This document shows, one piece after another, positions 1 to 64,000 of a stretch of DNA of 64,000 bases. Location of the stretch: the NCBI RefSeq assembly GCF_003265705.1, contig NW_020312935.1:2097769-2161768 (forward strand), given 5' to 3'. Under the pieces are notes generated by a model. That model had not been told where the DNA came from. It saw only the letters and a list, made by a program, of their open reading frames with translations, and searched no databases. Source of the stretch: Callorhinus ursinus (taxonomy: Eukaryota; Chordata; Mammalia; Carnivora; Otariidae). How positions within the stretch are numbered: the stretch's first letter is position 1; every line of letters begins with the position of its first letter. The position numbers and the translations under genes are program-made.

Positions 1-755
1 TGCATATTTTTCTCGTTTAGTGCTCTGAAGATATCTTGCCAGTCCTTTCTGGCCTGCCAGGTCTCTGTGGATAGGTCTGTTGCCAATCTAATATTTCTAC
101 CATTGTAGGTTACATATCTCTTCTCCTGAGCTGCTTTCAGGATTTTCTCTTTGTCTCTGAGACTCATAAGTTTAACTATTAGATGTCGGGGGGTTGACCT
201 ATTGATTTTGAGAGGGGTTCTCTGTGCCTCCTGGATTTTGATGCCTGTTTCCTTCCTCACATTAGGGAAGTTCTCTGCTATTATTTGCTCCAATATACCT
301 TCTGCCCCCCTCTCTCTTTCTTCTTCTTCTGGGATCCCAATTATTCTAATGTTGTTTCGTCTTATCGTATCACTTATCTCTCGAATTCTGCCCTCGTGAT
401 CCTGTAGTTGTTTATCTCTCTTTTTCTCAGCCTCTTTATTGTCCATCATTTGGTCTTCTATATCACTGATTCTCTCTTCTGCCTCATTTATCCTAGCAGT
501 TAGTGCCCCCATTTTTGATTGCACCTCATCAATAGCCTTTTTGATTTCAACTTCGTTAGATTTTAGTTCTTTTATTTCTCCAGAAAGGGTTTCTCTAATA
601 ACTTCCACGCTTTTTTCAAGCCCAGCTAGTATCTTTAAAGTCATGATTCTGAACTCTAGGTCCGACATCGTACTGATGTCCGTATTGAGTAGGTCCCTGG
701 CTGACAGTACTACCTCTTGTTCTTTTTGCTGAGGTGATTTTTTTCGTCTTGTCAT
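1..755 (-). CDS. LINE-1 ORF1 protein, 5' part, cut by the window edge
   Basis: The frame starts at the ATG at 755-753 (beginning MTRRKKSPQQKEQEVV) and stays open for 251 codons to position 1, where it leaves the window. ORF1p is the trimeric RNA-binding chaperone of the LINE-1 retrotransposon particle. The beginning is basic, then roughly residues 30-130 are rich in Glu, Lys, Leu and Ile in a coiled-coil-like pattern (for example EERISDIEDQMMDNKEAEKK), followed by the RRM-like part with IRIIGIPEEEE and the start of the C-terminal domain. No stop or frameshift was found, which is unusual for a fossil LINE-1 and points to a recent insertion. Other carnivore ORF1 proteins have, as I recall, a similar start. 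Whether ORF2 is intact cannot be seen, because it lies left of the window. Confidence 0.85.
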   Translation of the reverse strand, partial: MTRRKKSPQQKEQEVVLSARDLLNTDISTMSDLEFRIMTLKILAGLEKSVEVIRETLSGEIKELKSNEVEIKKAIDEVQSKMGALTARINEAEERISDIEDQMMDNKEAEKKRDKQLQDHEGRIREISDTIRRNNIRIIGIPEEEERERGAEGILEQIIAENFPNVRKETGIKIQEAQRTPLKINRSTPRHLIVKLMSLRDKEKILKAAQEKRYVTYNGRNIRLATDLSTETWQARKDWQDIFRALNEKNM

Positions 756-899
756 TTTGTCCAGAGAATAGATGAATGAGAGAACAAAATGCTAACAGGT
801 TAACAACGTCCCCAGCAAATATACTGTATACAAATCAGAAAAGACCTGAAACCAGGGGAAAAGAAAGGGAAAGAGAGAAAAAAGAAAGAGAAAAAAAAA

Positions 900-1690
900 G
901 ATAAAAACAAAAACAAAACAATACAGAAAAAGCAGAATATGATCAAATATGATCAGGCTAGTGCATAGATCAGTGCCACACACTAGATTTTGGGCGTATT
1001 TTGGTCTGTTAGAAAAAAGTGCCTCCTAAAATTTTAAAGGAAGAAAGACATATATGTACAAAATAAGGGTCAATACAATGAAGGGATGGAAGATGACTGT
1101 AAAGATGAAAATTATAAAAGATTTTATAAAAGGAATTGATAAGTTGTTTGAAAAAAGAAAGAAGAAGATTTAAAAAAAAAAAAAGGGAGAGAATGTGATC
1201 AGGCAGGAGACTAGAACAAAGCCATACACTAGTGATTTAGGGTATATTTTGATCTGTTAGAAGAAACTGTATCTCAAAATTTTAAAGACAGAACAACTTA
1301 TAAATATGTGCCAGGGCGCCTGGATGGCTCAGTTGGTTAAGCCACTGCCTTCGGCTCAGGTCATGATCCTGGAGTCCCGGGATCGAGTCCCGCATCGGGC
1401 TCCCTGCTCAGCAGGGAGTCTGCTTCTCCCTCTGACCCTCCCCCCACTCATGTGCTTTCTCTCTCTCATTCTTTCTCTCAAATAAATAAATAAAATCTTT
1501 AAAATAAATAAATAAATATATGCCAAAAATAAGGGTAACTACTATGAAGGGATAAAATATGACTCTAAAAATGAAAAATAAAAAAATGTTTTTTTTTTAA
1601 AAGGGATTGATAAGATGGTTGAAAAAGGGAAAAAGAAAAATTAAAAAAAAGTTAAAAAAATTAACTTTGATGAACTAATGAATCATGGTA
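900..1690 (-). repeat. Two tandem units in the LINE-1 5' UTR
   Basis: Unit A (about 940-1180) and unit B (about 1195-1690, less the inserted SINE) share in order 'gatcaggc', a segment on 'cacactag', 'atctgttagaa', 'aaaattttaaag', 'aataagggt', 'atgaaggga' and 'attgataag'. The copies are diverged but clearly related over about 250 bp. Monomer-like duplications in this part of a LINE-1 often carry promoter activity; that role is inferred. Confidence 0.7.
1313..1517 (+). mobile_element. SINEC (tRNA-Lys) SINE nested in the LINE-1
   Basis: Head 'ggcgcctggatggctcagttgg', tail of aaat repeats. Flanked by near-identical 'aaatatgtgcc' and 'aaatatatgcc', a likely target-site duplication. It must be younger than the LINE-1 it interrupts. 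Confidence 0.92.
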
Positions 1691-2778
1691 AAAAAAAGCC
1701 ATGAATTCTATGTGCAGTATTCCCCTAGCGCTGGAGTTCTCCCGTTCTCCTTGATCGGTAAACTTGGTCTTGGCTTGCTGGCTGTTTGTGCTGATCTTCT
1801 GGGGGAGGGGCCTGTTGCCGTGGTTTCCAAATGTCTTTGCCGGAGGCGGAATTGCCCCGCCCTTGTTGGTCTGGTCTAAGCAAGCTGCTCGGGTTTGCTC
1901 TCAGGAGCTTTTTGTTCCCTGCAAGCTCTCGGTACAGCTTTGGAGGACCAGGGCGAAAATGGTGGCCTCCCAATCTCCACCCGGAGTTGCTGAGAACTCG
2001 GGGCCCCGCTCCTCAGTGCGCCCCCAGAGAAAAGCAGTCACTCCCGTGTCCCCAGTCTCTGGCCGCACTCCATGCTCACCCGGCCTGTGACTGAGCGTTT
2101 GTATCTCTGGCACCCGACCTCGTGTGGAGTCTCCAAACCCAGCAGATCCCTGCGGTGCGCTCCCGCGCCACTCCTCCCGGGGGAGGGAGGGGAGTCTCCC
2201 CGGCTCTGCCGCTTGTTGGGTCCCTGCTGGAGGAGCAGTGGTCTGACTGTCCCGCGGTCGGTTCATGGCCACCCCGAGCTGAGAGCCCGCGCCTCGGCTC
2301 CGTCTCTGCAGCCGGCTTCCCCGCTCCGATACCTGGGAGCTCTGGCGCACTCAGGCACCCCCGGTCTTTCTGTGACCCCGAGGGTCCTGAGACCACACTG
2401 TCCCAGGAGGATTCCACCCCCCGCTTAGCCACTGGAGCGACGTCCCTCAGCGGAGCCGGCTTCTCAAAGTTCCGATTTTGTGCTCCGCGGTTCTAGCACT
2501 TGCCAGAAGCGGCCGGCAGAGGCCCCCTCGCCCTCCGTCTAGCCTCCCGAATATCCCCTCGGATTCACTTCTTCGCACGTCCTACCTTCCAGTAAGTGGT
2601 CGCTTCTCTGTTCAGAGAGTTGTTGCTACTCTCCTCTTTGATCTCCTGTTGAGTTCGTAGGTGTTCAGAATGGTTTGATCCCTATTCAGCTGAATTCCTG
2701 AGACCAGACGAAATCTAGGTCTCCTCCTCCTCCGCCATCTTGCTCCGCCCCCCTCCCCCCTTTTTAAAAAGGAATTTG

Positions 2779-2982
2779 AGGGCGCGTGGGTGGCTCAGTC
2801 ATTAAGCGTCTGCCTTCGGCTCAGGTCATGGTCCCAGGGTCCTGGGATCGAGCCCCGCATCGGGCTCCCTGCTTGGCAGGAAGCCTGCTTCTCCCTCTCC
2901 CTACTCCCCCTGCTTGTGTTTCTTCTCTCGCTGTCTGTCAAATAAATAAATAAAATCTTAAAAAAAAATTAATTAAAAAAAT
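2779..2982 (+). mobile_element. SINEC SINE
   Basis: Head 'gcgcgtgggtggctcag', body 'gggatcgagccccgcatcgg', A-rich tail. Flanked by 'aaaaggaatttga' on both sides, the target-site duplication. It sits just beyond the 5' end of the LINE-1. Confidence 0.92.
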
Positions 2983-3114
2983 AAAAGGAATTTGAATTTT
3001 ATCGTATTGCATGTACTTCTGTAAGATATCACAAGTCCTTTTTGGAATGAAGCAGGGAATAAACAACCAACCAACAAATGATAATTGTAACAACATGAAA
3101 GCCAGAGTTGGCTT

Positions 3115-3325
3115 TAAAAATGTTACGACTATGGACTCTGAGAAACAAACTGAGGGTTCTGGGTGGGGGGTGATGGGTTAATCCGGTGATGGGTATTAAG
3201 GAGGGCACGTATTGCATGGAGCACTGGGTGTTATATGCAAACAATGAATCATGGAACACTACATCACAAACTAATGATGTAGTGTATGGTGATTAACATA
3301 AGAAAATAAAATTAAAAAAAACCTG
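3115..3325 (+). mobile_element. LINE-1 3' end, 5'-truncated
   Basis: Contains 'atggactctgagaaacaaac', 'gatgggtattaaggagggca', 'aacaatgaatcatgg' and 'gtatggtgattaacata' before an A-rich tail. The same 3' UTR is seen at 62520-62745, so both come from a fairly young carnivore LINE-1 family. Confidence 0.8.
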
Positions 3326-3948
3326 TCGTTAGTAAAGTATCCATTCAACCTGGTTCTTTCCTGCATTTAAGTACTTTCCTTTCCTTATGAGAACACTGTA
3401 TCCGGGGCACTTAGTGAGCCAGAGTGGCGTTCCGGTGGGACTCACCAGGAATGACAGAGATTACTAATCCCAGATGTGTGCTGTCAAGGGACGTACTTAC
3501 AAGATCAGCGTGAGCAGGGTGGTGACAGGAGGTTGCAGGATGAGTAGCTGCCACAGAAAGAAGAAAGCAGACTAAGTTCAAGTAAAAGTCTAGGATAGAA
3601 ATTTATTTGAGGACGTCTTATTCTTGGCAAAAAACAATGCAAATCATTTCATATAGTAAACTAAAGTGACCATTTCCCACTGATAATTCTGTAGACAAAC
3701 TAGGATTCCAGAGCTGAAGTGTCACAAATCACTCACATCTAATCTCTGCTTACTCTTCAAAGGCCCTCAGTATAAAAATATTTAAATCAGATCAATCGTA
3801 AAGTTGCCAGTACCTAAATATTACTGTGGAAGTATTTGCCTCATAATTTTACCAAAAGAAGCTCCCTATTAATAAATCAGAGCATATTTCTGATAGTTTT
3901 AGATGAGATCGGGTACATTCAAGGTGGTATGGCCATAATCTGATACTT
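3326..3948. other. Unique-looking intergenic sequence
   Basis: No open frame with coding character, RNA gene or recognisable repeat was seen. It lies between a LINE-1 tail and a pair of SINEs. Confidence 0.4.
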
Positions 3949-3949
3949 T

Positions 3950-4160
3950 TAAAGAATTTTTAAAATTTTTTTATTCATTTGAGAGAGAGAATAGAGCGAG
4001 CGAGCGAGAGAGCATGAGTGGAGGTGAGGGGCAGAGGGAGAGGGAAAAGTAGACTTCCCACTGAGCAGGGAGGCTAATGCGGGACTCGATCCCAGGACTC
4101 TGAGATCATGACCTGAGCAGAAGGCAGACACTTAACTGACTGAGCCACCCAGGTGCCCCC
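3950..4160 (-). mobile_element. SINEC SINE, first of an adjoining pair
   Basis: Minus-strand copy: T-rich start, gagaga tract, end 'gactgagccacccaggtgcc'. 'tctgatacttttaaag' before it and 'tctgatacttttagaa' after the second SINE suggest one duplication bracketing both copies. Confidence 0.9.
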
Positions 4161-4164
4161 CACC

Positions 4165-4343
4165 CTTTTTAAGATTTATTCATTTATTTGAGAGAGAGAC
4201 ACATACAAAGAGTGTGCAATTGGTGGGGGGGGGGCAGAGTGAGAGGAGAAGCTAATTCCCCACTCAGCTCAATCCCAGGAGCCCAGGATCATGACCTGAG
4301 CCGAAACCAAGAGTTGGACACTTAACAGACTGAGCCAGGAGTC
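4165..4343 (-). mobile_element. SINEC SINE, second of the pair
   Basis: Starts 'tttttaagatttattcattt', ends 'gactgagccaggagtccctgg'; more worn at its head than the first copy. Probably inserted into the tail of its neighbour. Confidence 0.85.
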
Positions 4344-5858
4344 CCTGGAGTCTGATACTTTTAGAAAATAATCGTTGACAACATTTTACCAGATCACGGT
4401 TATTGCTTTCATTCCCTTTCCACATTTTCCAAGAAAACTATGATCTGAAGGCACTATCAGTGTTAACACACATGGCTATTTGCTATTAACTTAGGCTGAC
4501 TTCCTTCAAGGCATGTGCTCTACACCCATTACAATTTATCTGATTATAGCAAGCCTGTTTCTGCCACCTTTATCTCTTCTTGTAACAGTCTCTCTGCTGT
4601 TGATAGGACTGATATGTATGTTTAGCAGCAGAATCATTCTAACCACTACTGCTGGGGGAGGACAGAGTTCTGAGATGTTCTTCTGATTAGTTGCCATGTC
4701 TTTCTTTTTTCTCTGTAGTTTTTTGAAGAGACAGCCTATGTGTGAGCAGGGGCCAGGAGGAGCAGAGGGTGCCACCGAGGTGCCCTGGATAACTGGTATT
4801 TCTTAAGGATAAAACTAGAACTAATGAAATATAAGTGATAAATAGGTAAAAGAGAATAGAAAAATGTGTATATATAACATCACATTCTAGGCAAAATCAG
4901 CAAAAAGTGACCTGGATACCTGCTGAGAAAATTTCCATGTTACAAGGATTAAAGAATTTTACAGTCTGATAGAGGAAAAAAAGGCTACCTATTAAAAAAA
5001 AAAGTCTAACCGTAGTCTTTTCCACGGTAACCAGAAATGCCAAAAAGCAAGAGAACGGTGTCTGCAGAGTCTTGAGGGCAAGACTGACAAAGGAAATAAT
5101 GTTCCTTGTATTGCAGAGACTACTGCTTACTTCCCCTGCTGTCTTCCTTCCTTTGAAGGAAACATGGTAGCCCCATTAAAGGACTACATTTCCCAGCCTT
5201 CCTTGCTGGCAGCAGTAAGGCCATGTGATCAGGTCCTGGCCAGTGGGATATGACAAGTAACTGGTGCAATTTCCAGGCTGTGCCCTTAAAGGAAAGGATC
5301 AGGCTTCCCATTTTCCCTTCTCCCCTTCCCATTTGATAGAATGCGAACACGGAGGCGGGGAGCTAATGCAGCGTTTATAGACCACGAGATGCAAGTCACA
5401 AGGTGATGACAGCAGAACAAGGCAGGAAGACTTTGGGTCTCCTAAGCTGTGGAGCCTACTTAACAGCCCTGGTCTGCTTACTTACACCGTGATGTGGAAG
5501 AGAAAGGAAATTCCATTTGTTCAAGCTTCCATTCTGACTTCTGTTACAGCAACTGACCCTATGTTTTTAACTTGTACATCCTGCTAAAACATGGCCTATT
5601 GGGAAGGGACAAGAAAGACATTTTGAGTATCCTTGAGTTCCCAAAATATTTCCACCAATGGATCTTTCTTGTAAAAACAACTGGAATAGAGACTATACAA
5701 ACTTAAGAGCTCAAGAAGGGTAAAGTTATGGCATAAAAATGATTGGGGCTAAATGTGAAACCAGTTAAAACAGATATACGTTCTAAATTGTTGGAAATAT
5801 GGCTTTGACAAAAGTTTTTTTTTTTAAAGGTATTCTTAAGTTACATATAAAAAAAACA
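4344..5858. other. Intergenic sequence with faint old repeat remnants
   Basis: No gene seen. 5120-5350 ('ggactacatttcccagccttcc', 'ccatgtgatcaggtcctggcc') reads like an old interspersed repeat, class not settled. The rest is A/T-rich with no pattern I could assign. Confidence 0.35.
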
Positions 5859-6065
5859 GGGGCGCTTGGGTGGCTCAGTTGGTTAAGCGTCCAACTCTCG
5901 GTTTCGGCTCAGGTCATAATCTCAGGGTCGTGAGATCGAGCCCCACGTCAGGCTCCGTGCTCAGCATGGGGAGTCTGCTTGAGATTCTCTCCCTCTTCCT
6001 CTCCCTCTCCCTCCCTCCACTCTCTCTCAAATAAGTAAATAAATAAATAAAATCTATTAAAAACA
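5859..6065 (+). mobile_element. SINEC SINE, older variant
   Basis: Head 'ggcgcttgggtggctcagtt', internal 'gtccaactctcggtttcggc', tail of aaat units. The 'aactctcggtttcgg' form marks an older subfamily than the copy at 31928. Confidence 0.9.
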
Positions 6066-6513
6066 AACCAATATAACAATAACCTCAATAAAACCCACAG
6101 ACTATACTAACAAAATCTATGGAGGGACAGCGGGGAAGGAAAAACTAACATGTGCTATATTCCTTTAACCAGATGAGGGGGCTTCAAAAGAGACTGTTTC
6201 ACTCCTGAGCCCAACCATTAGAGAAACACAGGTGCAGGAATGTGTTCAAAAAGAACAACTCCTTGAAGGCAAACAATTAAACAAGAGTACGGAAGAGTAA
6301 AATTCCAACAAAGGACAGAAGAAAGTAGCAAGAAAGGATTAGAACCCAAAAGCACAGAAGAAGGCAAGAAATGACATGTTATTAAAATACCCATTTAAAT
6401 ATGATAAACTCTACTATAAAAATATTCTCAGAATCAAATAATTAGACCCATTTACACAAAATTTAATAGGAACAAGTGTAAAACAAAGTGACACAAAATT
6501 TTCAAAGGACCTT

Positions 6514-6625
6514 GGGGGGCACCTGGCTGGCTTAGTCAGAGGAACATGCAAGTCTTGATCTCAGGGTTGTGAGTTTGAGCCCCACACTGGGTATAGAGAT
6601 TACTTAAAAATTGAAAAAAAAATTT
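6514..6625 (+). mobile_element. Short old SINEC variant
   Basis: Diverged head 'gggcacctggctggcttag' joined directly to 'gagccccacactgggtatagagattacttaaa', lacking the pyrimidine-rich middle. This short form recurs at 29902 (+) and at 9172, 9911, 40017 and 50458 (-). Confidence 0.75.
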
Positions 6626-8330
6626 TTTTTCAAAGGGCCGTATGTACATAAATATAAGGCAACTCCCCAGATAAGGCAATGCCCTCCTTTCTCAATGAGG
6701 AGATTTAAAGATAGTTATTTGGGAGCAAACTTGACTATGTCATTTCTAAGGATATAGGTGAAACAGTCAAATGTCTAGTTAACTTGTTCTACAAAGGCAT
6801 GTTTAAAATCACATGTTATCTGTAGTCGTGTATTTACTTAGGCGCACTGCTCTGGAAACTCGCTTTCCATGACATGGCTTTACTGAAACTCTTCAAATGC
6901 AACCTCAGTCTCAGTGCCTTAATTATCAAGAGAGCGACTTCTGTAATTATTTAACAGTTTCAAAACTACACCAACTTTACCTTCATCTACTGCTATCACA
7001 AAACACTTCTTCCCGACCTCACAAGTACCCAGTTACAAAAGCAGCTGGAAAAGCTGATTTTTATGTTTGTTTTTAAGATAGTTATTCATGTCTCTACAAC
7101 AGCACTTTCTAGATTGCTCTTTTAAGGGATCCTTGGAGGGCTTGTTGACAAAGACATCTAAAACTTGAAGTTGTGAGGTCATATCCCCCAGAATAATCAC
7201 TACATGCACTTTAAATTTGTCTCTTTTTCTACCTGGTTGGTCAGGCGATCTCTATAATCATCCGACACTGGTATTGATTGAGGTAATTTCAGGCTAATGC
7301 ATCTTCCCCAAATAGTATTTATTTTTCAAAATTAAAAAAAAAATGAGAGAAAATACCACAATGTGAAATACTGAAAGGACTTGAAGAAGACTTTTTGGAT
7401 GGAAAATTTTGTGGGAGAAAACCCTGTCTTTTATTAGGACACATGTGAAAAGAAGATGGCCAAAGGCCCATCAATAAAGTAGTACCTATAAAATGAGATC
7501 AAAGACTGCAATAAGAGGAGACAAAACAGAACGCAACAGATATTGATGGGGTACATGTTATGATGACACACTTCAGCATTAAACTAATCCTGTGCATCCT
7601 TCCAGGCAGGAATTGATTTCCCTACCCATTCCCTGAGGTCCTTCTGTTTCTTGGTACTGTGACTTCTCCCCTTATCTTCTCGGGTCTCCAGTGTAAATGA
7701 GAATTAATGCCAGGTCTTTCATCGTGGTCTGGAAAGGCCTCTATTCGGAGGCCAATGGAAAAGAGAATTTCTAGTACATAGCTCTAGCTGTAAGTCTATA
7801 AAATAGCTGTCAAGAGCACATTCATGATAATCAAGACAATGCAAATTAAAGATTACTATCCTTTTTTTTTTTTTTTTTTTAAGAACGTAGGAATTCTCAA
7901 GGAGCTCTTCTGCTCTTGACATCACAACACCTTCTACTCTCCAACGTCACAAAATGAGGTCCACCGATTGGGTCAACACTAAGAGAGAATTAAGTTCATT
8001 TTAAGAAATTATGTTCTAAGTGTAATATTCTCCTCGTGTTGTGTAATTCCTATTGGTAGAGAGAAGAGAGTTCAGTAGGTGAACAATAACATTCTTGAAC
8101 ATGCCTCCTTATGTAGACTTGCTATTTCTCACACATGCTGCCCAACGTGGCTTGACAAAAATCATACAACCTCACTGACCATATCTCAGCTTAAATTTGG
8201 ATCACAAGCCTAACAATCTTATAGTGTTCGCCGGGTCTCGTCATGCTTCTGCTCTCTGAGAGGACTTCTTCCTATTTCCTCCTCTACTCTACCTCCAATG
8301 ACAACGAAGTCCCTGATCCTCATTTTCAGT
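6626..8330. other. Intergenic sequence, nothing recognised
   Basis: AT-rich with a T21 run near 7860-7881. No coding exon, RNA gene or clear repeat was found on either strand. If PKD1L3 keeps its human structure this could be one of its introns. Confidence 0.35.
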
Positions 8331-8339
8331 CCCTGATCC

Positions 8340-8818
8340 TATTTCTCTTGACAACCAGTGTCCCCCTAGAAGGTTATGTGGATTGTTTCTACCTTTTTGC
8401 TGTTACAAAGAAACCTACAATAAATAGCCTCATGCGTGTGTCTTTTTATATTTTTGCCAGTGTAACTTTGGGATAGATTCCCAGCAGCACGAATGCTGGG
8501 TCAAAGGGTAGATGTAAATGCAATTTTGCTAGAGACTGCCAAATATTCCTCTCCTTAGAAACTGTATCTTATTGCATTCCCATTAACTATTTATGAGAGT
8601 ACCTATTTCCCTACAGTCTTGCCAGCAGAGTATGTTGTTAAGTTTGTGGATTTATGCCCATCTGATGGGGGGAAATGGTATCTCAGCTTTAATTTGCATT
8701 TCTCTATTTTTGGGCCACAATATTTCATAATATGAAACATTAGACTTCTCTTTCGAATGTTAAGGAACAAATTTACAAACACTTCTCCCACCAACATGTT
8801 ATTTTGGAAGGGGTATTT
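8340..8818 (-). mobile_element. Old LINE-1 3' UTR fragment
   Basis: Read on plus, the series 'gttacaaagaaacctacaa', 'gaatgctgggtcaaaggg', 'cttgccagcagagt' and 'ggtatctcagctttaatttg' is the reverse of old mammalian LINE-1 3' ends. Well diverged. Confidence 0.65.
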
Positions 8819-9030
8819 CTTTTTTTTTTTTTTTTAGAGAGAGCTTGTGCAGGAGCAGGGTGGGGAGGGGCAGAGGGAGAGGGAGAGAGTGAATCTTAAT
8901 TAAGCAGGCTCCACGCTTAGCTCAACAGTGCGGAGCTTGACGCGGGGCTCGATCCCACAACCCTGAGATCATGACCTGAGCTGAAACCAAGAGTCAGATG
9001 CTTAACCGACTGTGCCATCCAGACGCTCCG
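8819..9030 (-). mobile_element. SINEC SINE
   Basis: T16 start, gagaga tract, ends 'gactgtgccatccagacgc'. Flanks 'ggaaggggtatttctt' and 'ggaagaggcatttctt' are the diverged target-site duplication. Confidence 0.9.
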
Positions 9031-9085
9031 GAAGAGGCATTTCTTAAGTTCACAATAAAACGTATAAACACTATGATAACAGTAG

Positions 9086-9170
9086 CCCTTCCTTCCTTCC
9101 TTCCTTTCTTTCTTTTTCCCTTTATCTTTCCTTCCTTCCCTTCCTTTTCTTTTTTTCTTCCTTCCTTCTT
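9086..9170. repeat. CCTT/CTTT-rich simple repeat
   Basis: Impure runs of ccttccttcc and ctttctttc over about 85 bp, next to a short SINE. Confidence 0.85.
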
Positions 9171-9171
9171 A

Positions 9172-9266
9172 CATTTTTTATTTATTTAAGTAATCTCTAC
9201 ACCCAACATGGGGCCAAACTAACGACCCAAGATCAAGAGTCACATGCTTTTCTGGCTGAGCCCCAA
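9172..9266 (-). mobile_element. Short old SINEC variant
   Basis: 'aagtaatctctacacccaac', 'atggggccaaactaacgacc', 'gatcaagagtcacatgc': reverse of the short form seen at 6514. Confidence 0.75.
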
Positions 9267-9439
9267 CAATAGCTATTTCGGAACACTAAGCAATTACATT
9301 GTGCCAATACTTTAGTTTTAAAGGTAATTAGCAATATCAGATCTCCAAGAGATCCAATGACCTTTGACATGAATGTGATACTATCTAGAAGCAGAAATGA
9401 ACTTTGCACAAAAAATTGAAATTTCATAATAGTAACAGT

Positions 9440-9605
9440 AATAACTGCCAGGCACTGTTCTAATACTTTCCTTCTGTTATCTACTAATCCTCATGACAAT
9501 CCTTTGAAGGACTGCCCAGGGGCCACAAGAGGAAAGTCCCAGAATCAAGACATGAACTCAGAAGTCTGACTTTAGAGCCTGAGCTCTTAACTACAGAAAC
9601 ATTTA
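9440..9605 (+). mobile_element. MIR remnant
   Basis: 'ctgccaggcactgttctaat', 'aatcctcatgacaatccttt' and a later 'gagcctgagctcttaactac' follow the MIR core order. Ancient and diverged. Confidence 0.6.
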
Positions 9606-9664
9606 ATCTCATTATGGGAATGCAGGTTCAGAATTTGCTGAATTGGCTTAGATAACTGAATAGA

Positions 9665-9831
9665 ATTTTTTTTTTAAGATTTTATTTATTCATTTGACAG
9701 AGAGAGGGAACACAGGCAGGAGGAGTGGGAGAGGGAGAAGCAGGGAGCCCGATGCGGGGCTCGATCCCAGGACCCTGGGATCATGACCTGAGCCAAAGGC
9801 AGCCATTTAACGACTGAGCCACCCAGGCACC
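9665..9831 (-). mobile_element. SINEC SINE
   Basis: Begins 'tttttttttaagattttatt', ends 'gactgagccacccaggcacc'; flanked by 'ctgaatagaatt' on both sides. Confidence 0.92.
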
Positions 9832-9910
9832 CCTGAATAGAATTCTCTTTAAAAACGTTTTTTGTTGTTTTTTTAAAAAGATTTTATTTTTTTATCGTAA
9901 AATTTTGTTT

Positions 9911-10009
9911 ATTTTTAAAGATTTTATGTGTAATTTCTGCACCCAACATGGGGCTCGAACTCACAACCCCAAGATCAAGAGTCGCATGCCTGACTCAGCC
10001 AGATGCCCC
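9911..10009 (-). mobile_element. Short old SINEC variant
   Basis: 'tttctgcacccaacatggggctcgaactc' pattern and 'gatcaagagtcgcatgc'. It lies in a T-rich stretch that may be the remnant of another tail. Confidence 0.75.
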
Positions 10010-11482
10010 CAGAATTCTTTTTGCCCAAGATTACCTTCTGCACAAACATTTCATATTCCATAGCAGTAATCTCTTGCAAGTACTTGAGTGATAATATCAG
10101 AAAAATGCATTTTCACTCCAAAACCAAGAGTAGGTGAAAATGTCTAAAAACTCAACACTTGGAGAGTGAAAAATGAATGGAAAATCATCATCATTGGTAT
10201 TAAGGATTACTTTCCCTATCCCGGAGATGAGTTGGGCCAAATAACCTCCTGTCAAGATGAAAAGCAGTTCACCATCGTAAGGAGCCACACTCACATTTGT
10301 GATAACAAAACACAGGAACACTTGATTTACGCAGAGATTGGCCTCACAACCTTGGCCTCGTCAACAGCGTGCTATCATGGCAAAATCGGGCAAGCGTATC
10401 ACAGAGAGCTTGAAAGGATGGAGAATGAGAAGCTGGGAATCGAAAATTTATTACCTTGATGTACTGGGTTCTTTCAATACCCAGTATTTGAGGCAGGTGA
10501 TCTTTTTTTTTTTCTTATAACAGAGAAATATTGCAATGTGTTCTGTTTTATGAAAAACCCATAGATGCTTCATATTGACAAGACTGTATTTGTGACTTTT
10601 TAAAGTGGAACAAAATTTTGGCTCAGACTGTGACATTGTAAGGTCCTCGAGAATTCAATGAACTAAGAATAAATGCTGGATACAACCACCATGGAAAAAA
10701 CGTACATTAAAAGAAAAATCACGCAGCCCACTGTACGCACACCATTCTCACCACGTACTCCTTAGGACGCAAACCGACACAACAGCCTCCTTGCCCTTCA
10801 CCTTCTCATCTTCCGACACCAATATCCTATTCTCCCCCTTTGCTTTTGCAGTCTTCCCTCATAAGCCCACGCGCCTAATGGGTTTGGGGTGCACATGAGG
10901 AAAATGGAGTTTACTGCTACACCTTCTCCCACACGCCGCCCAAGTCTGGAAAGGAAGGCGACACCAGGCACAGCAATAACTACCAGAGTGGGATGTATCT
11001 GAAAGTCATTCCAGATGAACAGTTTCTCACTCTAATCAGTATCATGAAGATCGATCTATAATCAGTATCATCAAAATCTCTACATGCATCCTCTGCGCTA
11101 TCACTCAGACGCTGTGACGATAAACCTTCTTAAGCACGTTCCCCCCACCCCCATCCCCAGTTTTTCTTCTCGTCCAACCACACCCGTAAGTAAACCTTGG
11201 GGCACAATGTCCTCGATCTGCCCTGGAGACGGAACTAGGATGCACAGCTATTCTTAAGCATTTTCCTCTTGGGTGGTTCCCCCTTAATAGACCATTTCTT
11301 GTCAAGCTGGACTTGTCAGCCTTTTTCTTTGGTTTGTTGCCTCCTTCAGTCTTTGGACGCCACTTGGCATATACCTCCCTTTCATGGCACAGACTCCTTA
11401 ACCAATACTCTCACATGCCGTCCTTATGTGGAATCAGTTTCTAGATATTATGACTTTGGTGGCATGTGGCTTCATCACTTAC
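10010..11482. other. SINE-free intergenic or intronic stretch, not recognised
   Basis: Contains a 97-codon plus-strand frame (10166-10459) and a 66-codon basic minus-strand frame (11105-11305) that I cannot assign. Neither has a family motif I know. If PKD1L3 is read correctly, this is its intron 2 with possible further exons that were not identified. Confidence 0.35.
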
Positions 11483-11602
11483 CAGCCTGGCAAATGAAAG
11501 AATGCCCCGGGGAGCACAAGTCCACTTTTGATGAGATCCAGTTGGAGTTTTGGGACATGTAAGTGCAGCTGGGGGGCTCTGGGAGCCAGGGGGGCACGAC
11601 AC
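11483..11602 (-). pseudogene. PKD1L3: PKD1L3 coding exon 2, open
   Basis: 120 nt between acceptor 'ttttggtag' (AG at 11604-11603) and donor GTAAGT (from 11482 down). It reads SCTYMSQNSNWISSK, then FICQA, matching the end of the human PKD1L3 lectin domain (SCTYLSRN, ISSK, FICQT from memory). No stop in the frame set by exon 1. The two cysteines expected near the end of a C-type lectin fold are present. Confidence 0.8.
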
Positions 11603-11735
11603 CTACCAAAAGAGGAACAGACCCAGATAAGCCTCAGATTCCAAAATCAACCTTTTTTAAAAGTAAATATGAAAACCAAATTTTGCTAGCTTCTAAGAGA
11701 TGCAACTTAGGATATCTCCCGGATGTGTTATGTTG

Positions 11736-12360
11736 TTGGGGGTCCAGGAGCGAATGGTCGAGAAAGAATTCTTGAGATATCTTTGGTGCAAAAAGGTGGT
11801 TTTATTAAATGTTGGGACAGGACCTGTGGGCAGAAAATGCTGCCTAGGATTGTGAGGAGTGACTGATGACATTCTTTCCAGTTGGGAAGGGCTGAGGGAT
11901 AGAGGAAGTCTCTAAGGAATTTGGAAGCAAGGTTTCCCGGACCTTGAGGGGTCATTTTCTACTGTCTAGTAAACCTTAGTCACAAGACCCTTCAGACGGA
12001 TATCACTGGGCCATATGTTTGAAGGATGATTGCTAACATATATCTTGGGGGGACGGGAAGAGATAAAGGAAGTTTCCAAACGGATTTTTATATGTTAAAG
12101 AAGACTTGCAGGATCCTGGAAGTTAGGCTAATGTCAAGCTAAGGTTGCCTTTTGGCTCTAGCAAAATATTAACACTGAGGCAGGTAAGCTTCTGGAGGAA
12201 GGTCACCCTGCTTGTCTCAAGAATTTGTCAATGGGCTGTAAGTTGTAAGGAGACTGAATTTTTTTCTATATTTCTTTTGCCTTTGTTCTCCACACCACAC
12301 CCACACATTACAGATTATTTATTTTTTCATATTATGCGTTATCACAAGGCTTCATATTAA
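11736..12360 (+). mobile_element. LTR-like dispersed repeat, copy 1
   Basis: Shares ordered blocks with 35990-36480: 'ggtc(g)a(g)aagaattct', 'ggtgcaaaa', 'ttttatta', 'gggacaggacc', 'gtgaggagtgactgat', 'tctaaggaattt' and 'tgggctgtaagttgtaag' / 'tgggttgcaagttgtaag'. About 500-600 bp on the same strand at both places. Layout suggests a solo retroviral-type LTR, but no family name can be given. Confidence 0.55.
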
Positions 12361-12364
12361 TTTA

Positions 12365-12816
12365 CCTAGACTTCAGTGATGATGATGGTGATATTAACAG
12401 GGCCTTGGATATTTCTCCAAGACCACAATATTATGGTGCATGATTCTGAAAATATCTCTGTAAGAAAAGTAACAGGCAAATCATTTCTCTCCTGGTTTCT
12501 GAATTAGGAAGAGATATTTACCAGGAACAAAGCGGCCATAAAAGGTTTCCCACTTCAGAATCCTACACATACTTTCAGTGAAATATCAGGTGTTAGCTTT
12601 TGATAAACTCTGAGAAAATCTCATCATCTTTGCTGCGCAGACAAATCAAAGGTTGAAGCCCAAAAATATAAATACTTCAGAGGAACTGTGGTAATGAAGT
12701 AAAGCGACTGATTTTTCTATGTACAAAAGCAGAAAGATTGAAATTTTTTTCTTTTTCCTGTTCCAGAATAAAAGGAAAGGATTTTTCCTTTGTAAACACT
12801 TGTCTCAGAGCCTTAC
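12365..12816. other. PKD1L3 intron 1, unique sequence
   Basis: The remaining part of the intron between the two PKD1L3 exons, beside the LTR-like repeat. No further feature seen. Confidence 0.5.
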
Positions 12817-13109
12817 CTGGGTTGTTTTTTTCTTGACGTTTTCCCAGCTGCTTTAGATTTTGCCCAATCCAGCACTTACTCCCTTCTTCCAGAGAGTCCC
12901 AGAGAAGATCCCGGACCCCCAGGTTTCAAGCATAAGCAAGGTGTCCTCCCTGGACACGACAGTAATTTTCTGCTTCCTCGTAGCTGCAGTGAAACCTGTT
13001 AAGCTGATAAGTTATTTTTACCATGTTGCTCTGGGATATTTAGCTCACTTCCTAGAATGATACCTGTTCTAATGGATAACCAAAGCCAGATTCTTCCCCT
13101 GAAGAACAT
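12817..13109 (-). pseudogene. PKD1L3: PKD1L3 coding exon 1 with frameshift and stop
   Basis: 293 nt from the ATG (13109-13107) to a GTAAGG donor at 12816-12811. The first 30 or so codons carry the hydrophobic signal peptide (WLWL, GIIL). Lesions: 2-bp deletion at 13010/13011 and an ancestral-frame TGA at 12928-12926. Flanking lectin-domain residues (ENYCRVQGGHLA, WIGQN) remain easy to recognise, so decay is recent. Confidence 0.85.
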
Positions 13110-13476
13110 TTTCTCTGTGAGCTGTGAGCAAGAACAGTGTGGGGGCTCAGCAGCTGCCCGGTCCTTTAAATATATTCTTGGTGGGTTTGTCATATTTATT
13201 AGTATCATTCTTTTAGGAATAGGGAATAATTTGTCAAGGAGATAAAAGGCTTTGTGTTTTCCTGTTTTTAAGAACCCAGGTGGAGTCCCTCTAAGCTGAA
13301 GACAAACAGCAAAGATCAATAAAGCAATGGCCATTTACAGGGCACACCACCTGCGTCTACACAACCGGTTGTGCGTTCAGCTTTAGAATAGATCTTTATT
13401 TGCTAAGCCTAAGCTACAGAGTAGAAGATGATGAATATCGAAGTCGGTGCTGCTAAAAATCGAGAAATGTATTGTG

Positions 13477-13525
<49 letters not shown>

Positions 13526-14839
13526 AAAGGAAACCATTCTTACAGACCCCCAGTACATATTTAAATTATTGTATTCTGTTTTTTAAATACATTCAAACAT
13601 AAAACTAGGGATGAACTCTATGTTAAAGCTCTCACACAATAATCAAAACCAAAAAATAAATATCTGATGAAAGAATACAAATTAAATACAAACAGAACTG
13701 AAAATCAATGAAATGAAAACGTGCTGCACTAAATAGCTATCTGACGGTACTAGCTTTTGATTTGGCATGCACACAGGTTGTTTTGATTTGGCATGCACAC
13801 TACTTCATGCTGTAGGGAAAATCCATTCTCTCACCACTTTTCTTTATTTAACTTGCTGAAAAACCTTTGTTCATACAGCATGTCATTTATCCTTCACCTG
13901 CAGAACATCCATCATTTATTTCAGCCACTTTTCTTTCTTGGTACCAAAATATGATAATGAATACAAATAAATGTGGGCACTGAAATAGCTTGGTAGGTTT
14001 CAGGGTTCAGTTGGTTGTCCAAACGGCCCAAATGATGCCTATATTACTTTTAAAAATCATTACAGAAAAACACCAGTATCAAATATTCTCTTAAGTGTCT
14101 ATGCCAAGAATACACTCCCTCAGTTTGAAAAACACTGCAGTAATCAAATGAAAGATAAATATGGCAAGTTCCCTACTTTCAAAACGTTTACAGTCTAGTA
14201 AAGGGAAAAAAGACCTAACAATTGTAGTTAATAAATACAGTGCCACTGGACAGGTACAGCATATATCTATGAAGGCTCAGATGAGGAAGAAATTATTTCC
14301 AGCACTTGGCCATATTGAGATGGAGGAAACAGTCATCCTGGCAAGAGTCAATGTGAGTAAATGCATACAAGTGGAAAGTATTTATGAAGAGAAATAATTC
14401 TGGTGGGCGGGCACTTGGGAAGACAGTAGTGGAAACTGAAACTAGAAAGCCGAAATGTCTTGAAATGCCAGGAAAAAAGAGTATCCAATTAATTTGGAAG
14501 GTTTCTAAGTAGGGAGTCCACGAAGTCTTCGCCTCAATGGAACCATTCGGGTGCAGGAGTTTGCTACAAAGTCTAGATTTCCCAACACCTTCATTAACAC
14601 ACATACTTACGTACATACACAGGTTTTAGGCATTTTTAAGTGAAACCTGATGCGATGGAATCTTCTCTGAGGTCAACTCGGGTATCTTACACAGTGCGGT
14701 AATTCATTCCAACCCTTTTTAGGGCGTCTGATACATACTCTCAATACATGGTTTATCGAAAGCACAAGCATATCAAATGTTCTGCTTAAATGATCAAGAT
14801 ATTGGTGAGAGTGTTGCTTAGAACTGAAGATCTACATAT
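13110..14839. other. Region between PKD1L3 and the DHODH promoter
   Basis: Divergent-gene spacer, AT-rich. It holds a GT microsatellite and two small frames of 78 and 107 codons (14161-14397 +, 14293-14616 -) without coding character. No TATA-type promoter for PKD1L3 was clear. Confidence 0.45.
13479..13523. repeat. (GT)n microsatellite
   Basis: About 22 uninterrupted GT units, likely polymorphic. Confidence 0.95.
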
Positions 14840-15157
14840 GCGATGTCTCTCCTCCACGCCGCTGGACCAGAGAGTTGGTGCGCGCACCTCCCACCGCCAG
14901 CGCCCGGCAGCTCCGCACAACGTAGCAACCGAGCCCAGAGCCTGGAGCGGAAGGGGCGTGGCCGCCGTGATTGCGCGCGCCGGCGTCCAGACACACCCTC
15001 GGGGCGGAGCGAGGCCTTTTCCGCTGCGGGGAGGCCAGCCCCACCCTCCTGCCCCGCGATTGGCGAAGTGGCAGCTGCAGGGGTTGGTGATTGGAGGGCT
15101 CACCGCCATCTCCTCCAATGGAAATGAGCCAGAGGCGGGTCTAGTGGCGGAAGGAGC

Positions 15158-24959
<9,802 letters not shown>

Positions 24960-25206
24960 GGACGTTGTTGATGGCAAGCCTGATCTGGAATCTTCTAAAG
25001 CAGGCAGGCCTTTGTGGCTGAATTGAGAGAGGAGAGCGACATCCCCCAACCCACACGAGCCCAACTTTTCTTAAAGCCAATCATGAGTGTCACCGGAATC
25101 AATACATGGCTTTCTTTAATCACTTGTCGGACCATGAACCATTCATGATTCTTTCTAGACTCAAATCCCTTTAATAGTGCAAGGACATTAAAATACTTGA
25201 GGGAAA

Positions 25207-25212
25207 AATAAA
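25207..25212 (+). terminator. DHODH: DHODH polyadenylation signal
   Basis: AATAAA 248 nt after the stop, the first canonical signal downstream. Cleavage is expected near 25225-25235. Confidence 0.75.
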
Positions 25213-25229
25213 GCCATTTAAAACCTGGA

Positions 25230-27003
25230 TTTAAATCCCAGCCCTTTCTGGAAGGCCCCCGGGCTTTGCCCCGATGCTGCAGGTCCTCGCAGGCCTCTGC
25301 TGCCTGGGATCTGCACCGGGCTCCCGACGAGCTTGACTCTCTTTCATTCTGTCTTCACTTTTATTTCTTTAAAGTTTTCACTTTATTTTGAAAATACTTC
25401 AAACATAGACAAAGTCGCAAGAATCGGGCTCGTGGATGGCCATCCTCTGTCTTTACATCATCTTCCCTCTGTGAGTCCGGGTCCTCATCTTTTCTTACAA
25501 GGATGCTGGTCATGTCGGAGTGGGCCCCACCCCGATGGCCTCAATTTCATTTGATTCCCTCGGTAAAGATAGGATCTGGAAAGACCCTCATGTCTTTCCA
25601 GGGCTGTTCTGAAATAAGGGCATGTTCTGAAGTTCAAGGGTTTAGGATTTAACATAGCAATTTTGGGGAGACACAATTCAACCCATCACAGGAAAATGTG
25701 CTTGCTGTCCCTTTTCTTTATTATCTGTGACTTGGAGTGCCATCGGGCAGACAGGTTCTCAAGGTGCTTGAAGACATTAGACAAGATGCTAAAGAGGTGT
25801 ACTGTTAACTAAAGAGATCGAGCAACACCAGTCTTTTCAATACCGAAAAGCAAATGGCAGAGAGAAGCTGGAAACCTTGTCTGGGCAGTGCTGTTGGGGT
25901 GTGGCGCGCCCTCACAGCTGGCAGAAGTTCCCTTTGTTCCCATCACCTCAATACGGATTTTATTCTAAATTTGATTTCTCGGAAGCTCTGTGAGGCCCAG
26001 GACAGTAACGGCGCTGATGTGTCCCGTTGCCTCACCGTTGAATCTTGGCCTCGGCCCGGCCCACCTGTATCCGCTCACTCTCTGTCACAAAACCAGCAGC
26101 AAGCCTCCTGCTCTCCTTTTCAAAGAACTTTCTCTTGTTTTTTTCTTTTTTTAAAAAATAGCCCCCAAATAAAAGTTGTGGACCTCTTTTCTGCCTTAAA
26201 TAACTCTGTTTCCCAGAGGTAATCACAGGTAACTTTTGAATCTATCTTTCTAAATTTTTCCAGATATTTTCCTTTTTATATACAAATACATGTGTCCATA
26301 GCTATCTTTTTTATCTGTGTGCACATGTATAGAATAATTTTAGGAAAATAATACAAAGAACTGTTTTTTAATGCCAAGTCATATGAGAGTAAATTGCTGG
26401 TCTGGTGCTCCATCATCCTGAATATTGTAGTGTGGATTTCTTGCAAACAAGTACATTCTGCTACACAACCACAACACAACCATCAAAACTCACGAGATGA
26501 GCACTGACACGTCACTTCATCTACGGGCTGTGTGGTAGGCAGCATTTCTGAAATGTCTCCCCCTGGTTCCCGATGCTCTGTCCTAACCTCTGGAACCTAG
26601 CAACATGATGAGATAACCCTCCCATGATTGTTAAGTTACGTGGCTTAACGTAGGAGCCGCCTTGAAGATAGATTATTCAGGTGGGTCCAGTCTAATCACA
26701 TGAGCCCCATTAAAAGCAAGCGTTTTCTCTGGGGGAAGAAGACATCAGATAGATTTGAAGCATCAGAAGGGATCAAAGTGTTGCTGTTTTGAAGACTGGG
26801 TTGGAGGACATGAGAAGGAAGGTGTTGGCCCCTGGCTGGTAACCAGCAAGGAAATGGATCTCGGACCACAAAGACCTGGATCTTGCCAAAGACGTGAATG
26901 AGCTTAGAAGCAGATTCTTTCCAAAGTGTCTTGAGTAAGAACCCAACCCGTCCAACACCTTGATCCTGGTCTTGTGATACCCTGAGCATAAAACCCAGCG
27001 GAT
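25230..27003. other. DHODH 3' flank with old repeat remnants
   Basis: No gene. 25330-25440 and 26150-26500 are A/T-rich with LINE-1 3'-end character; 25900-26140 is unassigned. Confidence 0.4.
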
Positions 27004-27205
27004 AGGACGCCTGGGAGGCTCAGTCAGTCAGTTAAGCACTGGACTCCTGATCTCAGCTCAGGTCATGATCTCCGGGTCCTGGGACTGAGCCCCACAGTGG
27101 GCTCATGCTCAGTGGGGAGTCTGCTTGAAGATTTCTTTCCCTCTGCCCCTCCTTCTGCTTGCAGGCTCTCTCTAAAATAAATAAATCTTAAAAAAAAAAA
27201 AAAAA
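27004..27205 (+). mobile_element. SINEC SINE
   Basis: Head 'ggacgcctgggaggctcagtc' with a small duplication of 'cagt', A17 tail. Flanks 'aaacccagcgga' and 'aagacccagctga'. Confidence 0.9.
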
Positions 27206-27244
27206 GACCCAGCTGAGCCTCAACTACTGATACAGACTGTGAGC

Positions 27245-27440
27245 TGGGGCGCCTGGGTGGCTCGGTCAGTTGAGCCTCCGACTCTGGTTCCGGCTCAGGT
27301 ATGATCTCAGGATGGTGAGATCAAGCCCCGTGTCAGTCCCTGTGCTCAGTGGGGAGTCAGCCTGTGGATTCTCTCCCTCTGCCCCTGCCCCACTCACACA
27401 TTCTCTCTCTCTCAAAAAATAAATCTTAAAAAAAAAAAGG
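27245..27440 (+). mobile_element. SINEC SINE
   Basis: 'ggggcgcctgggtggctcgg', internal 'ctccgactctggttccggc'. Flanked by 'actgtgagct' on each side, 40 bp from its neighbour. Confidence 0.92.
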
Positions 27441-27819
27441 AACTGTGAGCTAATAGTGACTGTGTCAAACTGCTGAGTTTGTAGACTATGCTGCACACAA
27501 GGGAAAATTCACACAAGGGAAGGGATTAGGAAGGGTTACCCTTTGGAAGGTTCTCTGTTGGAGACTGACATTCTGTCTCAGCACAGTTGCAACAGGCTGC
27601 TCTTTCTCCCTCGAGGACCAGAGTAAGCAGTTGGCTTGCGTTCAGGGGCCATGTGGGATGAGTACCAATTCTTCTTAATTCTCAAAATGATGCCCAGAGC
27701 CCAGAGAAGCCCACAGTGCTAGGAGACATAGACTGATGATGCCCAGGTAGCCCTTTGGGGCCCAGGATCATTGAGTGGAATGGTGTGCAGAGTTGCTAAT
27801 ACCATTTGCTAATACAGTG

Positions 27820-28240
27820 TTCACTCTTATGTTTTGTGTTCTGTGCATAATTGGCCTGGCCAATTTCCCATTAGTTAAATATAAGCAGTTAATAAGTTAA
27901 ATAATATTCTGCAACTTGCTTTTTTCATGTACCATCATGGAATTTTTCAGTGTTCTTCTCTTAGATCTACTGTGCATTTTCTAACATAACTGTGGTTTTC
28001 CACTGCATAGACGCACCAACGGTTACTGATGGCTGGGCATGTGTAGGCTGTCTTCACTGCTTCCGTCACGGGCAGTACTGTAGTGAGTCTCTTGGTTTAT
28101 GTATCTCTTACTCTTCTAGTAGAATTTCTGTAAAATTGACTCCCAGAAATGAGGTATGCCAATTTATACTTTCTCTCCAACGTGGGTAGGGAGGGTCTCC
28201 TTTCCTCTTATGTGGCCTCACATGGGAATTTCCAAGTATG
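27820..28240 (-). mobile_element. Old LINE-1 3' end fragment
   Basis: 'gtaccatcatggaatttttc', 'gtggttttccactgcataga', 'aaattgactcccagaaatga' are the reverse of old LINE-1 3' UTR text. Confidence 0.5.
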
Positions 28241-28388
28241 GGTCAGGAATAAGCTGTTATTCCTTCTCTACTTTCTCCCTGGGAATAGCTTACATTATGT
28301 CTCTTCCTTGTGGAAAAAGAAAACAGGAACTGTTGGTTTAGCAAGCCACATTGGGCTGCAGCCAGAGTGACTGCCACATCCATTTCTC

Positions 28389-28393
28389 TGTGT

Positions 28394-28469
<76 letters not shown>
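28389..28469. repeat. Compound (GT)n(GA)n microsatellite
   Basis: About 23 GT units with one interruption, switching directly to about 17 GA units. Confidence 0.95.
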
Positions 28470-29460
28470 CTTCCACTAAGACCCCAGGGAAGGAAAACAG
28501 AAGGAGAATAGTTTTCCCTGGGTTCTCCCATTCTTACCTGTTCAGGTCAGCCTCCTGCTGGTGGGGCTGACAAGTGGGCACAGAGCTGTATCCGAAGGGG
28601 CTGGGGTTCCTTCTGACAGTGGTTTCCCTTGAAGGGGTAGGTCGATCAAGTCACATCCAGTGTTTTGGAAAATAGCCATTTCTCTGCCGATCTTCTGATA
28701 GGCTGCTCTGGCTCAGGTTCTGTAGCCAATACTTTTTATCCAGTTATCCATGAGGACGGAAGCAGGAAAACATCCCATCAGAATGGTGTTCTCAAGGTCA
28801 AGCAGGAGACTGAGACACAGAGCTGAGATGATTTGCTCACCTTCATCTCAGGGCCAATGATGTGACTCGGATAGCTCAGGAGGTCATTGGTGGTGTTCAA
28901 TCAGTACCTCTTGACAGGAAAATCGAGTGTGCAGGACACTGGGGGCCCTTCAGCTCCGCTCTCAGTGGCAGATGGGAAAGCACAGGCCCCATCTCAAAAG
29001 AGACTGTACTCTTCTGCTCCAGGTGGCTTGCCACTCAGGAGGGCCAGCCAGCATGTCATTGGCTCAGAGAAGGTAGAAATCTACATGTTTTATGTGGCAG
29101 CTCCAGTGTTTAAAACCTGAGCTGATGCTGTACCAGTCCATCAAAACTGGGTTGTGGACCAGATATGAGTTAAGGTCTCCGATTTAGATGTCTGGCCCAT
29201 TCCATCCCGTGGCAGCAATTAGAAAATCCCGTGAGCCAGGAGCACCAGCAAGGGGTGGGGTGCGGGGGTGGGAATAATACCAGGAGAACGACCACCCCAG
29301 GGAGTGCTGTTCACTCCATGACTCGCTGGGGTTGGGGTGGGAGGAAGGGTGCAGACTTTGTAGTTCGACCTTGGGAGACCCACTAACCTGCTGATGCCAC
29401 ATTTTTTCACCTGGAAAACCAATGGTTTGGAGGATTAAATGATATCCTAACAGCAACTTT
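28470..29460. other. Intergenic sequence, nothing recognised
   Basis: Moderately GC-rich; only short open frames without motifs. Confidence 0.35.
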
Positions 29461-29790
29461 TACAAAGATGCGTACTATGTGTCAGGCACATTAGGTACTT
29501 ATTAGCTGTGGGCAGTCATGTTCATTTTGTGTGCCTCAGTTTCCCAAGTGTAAAAGGAAGAGAAGGACATTATCCATCTCAAAGGGTTGGACAAGGATTA
29601 AATATAAAGTGTAGTAGAGCTTTGCACATCCTACCTGCCTAATGAACATTATTTTAAATATTTCTCATCATCATAAAAGTCCTGCAAATAGGCATTATTA
29701 TGTTTGTATTTACAAATAAACCCAGGGATTGAGAGATTAAGTAACTTCCCCAAACCAGGCAGCCAGGAATCAGCAGAATTGGGCCTCAGG
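29461..29790 (+). mobile_element. MIR remnant
   Basis: 'tactatgtgtcaggcacatt', 'cataaaagtcctgcaaatag', 'agagattaagtaacttcccc' in MIR order. Confidence 0.7.
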
Positions 29791-29901
29791 GCCCAAGTAT
29801 CTCCTTCTGATGCAGGGAAAGAGCCTCACAGGACCTCAGAAAAGTATTACTAGTCCTCTTTCCCTTTATTTGTTTTTCCCCTCAAAAGTTCATCTTCTTT
29901 T

Positions 29902-29988
29902 GGGGCTCCTGGTTGGCTCAGTTGGTGGAGCATATGACTCAGGGTTCTAAGTTTAAGCCCCATGTTGGGTATGGAGCCTATGAAGAAA
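29902..29988 (+). mobile_element. Short SINEC variant with perfect 18-bp duplication
   Basis: 87-bp copy 'ggggctcctggttggctcag' to 'gttgggtatggagcctatga'. Flanked by identical 18-bp copies (29884-29901 and 29989-30006, 'aaaagttcatcttctttt'). Confidence 0.9.
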
Positions 29989-30179
29989 AAAAGTTCATCT
30001 TCTTTTAACAGACAGACTTCCTACTATTTTAAAAAAGCCTTCAGAGATACTTGTCCTGGGCACTTGATTGGTCTGAAATAAGACGGTAGAATGGGGTATG
30101 GTGATCAAAGCTCAGAGACTGGGAAAGGTGGGGAACCTTCTGTAGACACCTCAGTGCCAGTCAGGGCGGAGCCCGAAGC

Positions 30180-30545
30180 TCCAAAATGTAGCAGCTTGAA
30201 GCACCAATCATTTATTATCGCACACGGTGTCTCTGGGTCAGGAATTCAGGAGCAGTTTAGCAGGGTAGTTCTGGCTCAGTGTCTTTCATGAGATGGCAAC
30301 CAGGACACTGGCTGGGGCTTCAGTCAGCTGAGGCGTAACTGGGGCTGGAGGATCCACATCCAGATGATTGACTGCTGTGGCTCAGGAGTAGGTCCTGGCT
30401 GTTGGCAGGATAGGACTGCCCAAGGATCCTCAAACCATGACATCTGGCTTCTCCCAGAGTGAGTCATGCAAGAGAGGAATGCAAGGTGGAAGCTACAGTG
30501 CATTTTATGATACAGTATTGGAGTCATACACTGTTACTTACGCCG
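30180..30545 (+). mobile_element. Old interspersed repeat, class not settled
   Basis: 'aaaatgtagcagcttgaagc', 'ctctgggtcaggaattcagg', 'ctggctggggcttcagtcag', 'ggctggaggatccacatcc' and 'gcaaggtggaagctacagtg' form a series that I recall from many mammalian genomes as a dispersed repeat. Confidence 0.55.
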
Positions 30546-31907
30546 CTTCATTCTGTTCATTAGAATAGGGCTGCCACTTCTAGCAAAACTAACGAACACA
30601 AGCAACAAGATGCCCAGCTTAATTTGAATTCCAGAGAAACAGTGAATAAACGTTTAGTGTAAGTATATCCTGTGCAATATTTGGGACATACTTACACTAA
30701 AAATTATCTGTTGTTTATCTGAAATTCAAATTTAATTGGGTATCATGGATTTTATCCGGCAACCCTATGTTAGAAGCAAGTCACTTAGTCCAGCCTGCAC
30801 TCAAGGGGAGGGGAAAAATGGTTACATTTTTGAAGGGAGGAAAACCAAAGAATTTGTGGAGATACTTCTAAACAACTGCAAGCAGAATTTTGAAAAATTT
30901 CATTTGGTCCTGGTGTCTGTGGATAATTGCATGGGAGCCTAATGGGATGAAGAAGTTCTGGACAAGAAGGTCACCTTCCTAATAATCTTGTACATTTGTA
31001 AGTTTACAGAAAATTACACACAATATATTCTTTGGTCCTCAGACAGCCCTGTGAGGTAGGGGAAGCAGTGATCATGATCCTCATTTTACAGATGAGGAAG
31101 CTGAAATGCTCCACAGATGTTATGAGTAGAAACAGTGGAGGGAGGACAGATTCTTCTGGTTTTAAGTCTAGCATTTGTTGTACTCTACCCAGTAGTGTCC
31201 TGATACACCACTGATGCCTTCACAGTATAAGATGATTTTATGTAGTAGATTCATTTTCTACCCTCTGCCATGTTGTTATCTCAAATGGGTGATGGCCTTC
31301 GTGGATTCTTACTGCCATGCTGTATCCTGGGAAACGGGGGAAGGTCCTTGGAGAAGCTGAGGGCCATGATGTCATCCTCTCTCTCCACACTCATAAGCTC
31401 TGGAATCCATCCTGGCTGACTGTGGGGAGCCGACCCACTAGCAGACCCTCTGAACTGAGTGACTCATGAGTGCCCATAGGAACATCATTCCCTTTCTCCA
31501 GGTGGCAGCTAACCTCAGGTGAAAGACTGTGAGAGAGCCAAACCAGACAGGGAATTGCTCTAGCCTAATGTTTATCATAAGAAATTTAGACATACAGAAA
31601 AGTTGAAAGAATAGTATAGTAAATATCCATACCACCTCCGCTTAGGCTCAGTAATTCTTACTATCTTTTCCATGTTTTCTCTGTTGATATTTTTACCTAT
31701 TGATATATTGTATTTTGATGTACCATTCTGAAGGAAGTGGTAGATGTCAGGGCATTTCATTCCTAAGTATTTCATAGCTTGCATCTTCTTAAAGATAAGG
31801 ACATGCTCCTGTAAAACCATAACTCTATGATCATACCTAAGGAAATTAGCCATGATTCTCAAATATCATCTAACATGCAGTCCATACTCCAGATTTCCTT
31901 ATTGTCT
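30546..31907. other. Intergenic sequence
   Basis: 31030-31140 ('ccctgtgaggtaggggaagc', 'cattttacagatgaggaagc') is a MIR trace. 31560-31880 ('aatttagacatacagaaaag', 'attgatatattgtatt') resembles an old LINE-1 3' end. No gene seen. Confidence 0.45.
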
Positions 31908-31927
31908 TCAAAATATCTCCCACTGTC

Positions 31928-32125
31928 GGGCGCCTGGGTGGCTCAGTTGGTTGGGCGACTGCCTTCGGCTCAGGTCATGATCCTGGAGTCCCGGGATCGA
32001 GTCCTGCATCGGGCTCCCCGCTCAGCGGGGAGTCTGCTTCTCCCTCTGACCTTCCTCCCTCTCACGCTCTCTCTCTACCATTCTCTCTCTCTCAATAAAT
32101 AAATAAAAATCTTAAAAAAAAAACA
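31928..32125 (+). mobile_element. Young SINEC SINE with perfect 19-bp duplication
   Basis: Full-length copy, head 'gggcgcctgggtggctcagt', body 'ctggagtcccgggatcgagt', tail 'aaataaataaaaatctta'. Identical 19-bp flanks at 31909-31927 and 32126-32144. Good candidate for a recent insertion. Confidence 0.95.
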
Positions 32126-32227
32126 CAAAATATCTCCCACTGTCAATCAAGGCTCGCCTATGTGGCTCTTTAGTTTTTTAAAATCTAGAGAACAGTAACC
32201 TCTGAAGAGATCAGGTCAGTTGTCTTT

Positions 32228-32428
32228 TTTTTTTTAATTTTATTTATTTATTTTTCAGAGAGAGAGAGAGAGAGAGAGCAAGTGAGAACAAGCAGAGGGA
32301 GTGGCAGGCAGAGGGAGAAGCAGGCTTCCCGCTGAGCAAGGAGCCTGATGTGGGGCTCAATCCCAGGACCCTGGGATCATGACCTGAGCCAAAGGCAGAC
32401 ACTTAACCGACTGAGCCACCCAGGCACT
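32228..32428 (-). mobile_element. SINEC SINE
   Basis: Long gagaga tract, end 'gactgagccacccaggcact'. Flanks 'aggtcagttgtctt' are identical. Confidence 0.94.
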
Positions 32429-32464
32429 CCAGGTCAGTTGTCTTATAGACAAGTCTACATTCTA

Positions 32465-32810
32465 CATTTATTCCCAAAATAAAGGTTATATTTCTTTTAG
32501 CCTTTGAGCTGCATTGCATCTGGGTGTGGTATGTGACCACATCCTACTGAAAGAGATATAAATGAAAGTATTGTGTGCAACTTCTGGGAAGTCTTCTGCT
32601 GCCTGGAACATGGGTATGATGGCTGGAGCTCTGGCAGCCATTTTATACCCGAGAATCAGGGTCATTCTAGAGGCAAAAGCTGGAAAGAGCTTCTTTGAAC
32701 TACCAACACCAGCTTTGTCAGCTTACTTTCCCACTTCTTTTGAGAAAATAAAACCTGGTGTGCTTAAGTCTCTTTTATTTGGGGTTTTCCTTCATATGTA
32801 GCCAAATTTA
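32465..32810 (+). mobile_element. Old LTR or DNA-element remnant
   Basis: 'gtgtggtatgtgaccacatc', 'gcctggaacatgggtatgat', 'ggagctctggcagccatttt' and 'ctctgtcttatttggggt'-like end. I recall similar dispersed sequences in other mammals; family not known. Confidence 0.4.
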
Positions 32811-33697
32811 ATCCCCACTAAAGCCAGATGAAGGTCTATTGTAATCTTGTATTTGCCTGTCAGATATGTTATCTGCTTTCTGCTTGGCTAAGACACATTT
32901 CAAGATTTCTCTTTCCTCCAGGTGTAGATCGCTGGTGCCAGCACCCAGTGAGAATGTGCTCAAACTATCATGTTACCTAACCTCTAGTGTTGATTGAATC
33001 TTGGCAGCGAAATTTTCTGTAAGAGCCTTGTGGTTATAAATGTGAGAAATGAAGTTAGTGTGGCTTGTTATGTGTAAGAGAATGGCAGGGGAGAAGTGTG
33101 TGTGCAGGAGCAGAGTAGGGATGACCTGGAACTGGCACGCAGCAGGCTTGTGAACACAAACCTGAGCAGCAACTCAGAGGCAAGCCTCCAAAGGGCAAGG
33201 CCTTTAGGAGAGGAAATGCAGTAAGCATGCCAACTTGGCATTCTTGCCAGCCCAGGAGAGGTTTCCTGGGGGTTGAAAACTCCATTTGGGAAGTGTCCCA
33301 CGGGAAACAAAAGGAGTCAGCATGTGAAGGCAATCTGATAGCACCATTTGATCCCGGTTAATTGCCAGGGTTGACTTGGTGGGTCCAGGAACAAAGCTGT
33401 GCCTGGAGGGTCAGAATGTTTCCTGGGTCAGCAAGACACCCCCTTCCCCTCCAGGCATGGGGAAGATACATAACCTTGGTGTTGCCATTTTGGTCCTTGG
33501 TTATTTGAGAAGCTGGCCAGCCTTTTGAGCTTTGACCACTCTGTCGGATGTTGAATTTATAGTCGTATAATGAAGGCAGTCACATCTTCTTACATCAACA
33601 GAGCAAAAAGTATGGATTCCAAGTCTGGGAACCCCCCAAAAATCATTCTGATTAGGGCAGAATTTCAACTCTATTTGAGATTCTGATATAACCAATG

Positions 33698-33747
<50 letters not shown>

Positions 33748-34850
33748 ATGCATGCATGAGAGAGACAGACAGAGACAGAGATGGAGAGACAGAGAATAAG
33801 GTTGACCCACATTCATTTGCTATTTCACTTATTCATTCCCCCAACAATCATTTATTGAGATTCTGCTTCCTGCCAGTGGTTGTGCTGCATGCTGGGGATG
33901 AAGACAACTGAGTTTTCTTACCATCTCCCCTTGTCTCAGAAGAGACAAATACAAACACAAGCGACAAGAATCCAGGGGGACACACTGTACAACAGTGGAA
34001 GGAGCCCAGTGCTTCCCTAGGAGAGAGGAGAGTCACTGGAGGGCACAGCCTCAGGCAGCTGCAGTGATTTCTGTGTGGATACGACTAATTTCATACAACT
34101 TCCTGGGGCCATAATTATGCAAATCCCTAACTTCTTACAGCTCAAAGCAGAGTTTTAACACCATTCCTTCTAGAGAGATCTGTCATGGGACCAGAATGGA
34201 TGGCTCAACTCTTTCCAGAACCTGGCTGGCACTCTGGGGACACTGTCCCCAAATGCTTTGCTAGGCAGTTTCCTTGGTGTATTTCCTAATGCGTTTTGCA
34301 GCCGTGGCCCATGTGGTCTTTGCCTGCTTCCGGGAGGTGATGCCCCCAGGGCCTGGCAGGATTGCGTAGGGGTGCTGGGGAGGTGGGTGGGAAGGCCATG
34401 GGGCTGCGGACTGCTCATACTCAAAAGTAGCCTCCACTTTGCTGCATCAGGCTTCACCTGCTTTGAGTGTCAATGCTTTAGGGTCTTCCCTAAAAAACAG
34501 ATGTGGAGCCTGCGAACTCCCTTTGGAGTTCAGTCTCTTTCTCACTTTTTCCAAAGGCTGTGAATTTCTCTGAGCTCCACTCTCTTTGTCTCAAGCTTCC
34601 GATCTATTTGGCTTTCCAAGATGGGGTCAATCTAGACTTACTGGAGGCTCTAACCGAGTGTAAGTCTTTTTCTCTTGGTTCAGTCTTATGATTCCACACT
34701 GAAATCCTGTCCCCAGTTTTAGTCCACAGTCCCCATATACCGGGGTTTGCTGGTGTAGTTCTTTCCCCAGTTCTGGTCTGCTGTCTCCATTAATGGAGTG
34801 TACTGACTTACTCCATGTTGGGAATTTCTGGAGGTGCATACAAGGGGATT
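32811..34850. other. Intergenic sequence, nothing recognised apart from a CA run
   Basis: Several opposite-strand frames of 80-100 codons overlap each other without motifs, as expected by chance in moderately GC-rich DNA. Confidence 0.4.
33700..33745. repeat. (CA)n microsatellite
   Basis: About 23 pure CA units followed by a short 'gagacaga' tract. Confidence 0.95.
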
Positions 34851-34859
34851 ATTATGATT

Positions 34860-35287
34860 ATAATAATTTTAAAAAAGAAACAACGAGCCCCAAATGGACT
34901 CATCCTCCCCATCCCCTGCAACAGCAAACCAAGACTTAACTATAGTTTCAACCTATTCCAGGAATGTGACCTTTGTTACAATCAATCTGAAATTTCCTGA
35001 TCAGCGCTGGTGAGGTCATCTGCATGATGAAAACCCTCCCCGTTCCCTACCCCCCAAAAGAAGATGTCCTGGCCAGAAACAATCCCTCCTTCCCTTCCTT
35101 GTCTTTCTTTTTTTCTTTTTGCTAATAACGTCCTTGCTCACCCTTCTTCCTATAAAAACCTTGTTTTTCACAACTCCTCAGAGCATGCTCTCTACTTGCT
35201 ACATGGGATGCTGCCTGATTCATGAATCACTAATAAAGCTAATTAGATCCTCAAATTTATTTGGTGGTTGAATTGTGTTCTTTAACA
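34860..35287 (+). mobile_element. Solo LTR of a retroviral type
   Basis: Has a TATA box (tataaaaacc, 35151-35160) and, 80 bp later, AATAAA (35232-35237) in 'actaataaagctaattagat', ending 'gttctttaaca'. This U3-R-U5 spacing fits an LTR of an endogenous retrovirus. The left edge is uncertain and no internal retroviral genes are next to it. Confidence 0.65.
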
Positions 35288-35989
35288 ATATCCTCACACC
35301 TTTGACCTTGGACCAATTTCCTACTGGCAGATTTTATTTGAAGTTTTGACAGACTCTGGGTTTACCCAACTCTGGTTGGCTGTCTTACTGATCAGAAGCT
35401 GGTTTGAGGATAATATTTGATTTAAAATCTTGGCCACTTAGCAGTGTCTCATTTATGAAGTGTCAGCATTGATGCTTTTTTTGGGGGGGGGTGTTGATGT
35501 TACTTTTGAGAAGCTTTTTAAAAAGCTCAGAACATCAGTATGTATGTCTGCCAGTGATGCAATTTTCCAGAAGAGATTTGGTGGCACTAAGGAAGCAATG
35601 TCCGTGCTCCAGGCACAGTGGGATCGCGTAGTTCCTGGTCGCTTAACCCGGAAAGAGGAGGGACAGTGGGGACATGTTTGCTTAATTTTCTTATCGAGAC
35701 AAACTGAAACTTTGAACAACATGTGCTGTCCTGAATTCAACACTCAATTATTCATTCTGTTCTAAGGTCATGTACAGTCCTGGGGAAATTCGGTGGTTCT
35801 CATTCCGTGGCTGCTCATGCACCTGTGTCCACAGTAGTCCATCGATTCTGGAATGCTGATTATTTTGCCATTCTTAACATCTCTGAAATTGAGATGCATC
35901 TTAAATTGATGGCATCTTAGGCAGTTTGTCAGAGTTTAATTGGCAGGGTTTTCTCTCGCTTATAATTCATAGCATATTAAATTTGATGA
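35288..35989. other. Intergenic sequence, nothing recognised
   Basis: Opposite 96- and 101-codon frames (35453-35765) lack family motifs. Confidence 0.35.
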
Positions 35990-36480
35990 AATGTGGCCAT
36001 GGTTCCTGATGGGGGGCCATCGAGGGCAATGGTCAAGAATTCTGGACATGTTTTTCGGTGCAAAAGCTGCTTTTATTATAGCCCGGGGACAGGACCCGTG
36101 GGCGGGAAGAGCTGCACTTGGCAACTGTGAGGAGTGACTGATTATACATTTCAAGTTTGTGGAGGAAGGGTGGGTAGAAATAACGTAAGTTTCTAAGGAA
36201 TTTCTGGATGGTGGAAGTGGGGTCTACAGGACTTTGGAGGTCTTGCTTTTGTCAAAATAAGGTTGCTTTTAGTCTGTAATGAAACATCAGTTTGAAGGCA
36301 GCCACGAGCTCCTTGAACAATGTCATGCTCTGCATGTCTCAGGTATTTATCAGTGGGTTGCAAGTTGTAAGTAGATTTAATTTTAGCTACACTTCTCTTG
36401 TCTTTGTTCGCCTCATCAGTTTCTCCACTTTGGCTATCTTTAAAAAAAAAAAAAATCCTGATGACTGGCGCACACCGGCA
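35990..36480 (+). mobile_element. LTR-like dispersed repeat, copy 2
   Basis: Second copy of the element at 11736-12360, same strand, about three quarters alike by eye in the shared blocks. Begins around 'gtggccatggttcctgatgg'. Confidence 0.55.
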
Positions 36481-37319
36481 TGCATTTTTATGTACTAGGG
36501 ATGGGGTATGACCTGGGCATCGGGATTTTTAGAAACCCCCAAGAGATTTTAAAGTACAGCAAAATTTGAGAACTGTTAAAATACAGTATTTCTGCCTTAT
36601 TCAAGCCTTTTTCCAACTCCTAGTTTTCATGGACAGTATCCTTACAGATTCTGCTTATTATATATGGTGCACTCCTCTGTCTCAATTAAGGATGTCCTTC
36701 CAACTCCATCCACTAATCATTCTTTATTTTCTCATTAGAATGTCAGCTTCAGGAGGGCAGGAGTTTTTTTTTTGATTGGTTCTCTGTGATATCCTCATCA
36801 CCTAGAACACCTAGACACATTGTAGACACTTAATAAAGATCTGATGAATGAATGAATATTTCTTCTTTTATATTTAGTGTCCTGATAAACTCATTTCTCA
36901 CACAATTTCCAATAAAAGTGGTATTATATTTAGATGATTTCCAAATCTGGTCATGTTTCCAGTGGTCATCTTTTAAGCCTGATTTTCATATAAAATTCAT
37001 TTTAAAACTTGAGCTCAATGATTTTTCTTCTCACTCAAACCCTAACATCCCAGTCCCAGCCTGTCCATATGTATCCATCAGTTTCCTCCCTGAGTCTCAA
37101 GTTTAACACCTTGAGTCATTTTCAAGCCTTGTCTTCCCCATATTTAGTTACTCACTGAGTTTTGCAATTTGCTTCTCTGAAAATTCTCTTGAATTTGTCC
37201 CTTCCTTTAAATTTCCACAACACTGAATTTGTCTTCTTGGCTTCTATTTAGTCACATTTCAAATAACCTCACATCCACCTGCTAGCAACTGTTTTTTTTT
37301 TTTTTTTTAATGCTTATGA
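36481..37319. other. AT-rich intergenic sequence
   Basis: 36560-36850 ('cacctagaacacctagacac', 'cttaataaagatctgatgaa') resembles an old dispersed repeat; the rest is unassigned. Ends at a T17 run. Confidence 0.4.
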
Positions 37320-37735
37320 GGGTTATAATATACAGATGTAAAGTATATGACAAAAATAACATAAAGGATGGGAGAAGGTAAAGAGAATTAATTGTTGTAA
37401 AGTTCTTTGGCAAGTGGTAAAGACACTAACTTAAAGTAGATTATAATTCAAGGGTGCATATCTTGAAATATTTGGGATAATCATGAGAAAAATAATACAA
37501 GAATATATAATGAAATAATAGGGAGAAAAAATTTTAAAAACTGAATAATACAAAAAAGATAGGAAACAAGAAACAAAAGAAGATGTATGGATTAAATATA
37601 AAACAAATAGCACAATGGTAGACTTGAAACCATCTCTATTAGGAATTACATTAAATATAAATAAACTAAACATTCCAATTAAAAGGCAAAGATCATCAGA
37701 ATTGATAAAAAAATTTTCAGTATGGAAAGAAACAT
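37320..37735 (+). mobile_element. Old LINE-1, left part, plus strand
   Basis: 'attacattaaatataaataa', 'aacattccaattaaaaggca' and 'atcagaattgataaaaaaat' match a conserved LINE-1 segment read on plus. It stops abruptly where the minus-strand LINE-1 begins. Confidence 0.6.
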
Positions 37736-38345
37736 TCCTAAGACTGATGTCAAGGAGCCTGCTGCCTATGTTTTCTTCCAGGAGTTTTATTGTTTCAGGT
37801 CTTACACATTCAAGTGTTTAATCCATTTTGAGTTAATTGGTATATACGGTGTAAGAAAGTGGTCCAGTTTCATTCTTTTGCATGTAGCTGTCTAGTTTTC
37901 CCAACACCATTTATTAAAGAGACTGTCTTTTCCTGATTGTATATTCTTGCCTCTTTTGTTGTACATTTTCTGACCGTATATGCATGGATTTATTTCTAGA
38001 CTATCTAATTTGTTTCATTGATCTATGTGTCTGTTTTTATGACAGTACCATATTGTTTTATTATAACTTTGTAGTACAGCTTGAAATCAGGGAACGTGAT
38101 ACTTCCAGCTTTGTTCTCCTTAAGATTTTTTTTTGTCTTTTTGGGGTCTTTTGAGGTTCCATACAAATTTTAGAATTATTTGTTGTAGTTCTGTGAAAAA
38201 TGCCATTGGAATTTCGATAGGGATTGCATTCAGTCTGTAGATCACTTTGGGTATTATGCACATTTTAACAATATTAATTCTTCCAGTCCATGAACATGGA
38301 ATATCTTTCCACTTATTTGTGTCTTCAATTTCTTTCATCAGTGTC

Positions 38346-38529
38346 TTTTTTTTTTAAAGGTTTTATTTATTTACTTGAGAGAGAGAGACAGAGAGTGAGC
38401 ACAGAGGGAGAGGAAGAAGCAGGCCTCCTGCTGAGCAGGGAGCCTGATTCAGGACTTGGTCCCAGGATGCTGCGATCATGACCTGAACCAAAGGCAGATG
38501 CTTAACCAACTGAGCCACCCAGGTGCCCC
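38346..38529 (-). mobile_element. SINEC SINE in the LINE-1
   Basis: Flanks 'atcagtgtctttt' and 'atcaatgtctttt'; ends 'gagccacccaggtgccc'. Confidence 0.92.
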
Positions 38530-38569
38530 CATCAATGTCTTTTTTTTAAAAAGGTTTTCCCTTTCCTTA

Positions 38570-38612
38570 CTTCCCTCCCTCCCTTCCTCCCTTCCTCCCT
38601 TCCTTTTCTTCC
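38570..38612. repeat. (CCTTCCCT)n-type pyrimidine repeat
   Basis: Impure 'ccctcccttcctcccttcc' tract between a SINE and LINE-1 3' UTR text. Confidence 0.85.
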
Positions 38613-39400
38613 TTTTCTTTTTTGACTATAGTTTACACACAATGTTATATTAGTTTCAGGTGTACAACATAGTGATTTGACAGGTTTATATATTATGCTA
38701 TGTTCATCACAAGTGTAGCTACCATCTGTCATCATACATCACTATTATAGTATCATTGACTATATTCCTTATGCTGTGCCTTTTATTTCTGTGACTTATT
38801 CATTTTATAACTGGAAGCTTATACCTTCCCACTCCCTGTCACCCATTTGCTCATTCCCCCTATGCCCTCCCGTGTGGCAATCATCAGTTTGTTCTCTGTT
38901 TTACAGGTCTGATTCTGCTTTTTGTTTATTCATTTTTTTTTTTAGATCCACATATGAGTGAAATCATATGATATTTGTCATTCTCAATCTGACTTGTTTC
39001 ACTTAGCATGATACCTTCCAGATCCTTCCATGTTGTCTCAAATAGCATGATATCATCCTTTTTATGGCTGCATAATATTCCATTGCATATAAATCACATC
39101 TTCCTTACCCATTTGTCTATCAATGGACACTTAGGTTGTTTCCATATCTTGGCTATAGGGGTGCATATATCTTTTCAAATTCATGTTTTTGTTTTTTAGG
39201 GGTAAGTACCCAATAGTGGAATTATTGGATCATATGTTATTTCTATTTTTAATACCTCCATACTCTTTTCCATAGGGGCTGTACCAGTTTACATTCCCAT
39301 CAACAGTGTACAAATGTTCCTTTTTTTCCACATCTTCACTAACACTTGTTATTTCTTGTCTTTTTGACTTTAGCCATTCTGACAGGTGTGACATGTCTTC
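38613..39400 (-). mobile_element. LINE-1 3' UTR segment
   Basis: Contains 'gtttcaggtgtacaacatag', 'ctgcataatattccattgca', 'tggacacttaggttgtttcc' and 'tacattcccatcaacagtgt', the reverse of a LINE-1 3' end. Its first 300 bp recur at 51775-52130. Confidence 0.8.
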
Positions 39401-40016
39401 TTTCATTTCTTATTTTATTTATTTCAGCCTTCTTTTTTTTTGTCTTGGTGAGTCTAGCTAAAGTTTGTTGATTTTCTTTTTGAAGAACCAGCTTGTAGTT
39501 TCATCGATCTTTTCTTTTTAGTCTTTTTGGTCTCTATTTCATTTATTTCTGCTCTGGTTTATTATTTCCTTCCTTCTACTAAGTTTGGGCTTCATTTATT
39601 CTTTTTTTAGTCCCTTTAGGTATAAAGTTAAATTGTTTATTTTGAGATTTCTCTTATTTCTTGAGGTAGACCTGTCTTGCTGTGAACTTCCCTCTTAGAA
39701 CTGCTTTGCTGCATCCCATAGATTTTGGTATGCCACATTTCTGTTTTTATTCGTCTCTAGCTATTTTTTAAATTTCTTCTTTGATTTCTTCCTTGACCCA
39801 GTAGTTGTTCAGTAACATGTTGTTTAGTCTCAGTGTATTTGTAATTTTGCCAGTTTTCTTCTTGTAACTGATGTCTAGTTTTATACCATTGTAGTTAGAA
39901 AAGATACTTGATATGATTTCAGTCTTCTTGAATTTATTGAAACTTGTTTCATGGCCAAAAAGATGATCTATTGAGGAGAATATTCTGTGTGCACTTGAGA
40001 ACAATGTGTACTTTGC

Positions 40017-40118
40017 TTTTTTTTTTTTTTAAGTAATCTCTGTGCCCAACATGGGGCTCGAACTTATGACCCCGAGATCAAGCGTCACATGCTCTACTGA
40101 CTGAGGCAGCCAGGCACC
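40017..40118 (-). mobile_element. Short old SINEC variant
   Basis: 'aagtaatctctgtgcccaac', 'atggggctcgaacttatgac', 'gatcaagcgtcacatgctc'. Confidence 0.78.
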
Positions 40119-40269
40119 TTTATCTTGCTGCTTTTGGATGGGATGTTCTGTATATATCTACTAAGTCCATCCAGTCTAATGCATCATTTAAGGCTGATGT
40201 TTCCTTATTGATTTTCTGTCTGGATTATCAACCTATTGATGTAAGTGGGGGGTTAAAATCCCTTCTGTT

Positions 40270-40468
40270 GGGCGCCTGGGTGGCTCAGTCGGTTAAGCGA
40301 CTGCCTTCAGCTCAGGTCATGATCCTGGAGTCCCGGGATCAAGTCCCGCATCGGGCTCCCGGCTCAGCGAGGGGCCTGCTTCTCCCTCTAACCCTCCCCC
40401 CTCTCATGTACTCTCTCTCTCTCTCATTCTCACTCTCTCAAAATAAATAAATAAATCTTAAAAAAAAT
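40270..40468 (+). mobile_element. Young SINEC SINE
   Basis: Same subfamily as 31928. Identical 15-bp flanks 'aaaatcccttctgtt' at 40255-40269 and 40469-40483. Confidence 0.95.
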
Positions 40469-40812
40469 AAAATCCCTTCTGTTACTGCACTGCTGTCAAT
40501 TTCTCCCTTTAGGTCTGTTAATATTGGCTTTACATATTTTGGTTCTCCTATATTGGGTGCATATGTGTTTATACATGTTATATTTTCTGACAGGATTGAC
40601 CCCTTTATCATTATGTAGTGCCCTTCTTTGTTTTTTATCATAGTCTTTGTTTTAAAGTCTATTTTGTCTGATATGAGTGTAGCTGCATCAGCTTTCCTTT
40701 TGTTGCCATTTGCATGGAATATTTTTTCCATCCCTTCACTTTCAGTTTTTGTGTGTCTTTACTTCTGAAGTGAGACTCTCCTAGGTAGTATATAGATATG
40801 TCTTGTTTTGTT

Positions 40813-41009
40813 TTGTTTTTTTAAGATTTTATTTATTTATTTGACAGAGAGAGACACAGTGAGAGAGGGAACACAAGCAGGGGGAGTGGGAGAAAGAGAA
40901 GCAGGCTTCCTGCCGAGCAGGTAGCCTGATGTGGGGCTCGATCCCAGAACCCTGGGATCATGACCTGAGCTGAAGGCAGACACTTAACGACTGAGCCACC
41001 CAGGCGCCC
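40813..41009 (-). mobile_element. SINEC SINE
   Basis: Flanked by 'tatgtcttg(t/g)tttt'; ends 'gagccacccaggcgcccc'. Confidence 0.93.
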
Positions 41010-44000
41010 CTATGTCTTGGTTTTTTTAATCCTTTTTCATACACTCCACATCTTTTGATTGGAGAATTTAGTTCATTTATATTTAAAGTAATTATGGATA
41101 GTATGTATTTATTGCCATTTTGTTAATTGTTTTCCAGCTGTTTTTGTAGTTCCTCTCTTTTCCTCTCTTCTCTTGTAGTTTGATGACCTTCTTTTAGTGT
41201 TGTGTTTAGATTCCTTTCTCATTTTCTTTAGTGTATTTACTTTGTGGATACCATGAGGTTCACATGTCTTATCCTATGTTTATGAAAGTCTATTTTAAGG
41301 TAATAGCAACGTAAATTTGAACACATCCAAAAGCTCTACATTTTTACTCCCCTTGATGTTTTGTGCTTTTGATGTCACTTTTTATATGGTTTAATTTTAT
41401 GTATCCCTTAACTAATTACTGTTTTAGTTAATTTTACTATTCCTGTCTTTTAACCTTCTTAATAGCTTTATAAGTGATTAATCCATTACCTTTACTGTAT
41501 ATTTACTTTTTTCCAGTGAGATTTTTACTTTCATATGTTTTCTTATTATTAGTGTCATTTCTTTTCAGCTTAAACATGTCCCTTTAATATTTTGTGAAAG
41601 GCTGGTTTAGTGGTAACAAACTCCTTCAGCTTTTGCTTGTCTGGAAAACTTCTCTCTCCTTCAAATATGAATGATAATCTTGCTGGATAGAGTATTCTTG
41701 GATGGAAGCTTTTTTCTTTCAGCACTTTGAATATGTCATGTCACTTTCTTTTGGCTTGAAAAATTTCTGCTGAGAAATCTGCTGATAGCTTTATGGGGTT
41801 TCCCTCATATATAACAATTTGTTTTTCTCTTGCTGCTTTTAAGAATTTCTCTTTAATTTTAACTTTTGACATTTTAATTATAATGTGTCTTGGTGTAGCT
41901 CTCTTTGGGTTCATCATTTTTGGAACTCTATGGATGCCTGGACCTAGGTACCTGTTTCTTTCCCTATGTTAGGGAATTTTTCAGTTATTATATTTTCAAA
42001 TAAGATTTCTGACACTTTCTCTCATTCCTCTCTTCTGGGACCCCTATAATGCAAATGTTATTGCGCTTGATGTTGCCCCAGTGGTTACTTAAGTTACCTT
42101 CATTTTTTAAAATTGTTTTTTCTTTTTGCTACTCTGTCTGGGTGAGTTTCATTGCTTTATCTTCCAGGTTGCTGATTCATTCTTCTGCTTTATCCAGTCT
42201 GCTGTTGAACCCCTCTAATGTATTTTTTCAGTTCAGTTTTGTATTCTTTAGCTCTGTGACTTCTATTTGGCACTCTCTTATGTTTTCTTTTTCTTTCTTT
42301 TCTTTTCTTTCTTTCTTTCTCTCTCTTTTTTTTTGATACTCTCTTATGTTCTCTATCTCTTTGTTGAAGTTCTCACTGTGTTCATTCATTTTTCTTCTGA
42401 GTTTGGTGAGTTTCTTTATGATCATTAATTTGAATTCCTCATCAGGTAGATTACTTATCTATCATTAAGGTCTTTTTCTGAGGTTTCATTTTATTCTTTC
42501 ATTTGGAACACATTTCTCTTCCTCATTTTGCTTGATTCTCTGTGTTTGTTTCTATGTATTAGGCAAAACATCTACCTCTCTCTGTCTTGAAGGAGTGGCC
42601 TTGTTTAGGTGATTATCCTTCTCATTCAACCTTGCCCTAGCTCTTGGTTGTCTCATGAATCTTTGTCCAAACTGCCTGATTTATTCTTGATATGACCCCA
42701 TTGTGGAGGGTATGCCAAGGCTTGTCAGTGATCCAAGGGGAGGAAATTCACTTAGCACCTAGTTTCAGGTTGATTGGAAGCCAGACCCTGAGGGGGAAGT
42801 TTTTAAATTATGCATTTATACATAGTTCAGTGGGGTTGCAATTGTAAACTCTTCTGCCCTCCAGACCAGGAGATCTGGAGGTGTCCCCTGATGACAATTG
42901 CAAAAATCAGGGCTCCAGATGAGTGTATAAGCTTTCTGGGAAATCTTGTTGAACTGTAGCATGGCCAAGGGGGTACAGAAGGATGGTGTCTCCCTGCTTA
43001 CATTCCCTGGGAGGGCCTCCTTAGCCTCTAGATTTGTGGGAAACCTGAAGCCTGTCCCTCAGTCTGAAGTTCTAGGCTGAGAAAATAGGCTTTTTCACAG
43101 GAAGACTGGGATTATGTTTCAGTCTGCTGTCTGAGCAGCACCCTGGGGGTTGTGGCCTGCCAAGAATCGTTTTTCTGATTGTTACAGTCCCATAAGCTCT
43201 GGAACGCAAGTCCTCTTGGCCACCAGGGCCAGGCAATCAGGGGTGTCCTTGTGTGGGCTGAGTGTGCCTGTTGGCTTTGGCAAGGCTGCTGGAGAGTGTT
43301 GGGGGTGACTTCAGAGAGGCAGCAGGAACATGTCTTGACTCTGCTCACCCATGGGCTTTAGCAATGCAGTAGGATAGTGCCTTGTCTTTGTGCAGATCCT
43401 GGCTTTAGGCTGAAAGCAGGAGAATACCATGACCTCTTGCACTTGCCAGCCTGAGCCGGGGGGAAGGGGAGTGTCGCAACCACCTATGTTTGCAGACTTT
43501 AGCTATGGAGTGGGAGAACTTTGTGACCAGCCAGGGAGTGGGGTAGTGCTGCAACCACTGTGCTCTCTGACCTCAGCAAATGCCATGACCGCATGGCCCT
43601 GCCAATCTCAGCAAGGTGTCAGGAGAGTGCTACCTCTGAGCTCACCTGCCTGTGCTAGCAGGCCACATGGAAAGAGTGCAACAAGGGTGTCTTCCAGCAC
43701 CTCCATCTCCAGAGAGCATCTCAACTGTCCCCTGCCCCTGCAGGCAATGTCCCCAGATCAGCAAATAAATTTCCCCTCACGTATGGTCTAGGTGCTTTTC
43801 AAACTGCTGCTTTTTGCTGGGTCTTGGGGTGAGAGAGACCTCCAAAAGGGGATTCTCAGTTTCCTATAGCACTTTGGGACCTCCAGATGTCAGCCCCATG
43901 GGTTTTCCCAGTCAGACATTCTGGGCTTGTCTTTCTGGTGCAGATATCAAATGTTGGAATGTCTGATAAGGAGCACCAACCCGTTGCTCCTCTGAGAGAA

Positions 44001-44703
44001 GTATCTGCCTGGTGTGGTCCCTCCGTATTGCATTCCTGGGCTGAGGGTGGGCTTTTCTGGTGAGATTGTGTCTCTGCCTCTCTTACCCATCTTGATATGG
44101 TCCTTTAATCCTTTGTTTTGGAGAGCAGTTCACTTAGTTTTCAGAGAGAAATTATCCATATGTAGCTGTATATTTGGTGTGTCTGTGGGAGGACGTGAGT
44201 TCAGGATTTTCCTGTGCCACCATCTTGGATCCTCCCCTTTCTGCCCCCTCCAATTTAAAATCTTCCAATAAGAGAACCACAGGCCTATATGGCTTCGTTG
44301 GAAAATTTCTCCAAACAATTAAGAAAAATAATATCAATCTTACACAAACTCTTTCATGTAATAGAAAAATAGGGAACACTCCCAATCTTGCATTAAGAGA
44401 TCAACATAAACTTAATATTAAATTCTGATAAGGATATTACAAGAAAGGAAAAATAGAGACAGATATTTCTTATGAAGTCAGATGGAAAAATCCTAAAAAA
44501 TAATCAACAGACCAAACCCAGCAATATATAAAAATTATACTATATCATGAGAAATTGAAGTTTATTCTAGAAGGGTGAAGTTGGTTTAGCATTCAAAAAT
44601 TGAGCAATGCAATTCACCACATTAACAAAATAGATAATCTTAATGAATAAAGAAAAAACATTTGACACCTCTTTATGTTAAAAAAAAGCTCAAGGAACTT
44701 CCT

Positions 44704-44900
44704 TAGGGGTACCTGGATGGCTCAGTTGGCTAAGTGTCTATCTTTGACTCAGGTCATGATCTCAGGGTGGTCCTAGGATTGAGCCCCACATTGGGATCTC
44801 TGCTCAGTGGGGAGCCTTCTTCTCCTTCTCCCTCTGTCCTTCTTCCCCCTGCTCATGCTCTCTCTCTCAAATAAATAAATAAAATCTTTAAAAAAAAAAA
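44704..44900 (+). mobile_element. SINEC SINE
   Basis: 'ggggtacctggatggctcag'; flanks 'gaacttcctta' on both sides. Confidence 0.92.
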
Positions 44901-46459
44901 AGGGAACTTCCTTAATCTGACAAAGAATATCTACAAAAACAAACAAAAAAACCCCCAACAAACAAAACAAAAAAGCCTACATAGCTAACATAATACTTAA
45001 GAGTGAAATATTGAATGCTTTTTCCCTCTCTGAATTTTGGAGTAGACAAGGATGGCTGCTCCCCACTTCTACTTAATATTGTAACAAAAATCACAGTTAG
45101 TGCCATAAGGTAAGAAAAAGAAATAAAAGGTATAAAGACTAGAAAAGACGAAGTAAAAAAGCCATTATTTGCCGATATGACTGTGTACCTAAAACATTTA
45201 AATTAATGAAACTATTAGATTTAATTAGTGAATCTACCAAGTTGCTAGATATAATGTCAATATACAAAACTCAAGTGTACTTTTCTATATTCATTATAAA
45301 CAATTAGCAAATTAAATGAAAATATCATTTATAATAGCCATACAAATTGAACACTTAGGAGTAAATCTAATGAAAGAGGTGCAAGAGATCTATCCTAAAA
45401 TGTACAAGGCATTGAAATTAAAGATAACTTAAATAAATGAGGGCATATACCACGTTAATGGATTGGAAGACTCGATATTGTTAAGATACCAATTCTCCCC
45501 AAGTTGATCTAGAGATTTTAGTACTCTCAATCAAAATCCCAGCAGGACATTCTGTGAAAATTGAAAGCTCATTTCAGAATTTATATGAAATGCAAAGGAC
45601 CTAGAATATAGAATAGTCCATCAAGATAATCTTGAGGAAAAAGAATAAAGTTGGAACACTTATAATACTGGAGAGCAAGATTTACTATAAAGTTCCTTAT
45701 GAAGACAGAGTTGCATTGACTCAGAACAAGACAAATAAACTAATTGAACAGAATAAAGAATACAGAAAGAAACACGTATGGTCACCTAATTTCTAACAAA
45801 GGTACCACTGCAATTTAGGGGCAAAGGATGATGCTTTATATGGAAAAAGACGAACTTGAACTTTTATCTCACATCATATATGAACATTACTTCCACATGG
45901 ATTATAGATCTAAATGAGAAAGGTAAAACAATAAACTTCTAGAATAAAATTTGGGAGAATTTTTAGGCAAAAAATTCTTAATCAGGACACAAAAATTACT
46001 AACCGTAAAATTTAAAAAACTGAATAAGCTAGGACTTATTAAAAATAAGATATTCTATACTTCTGTTCATTTAAAATACATGATTAAGAGAGAGAAAAGA
46101 TAAGCCATAGAATGGGAGAAGATGTTTACATCTATATAACAATAGACTAGTGTTCAGAAAAAAAAGAAAACACCAACTCCTGCAAATCCATAAGTAAAAG
46201 ACATTTCATAGAGAGGTTATCTAAATGGACCAATAAGAATATACAAAATGCTCTGTATGTCATTCAATATCTGGGAAATGCAAATTAAAGCCATCATTAT
46301 ATTTTGCTGTGTATACACCAGGCTAAAATTGAAATATATTGGCAAGGATATGGAGAAATTGGAACTTTGATATATTGCTGGTGGGAGTGTAGACTGGAGA
46401 ACTGTTTGGTAGCATCTATTAAAGCTAAACATTGCCTACCCCATGGCACAGCAAGATAT

Positions 46460-46660
46460 TTAAAGATTTATGTCCTTGAGAGAGAGAGAGAGTACCTGTG
46501 CAAGAGAGAGCTCAGGGTGATGGAGGACAGAGGGAGAGAATCTCAAGCAGACTCCCCACTGAGCGGGAGCCCAATGCAGGGCTCAATCTCACAAACCTGA
46601 GATTGTGACCTGAGCCGAAATCAAGAGTCAGATGCCTAACCTACTGAGCCAGCCGGGTGT
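46460..46660 (-). mobile_element. SINEC SINE
   Basis: Flanked by 'gcacagcaagatattta' on both sides, a clean duplication although the SINE itself is diverged ('actgagccagccgggtgtcc'). Confidence 0.9.
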
Positions 46661-47078
46661 CCCAGCACAGCAAGATATTTATTCAAGAGAAATGAATGCA
46701 TGTATCCATCAAAAGACATTGCAAGAAAGTTCATGGCAGCTTTATTTATAATAGCCCCGAAGTGAAATCAATTCAAACATCCATAAACAGGAGAATGAAT
46801 AAATCAATTGTAGTTTATTCATACAATGGAATACTTCTTAGGAATAAAAAAGAAGAAAACTAATGTGACAATATGGTTGATTCTCACAGACATAATGATG
46901 GGTAAAAGAAACCAAAAACAAGTGACTACTATTTGATTCTATTTATATGAAATTCAAGAACAGGCAAAACTATTCTATCATGACAGAAGTCAGAATAGTG
47001 GTTACTTTTTGAGGGTGGGGTGTTGACTGTAAGGAACCCAAATAGTCATCTAGTGTGCTAGAAATATTCTATACCTTT

Positions 47079-47086
47079 TTTTATTT

Positions 47087-47132
<46 letters not shown>

Positions 47133-47300
47133 CCTGAGTGGGGGCAGAGGGGAGCAGAAGGAAAGGAAGAGAGAGAATCCCAAGCAGGCTCCATGCCCAG
47201 CACGGAGCCCGATGCAGGGCTCGATCTCTCAACCCCAATATCATGACCTGATCCAAAATCAAGAGTTGGATGCTTAACTGCCTGAGCCATCCAAATTCCC
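47079..47300 (-). mobile_element. SINEC SINE with long (GA)n
   Basis: About 20 GA units at 47091-47130. Flanks 'agaaatattctatacc' and 'agaaatattttatatc'. Confidence 0.9.
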
Positions 47301-47540
47301 CAGAAATATTTTATATCTCGATCTGAGTGTTGTCTCCATAGTTGTTATACATATATATTCATTGAGCTAAACACTTAAGATTTGATGTTTATAGTAAATG
47401 ATGCTGGATCAGTTGTCTAACCGTATGGAATAAAATTAGCCTGGCTTCCTACCTCACTTCCCTGAGTTTATGGAAGATATTTATAACAAGTTAGAATCAT
47501 CTTAAAGTCCCAACAATAAGGGAATATTTAAAGTATATAG

Positions 47541-47731
47541 GAAGGGTGCTTAGGTGGCTCAGTTGATGAAACTCAGACTCTTGATTCCAGCTCATGTCAT
47601 GATCTCAGGGTTGTAAGATCAAGCCCTGCACAAGGCTCCATGCTGGGCATGAAGCCTGCTTAAGATTCTCCCTCTCCCTCTGCCCCTTGTCCCCATGCTC
47701 TCTCTCCAAAAAAAAAAAAAAAAAAAAAAAG
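47541..47731 (+). mobile_element. SINEC SINE, older variant
   Basis: 'gggtgcttaggtggctcagt' with a diverged middle and an A22 tail; flanks 'aagtatata'. Confidence 0.88.
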
Positions 47732-47782
47732 TATATATGACACATCCTTAAGTTAGAAATATCATGTGGCATTAAAACTGTT

Positions 47783-47979
47783 TTTTTAAAGATTTTTTAA
47801 AAAATTTATTTGACAGAGAGAGACACAGCGAGAGAGGGAACATAAGCAGGGGCAGAGGGAGAGGGAGAAGCAGGCTTCCCGCTGAGCAGAGAGCCCGATG
47901 TGGGGCTCCATCCCAGGACCCTGGGATCATGACCTGAGCCGAAGGCAGACTCTCAACGACTGAGCCACCCAGGCGCCCC
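47783..47979 (-). mobile_element. SINEC SINE, first of a nested pair
   Basis: Ends 'gagccacccaggcgcccc', then 'taaaagtgtgtgtgtgt' leads straight into a second copy. Confidence 0.9.
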
Positions 47980-47997
47980 TAAAAGTGTGTGTGTGTG

Positions 47998-48178
47998 TGT
48001 TTTTTTAAGATTTTATTTATTTGAGAGAGAGAGAGAGAGAGAGAGCAAACGAGCAGAGGGAGGGAGAAGCAGGCTCCTCAATGAGCAGGGAGCCTGATGC
48101 AGGGCTCTATCCCAGGACCCTGGGATCACGACCTGAGTCGAAGGCAGACGCTTAATGACTGAGCCACCCAGGCACCCC
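47998..48178 (-). mobile_element. SINEC SINE, second of a nested pair
   Basis: Starts 'gtttttttaagattttattt', ends 'gagccacccaggcaccccca'. 'attaaaactgttt' left of the pair and 'attaaaagtgtgtt' right of it suggest shared flanks. Confidence 0.9.
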
Positions 48179-48179
48179 C

Positions 48180-49320
48180 ATTAAAAGTGTGTTAAAGTGT
48201 TTGCTACAATGTGGAAAACACCTATAACATTGGGTAAAAAAGGCAGACCACAAAAATTCTGTATAAAGAATTATCAGAACTATATAAAAATATGTACAGA
48301 GAAAAGTCTGGAGGGAAGTGACACCAAAGTCTTAGTAGTGGTTGTTTGTTGTCGTGGGGTGGCAAAATAATGGGAAGACTTTTTTCTTATTTGTATTTTT
48401 CTGTAGCATGCAAAATTTCAAGACTTCAATAATGGCAGAACAAACTTTTAAAAAAATATTTTTCTTTCCAAAATCAAAACTCTGTCCTTCACGTTTCTCT
48501 GTCAACTGCTGCCCTGCTTTATTAATCCTTCAAGCTTTTCTGCTTTCTGTTCTCATCACAAAATGTGTTCACTACTTCCTGTGGCTGGCTACACTGAGGC
48601 TTCTAAGCTGCCGCCTCCTTATAGCATCCCACCCTAACTCCCAGGTAAGACAGAAGGCCTTTGGGCTGGATACTCTTTATTGTCAAATTAATAAAGGATG
48701 CCCAAGGAAGAGAGGCTGTGAAGTCTCCCTTGTTGCCCAACAAAAGGGGTAGGTGTAATAGGTGTAATTTGCCTGTACCCATTAAACAGGCAAATGCAAA
48801 TTTTCATGCACCTAGTGGGTAAGCATTTCCCCTCCACTTCATAGGGTCACTGAGCTGCAGAGTTGTTGCAGCATGTATGCAGGGAGGGGAGAAGTTATGG
48901 CCACTTACAATGTAGATTCTCAGACTCTGCTCAGACTCACTGGAGCAAATCTCTAGAAGGAGGGGCCTGGGTTTTGCCTCTTAATGTCTGTCAGGTGATT
49001 CCACCCACCCCCTTCATTTTTTAAACATTATTTGATATATATATTTGATATATTGAAAATTATTTGATATATATAAATATATGTATTTTAATAACATATA
49101 ATTATAAAATGTACATATATGAATCTATCACCCAGCCCAGAGCTGGATCATTAACAATAATTTATTTATATTTACCTATGTGATTATCTCTTATGCCTTC
49201 CTCTTGCCTCCCTATGAGAAGCAACATTTTACCTTGTGTGTTTTCCATTCTACTAAAATATTTAAAAAATATAGTTTTTGTCTTCTTAGCATCTATGCCT
49301 ATAAAATATATTATTTAGTT
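48180..49320. other. Intergenic sequence, nothing recognised
   Basis: A 136-codon plus-strand frame (48342-48752) is T-rich with no motif and is best read as chance. Confidence 0.4.
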
Positions 49321-49736
49321 TTGCTTGTTCTTTTTTATTTTTTTCAAGAATTTTTTATTGTGATAAGGTATATATAACATAAATTTTCTTTTTACCAGTT
49401 CTAAAGTGTACAATTCAATGGCATTAATTACATTTGTAATGTTGTGTAACCATCACCACCATTTCCAATACTTTTTCATCATCCCAAACAGAAACTCTGT
49501 CCCCATTAAGCAATAATACCCCATTCTCCCCTCCCCCAGCCCCTGGTAACCCCTCATCTACTTTGTGTCTATGAATTTGCCTCTGCTAAATATTTCACAC
49601 AAGTGGAATCATACAATATTTTTGTGCCTGGTTTCTTTCAGTGAGCATAATATTTTCCAAGTTTATTCATTGTTCTAGCATGTGTCAGAACTTTTTATAG
49701 GTGAATCGTAGCCCATTGTATGTATATGCCGCATTT

Positions 49737-49929
49737 TTTTTAAAGATTTTATTTATTTATTTGAGAGAGAGAGAATGAGAGATAGAGAGCACAAGCGGGA
49801 GGAAGGTCAGAGGGAGAAGCAGGCTCCCTGCTCAGCAGGGAGCCCAATGCAGGACTCGATCCCGGGAATCCAGGATCACAACCTGAGCCGAAGGCAGTCG
49901 CTTAACCAACTGAGCCACCCAGGTGCCCT
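49737..49929 (-). mobile_element. SINEC SINE
   Basis: Ends 'gagccacccaggtgccc'; flanks 'tgccgcatttt' and 'tgccacatttt'. Confidence 0.92.
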
Positions 49930-50047
49930 GCCACATTTTGTTTATTCATCTGTTGAAGGACACTTGGATTGTTTCTACCTTTCGGCTATTGTGAATAATG
50001 CTGCAATGAATATGGGTGTACAAGTATCTGTTAGAGTATCTATTTTC

Positions 50048-50243
50048 TTTTCTTTTAAATATTTTATTTATTTATTTGATAGAGAGAGGGAGAGAGCACG
50101 AGCAGGGAGAGGAAGGACAGTGGGAGAGGGGGAAGCAGGCTCCCTGCTCAGCCAGGAGCCCGATGCGGGGCTTGATCCCAGGACCCTGGGATCATGACCC
50201 GAGCCGAAGGCAGACGCTTAATCACTGAGCCACTCAGGTGCTC
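50048..50243 (-). mobile_element. SINEC SINE
   Basis: Ends 'gagccactcaggtgctcc'; flanks 'agagtatctatttt' and 'agagtccctatttt'. Confidence 0.9.
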
Positions 50244-50427
50244 CAGAGTCCCTATTTTCAATTAGTTTGGTATATACCTAGAAGTGGAATTGCTGGGTCA
50301 TATAAAAATTCTATGTTTAGCTTTTTGAAGAACTATTACACTGTCTTCTACAGAGACTACACCATTTTACATTTCTTCCAGCAATGTATGGGATTTCCAA
50401 CTTCTCCACATTCTTGCCAACACCCAT

Positions 50428-50457
<30 letters not shown>

Positions 50458-50458
<1 letters not shown>

Positions 50459-50551
50459 TTAATTTTTTAAAGCAATCTCTATACCCAACGTGGGGCTCAA
50501 ACACACAACCCTGAAATCAAGAGCCAGACGCTCTTCAGACTGAGCCAGCCC
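50458..50551 (-). mobile_element. Short old SINEC variant beside TA/GT tract
   Basis: 'aagcaatctctatacccaac' and 'gaaatcaagagccagacg'. Bordered by (GT)n(TA)n at 50429-50458 and TA-rich sequence at 50553-50592. Confidence 0.75.
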
Positions 50552-51019
50552 CATATATATAATATATATATAATATATGTGTATATATATTTTTAGTTGT
50601 AGCCATCCTAGTAGGTGTGAGGTGGTATCCTGTGGTTTTTGAGTTACATTTCCCTCCTGACATTTCCAGTGATATTGAGCACCTTTTGTGCTTATTGGTC
50701 ATTTGTATATCTTCTTTGGAAAAAATGTCTATTCAAATAATTTGCCTGTGTTTTAATTGGATTGTTTGTTGTTGTTGCTGTAGTAGTTCTTTATATACTC
50801 TGGATATTGTTATCAGAGATATGATTTATAGATACTTTCTCCCATTCACAGATTGTCTTTTTACTTTCTTGACATTGTCTTTTGATGCACAGAAGCTTTT
50901 AATTTTGATGAAGCCCAATTTATCTATTTTTCATTGTTGTTTCTTGTGATTTTGGTTTATATAGAAGAATCCATTTCCAAGTATGTTTCATTTTGAGGTC
51001 TATTAAAGTGGCATCGTTC

Positions 51020-51212
51020 TTTTTTTTTTTTAAGATTTTATTTATTCATTTGAGAGAGAGAACGTGAGAGAGCACAAGCTAGGTAGAGATTCAGAGGGAG
51101 AGGGAGAAGCAGATTCCCCGTTGAGCCAGGAGCCCGACTCGATCCCAGGACCCTGAGATCACGACCTGAGCCGCAGGCAGATGCTTAATCGACTGAGCCA
51201 CCCAGGCACCCC
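51020..51212 (-). mobile_element. SINEC SINE
   Basis: Flanks 'aaagtggcatcgttctttt' and 'aaagtggtatcattctttt', 19 bp with two differences. Confidence 0.92.
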
Positions 51213-51229
51213 AAAGTGGTATCATTCTT

Positions 51230-51441
51230 TTTTAAAATTTTATTATTTATTTATTTATTTATATTTTGTTTCATTTCTTTATTTGACAGAGAGAGACACA
51301 GTGAGACAGGGAACACAAGCAGGGGGGAGAAGCAGGCCTCCCACGGAGCAGGGAGCCCGATGCGGGGCTCGATCCCAGGACTCTGGGATCATGACCTGAG
51401 CCGAAGTCAGACACTTAATGACTGAGCCACTCAGGCGCCCC
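51230..51441 (-). mobile_element. SINEC SINE
   Basis: Lies 18 bp beyond its neighbour. Long T/A-rich start, 'gacagggaacacaagcaggg', ends 'gagccactcaggcgcccc'. Confidence 0.9.
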
Positions 51442-51469
51442 TTAGTAACCATTCTTTACCCATATAACC

Positions 51470-51735
51470 AGTTTATTTTTTATTTTCAGGATAGTATTCA
51501 ATAAATTACATTAGATATTCAGCACTTCATTATAAAATAGACTTTGTGTGAGATGATTTTGCCCAACTGTAGGCTAATGTAATTGTTCTGAGCACATTTA
51601 AGGTAGGCCAGGGTAAACTATGACGTTTGGTAGGTTAGGTGTATTAAAGGAATTTCTGACCTACAATATTTTCAACTTAAGCTGGTTTATCAGGATGCAG
51701 CCCCATTATAAGCTGAGGAAGTTCTGTATTCCATT
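51470..51735. mobile_element. Old interspersed repeat, class not settled
   Basis: 'ttgcccaactgtaggctaat', 'gttctgagcacatttaaggt' and 'ggtaggttaggtgtattaaa' are familiar from many mammalian genomes; I cannot name the family. Confidence 0.5.
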
Positions 51736-51774
51736 ATACAAATACACCATGTTATTTAGCTGTTCCCCTATTAA

Positions 51775-52195
51775 AAATTTTTTTTGAGTGTAGTTGACAC
51801 ACAATATTACATTGGTTTCAGGTGGACAACATAGTGATTCACCATCTCTATAGGTTCTGCTGTGCTCACTGCAAGTGTAGCTACCATCTGTCCCCATATG
51901 ACGCTAGTACCATAGCCTTGACTATATTCCCTGTGCTGTGCTTTTTATTCCCATGACTTATTCTTTCCATATTGGAAGCTCTATCTCCTTCTGCCTTTCG
52001 CCCATTTTGCCCATCTCCCCACCATCCCCCACCTCAGCCATTTCCCTCTGGGAGCCATCAGCTTGTTCTCAGTATTTATAAGTCTGATTCTGCTTTTTGC
52101 TTGTCTGTAGCCAATCCCTTATTGATGGACATTTGTGCTATTTCCAGTTGTCTTGCTATTACATCAGTGCCACCATGAATATCCCAAAGTGATTC
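51775..52195 (-). mobile_element. LINE-1 3' UTR fragment
   Basis: 'gtttcaggtggacaacatag', 'aagtgtagctaccatctgtc' and 'gtctgattctgctttttgc' parallel 38650-38930. Confidence 0.75.
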
Positions 52196-52373
52196 TTTTG
52201 TACATTCTAACCTAAGAATCACTGACCTTTTGTTTAATGAACAGAGCAATATTTTATTGAGTTGCTATTAAATATCAACTGAATAGTACTTGAGATATAG
52301 AGGTGGAGACATTTGACTGAAGTGTATTGATTTTTCCTAACTGCTATTTGGATTAATTACTGGACTACATTTG

Positions 52374-52548
52374 GGGCACCCGGGTGGTGCAGTTGGTTGA
52401 GCGCCTGACTCATGGTTTCGGTTCAGGTCGTGATCTCAGGGTTCTGAGATTGAGCCCCATGATGGGCTCTGCAATCAGCAAGAAGTTTGCTTGAGACTCT
52501 CTTCCTCTGCCCCTCCCCCCTCAAATAAATAAATAAATCTTAAAAAAA
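52374..52548 (+). mobile_element. SINEC SINE, older variant
   Basis: 'ggggcacccgggtggtgcag', 'gagattgagccccatgatgg'; flanks 'attactggactacat' and 'attatgggactataat'. The last SINE before the HP gene. Confidence 0.9.
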
Positions 52549-53039
52549 ATAATTATGGGACTATAATACCATGAGAACCACTGTTGTGGAGTAGGGTCTG
52601 CGTCAGCCTACACTATAGCTTTAACCATTTTGTGTGATTTCTTGCCAAGAGCTATCAAAGAAGACACAATAAATACATTTTACTGATTTCAGGTTGGAGA
52701 ACTTTTAAGCAATAGGGAGATGTCAACACTGGGTGGGGAAAATGACTGTGAAAAGGAAATGCTTTCTTTAGAGCCCTGTCTCAGCCAGGTTGCAGCAGCG
52801 TCTATAGTGGGTTTAAAACAACACACAGAAGGGCTTTTTCAGCTCGGATAAAGCTCCAAAACAAAGAGACACAGATTGACACTTCCTCCCCGAGTCCTGC
52901 ACACAGTGGCTGATTTCGGGAAGCCTTTTGGCAGGCACATGGGGTCACAGTGTAGCCAGGCTTCTTTGGGGTTTGTAGAGAAACACCGGGGGAAACTCAA
53001 ATGTGAAGCAAGAGCTCAACTCTTAACAGGGATATTGTT

Positions 53040-53175
53040 TGTGGCTCTGTTACTGGAAAATGCGATGACCTTATTAACAAGGTCAAAGTTGTGTAGACAC
53101 AGGAATTACAAAATTGAGGAGGGGGTGGAGTGAGATACTGGGCACATAAAAGCATCAGGAGGAGGCCCCCACAGT
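53040..53175 (+). promoter_or_regulatory. HP: HP promoter: TATA-like box and liver-type sites
   Basis: ATAAAAG at 53146-53152 lies about 60 bp before the start codon. Upstream, 'gttactggaaa' (53050-53060) resembles an acute-phase STAT3 site, 'ttattaac' (53071-53078) an HNF1 half site and 'aggtcaaagttg' (53080-53091) an HNF4-type site. Human HP is induced by IL-6 through STAT3 and C/EBP. The site names here are read by eye. Confidence 0.55.
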
Positions 53176-53206
53176 ACTGCTCTTCCAGAGGCAGGACAAA
53201 CCAAAG

Positions 53207-53211
53207 ATGAG
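53207..53211 (+). CDS. HP: HP coding exon 1
   Basis: ATG AG, donor GTGAGT. Starts the signal peptide; context 'ccaaagatga'. Confidence 0.92.
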
Positions 53212-56200
53212 GTGAGTCCGCAGCTCTGCTGCTTCTCCCCCTTTCCCTGGCTTACTTCATCCTTCCCTGTGTATATTCTTTACCCCTGGGACAGCCCAGT
53301 TATGGGAGAAGCCAAAGGAGAGATGCAAAACAAACCCAAAGCGGTAGGGCAGATGAGTTAAATCATAGCGAATTAAGAGGTTTCGGGTGTTAAATCTTCT
53401 GTTTTTCTGCCTCCGTGAGAACGTGACTTACTCTACAGGATGGCTCTTTCCTCGGGGTTACAGTTTTCATTTTTGTGGGGGATGCCTGCCAGTGGCTCCC
53501 ATGGTAGGCTTTCTGGCATTTTAAATATGTTCATTAGCAGATGTTTTCATTTTTCAAAAATGTATAGGACCAATAGTAACATATGTAAATGACCCAATGA
53601 AGGCACTGAGATTTTATCAAAGTAACAAAAAAAAGTTTTTTGAAATGTTGAAATCTCAAGACTACAAACTTGGCATAGCCAGGCAAGCTCTGTAGAGCTG
53701 GTCTCGGTCAGCAAGACGGGGAAGTGGTGAGTGGGCCTGGCCACTGATGCCCGAGTCCACAGTCAGGCTTTCAGGAAGCCGGTTATCTGCCCAGAAACCT
53801 TTTTTGGCATTTTGGGGTGTCCTGAAGACAAATAAAAAAAATAGTAGGAAAACAATGTACAAGTGTTTTAAATTCTGTATACTTAAGACATCTTATCATG
53901 GAAAAATTTAAAAAGTAGAGAGAATAGCCTAGGAAACCCCTGTTTTCCATCTTCAGGTCATCCACATTTTATTAGCAGCACCCTGTAGCCCAGGACCTTA
54001 GGGGTGCCTGAGGGAGGCTTTTTGAAGGGGAGCTCTCATATTATTGGTAATTTAATGTTTCCTAAACGGTGCCAGAAACCGAGGCCCACAGATCTATGTG
54101 CCTTTCTATCTCGGTGGTTCCTCTCGGAAGCCCACGTAGAATTCCGAGCGGCGCAGAGCACGCGGGAACCCGGGTGTACTGGGAAGCTGCCGCACCGAGT
54201 GGGTATGTGGATGGTGGTGGCAGGCCCCTTCTTGGCGTCAGCACTTCCACGTAGCCTCTTCTCTGGCGGTCTGACAGGAGGGGTGTGGGTGCGCATGCGC
54301 GCGTGTGAGGCAGGAAGACCGGTTGTGCAGCCCTTGTCTTCTCTCTGCAGAGCCCTGGGAGCTGTCATTGCCCTCTTGCTTTGCGGGCAGCTTTTCGCAG
54401 CGGACACTGGCAGTGAGGCCACAGATCATGCAGGTAGGTGTCTGGGTTTGGGTAGGAGCTTCACGTCCCAGCACCGCTGTGCCTCCTTTTGACCCTATCA
54501 GATCTGCGCCCTCTCTTTGGGTAGAGCCAGTTCCTCCTTCTCGTCCTAATATCTGGTGTTCCAGTCCAGTGAAGCACACTGGGGAGCCAGCCAGGATAGA
54601 GGGGGGATGTCCTTCCCTTTGGCTTCCATTTGAGGTGGAGGGTAACTGATGCGCACAGCAGCTTCTTCTCAACGGACTTTTCACGGGTCTCTGGGATCAG
54701 AGTATCAACCTCCTCCTCCTGTGATTTTTCTTTGCAGAGGTCAGTGTCCCAAAGCCCCCAGAGATTGAAAATGCCTATGTGGAGCACTTGATTCGCTACC
54801 AGTGTAAGCCCTTCTACAGACTGCGCACTGGAGACGGTAAGACCTGGACAAGTGTCCCTGCACAGCCCCCCTGCCCCGCCCCCCGTCTTTCCATGATGAT
54901 CGGGGCCAGGGGTGATGGGCCAGAAAGCTGACATGTTCTCCTTGGAACCAGAAGAGGTAGATTCTAATAAGGGTTTTGTCACCAGTAACTGTGGCCTTTT
55001 GGGCAAATTATCTTAGCCTCAAGTTTGCCCCTTTATTAAGGGAAGGCAATGCCACGTAGCCTATTCAACCCAAAGGAAATGTGGTAAAAGAACCAAGGGT
55101 GGCACCAGTGATGACAGGTGGCCCTGACCTAGTATTGTGCTCCCTGCGCTAAGTGCTTCACATGTATTTGCTCACTGAGTTCTCACGACACACCCCTGAA
55201 GAGATCCTGTTATTATTCTCATTGTGCTGATGAGGAAGCGGAGGCACAAGAGAGGTTGAGTAACTTGCTCAGGTTCAGGTGGCCCCTAAGAGGGACAGTC
55301 AGAATATGAATCCCAATTCCTATACTGTACTGTGTCGCCGCCACCCCACATTTGTCCTGAGGGGCTTCCCCGGCACCCCAGCACCTGGCTTCCAGCGCAA
55401 TGCTCCTCCCTTCCTCCTCCTTTCCTCTTTCTTTAAGCCTCTTTAAACACCTTCCCTCCTCATGCTAGGTCCAGACTCAATTTCTCTTCTGACTCATTTC
55501 TTTCCTTTTGTTTCAGGAGTGTACACCTTGAACAATGAGAAGCACTGGACAAACAAGGTCACTGGAGAGAAGCTGCCTGAATGTGAAGCAGGTAGGAAGC
55601 CAGGGGTCTTGGGAAGCAGACCAAGCAGAGGTGTTGAGAGTCCCCTGCATGGGCAGGCATCTGGATCGAAATGTCCCAGGGGCATATCCTTCCCAACTGG
55701 TTTTCTCTGAGCATATGAGAGCCAAGACAGGGGACGAGGGAGAGCCACAAAGGGTCAGGCTGATAAGTGAACTTTTAGGTGAGGACACTCCCAGTAAAGT
55801 TCACTAAGGATCTTGCTCATTTGGACCTTCAGGATATGGGCTGAATCCACGGTCTACACTGCCCTCTAGGGTCAGGAGCCCCTATATATACACACAGGCT
55901 GTCCAGGGAGCCCAGGATCAAGTGTAAAGCAAGCTCCAGGAAGGAGTTGTGGGAGGGCAGAACAAAACCAAATCCACGGAGGTGTGACGCAGGCTGGAGA
56001 GGGGTTAGGACTTCTGTTTCTTGTTATTAGGAAGAGATGTTGCTCTTTCCGTGCCCCTCCTGGGACCAGAGGATTTTGCCTGCCCTCTTCTGCTAACAGC
56101 AGTGCAGAACTACTAACCTGGCTTGTATTAACTGCAATATCTAAAATCTGAGTTCTGGCCAATGCTGCAACAGATCACTCTTTATTCAGAGGACGAATTA

Positions 56201-56315
56201 TTATAGCTTCTCATCCTCAAATTAATTTCAGGGAGTTGTGGATGTGGCTTTTTGTGATAAATGATTTAAATATACATACAGTTCATTAGCCAGGGTTTGA
56301 AAATCTCAGCAATAC

Positions 56316-56365
<50 letters not shown>

Positions 56366-57386
56366 AGAAAAGCAGTAACTAGAACTGTGTCTTAGTGATG
56401 TACACAACTTTATAAAAAAGAACCATTTTAAACCGTAAACAATGGAAATGAGAGGAGCAGGTGGTAAAGGCAAGGCATGTCAATATTTCTAGCTGTGCAG
56501 AAATTAACACAACAGTTTAGACAGCAGCAACCACCACCGCTGTCCCCCTCTTTCCCACACCGGGAGATTCACATTCCTGCTCATGACTTTCTTGCTCTCC
56601 TTGACAGTATGTGGGAAGCCCAAGAACCCGGTGGATCAGGTGCAGCGCATCATGGGTGGATCGGTGGACGCCAAAGGCAGCTTTCCCTGGCAGGCCAAGA
56701 TGGTCTCCCACCATAATCTCACCTCAGGGGCCACCCTGATCAACGAACAATGGCTGTTGACCACAGCTAAAAATCTCTTCCTGGGCCACACAGATGATGC
56801 GAAAGCAAAGGACATTGCCCCTACTTTAACACTCTATGTGGGGAAAAATCAGCTTGTGGAGATTGAAAAGGTGGTTCTCCACCCTAACTACTCCAATGTC
56901 GATATCGGGCTCATCAAACTCAAGCAGAAGGTGCCCATTGATGAGAGGGTAATGCCCATCTGTCTACCTTCCAAAGATTATGCAGAAGTGGGGCGTATGG
57001 GCTATGTGTCTGGCTGGGGGCGGAATTCCAACTTTAATTACACTGAGCTACTCAAGTATGTCATGCTGCCGGTGGCTGATCAAAACAACTGTGTACAGCA
57101 CTATGAAGGCAGCACAGTGCCCGAAAAGAAGTCACCCAAGAGCCCCGTGGGGGTGCAGCCCATACTGAATGAGCACACCTTCTGCGCTGGCTTGTCCAAG
57201 TTTCAGGAAGACACCTGCTACGGTGATGCTGGCAGCGCCTTTGCTGTTCACGACCAGGACGAGGACACGTGGTACGCAGCCGGAATCCTGAGCTTTGACA
57301 AGAGCTGTACTGTGGCCGAGTACGGCGTCTACGTGAAGGTGCCCTCCGTTCTGGCCTGGGTTCAGGAAACCATGGCGGGCAACTAA
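53207..57386 (+). CDS. HP: Haptoglobin, single-unit (Hp1) type; 5 coding exons
   Basis: Secreted liver acute-phase protein that binds free haemoglobin for uptake through CD163. Exons 53207-53211, 54351-54433, 54738-54836, 55517-55591 and 56608-57386 give 346 codons (human Hp1 347; the loss is one Glu in LRTGDG). Residues 1-18 are the signal peptide ([10 protein letters not shown]). Residues 31-87 form one complement-control (sushi) module with Cys52 and Cys85. VQR/IMGG (101/102) is the alpha/beta cleavage site. The beta chain is a dead serine-protease fold: the His is Lys142 (TTAKNLF), Asp186 is kept, and the Ser is Ala295 (GDAGSAF). Glycosylation sequons are at Asn124, Asn181 and Asn231. The alpha-alpha disulphide cysteine (human precursor position 33) is Val. 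There is no duplicated exon pair as in human Hp2. Confidence 0.97.
54351..54433 (+). CDS. HP: HP coding exon 2
   Basis: 83 nt: rest of the signal peptide and the start of the alpha chain ([11 protein letters not shown]). Acceptor 'ctctctgcag', donor GTAGGT. Confidence 0.95.
54738..54836 (+). CDS. HP: HP coding exon 3, sushi module first half
   Basis: 99 nt: [20 protein letters not shown], then [13 protein letters not shown]. Human has Cys where the third-from-start Val (VSV) stands here. Donor GTAAGA. Confidence 0.95.
55085..55335 (-). mobile_element. MIR in HP intron 3
   Basis: 'gcgctaagtgcttcacatgt', 'gctgatgaggaagcggaggc', 'gttgagtaacttgctcaggt'. Sense of the MIR is uncertain; strand is a guess. 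Confidence 0.65.
55517..55591 (+). CDS. HP: HP coding exon 4, sushi module second half
   Basis: 75 nt: [20 protein letters not shown] then PECEA. Acceptor 'tttgtttcag', donor GTAGGA. Present once. Confidence 0.95.
56319..56360. repeat. (GT)n microsatellite in HP intron 4
   Basis: About 18 GT units then 'atgtgtgag'. Confidence 0.95.
56608..57386 (+). CDS. HP: HP coding exon 5, cleavage site and beta chain
   Basis: 776 coding nt plus TAA. Holds VCGKPKNP with the Cys89 that bonds alpha to beta, the 245-residue beta chain and the CD163-contacting loop [12 protein letters not shown]. Acceptor 'ctccttgacag'. Confidence 0.97.
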
Positions 57387-57493
57387 TGCCGGCCAGCTGG
57401 CAGCCCTCGCCCGAGGGCCAGAACGCACTCTGGAAGAGGGGAAAGAGGCTGGGAGTAGAGGGGAGAAAACACAGTGTGAAGCGGTGCTGAGCC

Positions 57494-57499
57494 AATAAA
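57494..57499 (+). terminator. HP: HP polyadenylation signal
   Basis: AATAAA 107 nt after the stop, followed by a T/G-rich stretch ('ctgtgctgtttttattc'). Cleavage expected near 57515. Confidence 0.88.
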
Positions 57500-57516
57500 G
57501 AGCTTTCTTTTGAGTC

Positions 57517-59380
57517 ATTTCTGTGCTGTTTTTATTCTCATTTATGGTATGGCAAAGCTAAGTGGTACAGTGGTATATACTGGGAGTGTGGCAGAAACCA
57601 GCCCAGGCCAACTAGAAACCCCTAAGGTGACACAGAACTGTACCGTGCTGAGGTCACCCTCAGTGAAAGACCCTCAGAAAGGTCACGGTTACCCTTGTTT
57701 CAGAGACAAGGAAACAGACTTGGAGAAGGCAAGTGATTTGCTTAAGGCCACACAGCGGGTAAGCAGGGCGGCTGAATTCACCGCACACCCAGGCCAGTCT
57801 GAATAGGAACCTCGGCTCTCTGCCCCGCACCCTCCTGCTTCTGGGCAGTGCGCGAGGGGAGCGTGGGGGCTGATGAGGAAGAGGCCAGCTCAATGTGGGA
57901 TGAAGACGGGGGTTCTGCCCCAGGCAGAATCTTACTATTTGTGCTCCCACACAGCGGCACTTCAGAAAACAAAGATGGGAAAGGCAGCAGTTAGGACTCG
58001 CTGGGTCCAGATCACAGTGTGGCCGTCCGTCAGCCACAAGCCTTCAGTCCCCGCTTTCCTTCCCGAGCGGCTCGAACCGGATCATCTCTAACGTCCCTCC
58101 CAACATTCTGGAACTTGGTAAAGAGTTACAGGTCTCTTCCTCAATAGGGTAGGCTTTCCCCAGATGGAAGAAACCTATCCTTTACCAGGAGCCAAATGCA
58201 AGCCACCTGAGTTTTCCCTTTCACAAAGATACGGTCTTGCTATTAAGGGTCTCCCAGAAGAATAGTTCCAAAACCCTTGTAAGCAGGAGGCTCTTCTAAC
58301 TTCTTCCACTCTTTCTGGCTAGTTAAGCCTTCAGTACACTGACCTTTCTTTCATCAAGACACCTCTTGTCACATGAAGATAGGGCCTCTCCTTCTCACTG
58401 GTGTAAAATGCCCCCTGATGTCAGTGTTCTCACACCAGGGCCTGCCCTGCACTGTGGAGCTGTCCTCAAACACATGCTCCAGATCCATCAACACTTTTCA
58501 ATCCCTTAGAGCTAGTGGACCAGTGGAGATCTTACACCTCTATTCTAAAACCTGTGAAAGAGAGAAGAGCCAGAAACGGAAATTTGCTACACACACATAA
58601 ACAGAATGACTCTCAGAATACAGTTAATGCCTTTTTCTTCTGGTACTGTCTTCAGTACTAGGTTTTCTTGAAGAAAAAAAGCCATTCTTTTCTTGAAGAA
58701 TTATCTGCTTGCATTAAGTGGCTTCTGGCCACTGTTCAGGAGGAAAATAGTAAGGAGAAGCCTTTGGCATTTTCTCAATCCACTTATCTTCTCTGGCTTC
58801 CTCCCCAGCAGCACCTCCTGCCCTCCTGGGCTAGCCCTCGGGTTTCAGTGACCCTGAACTCATGTAGCTCTCTGCACCCGTTCTGCTGCCTCCAGCATCG
58901 GGCCTTCTTCCTCCCGGCGCCCTCTCCCGGGAAATGCCTCTCTCCTTCCACACAAGCACCTCCTGCCCCCCGCTGGAGGTGCAGGCCTTGTCTCCTGTGA
59001 GAAGCCTCTTCCAGTTCAGGAGTCATCTGTATTTATGGAGCATCGGGCGCAGGGCAGGGCATCCAGTATGAACTCATCGAGACTTGTGGAATGGAAAGCA
59101 ACCAAGGGAGGAACAAGAACACAAATCGGGACTTCAGAGAAACATTCCCTGAAGACCTCAGGAGGAGAGGAGACAGGAGAATTTTATGAATGCAAGTTCT
59201 GAGTTTTTGCTGGTATCTGCGCACTTACCCCACGTCAACACTGTGTGACTCAGGCTCTGACAGAAAGTCCAACGAACAGTGAGAGGCAAGGAAGATGTTT
59301 TGTTCTTTCACAGGGGTCCGGAGGGAGGCAGGTCTAGAGTTCATGCAGAGGCTCAAAACATCATCAGGGACCCAGGGCCT
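57517..59380. other. Spacer between convergent HP and TXNL4B
   Basis: 57690-57785 ('gagacaaggaaacagacttg', 'taaggccacacagcgggtaa') is a MIR trace. No gene seen in the rest. In primates an HP-related copy (HPR) sits beyond HP; none is present here. Confidence 0.55.
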
Positions 59381-59924
59381 TTTTATTGCTTTTCTCTGCA
59401 CGTTCACTTTTCATCCCAGGGCTGGTCCTTGTGGTCGTAGGATGGCTGCTGCCGTCCCATGGATCAGGATGACCAGAGCAGGAAGACGGGGAGAGAACGC
59501 AGAGGCGATGGCGGCTCTCTCCTTTCATCAGCTAAGGACACAAAAGCCCCCGGCAGCCTTCCTCCTGTGCCCTATCAGTGGTGACCTCTTCCTACAGACG
59601 AGGCTCGGGAAGGACGGAGCTGGTAAAGGGGCGACACACCTGCAGCGACAGTGCTGGCCTGCACAGAACTGGACTTCTGCTGGCCACGAGCTGTCAAGCA
59701 GGTCGATGCTGCCCGGCCCATGGCCCTCCAGCTCCGTATCTCCTCCTTGTTCTGGAAAGTCAGGATCCAGACGTTTTGAGAGAAGCAGCGACTTGCCCAA
59801 GTGGAGGCAGGTTATGCCGGGGATGCCGCAAGAGCGAGAATTCTTCATAAGGTTATTAAAACAGGCAAATACCATGAAGACGTTATTTCTTTCTAATAAT
59901 TCTGACAACTCTTTCCAGTCCTGA
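59295..59924 (+). other. 209-codon open frame antisense to the TXNL4B 3' UTR
   Basis: Longest frame here outside the recognised exons, starting MFCSFTGVRREAGLEF. Serine- and arginine-rich without known motifs. A 126-codon frame overlaps it on the other strand, which speaks for chance in GC-rich sequence. It would lie opposite the expected 3' UTR of TXNL4B. Not accepted as a gene. Confidence 0.2.
59382..59387 (-). terminator. TXNL4B: Possible TXNL4B polyadenylation signal
   Basis: AATAAA on the minus strand, about 1.5 kb after the stop, followed by 'tgatgatgttttgag'. Another AATAAA lies at 60121-60126 at the edge of a SINE. Which is used is not known. Confidence 0.4.
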
Positions 59925-60125
59925 GTGCTTGGAGTGAAATTCTCTGCCTCAGAGAGAGGCAGAACTCTGACTTCTGGGAGAAACCTGCTCCTACTGACTA
60001 CAGGTAGTTAATTTTTTGTTTAGCTCAAATTGGGTGCTGGATGGTAAAGGTTCAAGGTCTCATTTCTTGGGCTATTTCATAACATAAAAACTAGTAAAAT
60101 GAGCAAACCAAGATACTGTTTTATT

Positions 60126-60318
60126 TCTTTAAAGATTTTATTTATTTGACAGAGACAGAGAGATAGTGAGAGCAGGAACACAAGCAGGGGGAACAGGAGA
60201 GGGAGAAGCAGGCTTCCCACCGAGCAGGGAGCCCAATGCGGGGCTCGATCCCAGAACCCTGGGACCATGACCTGAGCTGAAGGCAGACGCTTAACCAACT
60301 GAGCCACCCAGGCGCCCC
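60126..60318 (-). mobile_element. SINEC SINE in the TXNL4B 3' UTR region
   Basis: Flanked by 'gatactgtttta'; ends 'gagccacccaggcgcccc'. If the distal signal is used the SINE is part of the transcript. Confidence 0.92.
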
Positions 60319-60905
60319 CTGAGATACTGTTTTAAAAGTCTAAGCCAGAAAGTTTCCAAAATAAAACAAATTTGCCCACTCTCAGTAGAGAATCATTTAT
60401 CCAAAAGAAACAGGGATAACGGGACTGGAGATGGGAGAGCACGTGATAAATATGTGCGCGGAGGAATGGGCGAGGGGGAGCGTGTGTGTACATCTAGGGT
60501 ACAAAAGAAGTATTTCTGTTCTTGTGGGAATGGATTTTCTATTTTACTTGTGTATCAAGTATACATAGTTAAACTGTACTAGGCAACGTTTAGAAGGATT
60601 CTGTACCATCTTAAGGAATAAGGAGAAGCACAATATAGATTTACAAAATCACACTGGGAAAATGGACCACGGTTGTCTTGACTGCTCTGAGGTTTGCAGG
60701 GAGTAGACATTTCAGCACCCATCCCTGCTAATCATGGTACCAGCGTGGCCTTCTACTTGGGGGCGGGGTATTTTCTGTCCAAGTCAGACCTCTTCTCTGC
60801 TGGGACGCTGAGCACCTTTCTGAAGGACTCCAGGAAGACAGCATAGCTGGATTCAGGTACTGGTTCAAGATGTGCCTTTGTCTTCAACTTTCAGTAGTAA
60901 AAGTG

Positions 60906-61071
60906 CTAAATGTCTTGATAGAGGAGGTCATATTTGGGAATATTCTTGGGATCAATAGGACTTTGGACAATAAGTTTTCCCCTCATCGCTCCTCGATAAA
61001 TTACTTCAATCAGATCTATGAAGTCCTGCTTAGTTTTGAAACTTCCCACAAACTTAGTGTGATCTGGAGAC
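60906..61071 (-). CDS. TXNL4B: TXNL4B last coding exon
   Basis: 163 coding nt plus TAG at 60908-60906: [46 protein letters not shown]. Confidence 0.96.
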
Positions 61072-63338
61072 CTAGAGAGCACAGAAGAAAAACAACCTTG
61101 CTCAGAACTTTGGGCGATTACTCGCTGCAGACCTTCAGGAACAACAAAATGAATCGCAGCTCTGTAACTTTCTTCTCGTCGGGGAGACTTAAGACATGAA
61201 GCCTGACATTGATTTCTCTGGTTGCAATTACCGGGCCCATCTGATAAAGGACTAAAGCCAGTGCCGTCGGCCACTGGGGTGGCATGTGAGCCCTATCATG
61301 CGAAGAGCCTCCGCTTCAAAATCTATTTTCATCACTTCTTAGCTCTGTATCCAGTAGAATTGCCTGGACGCTGGCATGGGCATGGTCTGCTGCTGCTGCT
61401 GTTGGCTACACTGTGTAAAGACGACTGGTCATCGTCTCTGAATTGCCCTCACTTACACTTTTGAGTGGTGGGTATGAAATCTCTGTTTTTTATTTTTTTA
61501 CTATTTCAAACTTCAAGTATGTTAATTGTAGAAACTTTTTAGAAAAACAAAATTACCAGTGAGGCCAGAGGCTGCAAGTCGGTGCATGTCCTTCCAATCT
61601 GCGCGCGCGTGTATATGTAGATGCATTTTTTTCAAAATCATGGCAATTATATCATGCAAACTATTTTGTAATGTGCTTTTCCAACCCACATATAACCTGT
61701 TTCTTTCAAAGTCATTAAACTTGCATCCACAACGTTACACGAAATTGATATCTAGTATCCCTCTCTGGACATCTACGTTCTTTCTATGTATTTTGCTTTC
61801 TAAATAATGGTGGGATGAATATTCAGGCAGCCAATTTTGCCCACTTTCACGATTATTTTTCCTTCAGAGAAATTCCTGGAAATGCAATTGCTGGGTTAAA
61901 AATTTTACTTTTTTTTCTTTTGAGAGAGAGAGAGTGCACAAGCGGGGGGTGGATGGGGAGGAGGTGGGAGGGAAAGGGTCTCAAGCAGACTCTGTGCTGA
62001 GCCTGGAGCCTGACACAGGGCTCAGTCCCACGATGCTGAGAGCAGCAACTGGGCCGAAATCAAGAGCTGGATACTCAACTGACTGAGCCACCCAGGTGCC
62101 CCCAAAATTTTACAGACTTTTAAAATGGTAAATAGTGTCATAAATCACCCTTGAAAAAGATTGCACCAAAATAATACTCACATCAACTGTATCCTAGGTG
62201 AATAAATAGCTTTAAAATACTTAAAACAGGTAATATTTAACACACTTTCAGAAAGATAATGACAGAACAGGTACAGAGATCTAAACAAGCAGACACCTCA
62301 CCCACAGCAAGAAATGATAAGAACTACGGGCACACCGAAAATACATGTTAAGTATTAGGATGCTGACTGGATGCCATGGAGGGTGTTAAAGATTTCACAG
62401 CGCTTATTCTTGACAGAGTTGGTTGAAGAATGTCTTCAAAACCTTCTGAGTTATATGTTAAGAAAAAAGAAAAAGAAGAGAGCAGGAGGGGAAGAATGAA
62501 GGGGAGTAAGTCGGAGGGGGAGACGAACCATGAGAGACGATGGACTCTGAAAAACAAACTGAGGGTTCTAGAGGGGAGGGGGGTGGAAGGATGGGTTAGC
62601 CTGGTGATGGGTATTAAAGAGGGCACGTTCTGCGTGGAGCACCGGGTGTTATGCACAAACAATGAATCATGGCACACTACATCAAAAACTAGTGATGTAA
62701 CGTATGGTGATTAACATAATAAAAAAATTAAAGAAAAAAAACAAACAAAAAAACCCCTTCTGAGTGGCAGAAGAGAGGACAGTTGGCCAGAGAGAAGCAT
62801 GTCTTAGTTTGCTAGAACACTTCTTTTCAAAAGCAGCCAACCAGTCCCAGAAGTTTAAGTACACTGACATATTTTGTTTTAAATGAAATTCCTGGGAAAC
62901 TTTTAAAAAAGCTGTTCTGTATTTTCTACACTGAAGGATGGTCAGTGCTTCCCAAATTGTACAAATCTTTCCTACTTCAGTAGGAGGTTAAAATCTGCCA
63001 ATTGCGCCGGAAACCCTCTCTTTTTTGCATCCAAGTTTCACATAACAAATGAGAGAATCAGCTGAGCAAAGAGCAGCAACATTAGGCTCACAAGGCCACC
63101 GGCACAGGCAAGTAGGCGACTTACCGCAATTACTCGGGGAAAACAAACTCCCACTGCCATAGTAACGTCAAGTCAATCGAACTTACCCGTAATCCACTTT
63201 CATATGCTGTCCATTGAAGAAAAACACAGTAGATGGAATATAACTGATGTCAAAATAGTGCGTGTAAACGGGAGTTCGGTCCACATCTACCAGATATATG
63301 GCAGCCATTTTACTCAGGCCAGAATAGGTCTTAGAAAG
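60906..63338 (-). CDS. TXNL4B: TXNL4B, Dim1-like splicing protein, last two coding exons
   Basis: Thioredoxin-fold protein related to the U5 snRNP protein Dim1 (TXNL4A), acting in pre-mRNA splicing in the nucleus. Exons 63338-63187 and 61071-60906 encode the last 105 residues of an expected 149: [32 protein letters not shown], then [17 protein letters not shown] and a conserved tail ending KYDLLYQDI. Junctions: acceptor 'tatttgcag', donor GTAAGT, acceptor 'ctctctag'; phases join as GG|G. It lacks the CxxC redox pair of true thioredoxins, as is normal for this family. Against the human protein from memory, changes are few. The first coding exon (about 44 codons) is outside the window. The gene converges on HP. 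Confidence 0.95.
61485..61900 (-). mobile_element. Old LINE-1 3' end in a TXNL4B intron
   Basis: 'tatatcatgcaaactatttt', 'tccaacccacatataacctg', 'aaattcctggaaatgcaatt' fit old reversed LINE-1 3' UTR text. Confidence 0.55.
61904..62102 (-). mobile_element. SINEC SINE in a TXNL4B intron
   Basis: Flanks 'aaaattttac' on both sides; ends 'gagccacccaggtgccc'. Confidence 0.92.
62453..62750 (+). mobile_element. Young 5'-truncated LINE-1 3' end in a TXNL4B intron
   Basis: 'atggactctgaaaaacaaac', 'ggtgatgggtattaaagagg', 'aacaatgaatcatggcacac', A-rich tail. Flanks 'aaaaccttctgagt' and 'aaaaccccttctgagt' look like the duplication. Antisense to TXNL4B. Confidence 0.85.
62751..63180. other. TXNL4B intron, unique part
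   Basis: No repeat or hidden exon seen between the LINE-1 tail and the penultimate coding exon. Confidence 0.5.
63187..63338 (-). CDS. TXNL4B: TXNL4B penultimate coding exon
   Basis: 152 nt starting in phase 0 at [10 protein letters not shown] and ending GTDYG-type junction VDYG. Contains the cis-proline loop (YIPSTV) of the thioredoxin fold. Donor GTAAGT at 63186-63181. Confidence 0.95.
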
Positions 63339-63724
63339 CTGCAAATAGAGAGTGACAGGTAGGTCACAATACGAGAGGCAGCTAAGGTTTCTTCTGTGAA
63401 ACTTTTTACTGGGATATTCTGTTTGAAAGATATTCCTGGGGCGAGAATCTCTCCTGAGTTCCACATTAGACACAGTATAACCTTATCATTCAGAGTCTGA
63501 GTCTCTGTTGGTAGACTTGTGAGAGGTCCGTGGGAAAACTGTGTGAATACATTTTTTAAAAATGCATTTAAAAAAAAAATCTGGTTTTGGTAGTAAAGTT
63601 TTTATAAACTTTTTGTGGATTTATAAAATCCATGTTCACTTAAACAAAAACAACTCAGAAGTATGTACTGTGCATTGAAATTCCCCCAAATCTCTTTCCT
63701 TCCAATTCCCCCATGAATGATAAT

Positions 63725-63915
63725 TATAATAAAAATAGTGAAGACTTGCATGGCAGTTATTATGTGCTAAGTGTCCTTAGCGCTTTACACTTGTTAACTC
63801 ATTTACTCCTTACAACATTCCTATGAGGTTATTATAGTCTCCATTTCTTAGATGAAGAAACTGAGGTAATCTGCCTCCAGTCACACAGCTAGTAAACAAT
63901 ACAGCTAGGAATTGA
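63725..63915 (-). mobile_element. MIR in the next TXNL4B intron
   Basis: 'ttattatgtgctaagtgtcc', 'tgttaactcatttactcctt', 'agatgaagaaactgaggtaa', 'cagtcacacagctagtaaac'. Well preserved; strand is a guess. Confidence 0.75.
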
Positions 63916-64000
63916 ACTCGGGCAGCCTGGCTCCATGATATTGCCTCTCCTCTATGGCTGAGGGTATAATCCTCTGGCCCTTTCCCCCCTCAGGTTAACA

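What the first reader, a model, noticed from the sequence alone, without database searches (positions are those of the whole stretch)
12817..13109. PKD1L3 exon 1 carries two independent disabling lesions
Seen: a 2-bp loss beside 13010 in the codon of the first lectin cysteine, giving a stop at 13001-12999 after 36 codons, and an ancestral-frame TGA at 12928-12926 where the human protein has Trp. The rest of the exon still aligns and the splice phases fit only if the 2 bp are restored. Known: PKD1L3 pairs with PKD2L1 in sour-responding taste cells. Inference: the gene is dead or dying in this lineage, which would fit the taste-gene losses reported in aquatic carnivorans.
Basis: partly seen in the sequence, partly recalled or inferred. 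Interest (0 to 1): 0.82.

Follow-up and report, generated by a model that had tools for sequence, protein, structure and literature searches.

The report
Broken taste-channel gene PKD1L3 in carnivoran
A carnivoran related to weasels and bears carries a PKD1L3 gene, a partner subunit of a channel in acid-responding taste cells, with a frameshift, a premature stop and a lost splice site in its first four exons; it is probably a dead or dying gene, one more case of the well-known decay of taste genes, and not by itself evidence that sour taste is gone.

Summary
Confirmed: window 13109-12817 (-) is exon 1 of the PKD1L3 orthologue and carries both stated lesions. Two bases are missing in the codon of a cysteine kept in 83 of 83 database proteins covering it, giving TAA at 13001-12999 after 36 codons; the ancestral frame has TGA at 12928-12926, where 82 of 88 proteins have Trp. 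Jackal/dog, black bear and wolverine models are intact at both. New here: exons 2-4 are in the window and open, but the donor after exon 3 (7632-7631) reads GG, not GT. Neighbouring DHODH (three stretches) and the HP protease exon are open, so poor assembly is unlikely. Three lesions of three kinds support pseudogenisation (about 0.85). Limits: exons after 4 lie outside the window; no reads; species unnamed. A protein tree puts the window beside the two mustelids sampled (support 75), not inside their clade; "aquatic" is untested. The sour-taste link is weak: Pkd1l3-knockout mice keep wild-type sour nerve responses. Overall amino-acid divergence is not raised, so loss may be recent, or the channel part may still be in use. 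Ordinary in kind: a new case of taste-gene decay.

The parts
12817..13109 (-). PKD1L3 exon 1 (N-terminal hydrophobic stretch and first part of the C-type lectin domain), 293 nt, 2 short of the relatives' phase; donor CCAG|GTAAGG
   Evidence: tblastn with wolverine P0036, bear P0033, jackal P0029, badger P0044, human P0001; Pfam Lectin_C E 0.00032, 21.9 bits, just under its 22.6 cut-off, for 13009-12818 with TGA read as W
13009..13011 (-). place of the 2-bp loss in the codon of the first lectin cysteine (Cys34); exact base ambiguous by one
   Evidence: sequence; frame change between 13011 and 13009; Cys in 83 of 83
12999..13001 (-). TAA stop met after 36 codons because of the frameshift
12926..12928 (-). 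TGA in the ancestral frame at Trp62
   Evidence: Trp in 82 of 88
12872..12874 (-). TGC (Cys) at Trp80 (KWWIG in carnivoran relatives, KCWIG here), missense
   Evidence: Trp in 87 of 88
11483..11602 (-). PKD1L3 exon 2, 120 nt, open, normal splice sites (gtag| ... |gtaagt)
7633..7740 (-). PKD1L3 exon 3, 108 nt, open
7631..7632 (-). exon 3 splice donor: GG instead of GT; the next downstream GT adds 7 nt and leads to TGA in exon 4
   Evidence: ancestral GT is inferred
3501..3547 (-). PKD1L3 exon 4, 47 nt, open, donor GTAAGT

Best explanation
This is the original PKD1L3 gene of a carnivoran, in its usual place beside DHODH, decaying into a unitary pseudogene. Shown: a 2-bp loss in exon 1 ends the reading frame after 36 residues; an in-frame TGA in the same exon and a GG at the exon 3 donor would each disrupt the ordinary product by themselves. 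Inferred: a normal transcript would be degraded and make no full PKD1L3, so PKD2L1 would lack this partner in taste cells. Because three of the four visible exons are open and the lineage shows no excess of overall amino-acid change, the loss was probably recent relative to the split from mustelids. The effect on sour taste is probably small.
For: Three lesions of different kinds (indel, nonsense, splice site) in 4 exons. Cys34 in 83 of 83 and Trp62 in 82 of 88 database proteins. Jackal/dog, bear and wolverine models intact in exon 1. PKD1L3(-), DHODH(+) and HP(+) in one window; DHODH stretches and HP protease exon open. In an alignment of 14 chosen mammals, with mouse left out, the window departs at 7 of 37 otherwise unchanged sites, the 13 others together at 22 of 421 (Fisher p 0.005); without the two lesion codons 5 of 35 (p 0.047; p 0.025 against 15 of 354 when the low-quality whale and manatee models are also left out).
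Against: Only 4 exons are visible and 3 of 4 are open. Overall divergence is not raised: window-Canis 49 of 187 sites, wolverine-Canis 54 of 188; window branch 0.109 against 0.187 and 0.168 from the same node to wolverine and badger. With mouse kept, the window departs at 3 of 25 sites and mouse at 8 of 32, so that index is weak. Trp62 is Arg in four New World monkey models, so the site is not wholly fixed. The GT donor is inferred from protein junctions. Several annotated models lack exon 1 (P0048, P0076) or lack exons 3-4 (dog P0039, P0041), so a product without these parts is not unthinkable.
Confidence: 0.85

Rival explanations
1. The N-terminal part is lost but a shortened PKD1L3 is still made: transcription or translation starts after exon 1 (for example at the exon 2 ATG), exon 3 is skipped in frame, and the channel part still works with PKD2L1.
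For: Exons 2 and 4 are open and exon 3 (108 nt) can be skipped in frame; a black bear model starts at the matching exon 2 Met, a red fox model bypasses exon 1 and two dog models lack exons 3-4; mouse residues 1632-2151 with PKD2L1 keep Ca2+ and acid responses in Xenopus (PMC8357825 passages); no overall acceleration.
Against: Such a product would lack the N-terminal hydrophobic stretch and half the lectin domain; the shortened models are predictions, not transcripts seen here; two separate rescues are needed; change at otherwise unchanged residues suggests relaxed constraint.
Confidence: 0.1
2. Sequencing or assembly errors, or a single null haplotype, in an otherwise working gene.
For: No reads were available; the 2-bp loss lies a few bases from an A5 run, where indel errors can occur; the disabling mutations found in the carnivorans of PMC12906968 were polymorphic (passages).
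Against: Two of the three lesions look like substitutions; the HP protease exon (266 codons, 95% to Canis aureus) and three DHODH stretches show no break. Their other exons were not checked.
Confidence: 0.05

Closest known systems
TAS1R1/TAS1R2 pseudogenes of pinnipeds and otters (PMC3407556 abstract; PMC9680018 passages)
   Same: Taste-cell gene decayed by inactivating mutations in carnivorans
   Different: Sweet/umami G-protein-coupled receptors with direct receptor roles; PKD1L3 is a channel subunit whose loss spares sour nerve responses in mice
Pkd2l1 pseudogenes of whales, hippopotamus, pangolins, aardvark, echidna (PMC4079202, PMC4232718, PMC12906968 passages)
   Same: Loss in the same PKD2L1/PKD1L3 channel complex
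   Different: The partner gene; Feng et al. found no unambiguous whale Pkd1l3 sequence, owing to incomplete sequencing
PKD1L3 models labelled low quality: lynx; humpback, dugong, manatee, but also sugar glider, white-footed mouse and a bat
   Same: Orthologues that annotation flags as damaged
   Different: DNA not examined here; the label is not confined to aquatic or carnivoran species and may be artefact

Membership tests
PKD1L3 orthologue | Best match to PKD1L3 over consecutive exons | tested here: met
   Exons 1-4 align in order to about residues 1-190 of PKD1L3
PKD1L3 orthologue | Neighbourhood beside DHODH and HP | tested here: met
   DHODH stretches, HP; that this is the order in human is recalled
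PKD1L3 orthologue | C-type lectin domain | tested here: inconclusive
   Lectin_C 21.9 bits against a 22.6 cut-off for exon 1 alone with TGA read as W
PKD1L3 orthologue | GPS, PLAT and polycystin channel domains | not testable with these tools
   No later PKD1L3 exon recognised in the window (hits with E below 0.5 shown); own-genome search did not complete
Unitary pseudogene | Disabling lesions in the copy at the original place | tested here: met
   Frameshift, TGA, GG donor
Unitary pseudogene | Intact orthologue in close relatives | tested here: met
   Protein models of Canis, Ursus americanus, Gulo intact in exon 1; DNA not seen; the badger model lacks the Cys34 region
Unitary pseudogene | Lesions fixed across reads or individuals | not testable with these tools
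   No reads or second assembly
Unitary pseudogene | Raised rate of change | tested here: inconclusive
   Excess at otherwise unchanged sites, none overall
Aquatic-carnivoran taste loss | Species is a pinniped or otter | tested here: inconclusive
   Tree of window plus 12 species: sister to Gulo+Meles, support 75, outside their clade (100); no otter or pinniped was in the tree

The most novel reading that the evidence does not exclude
PKD1L3 has been lost repeatedly in carnivorans and aquatic mammals (this lineage, and perhaps lynx, badger exon 1, humpback and sirenians), while other parts of the sour pathway are kept in at least some carnivorans (for instance no pseudogene was found among the oral genes studied in bat-eared fox, PMC12906968 passages); this would show in nature that PKD2L1 and sour detection do without PKD1L3.
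Probability: 0.3. Interest if true: 0.5.

Novelty: new member of a known kind. Interest (0 to 1): 0.3.

Why it matters
It adds PKD1L3 to the taste genes that decay in carnivorans. Of the paper searches with this gene name, the fully listed ones (24, 4 and 1 papers, titles and abstract starts seen) named no PKD1L3 loss study in Carnivora; some searches were mostly noise and listed only the top 30 of 3,006, 15 of 2,343 and 10 of 1,728. Mapping the lesions across seals, walrus, otters, raccoons and cats would show whether loss follows aquatic feeding or strict meat-eating, and it is a natural test of what PKD1L3 is for, since mouse knockouts show little sour phenotype.

Tried and rejected
Naming the species by haptoglobin failed: the protein database is clustered at 90% identity and the best named hit was Canis aureus at 95% (best 120 of 183 listed). 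PDB searches with exon 1 pieces gave no hit or lectins and unrelated proteins, not PKD1L3. A direct or inverted repeat around exon 1 was sought and none found. A search for shorter PKD1L3 fragments (about 297-945 aa) returned 5 proteins, one named carnivoran (Lynx pardinus, 'low quality', starting about at exon 4), no pinniped, otter or raccoon; among the 113 (about 952-3031 aa) the named carnivorans were canids, Ursus americanus, Gulo and Meles. This absence is weak evidence: clusters hide members, names are cut short, and pipelines omit or repair damaged genes. I considered that all carnivorans had lost exon 1, because several carnivoran hits lack a Pfam lectin label; rejected, since jackal, dog, bear and wolverine proteins carry the exon. 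A link of low-quality labels with aquatic life was considered and not upheld: of the 6 such labels visible, three are humpback, dugong and manatee, three are sugar glider, white-footed mouse and a bat. The badger model may be a pipeline detour round a lesion; not testable here.

Full report
What was claimed.

The observation. The minus strand from 13109 reads ATG, 36 codons, then TAA at 13001-12999. Wolverine residues 1-33 fit 13109-13011 and 35-99 fit 13009-12815: one codon, Cys34, is short by two bases. In the resumed frame TGA at 12928-12926 lies at residue 62. Of the 113 proteins, 88 match exon 1; Cys34 is present in 83 of 83 that cover it and Trp62 in 82 of 88, the exceptions being Arg in four New World monkey models and Leu or Gln in two fish polycystin-1-like proteins. 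The models of golden jackal/dog, American black bear and wolverine are intact at both sites. The exon ends in a good donor and is 293 nt; 295 nt would give the phase that fits exon 2.

Further exons. Exons 2 (11602-11483), 3 (7740-7633) and 4 (3547-3501) are in the window and open. Exon 3 ends TCAG, and in badger the protein runs RTS-ATHP across this junction, which fixes the donor position; the window has GG there (7632-7631). The next GT downstream adds 7 nt and leads to TGA in exon 4; skipping exon 3 keeps the frame. So there are three disabling lesions, plus Trp80 (87 of 88) changed to Cys. That the ancestor had GT is inferred; no relative's DNA was available. This third lesion may be the least harmful: two dog models lack exons 3-4. 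No later PKD1L3 exon was recognised in the window among hits with E below 0.5 (a few weak matches with E 0.13 to 0.47 lie elsewhere or in repeats and were taken as chance); the low-coordinate edge of the window is an L1 element (label recalled).

Is it an artefact? Three DHODH stretches and the haptoglobin protease exon (266 codons, 95% to Canis aureus) are open; the other exons of these genes were not checked. Two of the three lesions look like substitutions. Reads could not be seen.

Rate of change. In an alignment of 14 mammals chosen from the 113, leaving out mouse, the window departs from an otherwise unchanged residue at 7 of 37 sites against 22 of 421 for the 13 other species together (Fisher p 0.005), or 5 of 35 without the two lesion codons (p 0.047; p 0.025 against 15 of 354 when the low-quality whale and manatee models are left out too). 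Sites are few, species are related, and with mouse kept the window has 3 of 25 and mouse 8 of 32. Against this, overall distance is ordinary: window-Canis 49 of 187, wolverine-Canis 54 of 188, bear-Canis 47 of 170 (the bear model departs near its exon 3-4 end), and the window's branch is shorter than those to the mustelids. This fits a late loss, or a gene that evolves fast everywhere.

Which animal? The protein tree (window plus 12 species; 190 columns) puts the window beside wolverine+badger with support 75, outside their clade (100), next to bear (57), and within Carnivora (100). Pinniped, raccoon, skunk and red panda are all possible; none was sampled. 'Aquatic' is therefore untested.

How it works. 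Most likely the gene makes no functional protein. Shown: frame break, stops, donor GG. Inferred: transcript decay, no PKD1L3 at the taste pore. The effect on sour taste is likely small: mice lacking PKD1L3 had wild-type chorda tympani responses, and glossopharyngeal responses were unchanged even in double knockouts, while loss of PKD2L1 cut chorda tympani sour responses by 25-45% (PMC3098277, abstract); another paper says that Pkd1l3-knockout mice taste acid normally (PMC10017821 passages); OTOP1 is described as a sour receptor (PMC8826303 passages; PMC7710729 passages). The main rival is a shortened protein: the C-terminal fragment of mouse PKD1L3 with PKD2L1 keeps Ca2+ and acid responses (PMC8357825 passages), and only downstream exons can exclude this.

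What is known. Taste-gene loss is reported in pinnipeds and otters (PMC3407556 abstract; PMC9680018 passages), and Pkd2l1 is lost in whales and hippopotamus and in pangolins, aardvark and echidna. In whales Feng et al. found no unambiguous Pkd1l3 sequence. The paper searches with PKD1L3 as a term whose lists were complete showed no title or abstract start on PKD1L3 loss in Carnivora; some searches listed only a small top part; subscription papers are mostly not held. PKD1L3 models labelled low quality occur in lynx, humpback, dugong and manatee, but also in three land mammals; none was examined at DNA level.

Verdict. Observation right and strengthened; the dead-gene reading is probable; the aquatic and sour-taste story is unproven. 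A new case of a known kind.

Noticed in passing
window 1-755 (-), element to about 2750: L1 retrotransposon (label recalled, no family search run) with an ORF1 open for 251 codons to the window edge, beyond PKD1L3 exon 4 and in the same orientation as the gene; apparently young.
   Followed up: partly
P0044 (Meles meles model): European badger PKD1L3 model lacks the N-terminal stretch and the Cys34 region and starts MPKTFHCSY, as if the pipeline spliced round a lesion in exon 1; possible shared or parallel damage in mustelids.
   Followed up: partly
P0235 (Lynx pardinus): The only felid PKD1L3 model named in the two searches is 718 aa, labelled low quality, starting about at exon 4; felid PKD1L3 may also be damaged.
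   Followed up: no
P0008, P0009, P0010, P0012: Four New World monkey PKD1L3 models have Arg at the otherwise conserved lectin-domain Trp62.
   Followed up: no
P0099, P0046, P0052: Humpback, Amazonian manatee and dugong PKD1L3 models are labelled low quality; so are P0073, P0085 and P0089 from land mammals.
   Followed up: no
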